Shown here piece by piece: positions 1 to 64,000 of a stretch of 64,000 nucleotides of DNA. The stretch is taken from positions 124,001 to 188,000 of the forward strand of contig JBAMJV010003285.1 in the NCBI GenBank assembly GCA_037951105.1, written 5' to 3'. The notes under the pieces are model-generated. The model worked only from the letters and a program-made list of their open reading frames with translations. It ran no database searches and was not told where the DNA came from. Position 1 is the first letter of the stretch. Each line of letters begins with the position of its first letter. Both the position numbers and the translations under genes were made by a program. This DNA is from Echinarachnius parma (Eukaryota > Echinodermata > Echinoidea > Clypeasteroida > Echinarachniidae).

Positions 1-163
1 AATTGTTCAAAAGGGGGAAATGGTTACCCTATAAGCAAACTCATCAGTTTGAACTTTTAACACACTTTTAGCATTATAAGGGGCTTCTTATACGCATAAC
101 TTTAAATTATTAAATGTTTACTTCAATGAGATGTAACTTCAATGTTAATTGCATTTTTAAAAA

Positions 164-458
164 TTTTGCTTAGAAGTACTAGTATTCATTCCAACTAACT
201 TTACACAGATTCTTTTGTTAGGACCAGTATTTTACATAAATTGAACTCTCACATTTTTAAGTCCTTCCCGTGCCAATTTGGCACATAAGGCGGCGCCTAT
301 CTCCGATTCATTTTTGCTTAGAAGTACTAGTATTCATTCCAACTAACTTTACACAGATTCTTTTGTTAGGACCAGTATTTTACATAAATTGAACTCTCAC
401 ATTTTAAAGTCCTTCCAGTGCCAATTTGGCACATAAGGCGGCACCATCTCCGATTCAT
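164..458. repeat. Two-copy tandem duplication, unit about 148 bp
   Basis: The unit starting TTTTGCTTAGAAGTACTAG at 164 is repeated almost perfectly from 312. The copies differ by a few bases near the end (GGCGGCGCCTATCTCC versus GGCGGCACCATCTCC). No coding potential is seen. The high identity points to a recent duplication. Confidence 0.9.
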
Positions 459-2580
459 TAGCCCTAGGCCACACATCTACTATATGTAGCGAAAACTACA
501 GAAGGGGGCCAGTCCTCTGGTAACTCTGTATTAACTTTCCCTTCTCCGTTCTATAAATGCTGAGTGCCTGGCTAGAAGTAATTTATATTTTTACATACAC
601 ATCTTTCTTTTTGTAAATTTGATAGAATATCCCTTGTGCTGTTCAAAATGTGCTCAATAAACCTGTTCAATTCAATTCAAAGTTCAATAAATGAAAACGG
701 GGAAAAGGGAGTTGTTCTGCACAATATTGAATGTGGGTGTAGAGTGTCAGTGAAGTAAATGTCAGTTGTTGTTATTTATGGGTCCCATATTGTTTTTTTC
801 AGGGAGGGGTGGGTTGTTAGACACTAGTATGCCCTTTGTTTCATTTGCTATATAATACACATTTATTATTCTTCTGTTTATTGCTTTAATGCTTTTTTCC
901 TCACACATTCAGAACTGCAAACAAGTGGTTGGGCATTACATTTAACAAGCTAATATCCGCTTTGCTAACTGCAAATTGAAACGCTATATAAATGTAATAT
1001 ATTATTATTATTTTATTAAATAAATTGAATTTCAAATTGTACAGCTTGCCTGATGCCCTGTGATAAAAGAAGTTGTTGTTTTATCATTCAATTACAAAAA
1101 AAATTTGCCAAAAAATTAATATTTGGTATCATAAATCATAAATATTTAATTGGGTGAAAGCAATAAAGCATAAATCAAATCATTCAACAATTGCTAAGCA
1201 ACGGGTGACACTTTGAACAATGGGGAATTCAAGGGCGCCTAATCGTGGTTTAGGTCCCTCTCTCAGCTCCGACTGACTGAGGGCACTCCGTCCGTGTACA
1301 AATTTTAGTCTATAGTCTTATCTATGGAAGTGGAATTAGGTCCCCGTCTGACATCTGTGACGAAATGAACACTAGTGAATGGAAGGGGTGAGAGGGGGGG
1401 GGGGGGGGGGGGATGGGGGGGTGGGGGGACTAATAAGAGAATGCCAACAAGGGACTAGATACTAGATAGTAGATACATACTGTACTTCACAATTTTTAAG
1501 AATAATTTGGTAAGTTTGCTTTTCATCTTTTGTGCTCATTTTTTATTATTTTATAAATATTGTAGTATAATAATATATCCATCTGACATATAACAAAAAT
1601 ATATATTAATTTTGTGCAAAAATTAAAGGGAAATGCTCGTAGTGGGAAACGCCCCACACACAAAAAATTATATGAACGCTATTATTACCTACCATGTCAA
1701 AGAATATAATTTTACTAATATGGGATTATAAACATTTGGCCAGGAAACCACCTACTAATGGATATATTTGCAAAATTATAAAACTGATTTACAGTAAATT
1801 GACCGCCAACGCGGAATCGTGAATACGCTACGTGAAAAAAACCACGTGGTCCGCACATGGTTTCCGGTCTGCATGTAACGATGCTTATTAATAATTATTA
1901 TATTACAGCTTAGGTTCGGATTTTACCACACGTGACAAGCCTTTTTTAGATACTTATTCAACAATTATCAAATTGATCAATTATTTTGGCCAATATAAAT
2001 GTTTTCTGTATTAAACTTTCCCAAAAATGTTATTCATCTTTAAATATTAATCATTTTCTTATGACATTATTGGATGACTCACTAGACACTACATGGACAG
2101 GCAAGCAGCCCCCCCCCCCCCCCCCCCACCCCCCATCCCACACACACACACCCAAGTTACACGCACACACTACTTCACTAGTAGGTTAGCAATTATATTT
2201 CCCAGGTTAGCAATATCGCAGCTTACTATTTATGATATTGGGCTTGTTTATATCTCACATCAGCATAAATGATAACCCGTTCGTGCGATATTTAAATAGC
2301 GAAGCGGCGTATTCTTCGCTGTCTTCAGCCCTCCTAATTTTGCTGATCCTGATAATGTTCCATCTCACAACACATATCCGAAGTTGCAAAAAGTAACATC
2401 TACTTATTGTAATGCCTTAATAATGTTAACTTCTTGAAAAGCAGAGATATGAAGTAAAGAAAAGGACAACAATACGAACCAACAACTCTGCGAGCTCTTT
2501 TCGAAGCCGCAACATGCTCCTCCGTGTTTTACCTAGCCTTCGTGTTTGATTCGCAGGGTCAGGACGCAGAAGCAAAGATA
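459..2580. other. Gene-free stretch with low-complexity runs
   Basis: No convincing exon is seen. The stretch holds a CAATAAACCTGTTCAATTC tail-like motif near 655, a short GCTATATAAATG plus (ATT)n tail near 983-1020 of the kind left at 3' ends of SINEs or LINEs, a G-run at 1396-1412 and a C-run followed by CA repeats at 2109-2150. Confidence 0.5.
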
Positions 2581-2584
2581 CCCG

Positions 2585-2760
2585 GGTTGTTCGGCTGCCT
2601 ATTCGTCGTGGGCCGGTGGTGCGGCGGGTGGGCGTGCGGGCACAATCAAGCGAAATCGCGACTCCACCGCGCGCGCGCATGCAATACGATACTTGCACTG
2701 TACTTTGCATTGGCATAACGTTACGTCCGTTACGCTCGGTCCACTAGTATGTCGTCCTCC
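2585..2760. promoter_or_regulatory. CpG-rich patch, possible promoter
   Basis: This is a local island of high GC with many CpG dinucleotides, including CCGCGCGCGCGCATGC around 2668-2683, in an otherwise AT-rich region. Open frames of 64-117 codons cross it in several frames, but none shows a recognisable domain. It could be the promoter or first exon of a gene outside the recognised set; that is inference only. Confidence 0.25.
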
Positions 2761-3057
2761 ACAAACTCGCGATATCTTTGAAACAAGTTGCCCAAAATGT
2801 GGGTTAACTCGCCCCAATATTTCTTCTTTATGTAGGCTTTCATATATTTCTAAGATTTTTTTCTTCAAAAAATGTAGTATTCCTATGTGTTTTTTTTAAC
2901 CAAAGTTAACAGAAATAGACCGTGCTATTACCATTTCTTTCATATTGTGTTATCACGGAGCTTGTATCTCAATGGTATAATTTGATAATCATATTATATT
3001 GGACGAAATGTTATACATTTAAATATATGTATAATCTTTCCTGGGGCTGTGCCTCCC

Positions 3058-3200
3058 TTCCTTACTCTGCCACCCCCCCCCCCTCCCCCTCCCCACCCAC
3101 ACCCTCTCCCTCCCCACCCACATCCTCCCTCTTCCTTTTCCTTCCCCACCTTCTCCCCCCCCCCCTCCCCACCCACACACACACACACACACACATCCTC
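3058..3200. repeat. C-rich low-complexity tract ending in (CA)n
   Basis: A polypyrimidine tract with blocks of CCCCCTCC and CCCCACCCACA leads into a (CA) microsatellite at about 3175-3196. The frames here give only Pro/His/Ser-rich translations and are not believed to be genes. Confidence 0.85.
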
Positions 3201-3319
3201 TCCCGTTTCCCTTTTCATTCTATGTATATAATGTATATATTTCTGTATAATAACTGTATAATTGTATATTACTGTATATATAACTGTATAATATTGTAAC
3301 ATAATTATTTCAACGAATC

Positions 3320-3435
3320 TGAAATTATCTTGCATTATATGTATATATTGTTATACTTCATTATTGTGTACTCCGATACCCTATATGGGTCGTTGAGTAA
3401 ATAATAAACTTTCAAACTTTCAAACTTTCAACCAA
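3320..3435 (+). repeat. Retroposon-like 3' tail with AACTTTCA repeats
   Basis: A unique-looking stretch with CCTATATGGGTCGTTGAGTA is followed by AATAATAAACTTTCAAACTTTCAAACTTTCAA. A short direct-repeat tail is typical of non-LTR retroposon 3' ends in invertebrates. Assignment to a family is not possible here. Confidence 0.4.
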
Positions 3436-3488
3436 CAACAAATATTCAGATGGCAGCCAAATGACTGAATTGAGATATAACATTGAAA

Positions 3489-3524
<36 letters not shown>

Positions 3525-4072
3525 AAATATCTATGCATGTTCATTATCCAAAATCAGCGGAAACTATGTTGTAGTATTAGCGGCGTGCTAATTACTAATT
3601 GGAATATGAAAACAAAATATATGACCATATCGCCGGTCTCGACCCTTTCCCATCATCAAGTTTAAAACATTTTACCGCGAAAGAGATTGATCGTGCTAAG
3701 ACAATTATAACTAGCACGATATATTCAAAACTATATATTTTTATTTATTTATTTTTTTTTTTATTTCCACAAATGGGCGGAACACCCTAGTCAGCGCAGC
3801 TGTTTTTCATAGGGGTCCAATTAAAAATACATGATATTTTTTTAACAAAATAAAACATGACAATAAATAAATTAATACAAATTAATAGAACTAAGTTAAT
3901 GATACATTGTACAAAAAATAAGAAGAACAAAAAGAATAACAACATCCCCCACTCACAAAAAAAAGATTACTATAACGGGGCCCTATTGTACATTGTCCTA
4001 AAATTCATCATATTTATCAAAGTAGCGTTTTGTAATGAATTCACTCTTTTTTTAAATTTTTAAATCGATGGA

Positions 4073-4923
4073 CTATATCATGTCGTCAGAAAGACTATTC
4101 CACAATTTACTTCCTCTAAAAGAAATTTTCCTTTTGCCATAATTTGTTCTAGGTCTATTAATCATTAATTGTTCACCAGTTCTTGTTTGATATACTTTAT
4201 CACGTCTCCTAAAAATAATACTAATATATGAAGGACAGTTTTTATGTATAGCTTGATAAACAGTATGTGCTAACTGTTTTATCCTTCGGAGTTCCAAGTT
4301 ATCTAAATGTATTTGTTCAAACAGGGCTACAGTTGGGTACATATAATCAACTTGAATTATATACTCTCAAAAAGCGATTTTGTAATGTTTGTAATTTATG
4401 GCGATTAGTTTGATTTGTATTGCCCCAAACAACGTTACAATAATCAAAATTTGGCTGTACAATTTATTTATAAAACATTAAAGCTGTTCGATTATCAATA
4501 AAATTCCGAATTCTTTTCAAAAGATAAAGCACCTTAAGCATTTTCTTATGAACATAAGTAACTTGATTATTCCAGTCTAATTTCTCATCAATTATGACAC
4601 CAAGATATTTACATGATTGAACTCGTCGTATAATCATATCATTAATACATATGGGATGGTTTTCAAAAAATACATTGCAACCTTTCAAACGTTGGGCTGA
4701 TCCAAGCACTATGAATTCACACTTACTTATATTGACAATTAATTTATTGCTTCTTAACCAAGCTGACATTAAAACTAAATCATTATTCAATTTGTCCACA
4801 ATAATATTAGGGTTGTTATTAGAATAATATAAGCATGTATCATCTGCATACAAGGATATATCACAGTCCGATAAACATTTAGGCATATCATTTACATACA
4901 GAGAAAACAACAATGGGCTACTA
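4073..4923 (-). pseudogene. 5'-truncated non-LTR retrotransposon reverse transcriptase, broken
   Basis: On the minus strand the first block (4913-4464) encodes the C-terminal half of a non-LTR reverse transcriptase. The catalytic YADD box is seen in LYADDTCLYYS, followed by the KCEFIVLG and SCKYLGVIID motifs typical of the RT thumb region of Jockey/CR1-like LINEs. The reading then meets a TAA after ALMFYK, a TGA further on, and a frame change before the last block (4342-4073), which carries the family C-terminal pattern RTNYGKRKISFRGSKLWNSL. The sequence begins abruptly at about 4923, inside the part of the domain before FSLYVND, which is the usual 5' truncation of LINE insertions. It is a dead copy. 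The region 3760-4072 is probably its 3' UTR. The clade is not resolved. Confidence 0.85.
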
Positions 4924-5299
4924 GTTGAGTATATAATTATTATCTTCTAGTTATAGGTCTATTATAGGAGTCAATCAGATTACATCACCTATATGCTGTC
5001 GATGATTATGTCTCATGCACTGATCATCTTTGTCCTCACTCCTTTAACTCGCTCACCTAGTAGTTCTCTATGTCCCATACGACTTCGAACATTAAAGGGA
5101 TCTAGTAACTTTGTTGACATGTGCAAAACTTGGTTGAGTCAATGTATATTGTCGTTATCCGATATGTCCACTGGGTATTGTGTACAAAATTCAAGTTAAG
5201 TAGACGTTATATGGCTGAGTAATGAGCAAACATGCAAATTGATATTCACCAACTCATTGTACTGACTTTGTACACAGTTACGACTATCCAGTGGATAAT

Positions 5300-5675
5300 T
5301 TAAAGGGACTTAGTAACATTGTCCAAATCCTCAAAATCCAATTGGAATTTTAGCAGCATACATTGTTGTATTCGTATAAACAATCAAAGCATGGGACATG
5401 TTTCGGTTTTTTTCAAATTTCACTTTTGTTAAAAAGATATTTACGATTGAAGTGTTCAGATGTTAAATTATCCACTGGACCGCGAAAACCGTGTACAAAG
5501 TGAGTGCAATGAGTCAGTGAATATCACTTTGCATTTTTGCTCATTACTCGGCCATATAATGTCCATTTGACTTGAAATTTGTACACAATACCCTGTGGAT
5601 ATAACAACAATATTACATTGTACCAACCATTTATCACTTTTTGCACATGTCAACAAAGTCACTAGATCCCTTTAA
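5300..5675 (-). mobile_element. T2/Kolobok-type MITE, family A, copy 2, inserted in copy 1
   Basis: This is a full-length copy in reverse orientation. It begins at TTAA 5300-5303 and ends at TTAA 5672-5675. The interrupted copy 1 reads up to GTGGATAATTTAA on the left and resumes with CATCTGAACACG on the right, matching GTGGATAGTTAAAAATCT in the intact copy at 41207. The insertion therefore used a TTAA that lies inside the family's own sequence. Confidence 0.85.
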
Positions 5676-5765
5676 CATCTGAACACGTACTTCAATCGTA
5701 AATATCTTTTTAACGAAAGTGGAATTAGAAAAACCGAAACCTGTCCAATGTTTCTATTGTTAATA

Positions 5766-7062
5766 CTAGGTGTAACAAAATAACTGTTATGTTTTTAATC
5801 CGTAATAACTCGGTTGCTTATGAATGGAATCAGGTCGAAATTCCAGAACTTGTAAAGGAACATTGTCAAATTCATCTGTCGAAGTTTGGTTACATAATAC
5901 TGGCTGTGACAGAGAAATAGACATGACTGTCCGTGGTCGAGGTCACCTTTTGTGTCGGTGCCCTCATTGACCAAGTCTTTTGTAAGGGATGAATCCAACC
6001 AAATAGTTGTTTAATGTTTACTCCTTGAAATTGAATGCAGCAATGAATGGGATATATTGCTTTATCTATGGGTGCATTGGGAAGAAGGTCTCAGATTCGA
6101 ACCCACTTTTTTTTTTATTGACAATAGCCACCCTTTCTCTAGTTGAAATCTGATAAAACTTGGCACAGGAAATTTGACAGTATCCCTTTACATTGTCTGA
6201 AGTTTTACTTTAATTCCATTCATAAGCGACTGAGTTATTACGGATTAACCCTAATAAGGCCGGGGGGCCATAATGGCCCCCCCCCCCCCCCCTCCGCGAT
6301 TTTTTTTTATTGCTCCAAAACGCTGTACGATGACGCGCCGCTGCTTGGTGACTTTTTTTTCGGGTCTTGCGCACATTTTAAAACAAAAATTTCGAAAATC
6401 GGACGTACCGTTACAAAGTCACGTGACCTTTTGTCTATGCATGTCAGCCCGAAAATCGCTCAATTTCGTGATTTGTGTAGAAAACATATGGAAATATCAA
6501 TTTTCGTAAAATGAGGTGTATCATTAGTTATTTGGTGTTGTTAACATGTTATATGTTGGTTTGGGGGTTCAAAATAGTTAGATTATAGTTAGAAATAAAT
6601 AAACAACAAAAACAATAAAATACATATTAAAAAAAAAGAAGAAATACATAAGAAATTAACAAAACAATAGAAAACATAAGGAAGAACCGGGCTCTTCCAA
6701 TTTTTTTTGTCGTATTATCATTCCAAATGCTCTAATGAATATATGTAGTGAAAACCAGTCTTTAATTATGAAGAATATATGATTTATGGGTAAAAATATG
6801 AATTTCATGACTTATTTGCATAAATTACAATAAATATGCAAATTAATGAATTTTTCAAAATTTTTAAAAATTACCATTGTATTCTATACACTTCACTTAT
6901 CATGCGTGCACAATTTTACGGCGATCGGCCGCTCCGTGGCCGAGATCTTAGGGGGGGGGGGCCATAATGGCCCCCCCCCCCCCCCCCCCCCGGCCTGCTG
7001 AAGACCTCAAATAGCCCGGCCCTTTTAGGGTTAAAACATAACAGTTATTTTGTTACACCTAG
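5766..7062. mobile_element. Long-TIR DNA element, itself split by a piggyBac-like insertion
   Basis: The outer ends are TAGGTGTAACAAAATAACTG at 5767 and its reverse complement ending at 7061. The arms continue inward as TTAATCCGTAATAACTCGG (5795) and its partner ending at 6247, but the right arm is cut by the block 6245-7034. Removing that block gives an element of about 510 bp with inverted arms of about 65-70 bp. There is no coding sequence. It sits inside the family A MITE. Confidence 0.8.
6245..7034. mobile_element. piggyBac-like MITE with TTAA duplication
   Basis: It is flanked by TTAA at 6245-6248 and 7031-7034. The ends are CCCTAATAAGGCCGG and CCGGCCCTTTTAGGG, so the outer sequence TTAACCCTA matches piggyBac termini. 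Both ends carry G and C runs around GGCCATAATGGCC. The interior shares segments with the element at 38569-39348 (for example ATCGGACG and TTACAA.GTCAC.TGACC). No transposase is present. Confidence 0.75.
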
Positions 7063-7130
7063 TACAAATACAACATGGTATGAGGAACCGTTAGAATTCC
7101 AATGGGATTTTAGGATTAGGACAATGTTAT

Positions 7131-7840
7131 ACTAAACCGAACACAAAAAGTAACTACCCCCCCCCCCCCCCTAAACAACTGCTCATAATTTCATAACCGA
7201 TAATAGTTTCAAGATGTCATCTTGCCACAATATTGGTACAATTAATATTTACATTATGTGTGATATTCATCACTTTATGGCTGAATGAGCACATATTAAA
7301 GACAAAATGGACCAATTCAAAAGTCACAAGGCATTGTGCGTGCCTGTACATTGTTGTGAAACAGCAATTTGGCTGAATGCATTGGTTATTGTCACGGGCG
7401 TAGCGACTTACGTAATACCTATTCATCAGGGGGATGAATGAAAAAGATCATCCCCCAGTTGAATGGGTATCAATGACATGTTTACGCCCGTGGTTATTGT
7501 TTATGAAACAATGCTGTTTGATATTCCATTCATTTTGATTTTGTTATGGCACATGTGGTAAAATGCGTTAATTGCAATTTTAAAACAGTGCATTTTTAAT
7601 TTTTTCACTACTCAATAAACTGTAATGATGATAATACTTTTGCGAATTTTGAAATATGACAATTTTCTCTTGAATGTGTGCTCACTCAACCATGGATTAA
7701 TGGTTACGTCTTATTTTAACACATTGTTTTCCTAACTACCATAGGGATATTTTGGCAAGACAAAATCTAGAAACGATTCTTGGTTATGAAATTATGGGCA
7801 ATTGTTTAGGGGGGTAGTTACTTTTTGTGTTCGGTTTAGT
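7131..7840. mobile_element. TIR element of 710 bp containing a hAT-like MITE
   Basis: The termini ACTAAACCGAACACAAAAAG (7131) and its reverse complement (ending 7840) begin inverted arms of about 55-60 bp that also include GTAACTACCCCCC and AAATTATG. The element interrupts the 3' end of the family A MITE. Its interior is non-coding and contains a 100-bp MITE at 7393-7492. Confidence 0.75.
7393..7492. mobile_element. 100-bp hAT-like MITE with 8-bp target duplication
   Basis: The ends CACGGGCGTA and TACGCCCGTG are inverted repeats, and the element is flanked by an exact 8-bp direct repeat GTTATTGT at 7385-7392 and 7493-7500. An 8-bp duplication with CA...TG ends is characteristic of hAT transposons. 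This is the innermost level of the 5.1-7.85 kb nest. Confidence 0.85.
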
Positions 7841-7850
7841 TCCCATTTAA

Positions 7851-8690
7851 GGGATCAAGAATTTTTAAAAAACTTGTTTACTCAAACAAAGTATTGGATT
7901 GAATACCAGCCCTGGCCTATTTGTGTGCTTGTCAGGCGAGAACCTATATGCCCTCATGTAAGCCCCCCCCCCCCCCCCCCCTTCTCCCCACTGGAAACAA
8001 ATCCTAACTACATCACTGCAATCCCCTTCATAGAAATTTGTTTGAAACATGTCTATAAATGTCACTTGTCTACAGTAGCTACTACTTTTCTTGTTTCCCC
8101 TATTATGTGGTCCGTTTGACTGTACATCATATGGACCAATGACCAAACAACGCAGCGATTTTACCAAAAGTTAAGGCGAGTTGGCAGAGGGGCTATTTAG
8201 TTATGGTTGACTTGTCTAGCATCCGCTACCAATTACCAAGTTACCATATTATGAAAGGCATTTGATGCCAAAATAGTTGAACTATATAGCATAATTTTGG
8301 TCATCTTATTCATTTGCTTAAAATAAGACGATTTGCATTTTTATCACATTGAAGTGTCATCTTTAATTATTCATGTTGAAAAAGAGTAATATCTTATTTA
8401 TTGTTAATAAGACTGTATCATATTCATTGCGTAAAATAAGACGATGATCCTAATTTTGTATGATACCAACCGCTTACCATACCATTAATGTACAGAGCTA
8501 GCTAGCTGAAAAGGATTGAGTGATCGTGAAAAGGACACCCGAGCTCGAAAAGGAAATGTTTGGAAGTATATTATCATCCTCTTACTTCATTGTTGAGGCT
8601 CATTCTAAACAAAACTAAATTATCAGAATATTGACAACAACTACGGAAAGTCCCAAGTCTGCTGACTTTTTAGTTTAGATGATTTGTCTC
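7851..8690. other. Gene-free stretch with partial MITE
   Basis: A C-run lies at about 7965-7981. A partial copy of the CAGTCAAACC family is visible at about 8050-8124 (TGTCTACAGTAGCTAC and ending CGTTTGACTG). The rest is AT-rich with repeated AAAATAAGACGA near 8320 and 8430. No exon is seen. Confidence 0.5.
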
Positions 8691-8906
8691 TGACTGATTG
8701 CCCTTGATTGTTGCCCACTGGCTGAACTGCGTCGCCTCGCGACTGTCGCCCACGCAGAAGCCGACGCAGCTGGCCTACCTACCCCTCAGCAACCCGTATA
8801 GCCTGGACAGGTCAGTCGACGCGACGGCCTGTTCGTTTTGTTGCAGTTGACTACTGGAATTATTTATAAATCTTGATTGACAGTAACCAAAACTAAAAGT
8901 CCATCA
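8691..8906 (+). promoter_or_regulatory. Probable promoter and 5' UTR of the RIIAD1-like gene
   Basis: A CpG-richer segment (for example CGTCGCCTCGCGACTGTCGCC near 8730) lies directly upstream of the start codon, against an AT-rich background. No TATA box is evident. Half-site X-box-like GTTGCC and CAGCAACC sequences are present near 8715 and 8788, which would suit RFX control of a ciliary gene, but half-sites this short occur by chance. Confidence 0.4.
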
Positions 8907-9099
8907 ATGGCAGTTCCGAACCACAACCCTCCGCAAGGAATGGAAGGATATGACTTTGGTGCATTGAGCCCAGAACAGCAAGAGAAACTCAACACTTTCA
9001 AGGTAAAAAATCTAATTCTAAAATTTGGATTGTATTAATGAAATAATGCTGTATAATTGTATTTCACTCGACATCACTCAAACATAATGACAGATCACA

Positions 9100-9143
<44 letters not shown>

Positions 9144-10522
9144 GGATGATAATGATGATGATGATGATTTAATGATTTTGATAATGTCAAAATGATAATC
9201 TTTTAAAATTGATTTTATTCCATATAAAAATGTCTACCATGTCTATGGAAATTTTTTGGAAGTATCAATTTTGTTAATTAATCCTATACTCTATAGGCCT
9301 ATAATGCTGTAAGTGTAACATGCTTTACATGGCTGTTTATATGATTAAAAACAACTTTATACTATACAGTCCAGCTATCCATACTTTGCAGAAAAAGGGA
9401 TACAGCCAAACCCGCTTACACTTGACTATTACATAAGCCCTTTGACTTGCAGGGGTGGCCAAACTGACTATGGCAGAATGAGAAAATCTTGTATTCTTTT
9501 ATGTCAAGCCTCCATAGCATAGTTGCAGTTTTGATAAGCTGTATGTTTGCTAAGGAAATTGTATTTGGGTTTATTAGAATTTAGTAAATGTTTGTTTTGG
9601 GTCACCAGAAATTGAAAGAAAATTATTTTACTGACCTGACCAGGCCAGGCCTCTAGCTAGAAAAGTGTAATAGTGTTGAACCTGTGTTTACTGTGTTTAC
9701 TTAGTTGTGTAATGCTATATTTCAATTAAATCCCTTTGTCCACAGATGCAGACACGAGTTGCAAATGAGAAATATCTCCGAGATCATCCAGAGGTAGACA
9801 TTCTTCTGGCTGGATTCTTAAGGTTAGTAGCTTTGAAGAAAACAAAAATAGTATCTAGATACAATTTGTTAAGAATAACACAAAATGTTAGTCTTTATAT
9901 TGTTAAAGTGGTTCATCTTGATAAGTTTTTCCATCATTATTTCATGTACATGTATATCTGCCCTTTGTCAGTTTCCATACTGTACACTGCAGTTATTGCA
10001 ATTACCGAAATGTAATTTTGCTACATTTTAGTTTGTGATACAATGTCTTTTTGATGATTTTTTGTTTCTACACAGGTCTGTACTGTTCAAACTTTAGACT
10101 TAAAGCATAAACATAAAGCAACATTGCAAAACTTTGTAGGTGGTAAAGTGTGTTTTGATTGTGACCTCTCTGACGTGACAAATCTGATCTTCTCTCCTCA
10201 AGCTTCCCTGTCTTGCACAACCTCCTTCAGACTGCAACATTCCCAAATCAATCTCAATCATTTCCATCATTTTCTTCACACTATCAACTTTCAAACCTAC
10301 AGTGCAAGGAGTCATTTTCGTCTTTGGATGGTTTGTAATACTAATAATGGGACGTTTTTTTCCCCTGTAATTTTCAGAGATGTTCTCAGCAGACGACCAG
10401 AAAACATCCAAGATTTTGCAGCAGACTGGTTTACGAAACCCAAACTAGCGGACGATATTCATCACCAACTAGAGAAGCGAGATAACTCACTTCGAGACGA
10501 GAGATTCCAGAGGAAATTGTAG
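8907..10522 (+). CDS. RIIAD1: RIIa domain-containing protein 1-like (3 exons)
   Basis: The exons are 8907-9002, 9746-9822 and 10378-10522, with GT donors at 9003 and 9823 and AG acceptors ending at 9745 and 10377. Phases (0, then 2) fit, giving 105 aa with a TAG stop at 10520. The start ATG is chosen because it is the first in the open exon and gives a length close to the roughly 90-100 aa family. The N-terminal 20 residues are Pro/Asn-rich and variable. From about residue 28 the protein reads as a helical RIIa-type dimerisation/docking module: TRVANEKYLRDHPEVDILL, then FLRDVLSRRPENIQDFAADW, ending in a charged tail. The RRPENIxxFAA pattern is the conserved core of RIIa-fold proteins, which dimerise and dock amphipathic helices of A-kinase anchoring proteins, mostly in cilia and sperm. 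The family call rests on the motif; function is inferred. Confidence 0.88.
9101..9172 (+). repeat. (GAT)n microsatellite in RIIAD1 intron 1
   Basis: More than 20 near-perfect GAT units lie in the first intron, interrupted by GAG and AAT near the 3' end. They cause open frames of poly-Asp or poly-Met that are not coding. Confidence 0.95.
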
Positions 10523-10997
10523 ACCAACGTACAACGACATTACCTACTTCTAAAGAGTCCTTAGCGTCCTTACTAAATTATTTGTCTTGTAATGGACAGT
10601 ATTGTTTTGTTTTGATGTAGATCACTTTCTAAGTCACAGCACAGTAATGGATAGTTAAATGTAAACAAAAGTGTTTGAACAGTTATCATTGAGGATATAC
10701 CTTTATTGGTTGAAACTAAAGGCAAGTACTTGACCAATTGAACTTGGTCAAATAATAGAGAAAAAAATTGTGGTTACTTCAGAAACACATTCACACATCG
10801 ATCTGTTTTTTTTTATGTCTTTAAAAAACAGATGGTCTTTGACAGTGATGTTACATGGTTTGATACTTTGATTGTGGGGACATGCTTTGTTTTTTGTTTT
10901 GAATTCAGAATTTGTAACATTATATTTTCCATAGCTTCACCTACACCACAGTCACCACTGATCTTTGATTAGATTGTCGTTTCTTGTTTTTGATGTA
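10523..10997 (+). other. RIIAD1 3' UTR and flank
   Basis: AT-rich sequence follows the TAG stop without further open frame. A canonical AATAAA lies further downstream at 11316-11321, after the palindromic MITE, and is the nearest good polyadenylation signal I can point to. If it is used, the MITE would be part of the 3' UTR. Confidence 0.4.
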
Positions 10998-11117
10998 CCG
11001 TATTTGCCGGTGTATAAACCGCACCTGTGTATTAACCGCACCTGTGTATTAACCGCACCCCCTTTTTTTGCAAGTTTTTTCGAAAAAAAGGTGCGGTTAA
11101 TACACCAGCAAATACGG
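10998..11117. mobile_element. 120-bp palindromic MITE with TA duplication
   Basis: The ends CCGTATTTGCCGGTGTATAA and TTAATACACCAGCAAATACGG are inverted repeats, flanked by TA at 10996 and 11118. The left arm has a short internal duplication (TGTATTAACCGCACC twice). TA target and small palindromic form fit a Tc1/mariner-type MITE. Confidence 0.8.
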
Positions 11118-11119
11118 TA

Positions 11120-13145
11120 AGTATAATGCAGGTTTTGTACTGCTGGGGGCAAGAAAATATTTTAACTAATATCTGTTGGAGACAATTTGATTGCACGTGT
11201 AGTTGCACACATAGTTTTGAAAGAGGTTAGACAAGGTCATATCTATATTACCTTGCACTTTTCTCTGTGCAGTGAAATTGTCCAATGTTTGATCATAAAA
11301 CGTACATTATATTGCAATAAATGTACTTTCTCATCACTTACCTTGCATGATCGTTTATTACAAATCACTTTATCTAATCTCATCCACTCCTAAAGAAATG
11401 TATTATAACTGCGTATCGGCTATGAATGGACCTTTGTGACAAGAATATTTCAGCTAAATTCATTTCATTCCATCTAGTGTATTTTCCAGGTTGAAAACAT
11501 TTGTTAAAATGTTTTTAATGTATAGTTTTAAAAGTTGCTCTTATCATTCTTTTTTATGCAATTGTGTTGTAAGAAGGCAAGCGTTTGTACAGAATGTTGA
11601 CTCCCACCGCAACATCAGCTATCAACCATCGCAAGTAAATGTTACATAATATTGACATGAAAGCATAACAGTGTAATTATCTTTTATTTTGGATTTTGGA
11701 AAGTGGTTGTTTATCTATATACTTATATAGTTATATATCAGTGGAATCTTATATAAAAATTTACTTTTGGATCAGAGATATTACTCCCCAAATGTTGTTC
11801 TATCAGTAAATTTCAAAAACAATTGAATACAAAGACATTTTTAAACATTGGACCTGAACTGAAGACTTTGATGATCTAACAAGATTGACCAAAAAGAATA
11901 ATAATGAATATATTATATTTTCTGCGATGGCTTATCCTTCTCTCGTGTGCCTTATTCCACTCAGTTAATAGGGTTTTCTACCATTCTATACAATTTTATG
12001 CAGATGTTGGTAATTATATAGTATGTTGTGACATTTTCTTTATAGCAATCTACTTACTTTATGAGGATAATTGTAAATATTGTGGAGAGTGTTTATATGT
12101 GTACACAAATTTCAAAATGTAAGAGTTTGTTTTTCTTTATAGCCTTTGTGTGTTCTAAATTATTTAAGTGTTTACACATTTTGTTTTTAAATATAGTTTT
12201 TTTTGGTCGGATAGTTTTAATTTGAAAGAGTTTGTTATCAGATGTCACTTTGAGACCAAATTTGATGTACGTATGACTACATCATTTCATTATATTCCAT
12301 TTTTATGAATTTGCTGGGGCTTTGTAAAGAAAATAATATTTCAATACATATATGTATATATGTAGCAGAATTGTTCACACAGATGTATACAATAGGGTTA
12401 GACCATTGAAGCCGTTGTGTTGTCAATAGTGTCATTGATCAATTTATTAAACAAATATTCATGCTCTGTGGAAAATGTTTTGAATAGTGAACTATAGAAC
12501 TTCTCAGGCTATTCCGGGAGCTACAATGGGAATTAATAAAAAAGAAGAGTAGATGTAGTTTAATATACCCATTGCGTTTGTCCTTCAGCCAGACAATTTT
12601 CCACCTTCACTGCTCTTTACCTAGATGTACTCGGGCCGTAGGGACCTGGTATGTGCAGTAAAACTGTATACAGTAGAACAGTGTATACTTACAATTGTAT
12701 ACAGTGGCTACCCTACCAGCATGGATCGGTCCCAAGAGAGTAGAAAGTGCACATCTTGTGCGAATAGATTGTGAGTGTGTGTCCGATGGCGGGGGTGATT
12801 TAGTTATAAAATACTTACAGAAGATTATCAATATTATATTAAGCGGCATCCATAAATCAAAACCATATTAATGTATTTCCTGTTACATACTGTATTAACC
12901 AATGATTTAGTGCACATCATGTACAATTGTACAAAATCTCTCAACATGTCTTGCTAAATATATTACACATTCATTCCTGTACTTGGGTTTATTGTACAGT
13001 TCTTAGTGATTGTCACTTGTGTCAGAATATGCACATGCTCAGCTCTTAATATAATAATGCACAATTTTCACAATCATCTAAGATTCATTATCTTGATGTT
13101 CTTGAATTTTGCAAGTTTTCACACATGTATGACCAAATGAATGTA
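11120..13145. other. AT-rich gene-free stretch
   Basis: No exon with plausible splice sites or recognisable protein motif is seen. Short open frames (11187-11393, 11904-12122, 12607-12849) translate to hydrophobic, low-complexity peptides of the kind expected by chance in AT-rich DNA. AATAAA at 11316 may end the RIIAD1 transcript. Confidence 0.5.
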
Positions 13146-13522
13146 CAGTGAAACCTCATTATAACGAGCATGATGGGTCTATTTAATTTACCTTGTGACA
13201 GGGTAGGAAATATATGGGGTCTGAGGGCAATGTTGCCCCCCGATTTTCAAAATAGCCCCCTGAAATCAGTAGGTAGCCCCTAAAATTACCATATAGGCTA
13301 TTATGTGAAAATTTTCTGGATATCCATCAGATTGGAAAAGTAGCCCCCTAAAATTACAAATGAATTCCTGCATTGCCTTGTGATATCAGATAAAGTGTTG
13401 TATCCAAGGTTAAAAACAACAAAATACATAGAACCTGGACCTGTGTAATTACCTCGCTATATCAGCTTACTAAGTAGTTAGTACCTCATTATAACAGAGC
13501 TCCTTAAAAAGAGGTTCCACTG
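13146..13522. mobile_element. pogo/Tigger-like MITE
   Basis: The ends CAGTGAAACCTCATTATAAC and GAGGTTCCACTG are inverted repeats flanked by TA at 13144 and 13523. TA target and CAGTG termini fit pogo-type Tc1/mariner elements. Internally it carries repeated TAGCCCCCT.AAA blocks. A second family member lies at 61232-61902. Confidence 0.75.
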
Positions 13523-14610
13523 TATGACATTATTTTGCCTTTAAAAATCACCCACCATGATTAGCAACCTTGTTATTGATATTGATTGTTGGACGTGAAA
13601 AGTTTTGTTAAAGATAAAGATGTCTGTTAAAAAATAACTGCCATTAAACCTGCTGAAAACAAAACATATTGTAATAAAATATGGAATGCTTTTAAACAAT
13701 TTACTTTTATACATCAAAATAGTTCTTGATGTATATAGAGCAAAGTTTCATTTGAAATGCATTAAGGGTTTATTTTACAATGGTGAATGACTGAATGTAC
13801 TATCAAATGATTTAACCAGGTTTTCATTGCATATAGTAAGGATAATTCATGTCCGTTTAATGTATTTTATTACAGGCATTTTGGAGACTAGAGAGTAACA
13901 TTCTTAACATTCATACCCACCTTCCCATCATGTTGGGGTTCATTTGTATTTACATCCTACAAGATATTGAGGTTCAACATTCCATATGTGGTTTTTATTG
14001 TGGGCAGTATAATTTTTGTTACCCCCATGAGCTAGAATTATACCAAAGAAAGGCAATGAGAGTCACATTTAATGGATGATAAGAAAGTTTTTTTCCCTAC
14101 AAAAATATAATATTTGTATTGAAAGACTGGTCATTTTATCAGATGAAAAATTACGAAGATAATGCATCTGACGAAGTGGTACACAATTTTATATTTGGCC
14201 ATTTGATTCAATGGTGGAATTAAATTTTTTCAATTCCAGAGAAATGTAAAGATTGGTAATTATACAGTTGTTTGTACCTTTATAATAAACACATGTGCAG
14301 GAATGCAGTGTGATATTCTAGTTCATGAAGGCAATTTTGAGATGATGCAGCAAAGGAAATGGTACAAAAATGTATATTTGTTCATTTGATTCACTTGAAA
14401 AGGTGTAATGAAATGTTTGTAATCCATTCCAGGGAAGTTTGTAATGAATTATAGCAAACTGTATTTTACTGTTATTATTTTTAAAGTGACACCAGAATGT
14501 ATTCTTTCCTGCCTCCGCCCATTCTAAATGAAATAAAATTTGAGTGAAAACATAAACGTATTCTTCAGTTACGTATTTGTCTTCTTTATATACATGTACA
14601 TGTATACTGG
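13523..14610. other. Gene-free AT-rich stretch
   Basis: No exon, TIR pair or tandem array was recognised. A possible internal resemblance exists between CATTTGATTCAATGGTGGAATTAAA near 14200 and a similar run near 14380, suggesting a diverged duplication. Confidence 0.35.
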
Positions 14611-14631
14611 AGGTGGTGGTGGTGGTGGTGG

Positions 14632-14690
<59 letters not shown>

Positions 14691-14694
14691 ATCG

Positions 14695-14755
<61 letters not shown>

Positions 14756-14757
14756 AA
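14611..14757. repeat. Compound trinucleotide microsatellite (GGT)n(GCT)n(GAT)n
   Basis: Three adjacent perfect blocks are seen: GGT about 14611-14633, TGC about 14634-14681 and GAT about 14681-14755 with one CGT interruption. All six frames stay open, giving homopolymer peptides of Gly, Ala, Asp, Val, Leu, Met, Ser, His or Gln. There is no evidence for translation. Confidence 0.95.
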
Positions 14758-14759
14758 CA

Positions 14760-15592
14760 TAATAATAGTAATCGTATCGTAACATATCCTAAATTCCTAT
14801 CCTGATAGTTAATTAACGTTGGACGATTTGATAAATGGAAATACACTTATTTCAACATTGTAATTTTGCCATTTATTTTTATGTTAATTTGTTTACATAA
14901 TTTAGTTTGTTGCTGCTTATAAGTTACTCATAATTATGTCGTTATGATAATTCAGTGTTTGATGCCCGTATACTTATGTATCACCATATCAGTTGTTTGC
15001 TTGCTTTTACTTCTATGTTTTCAAATAATACAATTAACCATTTTGTACATAGACAGTATGCATACATTTAACAAATATATATATCGATACGGATCTGCTT
15101 ATGCAAAGAAACGGGGAGAATATTCAGTTTTACTTATACGTCTTCATGCATACAATAATACAAACAAGAAGCCATTGCCAATTATAAGAAACATGCGGAC
15201 AACTTTAGTGCTGGTAAAATAAATGCATGTATGTCTTCCCACTGAATTTAAGATTCAGCGCAATCAGCGGCATAACCTCTCAGTTTCCAAAAACGTATTG
15301 CTGTGGGGCAAATTAATGCCCACTCGATCACAATACAGAATATGTGAACAAAGTCAAACATAGCATAAATTAAAGGTGCGTGCACATGTAATTCAATGCT
15401 CTTTGATTTTCGGAGTTTTCCCCGCAGCATGCATGCATTATACATCACACATCATTTATACGGCTTGGTTGCTATGTAAAGTGGCAAGAGAAAGCTAACA
15501 TAAACATGTGAATAAAATAGTTTTTCATTATTTTGAGTCAGAAAGGGGTATGGGGCAATGAGTAGAACAGGAAATGATTCTGAGGAGAGGGT
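14760..15592. other. Gene-free stretch
   Basis: The open frame at 14944-15222 has a hydrophobic N-terminal half but no family motif, and no splice context was identified. It is treated as non-coding. Confidence 0.4.
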
Positions 15593-16045
15593 CAACATGT
15601 GCCAAAAAATGATTACATGTATACTGGTGTTGTGTATTTCGCCATAAGAAGGGTCAATCATCCGCATTTGGGGCCTTTTAATGCTGCCCCCCCCCCCCCC
15701 CCCCCAACAAAAAAACAACAACATGTGCCGAAAATGATTATACTGGTGTTGTGTATTTCGCCATAAGAAGGGTCAATCATCCGCATTTGGGGCCTTTTAA
15801 TGCTGCCCCCCCCCCCCCCCCCAAACATGTGCCGAAAATGATTATAAAGGTGTTGTGTATTTCGCCATAAGAAGGGCCAATCATCCGCATTTGGGGCCTT
15901 TTAATGCTTCCCCCCCCCCCCCCCCCCCCCCAAACATGTGCCGAAAATGATTATACTGGTGTTGTGTATTTCGCCATAAGAAGGGGCCAATCATCCGCAT
16001 TTGGGGGGGGGGGGCTTTTAATGCTGCCCCCCCCCCCCCCCCCCG
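15593..16045. repeat. Tandem array of four ~105-125 bp units with C-runs
   Basis: Units begin with ACATGTGCCGAAAATGATTA at 15594 (variant), 15721, 15824 and 15933 and continue through TTTCGCCATAAGAAGGG and CATCCGCATTTGGGGCC to a C-run of 14-22. The units are nearly identical, so amplification is recent. The homopolymer sits at the same place in each, so the C-run was present before amplification. Confidence 0.9.
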
Positions 16046-16100
16046 CCTCATAGCTATACGAAGATTGCTCATCAATTGCTTGGTGATGAAAATTTCCAGG

Positions 16101-16662
16101 TTAAAGGGATAGTTGAGTTTTGGTAGAGAGGGCGCTACACACATTTTTTTGTGAGATAATGAAAAACTGAGTGTCAAATTTGAAAGAGCATACAATTTGA
16201 ATGGCAGAATAAACTTTATTTGATCAAAATCAGTTCAGAAACGGCTGAAATATCCATAAACATAACCATTTGTAATAAATGTGGGGCCCCACAAGTATTC
16301 AATAATTTTGAACCAGCCGTTAAAATTCGTTTTAAAATGCTTCCTCTTTTCAAAAGAGGTTTTTAGATAGTTGTTGATTATCTCTCTATCTAATCACTAT
16401 GTCAACAAAACATCACATGCACAATATTTTATTTAAAATGGTTAAACAAATGCATTTTTTGAAAGCGCCCTCTTAAGTTTAAACAGATCTTTTTGAATGA
16501 TAACAGGCTTTTTACATAGTCGTTTTTAATTTGTTTTTATTCCTTTTGAGCATGGTGGAGTTATAACTATTAGTTTGTAATATAATGGTGCAGGTTTTGG
16601 TTACTAAAATTCAGTTTGACTAAAACTGTACTCTCTCTACCAGAACTCAACTATCCCTTTAA
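16101..16662. mobile_element. T2/Kolobok-type MITE, family C
   Basis: TTAAAGGGATAGTTGAGTTT at 16101 is the inverted partner of AACTCAACTATCCCTTTAA ending at 16662. The inverted arms continue for about 30 bp (TGGTAGAGAGG). TTAA lies at both edges. The interior has no coding sequence. Confidence 0.85.
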
Positions 16663-18273
16663 TTGTATAATACTGTCATACAAAATTTTAGCAGCATTTT
16701 TAGTCCATCATTTATAATTATATATAAGCACGCCCTTTTTATTTCACATTTAATAGTATAATCAGTTTGAAATAGTGTTCCCTGTCAATTTTAATTTGTA
16801 TACCGTAGCTAATTTGTTAAAGGGCATCCCCTGGTGGGATATTATCAACATCAAAAAGTACCGTAATTTTCTCGAGATCACAGAGTGTAATAACTCGTTT
16901 CATAATTAAATTCAACTTTTTACGACTACACAAAAAAAATACAACAAAACAGTCATATCGTAACAAAATATAATTGGAAGTATGTTGGTCATTCTCAAGA
17001 TACAAGCACAAACAGTTCTTATTGGTAGGATATATAATCATCGAGGTACTAAAATACTAAAATACTGTTAGCAAATGTACTATTTGGGCAACACTCTTTG
17101 CAATTTGATTGGTCGTTTTACAAAAAGGTATATAAATAATTATTTGTTCTCTGTACTTAGAAATTTGTATTGTATTGAAAGGAAAATATAATTTCGATCG
17201 TTGTAAACAATAAATCACCGTGAACGACGAATCTGTATCATAATACACAATATTTATTGTTTAATGTAATGTAGAACGTTACGTCTTTTGTACAACATGT
17301 GGCAAGACAAAACCACGGGTTTTATTTGGTTTAAAATAATTGGTTTTCATTGGTTTCAAATTAAATAGAAAAATAACATGAACAAGTAATGTACATGGTC
17401 CTGCATGCGCACATCATACCACAGCATCATCAATCAAATACTAGTAACACGTACAATGCTACCTGCATGTGGCTTCATATAAATTGCTTCCCTGCCACAC
17501 TTTTTGGCGCCAAATTGCATGCATTTTGTATACAGATCCAGTGATCGCATGCAATATAGTGACTGCCGTTTGCTGCGAGTATCTACTTTACTTATTTCGG
17601 GTACACAAATTGTATATACCTAATTTGATTTGGCCTCCGTTGCCTTTTAACGATTCCGCTTTTAGATGGAGTCAATTATAGGCCCTATAGAGTCACCATT
17701 ATGCTGGCCACCATTCTCCATTTCCCATCCGAGTAATAAAGTTTCAATACAGCGGAACCCAGTTGTATTGAGCCTTGAGGTCACGACACTGTCAATAATA
17801 AATAATTTTCTCGTATATAGATAATGTAACCCATTACATCCGAGCCCGCTAAAACGAGGCTTCTCTGCAATGAATAATCATTCGATGTTACTCGATTGAT
17901 ATTACTTTATAGTAAATTCAATGCAGAAACGAGAACATAAAATACGATAGCATAATTATTACATAACAATGACAAATGATATAATAATTAGCTCATGACT
18001 AACTATAAACAGCAGTGCGCGCTTCGCAAGGCGCCTGGTTAGGTTAACTCATGACAGTCGAGTCGGATTAACCAGTGAAAAATGATCACTTAAACTGACC
18101 CGAGTTATTTTCATTAATAACACCATAATATAGTTAATAATTAATACACCCAGTATCGTCTAATGAGTTATAATAAGGGCATATAAAGTTCGACAGAAAC
18201 CAGTCTAAGTCAAAGTCAACTTTGTAAACCAATATCTTTCTACTATAATCATAATTTATAGCTCGTGTTAGCG
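16663..18273. other. Gene-free stretch, 3' flank of the sulfotransferase gene
   Basis: This is AT-rich and contains no convincing exon. On the minus strand it follows the sulfotransferase stop; possible AATAAA signals for that gene are at 17336-17331 and 17258-17253 (minus orientation). Part of it is therefore likely its 3' UTR. Confidence 0.35.
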
Positions 18274-19291
18274 TTATAGAAAACGTTCAAATGGTTCAGG
18301 ACTATACTGGAACAGTTCAAAGTCTCTCCTGTAAACTTCGTGTAGCCCCTTTATTTGTTGTCGCGAAATTTCGCCGAAATATTGTTTTAGTATGGAAACG
18401 GACGAGCTATTAGTGGCAGTTTCACCAGATGCTGGCAAATAGTGAATGTCCGGTTTGATATGCGCCGAACGGAGGACAAATTCGGAATCCTCTATCAAAC
18501 TTTCGTACTTCCCGATAACGTCATAATTGACATCGCACGGGCGGCATATTTCAGTGATCGGTTTCCAGTGTTTATCGAAAAATGCTGGATCATCGTCGAT
18601 CAAATATTGAACGAATTCTTTGAATTTCAAATCGTAGTTTTGCTTTAAGTCAACTTTGATGCGATTCGCTTCATCTGGTCCGCGATACTTTTCAATGATG
18701 CGCATCCCATATTTGGCGATCCAATCAACATCTTGCATCTTCTTCGTTTTCTTGGACGCTACGAAGGGTAACGAACTATTCGGCTCGAGTTTGTTCCGAA
18801 AAGCCGAGAGAACCCGAGTGAACGGATGCCGAACGAACACGAACTTCGTGAAATTTCGGAGCATGTAGCGGCGATGGCTAACGCTGCCGAACTTCGGCAG
18901 AAAGTCGAGATAGATACGTCCCCTCGTGTTGGTCGAAAGTTTCTTGATGACCCGGTTGTCGATGTCGTCTATGCCGCTGATTTTGAGAAAGAGCGATTTC
19001 CAGTTGGTGCAGCCGACTTTAGGGACGTTGCAGTAGATGAGACGGTATTCCTCGTTCACGATGAGTTCAGATGGTGGATCAAGAGCGGGGTCGCGCGTCC
19101 CATGTTGAGAACGGGCTCGATCTCGAGTGCAGTGGTCAGCAAGGTTTGCGACCCTGTCTTGTATGATGGCGGGTCGAGATTTCTCCGATTCCGCCGCACT
19201 GAAGACGTACTCCAAGACCTTTGGGAAATGATAATTGACAACGTTGAACTCAATTAATTTAAATCGATGATCTGAGTACACATGGGCACAT

Positions 19292-19326
<35 letters not shown>

Positions 19327-20701
19327 TACACACACACACACACACACATATACTAAGTATAGACCATTATAATACAGGAACAAATATCGCCGTTTGGTCC
19401 CCATTATTTTGATTCGATTATTGGTGAAAAAAAATGCAAATTAAATAAAATGTAGTGAAAATCTGGAATCAAATTATAGGGCCTTCGTCACACATATTTA
19501 TCATGTAATTATAGACTTATACCACAGGGCATTGATGATGTTGTTATTCCATCTTCTCTTTTTGTTTAAAATTATGTTTTCGAACATTACCAATGACAAA
19601 ATAATATCACATTCATATGATTTGAAAACAAAAAGTTAACAAAGAATTTACCCGTTTTTAAAGTTTGCATTTGTTTATTTTTGCTTCATATTATTCATCG
19701 ACGTAGACTTTTTCTAACCATGAAACGGTTAAAATAAAGGAATATTATATCGGGGAACTGTTTGGGCCATTACTAGACGTGCATCTATTTTGGTAATTTG
19801 TATTTACTTTACCTATAGCCTAGGTGAAATTGTAACATGTTTAATGGTGCTATATTGCATAGGCTTATAACGTTTCTAATAATTATCGAGGGCAGGTCCC
19901 TGGCAGTTTGATACTCATTATGATTATACTTACATCATCTTTGTTTTCAACTAGTATCCGAGCAGTTCCTGTAATGAGATCAAATGATAAGTAATTCATG
20001 TTATAAGTGACCAGTAATTCGGGTGGGTCCGGTACTACTTTTATCGAGCGTGTTTACTTTTGAGAGTGAGACCAGGACTCGCTTAAAAATAGACCTCAAA
20101 TTGCCGTGGGCATGCATAATAACAAACTAATTCCCGAGTGGCCGTTTGAGTATTATCATACCGTAATGATAGTTTCAGTGGAGACATATTTTTCACATCG
20201 GCGAATAAGGCTGTAGGTTAAACGATACAAATATAGGCATATAATATGTGGAAGTATAGGTACCTTTAAATGTATACAACTTTGATTCTGAAAGCACACC
20301 CTATACGATCAGTGACATAGCTATATATACAGGGTGGGGTGTGGAAGGGGTTAGACGGGGGCATGATGAAATAACATACGTATAGACGAGCTACTATAAT
20401 GTATTTTACATCTCATAAATACCTGACTGAATCAAATAATGAATCAATTAATTAACGTAGGCTATAACATACACCTTTAAACTTTGTTTAATTTACACAT
20501 TCAGAAACCAGTATACCAAAAGTAAACATAATGTAGAAATAATCGAGATGTCATTAACAATAACATACCTGCGTATTCTGATGCACTCACACTTGCGGAG
20601 CTGAGCCTCATAACCAGTAGCAGAGTAGCAAGTGTGAACAACAACATTCCGATTACAATATGACTCCTGTTTTTCATCACCAATCTTGCACCATCCATCA
20701 T
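18274..20701 (-). CDS. Carbohydrate sulfotransferase, HNK-1/CHST8-14 family (2 exons)
   Basis: Exon 1 is 20701-20569 (44 codons plus 1 base, donor GTATGT) and exon 2 is 19271-18274 (acceptor TACTCAG, phase 1), giving 376 aa. Residues about 15-32 form a single hydrophobic segment after a basic N-terminus, the type II anchor of Golgi transferases. The 5'-phosphosulfate loop of the PAPS donor site is CNVPKVGCTNWKS (125-137), and the 3'-phosphate site is VRHPFTRVLSAFRNK (191-205) with Arg192 and Ser200. C-terminal family signatures follow: FDKHWKPITEICRPC (276-290), YDVIGKYESL (294-303) and VYRRDFELFQYS (357-368). N-glycosylation sequons occur at 184, 209 and 332. It should transfer sulfate to a glycan hydroxyl in the Golgi lumen; the acceptor sugar cannot be read from sequence. 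The 376-codon frame running through the intron end is a coincidence of length. CHST11-like is as likely as CHST8/9/10. Confidence 0.9.
19290..19349. repeat. (GCAC)n(CA)n microsatellite at the 3' end of the sulfotransferase intron
   Basis: On the plus strand CACG repeats at about 19293-19326 are followed by (CA)n at about 19330-19348. On the gene strand this is (TG)n then (CGTG)n, ending about 18 bp before the acceptor AG at 19272-19273. It occupies the place of the usual polypyrimidine tract. Confidence 0.9.
19405..20568 (-). other. Sulfotransferase intron 1, remainder
   Basis: AT-rich intron sequence between the anchor exon and the catalytic exon. No extra exon is needed, as phases join directly. 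No transposon ends were recognised. Confidence 0.6.
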
Positions 20702-22552
20702 GATGGAGTTTGAAAAAACAACAACGCAGGCCTACAATTCAGTGGGAGTGAAGGTGCATATAACTTTAAGAACAAAATAGTTATCATAACTCCTGTATTA
20801 TGCTGGTAGAACTAGATTGTCTAGAAGTAGAGTGAAGGGTGCTCGGAACTGAGAAACCCCTTTGCGGGAGACCAGTATATAGCCTATGCTATTGCTAGAT
20901 AGCATCGTGGCCTAAGTCTAGATCTGGATGTGTGGACTAGATCTACATTGGTTCCCGTTCCCGATATGTATTACGTAACACATCAAGAGTGCTGATTCAA
21001 GGCTGTGTCGATTGGTAACTAAGAACTTGCTGTATGTATTTTAAGCGGAAACTCCCATTTCCCTGGTATAAACAAGAAGGTATACTATCATGACTAGGCC
21101 TATAGGCTATAGCAGAGAGGTGGGAGGACTTTCACTTAGCTGGCAGTTGATGGTCAGCGCCAGCTGTAAGTTTATTTAGTGGCGTAGCGACAGCTACGGG
21201 GGTGGGGGTGGGGGGGGGGGGGAGGAGGGGGGGGGGGTGCATGTGCCCACCAATAATTTGACAATACAAAACATAAGGGGAACATTTGTGAAAAACGTAA
21301 GGTGCGTCCCTCCCCTCCCCAATAATGCCCCCCCCCCCCCCTCTCCTCATCAGCTCGACCACGCTACGTACGCCACTGGGTCAAAGTTATACGACCACAC
21401 ATGGGATTGCCCGCCCTTCACTCAGTGATGCACTCTTACTCCACAGTAATAAGGTCGAGTTGTGTGAAGTAGTGAACCCTATCCCAGGCACATACATCCA
21501 CATGATCCAATTGCCTGCATATTTGTGCAAGTTCGGCATCGAATTCGTCTAATGTTACGGTCTATGCAGTGCCATGACCCCTTGTGGAGGCCGAAACCAA
21601 GGTGCCAGAATTAATTACTGTCTCCATTTATGTATGTACAGGTCCAAGTGCTGGGACCATGATCTTTGACCAAGGAGTTACTGTCCACAAGTCTAGTATA
21701 ACTCATTGGATATAGCCGTTAAAAAAAAGGATAAAATAATATGACTCGTTCCATCGGAAAATACGAAAATCGAAATAAGGAAAAGAAACGAAGAAGAATA
21801 CAAAATGAGTGAGAGTATAATATATAGAGGTGAAGATGGAGAACATATCACGATTGGTATATCAACAATGAAATCCTTTTTATGATGACTGAGACGCGGA
21901 TAATAATTAATTTAAATCGTACCTAAATTTAATATTCTAAGCACTACGAATTAACCCCCTCCCATCGAGCGGACCTTTCTGAAACTAATTATCCAGACCA
22001 GAAGCCAGAGAGGGGTGCGTTGGGTGCGTACGCACCAGCCCCCCCCCCCCCCCCCCCCTCCCCACCAAAAAAAATAAATACAAATACAAATTTAGAAAGG
22101 TCCACTTTTTGCCGGTCTCTGGTCCACTTTTTGTCGGTCTCGGATCCACTTTTTACCTGTTGCTGTTGTTGTTGTCAATCAGTCAAATGTGACTATTGTT
22201 GCCAATTACGTTTCTATTAATTCATATATTTTTTAATGTGATAACATTTTATAAATCATCATCAAAATTTGCTATGGCACCGCAAAAGTATCGCGATATA
22301 TTTTGTTTCCAACCATATAACTATTTGCTTTTATATAATTATACACAATTATAAAAATTATCCTTATCGTAATGCCCACCTCTCACATAGGGACTCCATC
22401 CACTTATGTGGAGTTGGCCCTTTTATAATCAAAATTATTATCTTACAACATTTAATTATAGTATAATAATAACAAAGCAAACAAAACAAAAACATTTATT
22501 CATAAATAAACACTATTTTAGCGCTATACTAATAAAAATATCGCGATATTCT
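20702..22552. other. Upstream flank of the sulfotransferase gene with small insertions
   Basis: It presumably contains the minus-strand 5' UTR and promoter, but no TATA box or CpG island is evident. It holds the TIR element at 21179-21378 and, at 22039-22165, a C-run followed by three tandem GGTCCACTTTTTGCCGGTCTC-like units of about 26 bp. Confidence 0.4.
21179..21378. mobile_element. Short TIR element with G-run/C-run interior
   Basis: AGTGGCGTAGC at the left and GCTACGTACGCCACT at the right are inverted. The interior has a G-run near the left end and a C-run near the right end, like other polyG elements in this window. The AGTGGCGTA terminus suggests a hAT-like MITE; a clean target duplication was not found. 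Confidence 0.55.
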
Positions 22553-22600
22553 TTTACAGCCTAGCTTTCGATCCTAGCAGAATCTTCGTCAGGGCACAAA
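22553..22600 (-). ncRNA. Hammerhead-ribozyme-like core at the PLE 3' end, left arm
   Basis: Read on minus, CTGACGA (22592-22586) fits the hammerhead CUGANGA box. GATTC and GGATC form a 5-bp stem II around a TGCTA loop, followed by GAAA (22569-22566) and a short stem III GC-TAG-GC. Hammerheads of this minimal form are known in Penelope-like elements. The base at the cleavage position is G rather than A, C or U, and stem I is not evident, so activity is doubtful. Confidence 0.4.
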
Positions 22601-23488
22601 TGACAGTTACTACAAAAAAAACACAGAATATATACCAACATAAACACATGTATGGAAGGGGGGCTGGAAAGAGGAAAGGAGGCGGAGACACAAAACAATG
22701 AAAGCAACTGTGAGTGGGTGAGTGTCAGGACTGCTTGACCAATCAGGTCAAACAGGCATGGGTGGGTCCTTAAGTGGCTGCAGTCAAAGAAAATGTGATG
22801 AGAGTGTAAGGCTTAGAGAAGAATAGAGGTAGGGAGGATCAAAGAAATAAATCAAGAAATGGAAAGAGACATGTGAACAAAAGACAGTTGATGAGGTGTA
22901 GGAGTGCACTATGGGGCACTGAGAGGGGAGGAACAATAGAGGGGATTATGAGTGGAGGGGATGGGAGCGAGAGGATTAGGACAAAGAAAGTGAAGTGAAG
23001 TGTGTTGCAGGATCGGATGAATAGGATAGGCGAGTTCAAAGGAGAGAGTGGAAAGGATGAGGACCCAGTAGGTGATGATATAGACAAATGAATGGGACAG
23101 GGAGTGTAAAAGAGATAGTGAACAAAAGGAAGCCTACATACGTAGGTAATCAGAGGGAAGGTGGGGAGACAAATGAGGGTGGAACAATATGATCAAAATA
23201 GAGGTGGAACTATGCATGATGAGAATGTGGATGTATATGAATAAGCCCATGTCTATGGACAGTGTACCTATAGAGAGAAATTAAATGCAAAAAGTATAAC
23301 ATATTAATAAACTAACATGATTATGTGTATGAATGGTGACAGTGTATCAAAGGAAACTAAAATGAATATATGTGGAAAATGAAATGGGAAATAAGAATAT
23401 GAATAGTATGTGGAACGAAGTAAAGTATCGATATTGGGTGTGAAAACAAACAAATGGTGGTGCAGACGATGAAGGGGAGATGCAAAGG

Positions 23489-23778
23489 TTAATCACTGCC
23501 TTCTTGGATGTTGAGACCACGGGGATGAATGGTGCAGAGACGTCTTATCCAATACTTCTCTCTGCTGGAGCGGAGTGTGTCCGGGCGGTTACCTAGAGAT
23601 TCTATTCCCTGTAGAATCATGTCAGAAATGGAGTGATTAGGTAGGTTGAAGTGGTTGCCGACTGGGGCGTCATGTTTGGAGGTGTGGATGGTGGATCTGT
23701 GTCCGTAAAAGCGTCTCTTGAGGGTGTTCCTGGTTTCGCCTACGTACTGCATGCCACAGACTCTGCACGTGATAAGAC
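23489..23778 (-). pseudogene. GIY-YIG endonuclease domain of a Penelope-like element, truncated
   Basis: The frame encodes LITCRVCGMQYVGETRNTLK, then RRFYGHRSTIH and VGNHFNLPNHSISDM, ending in GLNIQEGSD before TAA. Read against the right copy, the first tyrosine of the GIY part lies just outside the truncation. The YVGE segment corresponds to the YIG motif and RRFYGH supplies the conserved Arg and His region. The reverse transcriptase portion is absent, so the element is not autonomous. Confidence 0.8.
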
Positions 23779-23789
23779 ATCCCAACTTA

Positions 23790-24397
23790 CCTCCCCTCCG
23801 TCGCATATATTGACTAACAATCACCACATTCTTCACACTTCTGATCGCCTCCAACAGGCTGTCCCTGATGCCCCCACCCTAGCCTACAGACGCCCTCGCA
23901 ACCTCAAGGACCACATTGTTCGAGCTGAACTTCCCACCCCCAATAACAACCCCTCTCCCATACAGCAAGGCACCTTTAAGTGCACCGCCGACAGATGCAT
24001 TGTGTGTCAGGTACATATCCATCAGGATGATACCTTCACCAGCCACTCCAACAACATCTCTCACCATACCAAGGGCCACATCACATGCACCACCACCAAT
24101 GTTGTATATCTTATCACGTGCAGAGTCTGTGGCATGCAGTACGTAGCTGAAACCAGGAACACCCTCAAGAGACGCTTTTACGGACACAGATCCACCATCC
24201 ACACCTCCAAACATGACGCCCCAGTCGGCAACCACTTCAACCTACCTAATCACTCCATTTCTGACATGATTCTACAGGGAATAGAATCTCTAGGTAACCG
24301 CCCGGACACACTCCGCTCCAGCAGAGAGAAGTATTGGATAAGACGTCTCTGCACCATTCATCCCCGTGGTCTCAACATCCAAGAAGGCAGTGATTAA
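23790..24397 (+). pseudogene. Penelope-like RT C-terminus plus GIY-YIG endonuclease, truncated
   Basis: The reading frame opens with SDRLQQAVPDAPTLAYRRPR and NLKDHIVRAELP, the typical end of the PLE reverse transcriptase. A Cys-rich linker follows (CTADRCIVC and later CRVCGMQY), then the GIY-YIG nuclease: VVYLITC, YVAE, RRFYGHRSTIH, VGNHFNLPNH. The glycine of the YIG motif is alanine here (YVAE), while the left copy keeps YVGE. All catalytic RT motifs upstream are missing. In intact elements RT and endonuclease act together in target-primed insertion; this copy can only be a relic or a template moved in trans. Confidence 0.85.
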
Positions 24398-25039
24398 CCT
24401 TTGCATCTCCCCTTCATCGTCTGCACCACCATTTGTTTGTTTTCACACCCCATATCGATACTTTACTTCGTTCCACATACTATTCTTATTTCCCATTTCA
24501 TTTTCCACATATATTCATTTTAGTTTCCTTTGATACACTGTCACCATTCATACACATAATCATGTTAGTGTATTAATATGTTATACTTTTTGCATTTAAT
24601 TTCTCTCTATAGGTACACTGTTCATATACATCCACATTCTCATCATGCATAGTTCCACCTCTATTTTGATCATATTGTTCCACCCTCATTTGTCTCTCCA
24701 CCTTCCCTCTGATTACCTACGTATTTAGGCTTCCTTTTGTTCACTATCTCTTTTACACTCCCTGTCCCATTCATTTGTCTATATCATCACCTACTGGGTC
24801 CTCATCCTTTCCACTCTCTCCTTTGAACTCGCCTATCCTATTCATCCGATCCTGCAACACACTTCACTTCACTTGCTTTGTCCTAATCCTCTCGCTCCCA
24901 TCCCCTCCACTCATAATCCCCTCTATTGTTCCTCCCCTCTCAGTGCCCCAGTGCACTCCTACACCTCATCAACTGTCTTTTGTTCACATGTCTCTTTCCA
25001 TTTCTTGATTTATTTCTTTGATCCTCCCTACCTCTATTC

Positions 25040-26567
25040 CACATTTCCAGGCGCGCCGGAAGCAGTTTTGGATTGGGGGGGGCAAAACCCCAAGGGGGCT
25101 CACAATTTGTGTGTGTAGGGGCTCATGCCCTATCACACTCTGGATTGCCAACTTTGAGCCAGATGTGAGAGTGAGACATTGCGAGGGAACGAAGCGACTG
25201 ATCGGGGGGAGGGTGTGGGAGGGGGGTGTCCCCCTCCCACGATAGGGAGCTTTTGCATTTTTGGACTTGAAATTGTGCTATCTGGTGCATAGGAAAATAG
25301 GAAATTCGGCTGTATTTGGGAAAGCGTGATATGATTTGATCGACCAGGAAGTTTTGATATATTTTTCACGTAGAAAACAAATAATTGACACACTAATAAA
25401 TATGTACCCCCAAGGGGGGGGGGGGGGTTGACCCAATGACGATGCAGAGCATCGTCCACGAGCCCTGAAGCGGCGATTTTTTTTGCTATTTTGACCCCCC
25501 GTAAGTGATGTCTTTTTGCTAAGTGGGGGGGGGGGGGTTTGACCCAATGACGATGCGGAGCATCGTCCACGAGCCGCGAAGCGGCGATTTTTGTTGTTGC
25601 TATTTTGAACCCCCGTAATTGATGTTTTCCACATTACATTTTCACTTGGCAGCCCAAGGGGGGGGGGGGGGGGTGGGGTTAAACACCCTAAACCCCCGTT
25701 GATCTGCCACTGACCCCAAAACACACACACAACAACATAAGCCATAATTATGAAACATTATGTATGATCCAACAACACACAGCCAATACTGAGTCCCGAG
25801 GTGCGAAGCGCCTGAGGGCTGGGGCAGGGAGGGAGGGGGAGGGTTTTGGAGGGGCATCCCCCTCCCACGGTAAGAAAGATTTTGCATTTATGGACTTGAA
25901 ATTCGGGCTTAAGATTAACTGTATCTGGGAAAGCGTGTTATGATTTGATATATTTTTCACGAAGTAAACAAATAATTGACGCAATAATAAATATGTACCC
26001 AAACTCACACATAAATATTGTATTTAGTGTCATATACAGTTCCAACATAAACCATATGGCGCATTTATTATCCAACAACATGGCCTACAGCCAATAATGA
26101 ATCCCGAGGGAGCGAAGCGACCGAGGGCTTGGGCAGAGCCAGAGGGGGAGGGTTTGGGAGGGGGTATCCCCCTCCCACGGGAAAGATTTTGCATTTATAT
26201 ACTTGAAATGGTGCAATTTGGTGCACTGCATGCCATACCTGTGAAGGAAATTTAGAATCCGAGTTAAACAAAAAAAGAATAAAACGTCTATGCTCTCATC
26301 AGATGTTTACAACAAACTGAGATAATTTGTTCGCGCGCAAAGCGCGCAGCGAAAATTGAAAATGGTTGTATTAACTAGTTTTTAAACGTAAGCTCATACA
26401 TTTTATTGTGTCTTTCCCACTCTTTTTTTTTTTTGGAGGGGGGGGGGGGCTTTTTGGGGGGGCAAAATTGCGTTTTGCCCCCCCCCCCCCCCCCCCCACT
26501 TTTTGGATTGGGGGGGGGGGGGGGGCGGCCGCCCCCCCTGCCCCCCCCCCCACTTCCGGCGCCTATG
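25040..26567. mobile_element. hAT-like non-autonomous element inside the Penelope fragment
   Basis: An exact 8-bp direct repeat CTCTATTC flanks it (25032-25039 and 26568-26575), and the left PLE arm shows the uninterrupted target. The ends begin with CA and end with TG, and share AGGCGC..CGGAAG in inverted orientation. The interior is a patchwork: repeated GGGGGTGTCCCCCTCCCAC blocks (about 25210-25245, 25850-25885, 26155-26185), two units with TTTGACCCAATGACGATGC plus CGAAGCGGCGATTTTT (25420-25590), and long G and C runs. No transposase is visible. Confidence 0.8.
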
Positions 26568-26794
26568 CTCTATTCTTCTCTAAGCCTTACACTCTCATCA
26601 CATTTTCTTTGACTGCAGCCACTTAAGGACCCACCCATGCCTGTTTGACCTGATTGGTCAAGCAGTCCTGACACTCACCCACTCACAGTTGCTTTCATTG
26701 TTTTGTGTCTCCGCCTCCTTTCCTCTTTCCAGCCCCCTTCCATACATGTGTTTATGTTGGTATATATTCTGTGTTTTTTCTGTAGTAACTGTCA

Positions 26795-26840
26795 TTTGTG
26801 CCCTGACGAAGATTCTGCTAGGATCGAAAGCTAGGCTGTA
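26795..26840 (+). ncRNA. Hammerhead-ribozyme-like core at the PLE 3' end, right arm
   Basis: CTGACGA at 26803-26809, stem II GATTC/GGATC with loop TGCTA, GAAA at 26826-26829, and stem III GC-TAG-GC ending near 26836. It is identical to the left-arm copy. The same G at the predicted cleavage position is seen in both, so this is either the family sequence or a shared defect. Confidence 0.4.
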
Positions 26841-27125
26841 TACGACTCTCATTTTACCACATTGGCGATTTTTTAGTAGACAAGCAGTTTTCAGCAGTAT
26901 TTTCCATATTCATGCGATATTCTTTTCTCTGTTTTTTCTTCTTAGTAATACTAATTCCTAACAAATTAGTGCAAACATTTCGTGGGCTTATTTTGTGCAT
27001 GTTAGTACAAGACTTAATACATGATATCACTGTATTTTGTTCTTCTTCAGTTCACTTAGAAACTGAAGTAATCATAATACATATAAGAATAACAGAAACA
27101 AATTAAGAGACAATGCACAAACATA

Positions 27126-27571
27126 TTAAAGGGGACCACCAGGCAAAGAACAACACATTATTATATGTTTTGGTAACGTTTTGTGATATCAAATAGATAC
27201 CCAACATTTTGCAAAGGGTTGTGTAATTCATAAACAAAGCAATTAATTTCCACCACTTACGGAACCACTGCTATTTCCTGGTTCCATACGGGCCAACCAT
27301 TTGCGAGTGCGCCAATGCTATTCACGCGCACGTTTGTAAACAATAGATTCCCGGGCGATTCGTTCGCTCTGCACACGTTGCAATTCACCGCACGCATAGC
27401 AGTCTGCGTAATTCAGACCGCATGAACGCATGCTTTAGAATGGTGATGCGTTTTCAATTTTTTTCTTTTTTTCTGGAAACATATTTCTGTGAACTTGTTG
27501 ATGGAATGGAATACTAAAGATGTTACCTTTCTTTAATAAGAATATTATTTTTGGGTGGTGGTACCCTTTAA
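27126..27571 (+). mobile_element. T2/Kolobok-type MITE, family B, intact
   Basis: TTAA lies at both edges (27126 and 27568). The ends are TTAAAGGGGACCACCAGG and TGGGTGGTGGTACCCTTTAA. At 446 bp this is the cleanest copy and serves as reference for the nested copies at 29.6-30.4 kb. The interior is CpG-rich around TTCACGCGCACGTTTG but non-coding. Confidence 0.88.
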
Positions 27572-27785
27572 AGACGCACTGCTTATAATACTTTTCTCAC
27601 ATAGGGACTCTGATGTGTATATCCATTTAGGTAAAGTACATTTTACGAAAGTTAAAGTGTTATTTCATGCTGGCAATGAATCACAAATATTAATAATCAT
27701 ATTCTCCAAAATTAATTACTAACCATCCACAAGTAAATGTATATTACGGAAGATCACAAAAAGGGGTTACAAACTAAAGGTCAAG

Positions 27786-28180
27786 TGATTTCGATGCTTC
27801 TATCGAATAAGGAACTCCAGCCACAGATGTGCAGTTTGGCATCAACAAAATGGTTATATTATTAATATACTTACTCGACAATATTTTATGAAATTAACTA
27901 AATTATACTTGTAGCGACACGACAATCAAAACTATATAATATAGTAATCATGCCTACTCTTTTCGATGCTGCTCTTACATCGGGACTCCCGGCACTGATG
28001 TGTACTTTTGCCTCAACAAAATGGATATATTATTAATATACCAAACTCGACAATGTATTATTTAATTAACTAAATTATACATGTAGGACAATAATCACGC
28101 CTACTCTTTCCGATGCCTGCTCTCACATAGGGACTCCCGCCACTGACAGACTGATGTGTAGCTTGGCATCAATAATAGTA
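27786..28180. repeat. Tandem array, about 2-3 diverged units of ~170 bp
   Basis: Units share TTTCGATGCT, a GGGACTCC..CCACTGATGTGTA block, AAAATGG.TATATTATTAATA and ATTAACTAAATTATAC.TGTAG. A CACATAGGGACTC motif related to it also appears at 22386, 27600 and 63982, so this is part of a dispersed family. Confidence 0.75.
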
Positions 28181-28194
28181 AAGAAGCACACATG

Positions 28195-28713
28195 TTAATG
28201 CAAAAGCTCCCTACCGTGGGAGGGGGACACCCCCCTCCCACACCCTCCCCCAAATCATAACACGCTTTCCCAGATAGGCTACAGTCAATCTTACTCCCGA
28301 ATTTCCTATCTAGGTATGCACCAGATTGCACAATTTCAAGTCCAAAAATACAAAAGCTCCCTACCGTGGGAGGGGGGACACCCCCTCCCACACCCCTCCC
28401 CCCCAAATCATAACACGCTTTCCCAGATACAGTCAATCTTAACTCCCGAATTTCCTATCTAGGTATCAGATTGCACAATTTCAAGTCCCCCCACTCAGTC
28501 GCTTCGCTCCCTCGCATCATCTCACTCTCACCCGGCTCAAAGTTGGCAACCCTGTGAGTGTAGTTGGGCATGAGCCCCTGCACACACACAACAAATTGTG
28601 AGCCCCCTTAGGTATTTGCCCAATTCCCTCGGTCTCGGAACATGTTGGCAGGTGGTCTCGGCCAGGGAAAAATTTCATCCCCCCCAGGTGTAAGAACCTG
28701 TCTACGCCACTGA
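28195..28713 (-). mobile_element. Relic related to the 25.04-26.57 kb hAT-like element
   Basis: In reverse orientation it repeats the blocks CTTGAAATTGTGC, GGGAGCTTTTG and GGGGGTGTCCCCCTCCCAC, duplicated in tandem here (about 28195-28330 and 28340-28490). It then carries AGTTGGCAACC, the CACACA run and GGTCTCGG motifs. Boundaries are not defined and no target duplication was found. Confidence 0.6.
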
Positions 28714-29097
28714 TCTTACTGCATATCTGAATTGGACCATTGTGTCCCACCTTAGCACATTTATCTGCAATTATTTCATTGCCTTGAATGGGCAGGAATC
28801 CATTCAAAATCAATTGTAATATTATTTCTTAAATGAGTTAACAGAATCAAAATTTCTTTTACCAACTTATCCTCTTTTACATTGCGAATGGCTATAACTA
28901 AGGCCACTCAAAGAATCACTAAAGATGACTACGCCAACATATACATTATCAAATTGTTCTACCCATGTTAGGGCTAACATGATTGCAGCTAGTTCTGCTT
29001 TAAACGATGACTTTGAGTAAGAGATCCTTTGACATTGTTTATAACAAAAGGCTGTAAAACATGGCACCCAAAAGCCTGCTGATGACGTTTACTCGTT
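28714..29097 (-). pseudogene. RNase H domain relic of a non-LTR retrotransposon
   Basis: On minus, SSFKAELAAIMLALTW, VVIFSDSLSGL and, after frame breaks, FEWIPAH and NEIIADKCAK reproduce the order of RNase HI active-site blocks (Glu of the FxAEL helix, Asp of SDS, and the H-GNExAD C-terminal block). A stop and frame change separate the two halves. No reverse transcriptase is next to it, so it is an isolated fragment of an I/Jockey/L2-like element. Confidence 0.75.
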
Positions 29098-29440
29098 TAC
29101 TGACCTGGGATATGCGAGATGGACCATGGTGGAATAGAAAAAATAGAACTAGATTCTATTGTTTCAGTATTTACGTCTAAGGTTCTATATCCGAAAGGTT
29201 AATTACCTTTCTTAAATTTTAGGTACTCAAATTGCCAACAAGGCTGAGTATGAGAGTGAAGAGAGTGTGTTTTTACTCTACTCACTGAGTACTTACATTT
29301 TTCTGTCAACATTTGTCTTCTCAAATCAGGAGGTCCACTTTTTATCTACCAGTGGTCTCGGCCTCGAAATTTGTTGGTAGCCCCCCCCCCCCCCCCCCCC
29401 CCCCCACTCTCTCTCTCTCACGAACTAAGTGAAACAACAT
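29098..29440. other. Gene-free stretch with long C-run
   Basis: No coding features are seen. A C-run of about 25 lies at 29381-29405, preceded by GTGGTCTCGGCCTCG, a pairing also seen at 28630 and 30740-30970. Confidence 0.5.
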
Positions 29441-29567
29441 GCCCCATATTCATAAAACACCGTTAGCTTAGTTCCTTGCTAAGTGTATTTTAATTAATAT
29501 GCAGTTTATTGAGCCAAAAAACCGTGTTCCTATAGCCCCCAACTAGGGTTGGCTGGGTATTAAAGCT

Positions 29568-30446
29568 TTAGGGGACCACCAGGCAAAGAACAACACATAA
29601 TTATATGTTTTGGTACCGTTTTGTGATATCAAATAGATACCAATCATTTTGCAAAGGGTTGTGTAATTCATAAACAATGCAATTAAAGGGTACCACCACC
29701 CAAACATAATATTCTTATTAAAGAAAGGTAACATCTGTAGTATTCCATTCCATCAACAAGTTCACCATGTTCACACAAATTATGTTTCCAGAAAGAAAAA
29801 CAAATTATCGGAAACGCATCACCATGCTAAATCATGCGTTCATGCGGTCTGAATTACGCAGACTGCTATGTGTGCGGTGAATTGCAATGTATGCAGAGCG
29901 AACGAATTGCCCGGGAATCTATTGTTTACAACCGTGCGCGTGAATAGCATTGGCGCACTCGCAAATGGTTGGCCCGTATGGAACCAGGAAATAGCAGTGG
30001 TTCCGTAAGTGGTGGAAATTAATTGCTTTGTTTATGAATTACACAACCCTTTGCAAAATGTTAGGTATCTATTTGATATCACAAAACGGTACCAAAACAT
30101 ATAATAATGTGTTCTTCTTTGCCTGGTGGTACCCTTTAATTATCACCACTTACGGAACCAGTATTATTTCATGGTTCCGTACGCGCCAAACATTTGCGAG
30201 TGCGCCAATTCTATTCACGCGTACGTTTGGAGACGATAGAATCCCGGACGATTCGTTCACTCTGGACAAAAGTAGTCTTCCTACATGCAGACCCATGAAC
30301 GCATGCTTATAGAACGGTGATGCGTTTTCCAATTATATGTATTTTTTCTGGAAACATACTTTTCTGAACTTGTTGATGGAATGGACTACTAATGATGTAA
30401 CCTTTCATTTATAAGAATATTATTTTTGGGTGGTGGTACCCTTTAA
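29568..30446 (+). mobile_element. T2/Kolobok-type MITE, family B, split copy
   Basis: The left part (29568-29686) aligns with the first ~120 bp of the intact copy at 27126. The right part (30140-30446) aligns with the rest, up to TTAA at 30443. The gap is filled by another copy of the same family in opposite orientation. The left terminal TTAA is degraded to TTTA. Confidence 0.8.
29683..30139 (-). mobile_element. T2/Kolobok-type MITE, family B, inserted in its own family
   Basis: This is a complete copy flanked by TTAA at 29683 and 30136. The target, seen uninterrupted in the 27126 copy as GCAATTAATTTCCACC, contains a single TTAA. It has intact ends TTAAAGGGTACCACCA on both sides. Confidence 0.88.
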
Positions 30447-30633
30447 TTAACACTTTACAATCTTCGACTTTATTCACAATCTACACCCACACACACGTAA
30501 TTCCACAAACCCTATAGTTAGAAACTATAGCCACGTCCTCCAAAATAAACTTAGCCGAGGAACTAAGCTAGCGGGCTTTCATGAATATAGGCCTACTATA
30601 CTGCTAACTAATTATGTCTTCACATATCTACCC

Positions 30634-31036
30634 AGTGGCGTACCCAGGATTTTTTAAAGGGGGGGGGGGGGGGGTTTCTTCAGAAAAAAAAAATCTGTCA
30701 GCGGGGGTGGGGGGGGGGGGGGGGGGGGGGGTAGTCGTAGCCGAGACCAAGTACCTTCAGAATTTTCGAGGCCGAGACCAAGACCCAGTGGTTCAGGATC
30801 CTGTAAGCAGGGGGGGGGGGGGGGGGGTTAGTCGTAGACAATTTTTGAAGCCGAGACCAAGGTTTTTCGCACTTTTCGAGGCCGAGACCACGTTTTTTTC
30901 GCACTTTTCGAGCCCGAGACCATCGAAAATGACGGTCAAGACCGCTAATATTTGGTCTCGAGACCAGTTACAATTTGAAAAGGGGGGGGGGGGGGGGTTC
31001 AAACCCTCCCCCCCTCCCCCCGGGCACGCCTATATG
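30634..31036. mobile_element. G-run-rich hAT-like repeat
   Basis: CAGTGGCGTACCCAGG at the left and CCGGGCACGCCTATATG at the right are imperfect inverted ends. The interior holds four G-runs and five copies of a GCCGAGACCA motif. Frames crossing it give Gly/Pro-rich artefacts. Confidence 0.5.
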
Positions 31037-31442
31037 GTCACACGTCAATATTCCTTAAAGGGCAATGAAACCCAAGCAAAATGTTGCTTTCATAGTCTTG
31101 AAGAGATTTAGAAGAATAATCTCTGAAAGTTAGAGCATAATCGGTAAGAAACAAGAAAACTACGGCTCTTTGAAGATGTCCATTTATTCTTATGGGGAAC
31201 TCAAATTGGCAACGCACTCTGATATTTGTGTGGACAAATTAGTGGCCACCAAATTAATTCCCGGGCAGCAGAGGATAAACAGTGTAGTGGCCGAACCTGT
31301 CTATATATTATAGAGGTCACCTGTCTACAGTGGCCACTTTTCTTGTCTCCCTGGGTGGCCACTATACACAGGTTTGACTGTATATTATGATGTACAAATG
31401 TTGCAGCTGTCTGTGTGCATGCAATATATGACCCGGTCGTAA

Positions 31443-31465
31443 GTATGTGTATGTGTGTGCATGCG

Positions 31466-31524
<59 letters not shown>

Positions 31525-31590
31525 GTGTGTGTGTGTGTGCGTGCGTGCGTGCGTCACAGTGTGTGTGTGTGTGTGAGAGAGAGCATGCAT
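31443..31590. repeat. (GT)n microsatellite
   Basis: There are about 55 GT units with GC interruptions, followed by degenerate GT-rich sequence to about 31860. Long Cys/Val and Thr/His frames on both strands are artefacts of this repeat. Confidence 0.95.
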
Positions 31591-31904
31591 ACTGTGCGTG
31601 CACGTTTGTGTATATGTGCATGTATGTATGTATGCTGTGTCTGTACCTGTGTCCGTACGTGTATGCAAGTGTGTGTGTTTGTGTCTGTACGTGCGTGCAT
31701 ATATGTATGTGTGCCTGTGTGTATGTGTCTGTGTGCATGTATGTGTGTGCGTATGTTTGTGTGTATGTGTGTGTGTGTGACTGTGTGTACGTGTGTTTGT
31801 ATATATGTGCGTATGTTTGTTTGTGTGCGTATGTGCGCGTTTTTTTTTTGTGTGTGTGTGTGTACATTTTTTTTATTACAAAGTGGAAAATAGGAAATAA
31901 ATAG

Positions 31905-32260
31905 TTGATGTTTCATTCAGAGTGAAAAAAATAGCAAAAAAATAGTTGATGTGGAATTCAGAGTGAAAAAAATAGCCAAAAAATTGTTGATGTGATTTTA
32001 AAGTTTGAAAAATAGTGAAAAAATAGCCTATTTTTTGCTATTTCTTTTAAATAGTAAAAAAATAGCCATTTTTTTACTATTTTTAAAAAATAGTAAAAAA
32101 ATAGCCTATTTTTATACTATTTTTTGAGAAAATAGTAGAAAAATAGGCTATTTTTATACTATTTTTTGAAAAAATAGTAAAAAAATCATCCATTTAGTGG
32201 AAAAATAGCCAAAAAATAGCCAAAAAATAGGTTTTCAATGGGTTCAAAATGACCAGGGAA
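31905..32260. repeat. A/T-rich short tandem array (AAAAATAG units)
   Basis: Multiple imperfect copies of AAAAATAGCCAAAAAATAG and ATAGTTGATGT..ATTCAGAGTG are seen, with inverted TTTTTTACTATTTTT blocks able to fold back. Non-coding. Confidence 0.8.
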
Positions 32261-32689
32261 TGTTCCCATTTGTACAGTTTTCTTCATAGTTACATTTTTC
32301 CATTCCCCAACTCATGATATGTTATGTATAAAAGCATTCTACAAAACATATGTTGAACTCGAACGAAGGGTATATAAACATTAATTTTGAGAAAATTGGA
32401 CAAAACTGAAATTGTGTGTAAAAAATGTATGGGGAGTTGTCCACAACTTTGCCAGAGTGAGTTGCCAATTTGAGTCACTCGAAGAAATACATGGCTCTTT
32501 TCAAAGAGCCATAGTTTTCTTATTTCTTGACCGATTGTGCTCAAATTTTCAGAGACCATTCATTATATGTAGTGTCTTATAGTGCACACAACAATTTGTC
32601 TGGATTTCATTGTCCTTTAATTGCATCATCCCCACCCCACCAGGTACATGCCAGTAAATGTATGACCGTCATACAGTATCACCGCCCCG

Positions 32690-33322
32690 GCGCGCCGCTA
32701 CCACCACGATTGCCATTGCCACTACCACCAAGCCATGCAATATTGCACTACCTCCACCATCACCATTCATCAACTACCACCATGCACTATTGCACCACCA
32801 TTACCACAACCACCACGACACTACCATCACCATGCCCTCAAACACCACCACCGCTACCACCACCACCGCTATCATCATGACAACCACCACCACCATGTCA
32901 CCATCGTTACCATTACAACCACCATGCACCACCACCGCACCACCACTATCATCATGACAGGCCACCACCACTATCACCATCGTTACCCACCACCACCACT
33001 AAGTCCCCACCATGCACTGCCGGTTCACCACACTACCATCATCATGACAACCACCACCATCACCATCGTTTCCATATTAAATATGGAAACGAAATGGTGG
33101 TGGTGGTACTGGTAGGGACTTAGTGGTGATTGTAAATTGTACAACCAACACTTAGTCCCTACCACCATCACCACCAAGTGCACCACCACCACCACCACCA
33201 CCACCACCACCACCACCACCACCCCCACCACCACCACCCCCACCACCACCACCACCACCACCACAACCATGCATGACCACCACCGCCACAACCACCACCA
33301 CCACTACTACCAGTACCAGCAC
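32690..33322. repeat. CCA/ACC-rich minisatellite with two palindromes
   Basis: Imperfect CCACCAC/ATCACC units run across the stretch, with a perfect (CCA)n block at about 33178-33265. Two inverted repeats are embedded: GTTTCCATATT with AATATGGAAAC near 33066-33090, and GGTAGGGACTTAGT with ACTTAGTCCCTACC at about 33112-33163. Poly-Thr/His and poly-Val/Gly frames are artefacts. Confidence 0.9.
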
Positions 33323-33404
33323 AAAAAAATATTATGTGATTAAGACAAATGACAAAATATTTATTTGTGAAACACCCTCCAGCATCACCAAGAGTTCTAA
33401 ATCG

Positions 33405-33535
33405 CAGGATAACATTACTATGATCGCCGCGACCGCAATACCTAGATCCGACGGGTCCGTCCGCCGGTGTCCCGGCGCGGTCGGCCGCGGCCTTTGGACT
33501 CGAGCGCGCGCTACTAGTACAGCCTTCTCTCATCA
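33405..33535. promoter_or_regulatory. CpG-rich patch, candidate upstream promoter
   Basis: A block with GGCGCGGTCGGCCGCGG and GAGCGCGCGC stands out from AT-rich surroundings. It lies 1.6 kb upstream of the DOLK start codon, and DOLK exon 1 appears to follow a 5' UTR intron, so this could be its promoter/first exon. No transcript evidence is available. Confidence 0.3.
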
Positions 33536-33599
33536 GCAGGAACGGCAATTCTTGCTGCTTTATTTGGCCTTGGATGCATATCAGCGGTGATTTGGAGTG

Positions 33600-35079
33600 A
33601 GTGGGTGTTGTTCATCAGTTGATTTAGGAGGTAAATAGTAAATAACAAAACAACAAATATAAAAGATCAGACTAGATTAACATTTTGGCACAAATTAATT
33701 TGTCAATCAAAGTCACACTACACAAAATGTTATGAGTGGGACCACTGTGTAAAAGTCGGGTAGAGTAAATTTTAATTTCACCATGAAATTCATGGTTTAA
33801 CAATAACATCAGAGTTAAACAAGTACTTTAATTTTAGTTTACAGTGCTAAGAATTTCTAGCAATTTTCTGTAATAGATATGATATTTTCGAAGATACTAA
33901 AACTTGTAATTTTAAGTAGTTGAATATTGAAGTTGAAACAAGTTTGTCTTTATCGTTGTCTTTGAATTTTATGTTCAATTGTAATATTATGTTTGTCATG
34001 ATTCGACGGTAGGCAAATAAAGCACATTTGCTATAACAGGTTCTCTAATTTCATAGTCCATATGCATGCCATAGCATAGTGTTGTATACTCTTTTAAAGG
34101 TTAACTAAAAGATTTCACAACAGAATTCAAATCTACCCAAGGTTATACATTACTAAGTATAGCAAGGGGTTGCAATACCGAACGGGTTGTATTACCGTAC
34201 ATGCAAATTCCAATAGGAAAAACGTTCGAATTTTGAAAGTTGAATTTGAAAGTCGGCATTAACGGAGGATAATAAATGGATGTTTAGCAAACATTTTCCA
34301 CCATTTCCCGAAGAAAATAAGCGCCGTGAGGCGTTATACGCGCGTTTTGCCGCGCACCAGTGGCAGCGCGCATGTCAATGACATTCCCATGCAAAACATT
34401 CACGTTTGGTGCGTCCGGTTAATACAACCCGGTTTGTGCGCTACAAAAATTCTGCTTTCTTGAAAGGGTGCCGTAAAAGTTCAATTTGAGTAAGTTTGCC
34501 GCTTTTTTCTACGAAATAAGTTATAAATTCTTTATCTTGAGAATATATAGATCACTTATTTGTGTTTTATTCATATCTCTGTTCTTCATGTTGATCGTTT
34601 TCATGGCGTAAAGAAATGGTATCCGGTAATAGGACCCAATACCATACTACTAGGCCTTAAAATGTTATCTTTTTCACGAGGAGCACCAGGTTAGTGCTAG
34701 TATAGTCCCGATGTCTCTGCATTTGATTCCTGGCGAAGCCCAATTTTCTGAACTTATTTTCATTGCTAAAAGTAAAATTAAAAGCTGCTCTTCCTGGCAT
34801 AGCGAACACTAAACTAAGATAAACTTAATTTTTCTGTAACTTTTCAGGAGGTTAAAGTTGCACATTGCTGTTTTATAATATGTTTTCAAATATCTTGAAA
34901 TAGTTGGTAAGATGTTAATTGGTTGCAGGATAACAGTCAAATAAATAGTAGGAAAACAGCACCCAAAAGTGTGGTAAAAACACCCCAAAATGGCCAAAAG
35001 TCCCCCAAAAATGTATCTCAATCTTAAAATATTAAACAAATCAACATAAATATTTCGTACTGCTGTCCTTTTCTTACAG
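33600..35079 (+). other. DOLK upstream region, probable 5' UTR intron
   Basis: The stretch ends in CTGTCCTTTTCTTACAG, a strong splice acceptor, 28 bp before the DOLK ATG. A non-coding first exon should therefore lie upstream, but I cannot place it. A GC-richer segment at 34310-34400 (GCGCCGTGAGGCG, CGCGCGTTTTGCCGCGC) is a second candidate. Confidence 0.4.
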
Positions 35080-35107
35080 ATGAGACCAAGACCCCAGCCC
35101 AAGCAAG

Positions 35108-38100
35108 ATGACAAACAGGGACGCGGTGGTGAAGGTTCCGGACGTGACACCTTCTGAGGTGTTGGAGGCAGTTGTCGTGGGACTGGCGATCTTGACGGTC
35201 ACACTAGTTGGTCCCATGTCAGCTTCCAAGCTCAGTATTATCATAGGTAATGATTTAAGAACTTAGCTTGCACTTAATACAAACTCTCATAGAAATTTTA
35301 ATTATTCCTATTCACTAACTAACAGAGTTGCTGAAGCTAAGAGCGAGGATAGTTGGAATGAAAATATCTAGTCATGCTATTTCAACATCCATGCTTTGCA
35401 TTATTATCAGTGGTTGATTCATCTTAAAGAAATGAACAAGACACCTGAAATGTAGATCTATAGAGTTGATTCCTTGATTGCAAACTTACCTTAGTTTCCT
35501 AGTTTGATAGCAGGCAGAATTGTTATGTCAGCATAAAAAATACAACTTATTTTGTTTATCAATGATTTATTTACATTTGACATCTAGTCTAAGAAATTTA
35601 TACCACAAATTCTTCAGTTTTCTTCAAGATTTTTGCCTTTGACAACTTAGTCTTTCAAAGATAAGACTCATTATGTCTTTGATATTTTGTAAAGTAAGTT
35701 ATTGAAATAAAGCTGATTTCAGTACTTATTGGATTTTGTTTTATTTTCTACTATTCTCATTGCAGTATATTTTGCTGCATTGTATGTACAGTTTTCCAGA
35801 AGTCCAGAATACTTAGCTGCACAAGAAGGGTGGACCTTTAGGTATGTTTAAACGTATTATGAATATTGTTACCATAAATAATACCAAACAAGAGAACTAG
35901 GTTTTTTTCAACAATTCTGAACAGCATATTTTGGCTTTTGGAAAACCAATTGTTTATGCACATTAATTAGATGATAATATTTTGGGAAGAATACGGAAAT
36001 CAAGGACTCGAGAATTCCGAAGCATGAACCCAGACTTAATGTAACTTATTAAACCTGTTGATGTGAATTTAGCGTAGGACCCTACATAATTCCACATTTT
36101 CCTGAGCTTTGATTTTAAATAATTTTCTTTGTACATTTAAAAAAGTGTATTATATATCACCAGTAATGTAATAGCGTCTTATTGTACAAAGAACATCATT
36201 GTATACAGGTCTGCTAATGGTTGATTACTACTCTATTTGTTTGCAGGAAAAATTCAAGAAATGGTGTGGTGGTTGGTTCCCTCCTCTTCATGCTGGTATC
36301 GCTGAGCCTACAGCGAGAAAGCTGCGAGGGACTGAGGGCAATCCCAGAATGCCAAGTCGTCCAGCTCATGTTTCTCAACTTGCTTGTGCTACTGGTGTGC
36401 TGCGTGCCCATGCTGGGCAAACCATGGATTGTGATGGGGCAGACGGTGTATGCGCTCGGGGGGTTTCTGTTCGTGCGAAGTGGGCTGCATGGGATGCCCC
36501 CCTCGGTCACCAACGTGGTCGATACCTTTATCTTCTACCCAAGCATGAGTGAGGATAAGAAATTTTGTATCAATTGTTTAACCAGTTGTACTTGTTTTTT
36601 CTTAAAGGACAATGAAACTATGGCTTTTGGCTATTATTATCGTTTAGAGGGTGAACAGATATTTGATTTGATACATAACTTGGCAACTTTGGCCTACTGG
36701 ATCCCATGAAACCCTTATGTGAACATACCAACAATTTTACTAATTCTTACTGCGGCAAAAGATGATGGGAGCGGCCATGTTCTTGTAATTACCCGACATG
36801 CTTTGCAAACTCTGATGTATGTGCTTAGGGCCGAACAAAAAGCTTTTCACTGATTTGTGGACTCGTCAAAGCATCTACAAGTATTCAGACAATGGTTTGA
36901 ATTGGTGTTATTGAAATGCATTAATGCATATCATTGACCATAGTCCGCACACACCTAATAATGGCGGCCTCCAGTGTTCGCGTGAATAGTGGTGTAGCCG
37001 ATAGTGTTTTCACATATTTCTTCCAAAGCAGAAATCTGAGTCAGAGTAATGTTACGTATAATAAACAAACATATCACGATGTATAAAGTAGGATAAACTC
37101 TATTCTTGAGTTGCATTGCCCTTTAACAGATTTCCAGATCTTTTGCTTAATGGGTGAAAGGGAAAGGGGGAGTTCATTGTGGTTTAGAAGGTTTCTCAGG
37201 GGGGGGGGGATGAAGTAATAATGAAAATTGTAAAAATGAGTATTTTCAGATAAAAATAATTGTTCAGAAGTAGCAAAATATTACAAGAATATACACCACT
37301 GGGCACTGGCTGTTTAATTTTAACAGTAATAACAGCAAAGTGGCCACACATTCTTTATTGGAATCATCCACAATCAGGCATGTTGTTTAATCTTCTATTT
37401 TGGGTGTCATAAAGCAATAAAAGCACAAATTAGTAATTGGATGATATTGATATTATTTCTTCAAATAATACCCTGTCCCTATTGCAAGCCTCCACACTAG
37501 CCTTTTTCTGTACTGGCCCATTCGGGCAAGTAACATCATAAATGATGACATTTTACTTCCCCCAATGTAACATTTACTTGCACTCTTACTTCTAGATGAG
37601 ATTTACATGTATGAAATCATATTTATTCTCTTATTTGAACAATTGTGTTAGTTGCCTGATCGGGCAAGCAAACTAGACAATTTATGAAGTGCTAGTGTCG
37701 AGCCCTGCCTATTGTTTTGCTTTTCAATCTCCACCTGCAGCCTTGATGTTCTTCAGTGCCTGTTTGATGTTTCTACCGGGCAGCCTAACGGCGGGGGAGG
37801 CTCTTTTTATCACTCAACTCTTCACAGCTCTTGCCAAATTCTCAGTAGAACCCGCCTACACCGATACACCCGACAGACATTTGTCATACATCAGAAAGGT
37901 ATGTAACTTTTGTTTTTTTAACTCCTTGAGTGTCAATTTACAGTCGGCTTGCAGTTGCACCACATAAAAAGGGAGGAGTGGAGACTCCTGGAAAGGACTT
38001 TTGGTATTCTTTCTAGGTTAGTCCTAAAAAGGACTTGTTGGTGGTCCTGGAAAGGACTTGGTATTTTTTCTTGAGCTTGTTATTTCTAATAAGAACAACA

Positions 38101-41100
38101 GCGCCAGTACATGGTTATAGTAAGGAGAGGATGGGTGGTGGAAGGAGGGGCTCGACATTTCAAACAGGTTGACTGTCCGTCGTCATTGAGTGTCAATGTC
38201 GCAGATTTCACCACACAATGCACACAATTGCTATATAGCCGTTAAATCCTTGGTATTCAAAGAGTTAAGATGAGTGAGCATTCTATAGCTCATAGGACCT
38301 AAAACAGCCTGTAACTGATCATGGTGTTCCTCTCATGAGTTAAGCAATAATTGAATAATAACAAAATAATATTCTCAGTGGTAGATCTCTGGTCTAGCCC
38401 AATTTTCTTAGCTCATTTTGTTATTTAATTAATTTGATCGGTAGTAAGGCAGTGTTTGTTCATTGTTTCATTTTACTGAAGTATGAATGAATTAAACCGT
38501 TGTCTTTGGGAACTTGGTGGGGCCTTTATTAATTTTATGGCGGTTCTTATCCAAAATGTTGGTTTTCTTTAACCCTACACTGGGAGGTGGGGGGGGGGGG
38601 GGGGGGGTCAATTTGACCCCCCCTGTAATAATTTAGCGACTTCTCCGGAACCACGGCAGATATCAAGTTTTCCTTTCATTACTTTTTTCTTTGAAGTCTT
38701 GCACAACTTTTGGTACTAAATTTGCGAAGATCGGACGAAGCATTACAAGTTCACATGACCAATAAGGGTCAAAGGTCATCCAAAAACAGTGACTTTTCCA
38801 TACATGTGTGTGTAATGGAATGGACATGTTATGAAACTTGTGAAATACAATCCATTTTCCCCATATAATTGTATATTTTCCTTGTCTTTATGGTTGTCAT
38901 ATCTAATGTCATTGTCAAAATAATACAAAACATAAAAAATATGAACAATAAAATACAAAAGAAATGAAAAACAAAAGAATACATAAGAAATTAAGAATCA
39001 TACTATACTCATCTCATTAGCATATTTGCATAATTAATTACCAGTGCTTCGTTAAATACAAGAATAAACAATGTAAATACCTAAATCTCAAACTTATCCA
39101 TGTCTGTGATTCATTTTGAGTCAATATAATACTTTTTATTATGTTTTTCTTTAAAAATTAGAAAAAATTAGCAAAAATTAGCGTACTTCTGTAATGAATA
39201 TGCGCATAATTTGCATATTTAACATTGGATCGTTTTAAACGAAAACATGAACGCGTCGCTAATACTTCCAATGTACCTCCATGCAAAATTTTGCGTGAAT
39301 CTGACAGTAAAAACCTGGTCTGAAATAGCCCAGTTAAAATAGGGTTAAAAATAAAAAACTTATCAACACATCAATACCATTTGCCAATGAAAAAGGGGGA
39401 AGAGAATAATATTTGCATTATTTATCACTCCGTTGCAGGTATGTCTAACAACGTGTCTTCACCTGGGCATTGTTCTCAAATACGTCTTCACAAAACTCTC
39501 CGAAGTCAACTCTGCATATTACAAAGGCAGCATAGATAAAAGGTGAACACATTTCAATACTTTAGTTTGTCAGATACTTTTTCAATTCACAAGATCACCA
39601 TTCTGAATTATTTAGTTGCTAGAAATACTTGGGGGGAAAGAATAATGAAAGAAAATCAACTACAATTTACAATCTATCGTTATTGTAACCAGAGTCTGCT
39701 AGTTTAAATCCTGCCTTTAATAGTCAACTTTTCAATGCTCCTCATGTATTGATTGTACTTTCTAAATACAGTCAAAACTTGACTACAGCGACCAGTAAGG
39801 ATAATCAAAGGAAGGTGGTCTTTATAGACAGGTTGACAGTTATCTTGGATTTCTTAGACATTATCTTTGTAGGTGTGCAGGTGTCTATGAAAGTTGTCTA
39901 ATTCTATCCCCAATATTGTTTTTTTTTTCTTCTGAACAGTACTTATACTCAGAGGAGCTGGAAATGGAGCATGTATTTCTACATTGGAGTGGTGGCAGAG
40001 GTTGTGCTGTTTGAGCTGCCCAGGCTGTACTACAGGTTAAGGGAAAACCCTGTCTTATGGCTGCTAGACTTTGTATTTACAGACAGAAAGAGGGTATGTG
40101 AGCACTGCTTTATCTCTTTTATTACCATGACACCATTGGTGTGTAGTAGCAGTCTAATACTCGGCAGTATAATAACTTAATAAGCAATGACGGGAAAGTA
40201 AAGCTTTTTGCTAGCTCCAAAGCAATCGTGTCTTTAGTTGAAAATGCAAATATGAAACGATTCTGAAACTGAAAAGATTTGCATTAGGGGGAAAAATGTA
40301 TTATGTGACTGGCTATAGCAAAACCCTGCACTTGTCGGTAAAAATCAAAATGTAGATATTCATACCATTACAAAGGCCTCATCACAAGCTTTCATTTGAT
40401 CCTTTGTTCTAACAAATTGGTCAATAATATTGGCAAAGATATGATTGTTTCAATTTTGCAATCATATGTCTTTTACACACATTATGTGAACTTAAAATGC
40501 TTATTTCTTCAAAGCACGAATTACCGACAAGTGCAGGGTTTTGCTATAGCCGGTCACATATATCTGCAAGTGATAAAGTTTGCAGTAGAGAAACGTTTTG
40601 AGTCTTCATTCATCCAATTTGCAACATGGCTGGAATATCGTCTGACCAAATCTTGATATGGCTGTACCATCTCATTCTTGAATCTGACATATATTCTGTT
40701 TACTATCTTCCATCTTTATACTTCCAGACCGGGCATGTGGCTCAGTAGTAGAGCGTCCATCTCGTGCACGGGATGTCGTGGGTTCAAACCCCCACCGGGT
40801 CATACCAAAGTCAAAGACCATCATAAAAATGGTACCTACTGCCTTCTAGCCAGGCTCTTGCCATACATAGAGTGGAGTAGGCCAGCAGGGTAAAAGCAAT
40901 ACATTTATGTTATGCAGGGCCTGCTGGAAGAACAATGTTCATCACCGAAGTGGCTGCCTGGGCTAATTAAACTTAATTTGTATTATTCCAGATAATCCTA
41001 ATCAACATCTGGCTTATCTTGATGGCGGCGGGGATAGCGGTGGTCATCTTGAACCAGACCTCGTCCACGCAGGTGAGGAAGATCTTCCACATCCTGGCCG

Positions 41101-44100
41101 TAGCCGTCTTCATTCCCGGCATCTATCTGGACATTCAGCTCTTACTTCTCGCTGCCACCGGGCTCACATGTATCTTCATTATTACAGAGGTAACTAAGAC
41201 ATAACATTAAAAGGGATCTAGTAACTTTGTTGACATGTGCAAAAAGTGATGAATGGTTGGATAAAATGTTATAGGATAAATTGTTGTGATCTTATATGTC
41301 CACTAAGGTGTGTGATAAAATGTCATATTAAATGGATGTATGAGCGAAAATGCGAAGTGATATTTGCAGACTCATTGCACTGACTTTGTACATAGTTATA
41401 CTTATACCTATCCAGTGGATAGTTAAAAATCTAAAAACTTCAACCGTAAATATCTTTTTAATGAAAGGGAAATTTGACAAATGAAACCTGTTCCATGGTT
41501 CTTTTGGTAATAGGAATACAACAAGAACCACTACAGTTCTAAATAAGCATTTACATGGATTTGGACAATGTTACTAGATCCCTTTAACCTATATTCTATG
41601 CATGCCTGTATAACAGGTAGAGTGTCTGCCTCATGCATTGGAGTTCTTCGGATTGTAATTCTATTGTTAAGTTAACATTTATAACCATTATCTTTCCCTG
41701 TGGTTTGTGGTCTTTTCCCTTCTATGATTTTGTTCTCCCAGTACATTAGAATGTACTGGATACAGCACTACAGTGATTTGATCCACGATGAATAGTTGAC
41801 AGCGTTCATCAACGAGCAGCATTCTGGGATTGTAATTGTATTGTTGCGTTACTATTGACAATCCATGACTTATCCCTGTGATTTACAATACATGTATTTA
41901 CAATACATGTATTTTCCTTATTATTATTATTTTTTTCTTCCAGTATATCAGAATGTTCTGGTTACAGCCGTATGCTGATTTGATCCACGATGCGATGATG
42001 GCTTTCACAGACCAGCACGATTCTGGGATTGTAATTATATTATTAAGTTATCATTGATATCCATGACCTATCCCTGTGATTTACATATATCTTTATATCT
42101 TGTTTTCTCCCATTAAATCGGAATATTCCAGATACAGCCGTATGGTGATTTGATCCACGATGCGTTGACGGCCATCACAGATGATCATGCAAGATTCTGG
42201 GATTTGTATTCTATTACTAAGTTAGCATTGATAACTATGACCTATCCCTGTGATTTACGATATCTTCCTTTTTATCATTTTTTTCCCCTCCCAGTACGTC
42301 AGAATATTCCGGATACAGCCGTATGGTGATTTGATCCACGATGTGCTGACAGCCTTCACCAATGAACAGGATTCTGGGATTGCTATTCTGACACCAGTCT
42401 GTCTCCTGATTGGTCTATATCAACCAATCAACTACTGCAATGATAATGAGTTTACAGAGTATAGTGAGTATAGTTCAGACTACATGTATTAACTATTTAT
42501 GGCGGCCATTTTTCAGTTTTGTCGAGCCCACCGAGGTGGAGGGAGACTAAGGGATCCAAATTGCGTCTGTCCTCCGTCCGTCCGTCCGTCCGTCCGTCCT
42601 CCGTCCATCGTCCTTCTGTGACCTTACAAAAATTTGAATAACTTTCCAACCCTGCATCTGTTTATAACCAAACTTGATCAGTAGATGCCCTATATCGGCT
42701 CCATGATATTCTGGGGTCAAAGGTCGCATAAGTAGGTCAAATGTGAAAGCTTTGGGGTAAGAGTCTATTAGGGTTGATAACTTTTCAACCCTGCATCTGT
42801 TTGTAACCAAACTTGATTGGTAGATGCCCTATATTGACCTCCATGATATTCTGGGGTCAAAGGTCACATTAGTAGGTCAAAGGTCAAATGTGAAAGTTTT
42901 GGGGTAAGAGTCTATTAGGGTTGATAACTTTCCAACCCTGCATCTGTTTGTAACCAAACTTGATTGGTAGATGCCCTATATTGGCGTCCATGATATTCTG
43001 GGGTCAACGGTCACATAAGTAGGTCAAAGGTCAAATGAGGTCAAATTTGAAAGTTTACCTGCAAGACTCTATAATGGTTGATAACTTTCCAACCCTGCAT
43101 CTGTTTGTAACCAAACTTGGTTGGCATGAATGCGCGCAAGTGGGCGAGGCACATTACTGCTATCGCCTTGTTACATTTTAGCCTTTTTTTTACAAATAAG
43201 TCTCTCAAGGTTTCTCAATGGGCACCCATTTGATTTTGAATTGATACCCTCAAACTGAAAAACCCATTAAAAAGCATTATATATGTCAAAAAATAAAGTG
43301 ACATGGTCTCTAGCCTGGATTATGATCGAATCACTGGGCAGTATATTATTTTGTGAATTTTAAAGTCGAGTCCTTGAATTGACTATGTATGCAGTAAGAA
43401 GACAATATATGCGTTGACATGTTCTGTCCTCTGGAAGGCATTATCAAAGAAATGTATTTTTGATATGTTAAATTAAATGGATCTAGTAACATTGTCCAAA
43501 TCCTCAAAATCCAATTAGAATTCTAGCGGGTCCCTCATACCTTGTATTCGTATTAACAATATATGCATGGGACAGGTTTTGTTTTTTTCCCTTAAAATTT
43601 TCCTTTCTTTAAAAAGATATTTACAATTGAAGTTGTCAGATGTTAAAACTATCCACTGGATAGTCGTAACCATGTACAAAGTCATTGCAATGAGTTAGTA
43701 GTGAATGTCACTTTGCATTTTTGCTCGTTACTCGGCCATATAACGTCCAAATGTTCACACAGTACCTAGTGGACATATCAGATAACATTGCATCAACCAT
43801 TCATAATTTTTGCACATGTCAACAAAGTTACAAGATCCCTTGAATGCATACATTCTACTCAGAAAATTGTTAGTGTAAGTCTATTATCCTTTTTTTCCCC
43901 TTAAAAGTTGAATTAATTATTATTTTTAAATATATCTTTATAACTTTGGGTCTTCAGGATCCAATCTAGTTTTTACGCCTATTTTGGGGGATAGTCAATC
44001 GTCTGAAGTTGAACTCGAGAATGAATAGGTATGGACTTTCCATATGACCTACATGTAAGTTTTTATTAATTATCTGGTATTCCTTTTCAGAATCCAAGTT

Positions 44101-45020
44101 ATTTCTGTACAGCGGCGTGCTGTCTATTGGGATAGGAGATACAGCTGCCTCTATCATTGGTTCGAGATATGGCTCAATCAGATGGCCTGGTAAGTCTCAT
44201 CTTGTTTTCCTCTCAAGTAAAGTTGGTTCATATTCATAAATCAGATGCGCGGTGCCATCTTGTGAACTCCTTGGGCACGGTGCGAAACACACACTGGCTC
44301 GGTGTTGTGTAGTGAGCACAAACTAGCCTAGTTACAAATAGGGAACCCCAGCAGTGCTGTCTTTGGTGACACATGGGTGGTTATCACAAAGGTTAATCAA
44401 AAATCATTTTCAGGCTCCCCCAACCCCCACAAAAAGAAATTTCACACAGATGTACAAAAGACTTACATTTTGGCAAGATCAAGTAAAACTGTAGGAGGGA
44501 TGCTTGCAGAAAGAGATACAATCGATTGTAAGTCAGATTATGTAACTAAATGCGCCAATCTGATTGATTGAAATTAGCAAATTTTCTGACTTACAATCAA
44601 TTGTATCTCTTTCTGCAACGGGGCCATAGTCTCCCAGCTAGTTGCCTGTGCACTGCTGTCCAGATACCTTGCCGTTAGTCCTTCTTTTGGTAACACCTGG
44701 GTGTATATCACATGAGTTCATCAAAACTCTGTTGCAGGAGTAAAATATACACTTTCAAAGTCTCAAACAACATTTTGGTATTTTTTTAACATGCAGGAAC
44801 AAAGAAAACGGTAGAAGGCACCCTTGCAGCCATAGTCTCCCAGCTAGTTGCCTGTGCACTGCTATCCAGATACCTCGGCGTCACTCCCATCTTTGGGGAT
44901 GCCTGGGGGTACATCACGTGGGTCGTCACGCTCACCTCCCTCCTGGAGGCTTTCACCTCGCAGATCGACAACCTGGTGCTCCCATCCTTCATGATGGCAC
45001 TGATCATGGCCATATCGTAG
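35108..45020 (+). CDS. DOLK: Dolichol kinase, 10 coding exons
   Basis: Exons: 35108-35246, 35766-35841, 36247-36548, 37741-37898, 39439-39542, 39940-40093, 40992-41189, 42295-42463, 44091-44189, 44797-45020. All junctions are GT-AG and phases join, giving 540 aa; human DOLK is 538 aa. The enzyme uses CTP to phosphorylate dolichol in the ER membrane, making the carrier lipid for N-glycosylation. The N-terminal 300 residues are a series of hydrophobic segments. [15 protein letters not shown] (340-354) is a conserved helix. Exon 8 carries [14 protein letters not shown] and NEQDSG. Exons 9-10 encode the CTP-binding region: [12 protein letters not shown] (445-456) and [12 protein letters not shown] (462-473). 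The C-terminus [16 protein letters not shown] is typical. The start was chosen because an upstream ATG at 35081 is in a frame that soon stops. Exons 8 and 10 are preceded by decayed copies. MITEs lie within 60 bp of two donors. Confidence 0.93.
36602..37126. mobile_element. T2/Kolobok-type MITE, family D, in DOLK intron 3
   Basis: TTAAAGGACAATGAAACTAT and TTGCATTGCCCTTTAA are the ends, with TTAA at 36602 and 37123. The inverted arms are shorter and more diverged than in the 31055 element. It starts 54 bp after the exon 3 donor; an open frame read through from exon 3 into it is not believed. Confidence 0.7.
37127..37740 (+). other. DOLK intron 3, remainder
   Basis: AT-rich intron. CCCATTCGGGCAAGTAA near 37520 and CCTGATCGGGCAAGCAAA near 37656 are similar and may be relics of a small repeat. 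No exon beyond 37741 is needed. Confidence 0.4.
38569..39348. mobile_element. piggyBac-like MITE in DOLK intron 4
   Basis: TTAACCCTACACTGGGAGG at 38569 and CCCAGTTAAAATAGGGTTAA ending at 39348 are inverted ends flanked by TTAA. A G-run directly follows the left end. The interior shares GAAGATCGGACGAAGCATTAC with a diverged counterpart in the 6245-7034 element, so the two are one family. Confidence 0.75.
40730..40975 (+). mobile_element. tRNA-derived SINE just before DOLK exon 7
   Basis: The head has a pol III A box TGGCTCAGTAGTAGAGC (about 40739) and B box GGTTCAAACCC (about 40781) at tRNA spacing. It is followed by a non-tRNA body (GGGCCTGCTGGAAGAACAATG near 40917) and an AT-rich tail. The acceptor arm does not pair fully, which argues against a working tRNA gene. 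The tail ends about 15 bp before the exon 7 acceptor. Confidence 0.7.
41207..41587 (+). mobile_element. T2/Kolobok-type MITE, family A, in DOLK intron 7
   Basis: TTAA lies at 41207 and 41584, with an AAGGGATCTAGTAAC left end and GTTACTAGATCCCTTTAA right end. It is uninterrupted, 381 bp. It begins 17 bp after the exon 7 donor GT at 41190. Confidence 0.85.
41742..41833 (+). pseudogene. Decayed copy 1 of DOLK exon 8
   Basis: After a normal-looking acceptor (TTGTTCTCCCAG) the sequence follows exon 8 as [17 protein letters not shown], then an in-frame TAG. It ends at GATTCTGGGATTG, where the array spacer begins. It cannot encode the exon. Confidence 0.85.
41944..42032 (+). pseudogene. Decayed copy 2 of DOLK exon 8, with intact acceptor
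   Basis: A strong acceptor (TTTTTTCTTCCAG) precedes [16 protein letters not shown] and [12 protein letters not shown]. The frame then runs into the spacer and stops at TGA about 25 bases later. There is no donor at the exon end. If spliced in, it would truncate the kinase before its CTP-binding region. Confidence 0.85.
42114..42204 (+). pseudogene. Decayed copy 3 of DOLK exon 8, acceptor lost
   Basis: The copy nearest the real exon has CCCAT where the others have CCCAG, so the acceptor AG is destroyed. It keeps CGGAATATTCCAGATACAGC and TTTGATCCACGATGCG, with a small insertion before GATTCTGGGATT. Confidence 0.85.
42535..43125 (+). repeat. (CGTC)n followed by four ~147-bp tandem units, DOLK intron 8
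   Basis: GAGCCCACCGAGGTGGAGG leads into (CGTC)n (about 42570-42600), then units beginning ATAACTTTCCAACCCTGCAT at about 42632, 42777, 42922 and 43079. Each unit contains GATATTCTGGGGTCAA.GGTC and AGTAGGTCAAA. This arrangement recurs in many invertebrate genomes as a dispersed repeat; its identity here is not resolved. Confidence 0.85.
43473..43843 (-). mobile_element. T2/Kolobok-type MITE, family A, in DOLK intron 8
   Basis: Reverse copy with TTAAATGGATCTAGTAAC at the left and GTTACAAGATCCCTTGA at the right. The terminal TTAA at the right has decayed to TTGA. It is the most diverged copy in the window. Confidence 0.8.
44347..44395 (+). pseudogene. Decayed fragment A of DOLK exon 10
   Basis: GTCTTTGGTGACACATGGG and TTATCACAAAGGTTAATCAA match the middle of exon 10 (ATCTTTGGGGATGCCTGGG, TACATCAC) and the following spacer of fragment B. 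Only the end of the exon unit is recognisable. Confidence 0.55.
44476..44727 (+). pseudogene. Decayed copy B of DOLK exon 10, split by a MITE
   Basis: The left piece (44476-44509) AAACTGTAGGAGGGATGCTT matches exon 10 AAAACGGTAGAAGGCACCCTT. The right piece (44624-44727) CATAGTCTCCCAGCTAGTTG continues almost identically for about 90 bp. The MITE at 44510-44623 lies exactly where exon 10 reads CTTGCAG/CCATAG. The copy ends about where exon 10 reads ATCACGTGGG. Confidence 0.85.
44510..44623. mobile_element. Palindromic MITE inside the exon 10 relic
   Basis: AAAGAGATACAATCGATTGT at the left and ACAATCAATTGTATCTCTTT at the right are inverted, followed by CTGCAACGGGGC on the right only. The left terminal GGCCCCGTTG is missing compared with the copy at 45772-45936, where the left end joins at the shared sequence GCAG. 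Confidence 0.8.
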
Positions 45021-45157
45021 CGACTGGAATGCTCCCTAGGGAGTGGCAGGAGAAGTACATATATATTTGTAATGTAAGAATTGCAAACTATGGGTATGCT
45101 GGTAGAAAAATTAAATTATTAAAGATATTATTGGTCTAGTTATTTAATCAATCATAA
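45021..45157 (+). other. DOLK 3' UTR start
   Basis: Sequence after the TAG stop. Candidate polyadenylation signals AATAAA lie at 45582-45587 and 46491-46496. If the first is used, the hAT-like MITE at 45158-45330 is in the 3' UTR. Confidence 0.45.
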
Positions 45158-45330
45158 CAGTGGCGTAACAGTAACGTGTTCCGACTTACTGTGGGGCACA
45201 TCTTATGTATTTCTTTTTCTTTAAAAAAAGATGTTACCCTCAATTTGTTTTATTGTAAATGTGAAATTTTGGGGGGCACCCCCCCCCCCCCCCCCCCCCC
45301 CATCGGTGCCACCCCGTTGCTATGCCACTG
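45158..45330. mobile_element. hAT-like MITE with C-run
   Basis: CAGTGGCGTAACAGTAACG and CCGTTGCTATGCCACTG are inverted ends. Flanks AATCATAA and AATCATTT are an imperfect 8-bp duplication (6 of 8). A long C-run (about 45279-45300) lies in the right half. Confidence 0.65.
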
Positions 45331-45581
45331 AATCATTTTGAATGTCAGTGACAACTAATTTGGATGTGTATCAATTTCATAGTAACATAATATGGCAGAA
45401 GATTTCAGCTCATTGACGTAAGCAGGTGGGTGTAATAAATATGGACCCAGGTTCTATGCCTTGTCATGCATTTAAACTGCTCTCTTTTCCTTTTTCAAAA
45501 TAGGGGTCAAACATAAATGGAGAATTGGTATTTCATATTTTATTTATTCCATACTCTCTTGCATTTATGACAGAGATTTGA

Positions 45582-45587
45582 AATAAA
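45582..45587 (+). promoter_or_regulatory. Candidate DOLK polyadenylation signal
   Basis: Canonical AATAAA about 560 bp after the DOLK stop, followed within 25 bp by a T-rich stretch. It is the first canonical hexamer downstream of the stop that I recognise. Confidence 0.45.
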
Positions 45588-45771
45588 TAATACTACATTC
45601 TTTATTGAAACTTGCCATGAGTGTGTATATCTTTTTTTTTTTTTAAAGGACCATAAAACTTGCTGGATGTTTAATATCATCCTTGTATCACATTCCATTC
45701 CCTCAAAGTTTGTATTGTATTTGACGAATACATTATTTATTTCTCCACTGTTTACTAACCTTTATAACCTT

Positions 45772-45936
45772 GGCCCCGTTGTAGAAAGAGATACAATGGA
45801 TTGTAAAGTTACAATTAATTGTAAGTCAGAACATTTGCACGTTTCAGCCAATCAGATTTGTGCATTTAGAACACATGATCTGACTTACAATTAATCGTAA
45901 CTTACAATCGATTGTATCTCTTTCTGCAACGGGGCC
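45772..45936. mobile_element. Palindromic MITE, GGCCCCGTTG family
   Basis: GGCCCCGTTGTAGAAAGAG at the left is inverted as CTCTTTCTGCAACGGGGCC at the right. Arms of about 55 bp include ATTGTAAGTCAGA. Same family as 44510-44623 but with both ends intact. Confidence 0.85.
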
Positions 45937-46080
45937 CTTCTCAAGTACATTCCAGTATCTTGTAACTTCTTTCTTACAGAATCTATTTTATTGTGCATTA
46001 ACCCTGTGAGATATATGAATTAAGGGAGAAAAAAGGATAATTTGATTACCATTGAGCTGTGGGCATTGATCAATAGTCCT

Positions 46081-46300
46081 GGGGGGTGTTTCACAAAGAT
46101 CCTAAGTTGATCTTAGCACTAAGATGGTCTTAAATATTATGGAAAGCCACTAGTGTCTTGAAACAGTCTTGTAAAAGTTATGTTGAAATGCATAAAATGT
46201 TGATTCAAATCATATATCAAAGAGATTTATGATCTTCACATAAAATTCATGAAGTTTCTTTGATAATTAGAAAATATATTTGATTTGAATCAACATTTTT
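46081..46300 (+). mobile_element. One-ended copy of the GTGTTTCACAAAGATCC MITE
   Basis: GGGGTGTTTCACAAAGATCC and a body with TTATGGAAAGCCA match the elements at 52013 and 60503. The right end is lost near 46300. Confidence 0.6.
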
Positions 46301-47357
46301 GTTGTAATTTAGTAGTTGGGGGGCCTTTCATTTACAAGCTTTGCTTTCTAGATTTTTTATAACAATTATCATGTATGAAAATGACAATTAATTAGGAAAA
46401 AGTATTTTAATTCTTGTTATTGTGTATTCTAGAAATGTCAATATAATTTTCTTTCGATATTTATATCATGAATGTTATTGAAAATGTGGAAATAAATCGA
46501 ATCAAACTTTTTACCTATGATTCTGCATATTACCAAGACAATGCTTAGTGGATGACTTGCCCATCCTACTAATTGCTTTGCGCATGGCAACAATGTTAAC
46601 CAGTACAGTTACATTATTCAAATAACTTTACAAAAAGGTTTAATATGAATGTGTCTTTTAGTGCCGATTCAAAACTAACATTTATGAAAACGTTTTTGAA
46701 AAATTGATTTCCTCCCCACCAGTGGTTCACCCTACAGTTACGTTTTACGTTCATATTTTTAACATTTGTATATTTATAAATATTTAAATATGTGACTGAA
46801 TTATCAACAGATTGAGGGTGTTTTTCAAAGTTCTTTTTACAAATTTTATTATATTTTTAATTATATATCTATCGAGTAATAGTATTTCAGGCCCCCACAT
46901 TAACGGTTTTGCCGTTTCCTGACCATTACTAAAGGGTGTGGGGGGGGGGAACAATTTTATTTGTTTAAAAGTTTAAAAACGTTTAAACGTTAAGCAAAAA
47001 TAAACGGAATAACTCAGCACTAGTGTCTTTCTTGTTATTGATGCTGCTTATTCCTATTAAAACCAACATCATTATGATCATAATTTACAGCCATTTTTCT
47101 GTTATTGTTTTGTATTATTTTTTTGGAATGAATGTTTCGTCACAATTTTTTGACACTAGCCTTGATCAATGGACAAAAAATAAATGAATCAAATAAAACT
47201 GGCCTTTAGAATTGTTCTCTTGAAAAATCATATTTGTTTGTGCCTCATTGTAAGGTTGATTAATATTCTTTGTTTCCAAATCTGTATCGTTTTACTTTTC
47301 TAATTCAATCAAGTATTTTTCTTCACTTTTTGTTCTGTGTTTAAAGTGAGTTTAGGT

Positions 47358-47388
<31 letters not shown>

Positions 47389-47890
47389 TTCATACACACA
47401 ATTGTTAATTAAATGAAAATCACACATTCAAGAAAACATCCATTTGCATATAGTTTACAGCAGTTTACATGCACTTTAAAGACGCATACGCACACACACA
47501 CACACACACACACACTTCTAAAAGACATACAGAAAGATGCCACGGCCAATAAGATACGTAAGTTTAAAAATATTCTGATACTGATTTTAATTTACATTTT
47601 CATCATCCGCTTCATCAAAGGTTTCTTTCTGCTTTCATTCTGTTTTACCATCCTCTACATGATACATTCTGAATATAAGTACTGTACTTATGATACATGG
47701 GTTTATTTTATACACAGCCATCCTAACCCGTTCAAAACTTTGAATTCGCTATTATTATCAACATGCATTCTCCATAGACCCCAGCCCGTGTATACTCGGG
47801 ACCAGTCTTGAACAGGTTAAAATGCACCTTAAAATTACTTTATTCTTGTAGTAGGCTGACTTGCACCATATTATACATAGTATACATAAA
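46301..47890. other. Gene-free stretch with (CA)n microsatellites
   Basis: Perfect (CA)n blocks are at about 47357-47384 and 47490-47514. They lie in similar surroundings, which suggests a local duplication. An open frame at 47413-47811 contains a (CA)n-derived His/Thr stretch and hydrophobic low-complexity residues and is not believed to be a gene. Confidence 0.5.
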
Positions 47891-48057
47891 CAGTCAAACC
47901 TGTCTTTGTGGCCACCTGACTACAGTGACCACTGAATATGAATGCATACAGTGCAGAGGAACCATGGTGATAGAACTTGCCTGTAATGGTCACCTGTCTA
48001 CAGTGGTCATTTTCCTCCTTGCATCCCTCGGGTGGTCCGTATACACAGGTTTGGCTG
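47891..48057. mobile_element. CAGTCAAACCTGT-type MITE
   Basis: CAGTCAAACCTGTCTTTGTG and CACAGGTTTGGCTG are inverted ends. Internally ACCTG.CTACAGTGGCCAC-like segments repeat. Related pieces lie at 8050-8124, 31290-31382, 39772-39900 and 54159-54316. Confidence 0.7.
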
Positions 48058-49920
48058 TACTAGCAACTCTGGCATATTAGCAATAATCAAAGAAAATGCC
48101 ACTGACAGTTTACCCTACCTCTTAATTAATAGCTAAATAGAATAAATGACTTTGAAAATGACTTGGATTTCGCTTTGCATGAAAGGTCTCAAATTTGTAC
48201 GACACAACTCGTATAAATGTCCGACATGAGGCTACCACAGAGCACCCATTTCACCCACAGCTTAACAGTGGTATTATTTGACGGATTACAACATTCTGAA
48301 CAAAAATTCTCACAATTCTCCAATTTAAAAGTAAACTGTTTAAATAACAAATTGTATCAAAACGCACAATAAATGCAATTTTATTTTACAAGTATAGGAC
48401 TGGTAATATACTCCAGTTATGTGGGTTGAGATGGAAGCCCAAATTTTGAGAAGTTTACATACAAATTAAAAACAATAATAAACCAAACATTTTGAAAAAT
48501 TAAACCTTTATAAATTGTAATATGAGTTGCAATAGTTATTCAATTCAATGCAATCACATATTGAATACACGAGTTGTATAAAATTATAATATCATTGATG
48601 CACTTTTAATGAAATGCATTTTAACAGAATAATCAATAGTGTATTATGAGATAAATCAAACAAATATGTGTAGAATATAAACTCAAGAATATAATAGGAG
48701 TATTATTTTTTGGGCGGGAATGAGTAAAACAGCGACAGAATTAAGGAGTGAACAAAGTGAAATATTTTATACAACATAACAAGCACCAGTACTAATTTTA
48801 AGAAATTCTACATTTGCCAAAAAAGAACTTCAAGAATTGTTATCCTATTTTTGTTTTGTGTGGAATATTGTCAGCCAAAGAATCGTCATCTGTTAAAATT
48901 ACAAAGACTTTAGGTGATCCGAATACAAAGCTCACATGTAGTTATACTATTTTTATGAACTTTTTTCAATTCATAACTTTTGTCAATGTTGATTGTTCAT
49001 TATTATAGAATATTTTTACAACACACAGTGCTTTGCTATTTTACATTAAAAATTCAAAACCACCATTTCATTATAAAATGAAGCATAATTCTCAAATGGT
49101 ACATTATAAAGTGAAATATCCAGTCCGAATATCTTGATATAATAGACTTATGACTACCGCATTGTACATGTTTGTAAAAAAACAAAAAGACGGGTTGCAT
49201 AGAAGAGTAAATATGAATAAATATAAAACAGTGGACTTGGGAGTTATAAAAGTTAATAAGATATATTACCAAAATTATATTTTTTGTCTTGATTCAGGAG
49301 TTTTCTTTGTATTTTATTATTTTTTAACACAAAAATGTTAAATCATCACAGAGTCGAGTGTATCAGATTGTAATATGAATAAATGCCATGTTCGATTCAT
49401 TCGTGACAACATGGACCTTCTACTTTCTACCAATCCATGGTGACAACAAAGTATTTATATTGGTTATATAATACCGAATAAGATACGCAACTAAAAATAA
49501 TAGAAAATAACCACTTTATCCCAAGGAGAAGTATTGGCTATATATACCAATACATATAGATCAGATTATCACAGCTCATTTCATTTGGTCCTTTTAATAT
49601 ACACGTTGTATCAAATATATAAACTCATGAATACAATTCTTTACAGTAAAAATGTACAAGCTATTGCAACTTTAGCATATAGACACATGTCACTCACTAT
49701 AAGGCTTGCTCATACAAATCGAGAGATAAATCAGCATTGCATATTAAAGATGTATGAAATGTTTTTAACATGATTTTTTTTTCTTCAAAGACACATTTAA
49801 GAAAATGAGGCAAGAGTTGTTTACATGTTATTGAATTGTAAAACACATTAACATAGCAGATTTTACACATTTCTCAGTTTACAAGATACATGTAACACAA
49901 AACATACTTGCAAATGCAAT
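48058..49920. other. AT-rich gene-free stretch
   Basis: No exon with recognisable protein motif is seen on either strand. Open frames here are short, Lys/Asn/Ile/Phe-rich and typical of AT-rich DNA. It may be 3' flank of the minus-strand gene. Confidence 0.4.
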
Positions 49921-50330
49921 GGGTGGAATTCACAAAGGAGGTTTGTACAAACCATGGTTTTACCATGGTCTACAGGGGCGGATCTAGCTTTTTGCTAAGG
50001 GGGGGGGGGGGGGGTTTGACCCAATGACGATGCGGATACTGTGTGGGTCTGGACACATGATGGCGTTTTTCTATGCACATCACATTTTCACTTGGCAGCC
50101 CAAGGGGGGGGGGGGGGGGGTTTAAACCCCCTAAACCTCCACCCCCCCTAGATCCGCCACTGGTCTACATCTATGGAATGCTGCTCGTATACAAGTAAAT
50201 TGGAAATCAACATTGTTAACAGGGAGTTAACAAGGAGTTTACATTCTTTCTCCATCAGTTTACAAATGGCATTCCATAGATGTAAACCATGGTCAAACCT
50301 CCTACAAACCTCCTTTGTGAATTCCACCTA
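49921..50330. mobile_element. TIR element with nested polyG element
   Basis: GGTGGAATTCACAAAGGAGG at the left is inverted as CCTCCTTTGTGAATTCCACC at the right. Arms extend about 45 bp and include AAACCATGG. Without the insert at 49973-50162 it is about 215 bp. Confidence 0.82.
49973..50162. mobile_element. CAGGGGCGGATCTAG element with 5-bp duplication
   Basis: Ends CAGGGGCGGATCTAG and CTAGATCCGCCACTG, flanked by GTCTA at 49968-49972 and 50163-50167. The interior has two G-runs separated by CACATTTTCACTTGGCAGCC. Sister element at 61368-61859. Confidence 0.8.
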
Positions 50331-52012
50331 ATCTGTTCGAAAAATATCCTTTAAAAAATCCAATCCTCATCATGATATAAAAAACACAAACATTATATAT
50401 AATATATACTATATAACTAAGATAGATTAAAATATAAACAAATGCTTATGAAAAGAAAACTAGTAAGTGAAGGTTTTATAACTTCACATGCCAATACACA
50501 CAACTACTGCTGAATACTCGATTTCTGATGTGTGATTCCGTTATAAAAGAAAAAGAAAACAAAGTTTGGTACAAGTCAACACTACTTTAAAGTAAAAACT
50601 TTCAAAGGTCAAATATTGGCTAATTCCAAAGGTTTTTCTTTCGTTGTTTTGTAACCACAAGTCAAATTTACATGGAAATGAAGTCAAAGCTATCTGTGAC
50701 GTTCCATCATATTCAACTGTATGTTTTTCAGTCTAGACTATATATTAACCTACTTCGCAAGTCAAGTATATTTATGTAAACATATATAAATATAAATATA
50801 CCAGTCTAAAGCCATAAATATAAAGATATATATTTGGGTGCACGATTGGTTTAAATGTATTTGTGGCACTTCTGAGTGTCAAAAGATCAAACTGCAGAAA
50901 ATCATACTAAACTTCAAATACAATCAGGGTATGCCCAATAACAATACTGGAATGCAATGTAAAACTGGGTATGATATACATTTTAAAATGCATGAAATAT
51001 CAGACATTGTATTAAAGCGCTTAGAGATGATTATCAATCAATATTAGGCGCTATATAAATCGTGTATATTATTATTATTATTAATCAGCTCATTCGTTTC
51101 TGCATAGATGCAACGCATTGCATTGACAGATTTACCATAGTTTTACGAGCTAATTAAATTACTAATGATGACTTAGTCATAATTTCCTTTTTCATTACTG
51201 TCATAAATATATATTTTATCATGTAGCTATTCAATTTTGTATCAAATTCTGAAATCGATAAATTATGCCCATGGATTTGATTGATATTAAAGTTGAAATT
51301 ACAATAACTGCACACAGAAAGGCGTTGTTTCCATTAATGATTTTAAACACACTTTTTTGTGGAAGAATTTTACAAGAAAGCCCAATATCTTAGCACAAAA
51401 TCTTATAAACAAATGTTTTTCGCAGCTGCCCTTACTATTTTATTTTGTTGTTGTTTATGATACAAAATAAACAATTAATGGCCCTTGCCATGGTCATAAT
51501 CTTGAACAGAATCAAACATATTTTTTAAAGTTTATAAAATAATCTACAAACAAAAATTGCTACAAATTTGTTTTAAAGCAGAAACAGCATTCATTTGCAC
51601 CCATTTTAGCACCCACAAGTGAAATAAGGCAGAATAAAGACCCCAATAATGTTTGGGATTACCATCAACTTCAAGTTAATCTTCTCCTGTACAATACTAC
51701 ATAACAAATTCGGCAATACCATTCATATTCCTTTTCATATACAAATATTTAAGCCAATCAGCAGTGCATATAACATGTGCCTCCAGGAATGCATAGGCGG
51801 TATGATAAAAATGTTAGTGTAAAGGCACATGTATGTACACGCAACACTGGAAAGACATTATTTCACACATACAAGAGTTGGTCAAAAAAAGAAATCAACA
51901 ACACATTTTTGAAAATGAAAAACAAACAAATCATATCTCAATAGTGAAATAATGTTAACCTGTTCCCTTTCAAGATTCTGAGATTCCAATAGACTTTCTA
52001 CAAAGCCTACCA
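50331..52012. other. AT-rich gene-free stretch
   Basis: It contains AAAGCGCTTAGAGATG...GGCGCTATATAAAT followed by (ATT)n at about 51015-51082, a retroposon 3' tail type also seen near 983 and 58565. No exon is seen. Confidence 0.45.
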
Positions 52013-52349
52013 GGGGGGTGTTTCACAAAGATCCTAAGTTGAACTGAACTCTAAGTTGAACTGAACTCTAAGTTGAACTTAACAATTATGGAAAGCCATT
52101 TGTAGCCTTGGAATATAATATGTTTAAAAGCAGAAATGCAAGTATTTTAGACTTTTCATAAATTTTACATCAAGAACATGAAATCTCCTTGCTAATAGAA
52201 AATATGAATAATTTGTTACAACATTTTATGCCTTTTAAAAGAACTTTTACAAAATATTTTCAAAGAACCGAACAGCTTTCCATAATTGCTAAGTCCAACT
52301 TAGAGTTAAGTTCAACTTAGGATCTTTGTGAAACACCCCCCCCCCCCCA
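52013..52349. mobile_element. GTGTTTCACAAAGATCC MITE, complete copy
   Basis: GGGTGTTTCACAAAGATCCT and its inverted partner ending in AAACACCCCC bound the element. The left arm has TAAGTTGAACTGAACTC repeated twice in tandem. Homologous to 60503-60816. Confidence 0.85.
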
Positions 52350-52784
52350 GGTTCCTTTAGGCAAGAGGCTAATATCACTGTCAATATTTAAGACTCCTAC
52401 ATGTGTATTCACATACTTATCACCCTTCTTTCATTGTATGTAGTTCCAGTCAAGATCAACTAACGATACAAGTATGCAACGGCTTGTACACTCTCCCAAA
52501 TTGTTGGAATCTTCATTGGCCAAACATCGGGCTACAACCAATAGGTTGTCAAGTGTAGATCATACATTAGTTCTTTCAGTACCACTGGCACATTATGTGA
52601 GTAATATCGCAATGACATGTCTTTCCTCTGGTCCATAAGGGGGTTTAGACCCCAGGCACTGAATGACTGTCGTGCAGGCATGGCATCTGTTAGAACAAAA
52701 CTTGTCTTATCCTCTCAGAGTGAAACTATGCCAGTAAATCGCTGTCGTCTCGACCACAGATCTAGATTTGCTAATGACCTCATT
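52350..52784. other. Gene-free stretch
   Basis: No recognisable element. It leads into the exon-copy array; possibly 3' UTR of the minus-strand gene. Confidence 0.35.
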
Positions 52785-53850
52785 GGTTCCTGAAAGTCCG
52801 AATCGTTTCAATGACTGGTTTCAAGCCTTATGCCGCTCACCGATGTTGAAGTGAAATGTTCCCTTTAATGGAATGAGTTGAATAGATTCTGAATGATTGT
52901 CTAGCTTATTTAATCAACAAGTTACTTGTCTAACACTGAATCATTCTCAATCCTTTCCAATGTTCGAGTTCCAAAGTTCCAATAATGTCAGTTATAATGA
53001 ATAGATTCAGTCTTATCTAGGCTTATTTTATTAACTACTTTCTTCTCCAGCACTGAATAATTTCAAGGCCTTACCAATTTGCTCAGTAGTTCTCCAATAT
53101 TGATAGGTTAATCAAATAGCAGTGAACCAAATATCTCAACCACAGATCTCAAACTACCGACTCAACTCAGAATTCACAAGCTTTAGAAATATACTGGTTT
53201 CTTGTTGGGAGTCCAAAATTGCTTTAAATATAAAAGTCTTGTACAGCTCACCGATGCTGGATTAAAAAGCAATATATCCGAAGGATAAGTTTAGTATAGA
53301 AACAAAAAGGCAGAGTCAACAACACTTCTTCAAGGCACTTTGATTTTGCTATAGCATGTATTCTCCATAGACACAGCCAAGGTATTTTCCGGGACAAGTC
53401 TGGAATGGGTTAACAATACAGCTCTCTAGCACAAATTTGCTTACAGGTCCTAGCTAGCAGATAAGTTAAGCAGAAAGGCATAGTCTACAACAGTTGTTTA
53501 ATATGGCTCCTGTATTATGACCTATATTTAGGATATAGGCCTTGACTAAAGGATAGCTCACTAGTCACTAGACTAGCTTGCGTTCTCGTAGACCAAATCG
53601 CTTGAAGGTATCGTGCTACTCGCCAATATTGGTTTGGAATGCTCCATATACAAGCCGTTAGTAAAGCAGGAAGGCAAAGTCAACAACAGTAGACAATAAT
53701 GCTCCTGGACTATATTCAGGATAAAGGCACAACGATGGATAGTTGACTGGCTCGCGTCATGAACTGGTCTCTTCTCGGAGTCTAAATCGCCTAAAGGCCT
53801 TGTGCAGCTCGCCAATATTGGTTTGGAATGCTCCATCTACACGTTGTTAT
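52785..53850 (-). pseudogene. Array of decayed copies of the terminal exon at 54092-53980
   Basis: On minus, repeated segments match TTGGCGAGCTGCACAAGGCC and TTCGGTCTACGAGAAGAAAC of the terminal exon. The clearest copies are at about 53835-53755 and 53647-53576. Weaker ones lie at about 53265-53199, 53110-53034, 52990-52910 and 52864-52786. Units also share flanking AAGCAGAAAGGCA..GTC.ACAA sequence. Copies get more diverged with distance from the real exon. The 53835 copy still reads FQTNIGELHKAFRRFRLREE and then S-S and a stop. Confidence 0.75.
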
Positions 53851-53979
53851 TAAAGCAGAAAGGCACAGTTGACAATATCAAGGCTCTTGTTACGGACTCG
53901 ACGCAACATCCTGACTGATGGATCATGTCGAGTACCCAAGTTGAAGTATTCAGGATAGCTCACTAGTCACTAGCTTGCA

Positions 53980-54092
53980 TTATGAACTTGTTTCTTCTCG
54001 TAGACCGAATCGCTTGAAGGCCTTGTGCAGCTCGCCAATGTTGTTTTGGAACGCACCATCAGGGGGACAGGAATTAGAGGGCCTCAAGGGAG
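53980..54092 (-). CDS. Terminal exon of an unidentified gene (partial)
   Basis: After the acceptor GATCGAACAG the exon reads, in the only open phase (two bases completing a codon), LRPSNSCPPDGAFQNNIGEL then HKAFKRFGLREETSS and a TAA at 53982-53980. The candidate exon at 63416-63328 ends in the matching phase. The C-terminal half looks amphipathic and helical. Support comes from the splice site, frame and the preserved coding sense in tandem copies (FQTNIGELHKAF in a neighbour). I do not recognise the family. Confidence 0.5.
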
Positions 54093-54158
54093 CTGTTCGA
54101 TCAGGACAGAGAGCAAACAAAATATAAATTAGAATCTCCTCAAATTACATGTTTGAAA

Positions 54159-54316
54159 ACGGTCAAACATGTCCTTGTGGCCACCTGTCTATAGCAGCCT
54201 ACATGCCTACAGTGACCACCAAGAGTGTTCTCCTGCATAGAAAGCAGTGTTATGGAACCTGTCTACAGTGGCCATGTTTCTTATTCTCTTAGGTGGTCAC
54301 TATACACAGGTTTGAG
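54159..54316. mobile_element. CAGTCAAACCTGT-type MITE, diverged
   Basis: GGTCAAACATGTCCTTGTGG and CTATACACAGGTTTGAG are the ends, with internal CCTGTCTACAGTGGCCAT. Diverged from the 47891 copy. Confidence 0.65.
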
Positions 54317-55620
54317 CTTTTTTTTTATGAGTATTAACATTTTAACAAAAATGTTGTTTAAAAATTTGTAGAAATTAATAAGAAAAATTCAAGAAAAGAA
54401 ATGATATTCAATAAAACTATCAACAACAAAATATAGAGTAATTATTTAAGTCAGATCAATGAATAAGACAGAATTTTTAAAAACACTTACATTTTTTAAT
54501 AGGAACTAAATCGCGATTAAACTTGAAATAATAACTGTACACGATCGATTGACAAAACTATCAATTACCGGCAATTTCAAGGATCATTACTATTGCCAAA
54601 TGCTCTATAACTATTACTACTACACAATAAGAACTTGTCTTCTGAAGGCTCTGGGGGAACTAATATCTATGGAATGGTCATATTTACTTGCAATGTCCTA
54701 ACAATCATGCAGTCAGTGCATTATATACATGTGTTTAGCTTTAAAAAAGTGACAAGAAAATGATCATACAAATTACATATAGATGTACATTTATGAAGAA
54801 CATGCATAAGGGTAAAGACTAGAGAACCTGAAAATGTACATGTACAATGCCTGAAACTTGCATGCTGTTATAATGTGTCATGAAACGTGCAATGCTCTAA
54901 ACATTCATGCAATTATAAACGTGCCATGCAAATTATCATAAATATAAAACAACATTGTGATCTAACATTACAATTAAACTTACAATGCCCCAAATAGTGA
55001 TGCAATTACAGCATGCTATATAAAGTAGCACATTGTCATAACTATATATTGGAACTATTGGTGTGTAGACTGTGCATCAGAGGTTTTAAGAGTATAAGAG
55101 GTAATGAAAACAATATCATACTGTTATTTAAAGTATTACGATTACAATTTTATTATGTGCTTCTGTGCAGTGTATTGTTATACTTCATGCCAACAAAACC
55201 TTTAAAAAGTAATACATTAATTCTTTGGAAAAAAGAGAACATCGATTAAAACAAACAAGATAGTGGGTGAGTGTACTTTTGAAAACCTTTTGTAAAAACC
55301 TATTGAATCTTAACTAAATTGCAATAGGAAGTATGTTAACTTTATTTGCAAGACATTAAACCACCCACATAATACAGCTCTCATACTGCAATTAATTATT
55401 AAACTTTCATTGTTATTTCCTGGTCTCTATCTTCTAATCATGTAAGCAATTACTCATCATAATCCATGAACAAAAGTTGCACAAGTCATCAATCGGTCAA
55501 TTAGAATACAGGTCATTTTGGATTGAGTTGATGAAGTATCTATTTCTTTCATTGTATACAAGTATGTACACATATTCTGGTCTTTGTTGGGTGGTGATCA
55601 GTGCACAACTGTAGGTTTTG
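54317..55620. other. Intron-like stretch with diverged short tandem repeats
   Basis: Between about 54680 and 55020 a loose repeat recurs four times: ACTTGCAATGTCCTAACAATCATGCA, with versions near 54845, 54890 and 54977 sharing CAATGC.C.AAA...CATGCAATTA. No coding exon was recognised; presumably intron of the minus-strand gene. Confidence 0.45.
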
Positions 55621-56321
55621 TTAAAGGTTCTATGACATGGAAATCACTTATAAAATTAATTTTAGCCTATCAGTGATACTTTTTCACGTGGATTCTGGTT
55701 ATAACAATAATTTTCTCAATGGAAAAGTGATTAAAACAAGAAATCAGCTTGAATATTCACACTTGAAAAATGTATCCAGAGTGGAATTCTGCCTGTGACC
55801 TCATCTGTCAATCACAACTCAGTTACTCATTAAAGATGAGCAATGCTCCTTCGCCCAGGCTGAGCACCTGCTCACAATAATATCACATGTTTGAATACAC
55901 AACCAACAAATACACTTTTGTCCTTTTCCTTTTGTCATCTAATGTAAGCTGACCAGAGATTGACATGATTTTATTCAGTGCTTTTCTTGTCCTTATGATG
56001 GTTGAGGTTTTCTGACATAGCAACTGCTATTGAAATTGAAAGTGTGAGTTGTTATATGGTGTAGTCAAAGATGTGATAATATTGTGAGCAGTCGCTCACC
56101 CTGGGCGAAGGTGTATAATTGTTCATCTTAAAAGTAACTGAGTTGTGATTGACAGATGAGGTCACAAGTAGAATTTCACTCTGGAGATTTTTTTTAAGTG
56201 GGGCTTAGCAAGATGAACAAAATATTTAGATAAAAACAGTTTACAAATATATTATGTATCCACTAATACAGATACAAAGAAGTCAACATGTACATGTATT
56301 TGCATGTCATGGAACCTTTAA
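55621..56321. mobile_element. T2/Kolobok-type MITE, family E, long inverted arms
   Basis: TTAAAGGTTCTATGACATGG at 55621 pairs with CCATGACATGCAAA... in the right end, which finishes CATGGAACCTTTAA at 56321. Inner arms such as TGACCTCATCTGTCAATCAC (55796) and GTGATTGACAGATGAGGTCA (56143) show near-palindromic structure over most of the element. TTAA lies at both edges. Confidence 0.85.
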
Positions 56322-56865
56322 GTTTGAATGAATCTGGCTAATTATGAAGCCACATTTCCTAGTTTTACTCAAAAAGCTGTTAATTGTGCAATGCCAATTA
56401 TAACTTCCTCAATCGAGAAATCAAATAGATGTAGTTACTTGTAGGACATTTTTCAATAAATGTTGACTAAATGTAACTATTCAAAATGTGCACTCTATTG
56501 CAACAATGCATGGTAAAATGTTTCACACAAATGCAAGGCCATATGATTGAATCTGATAGGTTGGATCGAAAGCCATGCTGTTGTAGTACATGTTGCTCTG
56601 TCTAATGGAGCGCAAAATGAATAATTGTGATTCCTATAAGTAAGACGTGTAATATGTGACTTTAAGGTGACACAAGACATCCTCATGTATCATTTAGCTA
56701 TCTTATTCTCTCATTAGTTACAATGAAAATGGTATATATATGATTTTAAGTCTCAAATATTCCTTTTGGGAAAAAATATAAAGTTGATCGATCACTTAAA
56801 CTAAAAAGTGGTACAAAAAGGCTAACTATGCTCTTTTTTAATATATACAATACACTATGTACTTG
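56322..56865. other. Intron-like AT-rich stretch
   Basis: No exon, TIR or tandem array recognised. Confidence 0.35.
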
Positions 56866-57370
56866 TGTGCAAAAGCCATTCACATGGAACACTTTTCTAG
56901 CTTGATATGGACTGTGGTGCATGGTTCCTACATTCCACATGTTTGTGGTATCATACATAATTTACAATGATAAATGTACATTATACAATCAAATGCTCTT
57001 TTGTGTAAATTGATGTGTGCAAAGCCATTCAAATAAAACACCTTTTTCTTCATCTAACTCAGATTGGAAGTGCTAACATGTTTTATGTGATATCATAAAT
57101 GCAGGAAAAGGGATAGAACATATCTTACCAATGGTGCCTACATGAATTTTGTGTGCAAAGCCATTCAAATAGAGTGCTCCTCTAGCTTTATATAGGCTGT
57201 GTTTGTCTCATTCTATGTGATATCATAAATGCAGTGATATAAAATACAAAGTACATGTATCTATTGATGCTACCTAGTTTATGTGCAAAGCCATTCAAAT
57301 AAAACTCTTTTCTATCTTTATATATATTGGCTGTGATTGCTACTATATTCTAAGGGGTGTCATATAATGT
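56866..57370. repeat. Tandem array of four ~130-bp units
   Basis: Each unit has TGTGTGCAAAGCCATTCAAA followed by TTTCTAGCTTTATATAGGCTG and TGTGATATCATAAATGCAG. Unit starts are near 56866, 57014, 57150 and 57280. Non-coding, in the presumed intron of the minus-strand gene. Confidence 0.85.
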
Positions 57371-57645
57371 GCTCTGATTAATGTGGAATCTATACGAGGC
57401 ACTAATTTTTTTCGACTAAAAAGCAAATGCATTCATTCCATCTTAATCATTCTAAACGAATGTGATATCAATATATTTTGCATCGACACATGAATATCAG
57501 ATTGCTGTCCATAACTTTACTATAAACAAATCTTCATTAATTTAATTTGTTTTCTTCTGAAAAGTGATACTTCATATGCAGTGATACATAAAATATCTTT
57601 TATAATCTGCTTTTACTGAAAAGCAATGACTTGATTTATTCTTAC

Positions 57646-57693
57646 CAACTCACAATTTAATTCAAGCATTGCTCTCAGAGTGGCGAGATGATC
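57646..57693 (-). CDS. Possible 48-nt internal exon of the unidentified gene
   Basis: On minus a good acceptor (GTTTGCTTGCAG) and donor (GTAAGAAT) enclose a 16-codon frame, DHLATLRAMLELNCEL, open only in phase 0. A second donor GTGAGT eight bases earlier would end the exon in phase 1, which would join the terminal exon at 54092. The peptide looks like a coiled-coil segment. The phase does not join directly to the 63328 exon, so an extra exon or alternative splicing would be needed; it could be spurious. Confidence 0.35.
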
Positions 57694-58180
57694 CTGCAAG
57701 CAAACAAAACACTTGCTTCAAAATTCGGAGATAAAAAACACTTCAATATCCTTCAAAATTTGATTACAATCACAGGACTTAATTTAAATAATTGACACAT
57801 TCTCCCCTCAAACTGTGATGTTCCACACAAATTGGACATGAATACCTAATTATCCCCAAATGATGAAAAAAAAATTAGACCTAAAAGTTAACTATAAATT
57901 GATCTTATATCATCTCCAAATGATTACAAAATCTTATACCCATTTAGTTTCTATGCAAAATGATCTTAATATCACTTGATTAAAAGTTGTGTATTTTAGT
58001 AGAGGTAAAATATTGCCTGGCTCACAGGCAATACAATAGTTTAAAAGGTTGAAATGGTTAAAACCCTCTTTAATCAGAAAATAATGTAAACAAAGGTCTA
58101 AATCAAACTATCATATATATATAATTGTAAAAAAGGACTCAAAACATATTGATCTGTGTGTGGAATGATTTAGACCAATA
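57694..58180. other. Intron-like stretch
   Basis: AT-rich; no coding or transposon features recognised. Confidence 0.35.
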
Positions 58181-58417
58181 CAGGGTGGCCCAGAAATAAC
58201 GGAACGGGGTGCTTGCTATAATGAAGACACATGATGCCCGTCATAGCAACTAGTAACGTTCAATGCGTGCGCCATTGTTAGTATCCCTTCTTCTCTATAC
58301 AAAGCTGAACGCACACTCACAATGGCGCACAGTTGATCGTTACTCGATGCAGTATGGCGGGCATCATGAGTCTTTAGAATGGCAAGTACCCCGTTCCGTT
58401 ATTCCTGGGCCACCCTG
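58181..58417. mobile_element. Tc1/mariner-type MITE
   Basis: CAGGGTGGCCCAGAAATAAC and GTTATTCCTGGGCCACCCTG are inverted ends flanked by TA at 58179 and 58418. Arms extend about 35 bp (GGAACGGGGT.CTTG). 237 bp, non-coding. Confidence 0.85.
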
Positions 58418-60502
58418 TATTTATGATGAAATATTTTGGTCAAATTAGGTGAACATGGTTTTGAAGGGACTACAATTTTATTTAACATAATTTGAATAGA
58501 AATATTCATATGTATATATTCAATTCAATTCAATTTGTTATAGAGAATAAGTTATTATTATTATGGGCTATATAAATACTGTATTATTATTATTTGCTTC
58601 ATACAGTGTACTCATTTAAAAAAATAACTTATGTTTATATTCAATGAAATCTCTCACTTCAATATTAAATTTATACAAAAATGGAATTGCAATCTCTCAT
58701 AGATAAGCTTTTGCTCTGTTCTTGCTAATATTTTTAGCACATTTTGCATTTTTTGTAGCAAGCATTTATTTCATAGGCTACACAACTACTGGATGGTTCT
58801 GGTTTTTAATGTAATTATTTGTTAAATAGCCCTTTTCTATAAATCATCTACATATATATATATTTGTATATTTCTTTGCAATATATTTTATACGAAATGT
58901 GTGCAGTGCTGACTATAGTTTTTGTGTAACGGCTAGAACAACATAATGCTGATAACCGAAACTCTTATCATATAATATAAAATCCTGTATACACTTGATA
59001 GAAGAAATATATATTATTATAGTTCATTGTTATATCGAGAGAAAGACACGAGAGACAAGAGCGAAAAGCCCACTCTTTGCAATCGATACACAGAAAAAAT
59101 GGTGGAAATTGTGTGAAAGGTTAATTATGGCTTGATACTGAATATTTGATTACTGTGAAGGGTGGATGCTGTAACAAACCACTAAGCCATGATGGCCATG
59201 TCATAATCAAATGTAGATGTAATTATTTGTGACGCTATTTCTTAATTAGAATTATGAAAATATTCATGGTGTCACGCATAAGGAGGACCCAACCCCCCCC
59301 CCCCCCCCAAAAAAAAAAAAAAAGGCAATCTAACAAACAAACAAAAACCAGATTTATTGGTTAAAACATGAGTATTCCACTCTCTGTTACAGTTTCATTT
59401 CCGCAATATAATGACTTGTCAGTTCTTTATAGCTCAATTTAATAATGTTCTTATCATTTTTTAATATGATTTTGAATTTCCTGTCTTTCCGAGCAATGAC
59501 AAACTGAGACTTTCTGTTTCAAAATGTAATTGTGTTAGTCATCATTATAACCTCACAAGTAATGTCTTAGAACCATTACAAATACAAAAAAGGGAAATCC
59601 CTTATACATGATACAACCCTTTTTCTGATTACCCAGTTAGGATTCTAGTAAACTAGTCTAAATTCACGACTAAGCTTATAAACTTAGTCAATATACTTTA
59701 TAGTCGCGTACCAACTGTGTTAATTTCCATCCCTGGATATATTGTCACCAAAAAGTTAAAAGTTAAAACAAACATTTGTTCAATTTTCATTTTTCATTCA
59801 AAGAGTTAGTTGTTAGACAATGTCTACCCTGATTATGATGAAGTATAGTAGGAAATCATTTTAAGGAGAGTAACTTATAACTTGAAAAAACAACATGTAA
59901 AACCTCTTAATTTAAGTTAGAGCTGCCAAATACAATGTTATAATAACAGAGAAGATGAGAAAGTTTGAGATGAAAGACTTGACACATTTGCATGATATTT
60001 GAAGCATTTTGCAGCTGCGGATGTATTACTTTGATTGTCGATGAGGTAAAAAAAAAAAAAATCATGCTAAGGGTTTGATAAAAACTCACAATGACGAAAC
60101 AGATTACAACCACACAAATATCACTTGTTATTACTTGTGATTACAATATTTGGATATTGGGATATAATAGTTGGTCTGAGAAAGGGTGCATACCGTGAGA
60201 GAAAATGGATCATCATATAATGATGCTATTATATGTTCAGAACATGCTATGTTCATATGTCAATGGAAATTCACAATAAAGACAAAGAGACTATAATACT
60301 CAAACAAATAACAAATACAGGAGGAATGCATGTTGATGGGGAATACCAAACCTCACAATGAGAACCACAGAAAGGGAATGGATACATGTATTAGATAAGT
60401 TATAGACATCACCTTCAAAATCAGACAGTAAAAAGATGGACTTATTGGAAAATCAATACGGTACATCATTATCTATATTTAATAGAATGGTGTTAAAGAC
60501 CT
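58418..60502. other. Intron-like AT-rich stretch
   Basis: It includes a GGGCTATATAAATACTG plus (ATT)n retroposon tail at about 58565-58603 and a C-run joined to an A-run at 59294-59324. No exon recognised. Confidence 0.4.
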
Positions 60503-60816
60503 GGGGGTGTTTCACAAAGATCCTAAGTTGAACTTAACTCTAAGTTGGACTTACAAATTATGGAAAGCCATTTGTAGCCTTGGAATAAAATATATTCAAA
60601 ATAAAAAAATGCAAGTATTTTAGACTTTTCATAAATTTGACATCAAGAACATGGAATCTCGCTGATAATAGAAAATATTATCATAATTTGAATCAACATT
60701 TTATGTCTTTTAAAATAACTTTTTCAATTTTGTTCCAAAAAACTAACGGCTTTCCATAATGTGTAAGTCCAACTTACGAGTTAAGTTCAACTTAGGATCT
60801 TTGTGAAACACCCCCT
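60503..60816. mobile_element. GTGTTTCACAAAGATCC MITE, complete copy
   Basis: GGGGGTGTTTCACAAAGATC at the left is inverted at the right as GATCTTTGTGAAACACCCCC. The arms extend about 48 bp through TAAGTTGAACTTAACTC. Confidence 0.88.
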
Positions 60817-61367
60817 GTTCTTGCAGAAGGGAGAAGTTTTGTTTAATGGAAAATTATGCAGGTTTGGTATCAAATACAGCTGGGAGATACACATGTAAAT
60901 ACAAAACATCCTTTTGATGAGACCAACAAATAAGTTAATGCCTTTGAATGAACACACATACACAATCATATCCGATGAATAGTGCCTTTTTTTTCATGCA
61001 AACTAGGTAGTCATGAAATAACCATCCAACACAGGTGACACATTTATCATACGAAACCTCACCAACAAAGGGAGAAAACAAAGACAACAAAGAAATGAAA
61101 GTGAAAATGTAATTTCTTAGAATAGGGGAAAGTGTAAGCCATTTATACACCCATCTAACGGTGCTTACTTTCATGCAAAATGGGAAGGCCAGATCACAAA
61201 AACTCACTTTGAGCAAGACAAATGGGTAACACAGTGAAACCTCATTATAACGAGCACCTTGGGCCCATCAAATTTACCTAGTTATACCAGATATCTTGTA
61301 TCAGAGCTTAACAACAATAGAATACATAGAATCTAGACCTGTGAAATTACCTTGCTATATCAGGTAC

Positions 61368-61629
61368 CAGGGGCGGATCTAGCATTTTGCTAAGGGGGGG
61401 GGGTTTGACCCAATGAGGATACGGAGCATCATCCACTCGGCAAATTTTTTTGTTGCCATTTTGAACCCCCGTAAGTGATGTCTTTTTGCTAAGGGGGGGG
61501 GGGGGGGGTTTCACCCAATGACGATGTGCCAGAGCATAGTCCACGAGCCGCGAAGCTGCAATTTTTTTTGGCTATTTTGAACTCCCGTAAGTGATGTTTT
61601 CCACATCACATTTTCACTTGGCAGCCCAA

Positions 61630-61661
<32 letters not shown>

Positions 61662-61859
61662 GTTTAAACTTACCCTGTAGTAAGTCGGTTATTTTGAAAA
61701 CCGGTTAACCGACGGCAAAAACCGGTTAACCGAAACCGTGAAAATGAAAACGTTTTTGCTGATGCCGGTCGGTTAACCGTCGTGTAACCGTTTCACTACA
61801 GGCTTAGTTTAAACCCCCTATTTAAACCCCCCCCCCCCCCCCCCGTAGATCCGCCACTG
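61368..61859. mobile_element. CAGGGGCGGATCTAG element with 5-bp duplication, nested
   Basis: Ends CAGGGGCGGATCTAG and TAGATCCGCCACTG, flanked by GGTAC at 61363-61367 and 61860-61864. The interior has two units with TGACCCAATGA.GAT and CCCCGTAAGTGATG, G-runs up to about 30 and a C-run. The same blocks occur in 25.37-25.69 kb. Confidence 0.82.
61676..61801. mobile_element. Small TIR insertion inside the polyG element
   Basis: CCTGTAGTAAGTCGGTTA and TAACCGTTTCACTACAGG are imperfect inverted ends. The interior repeats AACCGGTTAACCG. It sits where the sister element at 49973 continues from its G-run to AAACCCCC. Confidence 0.6.
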
Positions 61860-62416
61860 GGTACCTCATTATAAAAGAGCTTGTTATAAAGAGGTTCCAC
61901 TGTATTATGATAGGTAAGTTGTTGAACAGTTATGACTGAAAAAATATGTGTATGCATGTGAAAAGAATCATAATCAATAGACCAACAGGGAATGGGAATA
62001 TGCTGACAATCCTGACCACTTAAAACAGGTGGATTATTGACAAAAGGACAAATATGAGGTCTGAGATATATCCATGCTGCTTCTTTTGTTTCATGCAAAC
62101 AATAGATGGAAATGCTGACAGAATAAAAACATAACAGAGGAGAAAACAAGACACATGCAACTTCACAGATGTGACCAAACAGAGTGATCATGGGGTTAAA
62201 TTCATACAAAAACCACATATAGTAATCAAAAGACAAGTAGGGGTGATATACAATTATGGTTATTCGTGGAACAATTAAAATTAAGAAGGTATGAATGTGA
62301 AGTCCACAAGATCTATAAAATGTAATGCTGTCTCGATTCACGGAAGAGATGGAAAGCCCGAGATCAATACACAGTGTACGGGAAAATACGAACACCTCAC
62401 AATCACAAGAATTGTA

Positions 62417-62802
62417 TTAAAGGGATCTAGTAACTTTGTTGACATGTGCAAAAAGTGATGAATGGTTGATGCAATGTATATTGTTGTTATCTCATATGTC
62501 CACAGGGTATTGTGTGAAAATTTCAAGTCAAATGGACATTGTATGGCCAAGTAATGAGCGAAAATGCAAAGTGATATTCAGTAACTCACTGCACTCACTT
62601 TGTACACGGAAGAAAAACTCGCCCGGAGTTTTTCTTATCTGAATACTTCAATCATACATATCTTTGTAACGAAAGGGAAATTTGAAAAACCGAAACCTGT
62701 CCCATGATTTTATTGTTAATACGAATACAACAAGGTATAAGGGAACCGCTAGAATTAAAATTTTATTTTGAGGATTTGGACAATGTTACTAGGTCCCTTT
62801 AA
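62417..62802 (+). mobile_element. T2/Kolobok-type MITE, family A, intact
   Basis: TTAAAGGGATCTAGTAAC at 62417 and GTTACTAGGTCCCTTTAA ending at 62802. It is 386 bp, uninterrupted, and close in sequence to the 41207 copy. Confidence 0.88.
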
Positions 62803-63327
62803 ATTTGATGAGAAATTAAAGCTGGAAGATATATTAAACAGGTAGACGTATGGGCCCAATAAATGACTATATTACTATAATGATGGTGCTTTTGTTTCAT
62901 GCAGAGATAAATTATGCAATGGAAGAACAGAACTTTTCAGATTGATCTAAACAGGAAGACTGTGTCACTAAAAGCTCATGATCAAAAGATACAAGGGATC
63001 TATATACACAAAACATGTATGTTATTCAATTATTAAGATATACATGTACATGTATACATACATAGAGACCAATATGAACAGTTAAACTTGTTAAAATTCT
63101 GAGAAAAAAAGTTATTCACACATATATCGGAGACAAATGAAGCCATCTATTATGAATAATGTTGTGTTTTCTTTCATGCAAACAGATATTTAAATGCCAG
63201 GCCAGATGAAACGGAACAAAACAAAACAAAACAAAACAATAAGAGAAGAGAGGAGAAGAGAGATGCAAGATGCAAGCCACTTCTTGGATGGTGCTACATG
63301 AAACGTGGCCATTCCATTCCAACTCAC

Positions 63328-63416
63328 TCTTCAAGTGGCGCACTACGGGAGAAGGGATTCCAGTCTCCGCCGCATCTTCTGGGACGGATTTTAAGTTCGT
63401 ACTGTAACCGTGGTGA
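63328..63416 (-). CDS. Candidate internal exon of the unidentified gene
   Basis: On minus a long pyrimidine tract and CCCGCAG precede an 89-nt block ending at a GTGAGT donor. The open frame reads HHGYSTNLKSVPEDAAETGI then PSPVVRHLK. The exon ends in phase 1, exactly what the terminal exon at 54092 needs. Upstream, the same frame stays open as PPPLPRKSRS, so a longer exon using an earlier acceptor (CATCCTAAAG) is possible. Composition and CpG content differ from the surrounding intron. No family was recognised; it may lie near the C-terminus of an adaptor-type protein, which is a guess. Confidence 0.45.
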
Positions 63417-63559
63417 CTGCGGGATTTTCGGGGGAGGGGAGGTGGGTTCGGGGATGGGCCTTTAGGATGTAAGAGGGGCGGGGTGTAAAAATAAAGGGGA
63501 GGCAAAAGAAATTGTTTTGATGAGAGCACCGCAAATACACCATGAATACTTAAGGCATG

Positions 63560-64000
63560 GAAGTATTTAGTAGGGTCCATGCTTAAGGTAAATGATTCAC
63601 AGAATATATTGACAGGAATAGAATTGCACCTTTATGAACGAACCCAGCTCTTACTGATAAGTAATCTAGAGGCTAAAGATGAACCACAGGTACCAAAGGA
63701 AACAAGAGCCCCAGGGGGGCACGACGCTCACCTGAGGTCAATCAATTCACATCTGGCGCATGTTCTCTCTGACACCCTCAGAAGATATGAAATCAGTTGA
63801 AATCATGCCAAAATCTATAATGTGATGTACTATTTAATCAATAACTTTTGATCCCCTGTACCTAACATTATGATTTACCATAATGTTTGGGTGAATCATA
63901 AAAAAAGACAGACACACATATAAGACAAAGCTTAACACATTTCACCAGCCACTGACCACTTCAGCATATTAACCCCACTCACATAGGGACCCTATGGGGC
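63560..64000. other. Flank with a dispersed-repeat fragment
   Basis: ACAAGAGCCCCAGGGGGGCA followed by CGACGCTCACCTGAGGTCAA (about 63700-63740) resembles a motif that is widely dispersed in marine invertebrate genomes. The window ends in CACATAGGGACCC, the motif also found in the 27.8-28.2 kb array. Confidence 0.4.

Follow-up and report, generated by a model that had tools for sequence, protein, structure and literature searches.

Tandem arrays of partial exon copies in a dolichol kinase-like gene of Echinarachnius parma and similar copies beside exons of other genes

The gene and its two arrays

The analysed stretch of DNA (hereafter, the window) comprises 64,000 nucleotides of the Echinarachnius parma assembly GCA_037951105.1, contig JBAMJV010003285.1, positions 124,001 to 188,000 of the forward strand. 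Eight exons joined in frame encode 468 amino acids of what looks like an animal gene resembling dolichol kinase; the first exon or exons were not found in the model. The name DOLK (dolichol kinase), mainly a matter of likeness to human DOLK, is an assumption that we adopt throughout. The C-terminal 229 amino acids of the putative DOLK protein gave a sub-threshold match to the Pfam family CTP_transf_1 (E 0.012), which is absent from the Pfam listing for the 468-aa model; NCBIfam gave no match of note for the protein and PDB no match at E 1. The gene had been described as single-copy, and a search of the 1.2-Gb assembly with the 468-aa protein places it at one locus: all 11 matches at E 0.001 belong to this gene and represent its eight exons and three copies. 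The DNA of the array described below had one match in the assembly in a search that skipped very common words. The features discussed are the following:

40992..41189, plus strand: exon before the array ("exon 7"), with the donor GTAACT at 41190
41650..41741, plus strand: intronic spacer unit at the left end of the array; 13 nt at its start resemble the exon
41742..41837, plus strand: copy 1; acceptor kept, 3-nt insertion, in-frame TAG; 78% identical to the exon, E 6e-17
41944..42036, plus strand: copy 2; acceptor kept, open frame, weak GT at 42031; 81% identical to the exon, E 3e-18
42114..42212, plus strand: copy 3; acceptor AG lost, TAA as first codon, 4-nt insertion; 83% identical to the exon, E 9e-21
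42295..42463, plus strand: functional exon ("exon 8"), the fourth array unit; 169 nt, phase 0 at its start
44353..44414, plus strand: far copy remnant of the last exon, where the copied exon part ends and spacer follows; 74% identical to the near copy over 62 columns
44477..44509, plus strand: left portion of the near copy of the last exon, upstream of the insert; 76% identity in 33 nt with E 0.1, a weak match by itself
44504..44622, plus strand: palindromic MITE-like insert splitting the near copy; palindrome at 44504-44618
44623..44723, plus strand: right portion of the near copy, downstream of the insert; 82% identity to the exon in 95 columns at 44623-44717, with E 1e-20
44797..45021, plus strand: last exon of the gene, with its own partial copies upstream

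Exon 42295-42463 is preceded by AG, is followed by the donor GTGAGT at 42464 and joins in frame with the neighbouring exons. A sequence-only reading of the window had proposed that it stands at the end of a tandem array of partial copies of itself, each decayed in a different way, and this description holds: the three copies begin at 41742, 41944 and 42114 and are followed by the exon at 42295, with spacings of 202, 170 and 181 bp. Alignment of the four units with MAFFT, the check suggested by that reading, revealed one common structure: the 3' end of the intron with its pyrimidine tract, then the acceptor site, then ~93 nt from the start of the exon. The 3' half of the exon and the donor are confined to the last unit, as had been stated. 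The homology of the units to exon 8 is likewise confirmed (78-83% identity, blastn E 6e-17 to 9e-21). Chance similarity is rejected, since the best local score of the exon against the preceding intron is 63, whereas 200 dinucleotide shuffles did not exceed 21.

The decay of individual copies also follows the earlier description in most details. The in-frame TAG of copy 1 comes after its 3-nt insertion, and copy 3 has CAT where the acceptor CAG is expected. For copy 2, the retained acceptor and an early stop were correctly noted: its frame stays open for 37 codons from its start, extending into the spacer. The claim that copy 2 has no donor needs qualifying, as a GT is present, but very weak. 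Pairwise differences between the exon parts of the four units amount to 15-26%, and copy 3 is nearest to the exon (15% in the exon part, 14% in the spacer core). Because the units differ to this extent, a collapsed or misassembled array is unlikely, a judgement made on the assembly sequence. Synonymous and nonsynonymous changes relative to the exon number 8 and 10 in copy 1, 7 and 12 in copy 2, and 5 and 8 plus one stop in copy 3. These counts provide no clear support for selection on the copies and fit neutral decay, although ~93 nt give the comparison little power.

A second, similar array, missed in the sequence-only reading, precedes the last exon 44797-45021. It comprises two partial upstream copies, the nearer of which is split by a MITE-like insert that has a relative at 45772-45936. 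The best score of the last exon against the upstream intron is 63, with shuffles reaching at most 18, and the near copy carries 8 synonymous and 7 nonsynonymous differences from the exon. The remaining six exons of the model gave best scores of at most 15 against their flanking sequence on either side.

Several other features occur nearby. A ~377-bp element is present in two copies of opposite orientation (41211-41587 and 43473-43841, 72% identical) in the introns flanking exon 8, and therefore the pre-mRNA could pair across this exon. The intron after exon 8 contains a minisatellite at 42638-43124 (period 147 bp, 3.3 copies). A tRNA-like stretch at 40731-40802 (Rfam RF00005, 31 bits; not called by ARAGORN) is perhaps the head of a SINE; a tRNA origin of the left edge of the array was also considered, but the resemblance is weak (score 13 over 35 nt). 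Elsewhere in the window, a minus-strand reading frame at 18274-19440 encodes a Sulfotransfer_2 domain (E 2.7e-50).

Splice signals of the copies and origin of the array

The splice sites were compared on a rough scale, for the donors a rough consensus. In copies 1 and 2, a GT is found where the exon homology ends (ATT/GTAATT at 41832 and 42031), with a score of -2.6, compared with 0.6 to 6.7 for the gene's seven donors; 27% of the GTs in the window reach or exceed -2.6. The decoy acceptors predicted by the sequence-only reading do exist, before 41742 (4.7) and 41944 (6.4), compared with 9.2 for the real exon, and the latter is the best score among the acceptors scanned in intron 7.

One could suggest that the upstream acceptors are used at times, leading to premature stops and a lower output of the gene. 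This would agree with the AG and pyrimidine tract kept in two of the three copies and with the early stops in the frames that begin at the copies with AG. The exon's own acceptor, however, outscores those of the copies and lies 169 nt from its donor, compared with 520 nt for the acceptor at 41944, and normal splicing is reported for lancelet genes with such arrays (PMC3087553). We therefore consider a decoy effect very unlikely.

Hardly more credible, and if anything a little less so, is the use of copy 2 as a live cassette exon, which would represent an early stage of intron gain by tandem duplication. Together with its acceptor, the GT at 42031 would yield an 87-nt exon of phase 0 at both ends, adding 29 residues in frame, and a study on potato provides a precedent in which a duplication gave rise to a used exon and a new intron (PMC4974935). 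Nevertheless, the putative donor of copy 2 falls well below the lowest of the gene's seven donors, its 7 synonymous and 12 nonsynonymous changes give no clear sign of selection, and the chance that a frame remains open through 19 changes is about one half, given 3% stops per change.

Mutually exclusive exons are known to arise by tandem exon duplication (PMC6071210), and the copies might be relics of a set in which all units were once used. We regard this as extremely improbable: all three copies hold the 5' part only, without the 3' half and donor, and could not replace the exon, which leads us to reject full alternative exons; the differences between the copies look neutral, and similar partial copies occur on either side of exons in unrelated genes.

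Most probably, the array represents a "mirage", that is, a neutral minisatellite-like tandem duplication across the intron-exon boundary, of which only the last acceptor would be used. We suppose that a head-to-tail duplication copied a segment with its left end in the intron and its right end ~93 nt inside the exon, perhaps through recombination or template switching at a microhomology of 13 nt, and that the array then grew to four units. The upstream units would have become intron and decayed neutrally. Only the last unit continues into the remainder of the exon and its donor, and therefore splicing to its acceptor yields the original mRNA. A like duplication would have occurred at the last exon of the gene and beside many of the other exons tested.

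The proposed breakpoint is suggested by the left edge of the array, where 41650-41662 matches exon positions 42377-42389 at 11 of 13 nt, at the point where the copies stop resembling the exon. This is likely to be the breakpoint microhomology, which the match suggests rather than proves; six equally close 13-mers are found in the whole window.

Exon-edge copies elsewhere in the genome

Partial exon arrays had been considered unusual in the sequence-only reading. In this genome that view is not supported, since 13 of 36 exons outside DOLK have a neighbouring partial copy, and the idea that such arrays are peculiar to DOLK is rejected by these control exons. Under the common rule (a local score of 40 or more within 1.2 kb), the 13/36 exons compare with 51/540 intron segments located at least 300 bp from known exons (Fisher P 4e-5). 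At a score of 30 the proportions are 13/36 and 85/540 (P 0.004), and at 50 they are 10/36 and 31/540 (P 7e-5); all these P values are too small because neither the exons within a gene nor the overlapping random segments are independent of one another. With DOLK (2/8) included, a copy accompanies 15 of the 44 exons tested. By gene, the counts are 9/19 for chaperonins, 3/7 for the elongation factor, 1/5 for hexosaminidase and 0/5 for sialate esterase.

The controls consist of 19 exons in four chaperonin stretches and 17 segments of the neighbour contig. The chaperonin exons are every match inside these stretches, of 63 matches genome-wide, and several of them hold stops and overrun the exon (e.g., one in L031 and one in L032); 10/19 pass the rule "highest of 60 shuffles plus 4" and 9/19 reach a score of 40 or more. 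The 17 neighbour segments were chosen by a codon-usage scan and come from genes that we take, by recognition, to be hexosaminidase, a mitochondrial elongation factor and sialate esterase. Pfam searches with 9 of them gave a fitting match for 6 (3/4, 3/4 and 0/1), two of the six being below the cut-off. Two SH2 segments were left out, as they are 71% identical to each other and could each be a real exon; if they are kept, the count outside DOLK becomes 15/38. At a score of 30, 6/19 neighbour segments pass with the SH2 pair and 4/17 without it. One elongation-factor copy was already apparent in the scan list ahead of the test, and most exon ends are taken from HMM or codon-scan matches rather than transcripts. 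The HMM table at E 0.001 shows no copies beside the chaperonin exons, although the DNA test finds them; therefore, the HMM view misses such copies.

Local duplication is also frequent in general. Random 170-bp segments, drawn without regard to exons, reach a score of 40 in 48/300 cases in the neighbour contig, 34/300 in the window and 41/300 in the chaperonin stretches. In the 264 kb around the gene we counted 69 local duplication clusters with a median smallest period of 156 bp, 36 of which fall at 140-240. The clusters take up 9.6% of the sequence in the window outside the gene and 17.6% in the adjoining 200 kb, and because of this coverage the two arrays at eight DOLK acceptors represent no excess by themselves (P 0.17 and 0.42, respectively).

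In all 16 exon-copy pairs, 14 of them outside DOLK, the copied part is centred in whichever half of the exon faces the copy, which is what a tandem duplication spanning the boundary predicts; three of the 16 centres are near the exon middle (0.53, 0.54 and 0.58). This edge rule is partly expected from selection alone, because a tandem duplication neutral for the mRNA must place the copy on that side. The offset between exon and copy falls within 160-258 bp for 15 pairs and is 368 for the remaining one; the offset of 206 for the last DOLK exon includes the ~119-nt insert. Most of the eight chaperonin alignments inspected cross a splice junction, with splice sites kept or lost in the copies.

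Some of the control loci have features of their own. The elongation-factor exon L021:6568-6720 is flanked by partial copies, of its 5' part on the upstream side and of its 3' part on the downstream side. At L032:5156-5864, a donor-side array with a 200-bp period follows the end of a chaperonin exon (self-match of 568 columns). L030 (contig C6105) and its likely partner, contig C8375, carry six chaperonin matches each, to the same model parts and with two pairs of equal and four of close scores, as if both haplotypes had been kept in the assembly.

Simulation and integration suggest that an exon-copy pair can be recognised for about 1.5 times as long as a pair of copies that both evolve neutrally. 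In a simple calculation, the excess beside exons is greater than the slow evolution of exons alone would give (P about 0.001). Something more may be at work, for example young transposons diluting the introns or a bias of duplication towards exon edges. A stronger version of the latter is speculative and, in our opinion, rather unlikely: exon edges would be preferred sites of tandem duplication in this genome, with offsets of roughly 160-260 bp (15/16 pairs) that are perhaps nucleosome-sized, a third or so of coding exons would carry a ghost of one of their ends, the process would steadily supply new introns and exons, and both arrays in DOLK would be its fossils.

Comparison with known systems

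Most likely, the array belongs to a known kind, the mirages, and its notable aspect is the frequency of such copies beside the 44 sampled exons. Boundary-spanning duplications have been proposed as raw material for new introns and, in these reports, are described gene by gene (PMC3087553, PMC4974935). Among open papers, at the level of titles and the beginnings of abstracts, we found none on the genome-wide frequency of such copies nor on an array in DOLK. A genome of this kind could show how often such duplications occur, in what way splicing disregards them and how seldom a copy turns into an exon. For gene predictors it is also a warning, as decayed copies with an intact AG or GT can adjoin real exons.

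The closest parallels are the mirages of the lancelet (amphioxus), which two reports describe for the globins BflGb6 and BflGb9, Adh3, TnC and PGBD5 (PMC3087553, PMC3902484). According to these reports, either side of an exon may be affected, splice signals are kept in many but not all copies, and splicing is reported to be undisturbed. In BflGb6, several units of 150-160 bp consist of the intron 3' end and the exon 5' part, and two haplotypes carry 6 and 3 units (PMC3087553). The DOLK units span the exon-intron boundary in the same manner, running from the 3' end of the intron through the acceptor site into the 5' part of the exon. They are more decayed in their exon part than the BflGb6 units, for which 81-100% identity is given, and, unlike the lancelet mirages as described in these reports, they form two arrays in one gene.

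In the tandem exon duplication described in PMC6071210, an exon and adjacent intron are also duplicated locally; those exons are in use, whereas the copies in the DOLK gene are partial and broken. In potato, the duplication reported in PMC4974935 led to an additional intron and exon: the mRNA includes the duplicated exon part, which uses a cryptic GTAAG donor and is backed by RNA-seq, while the DOLK copies are decayed and their GT is weak.
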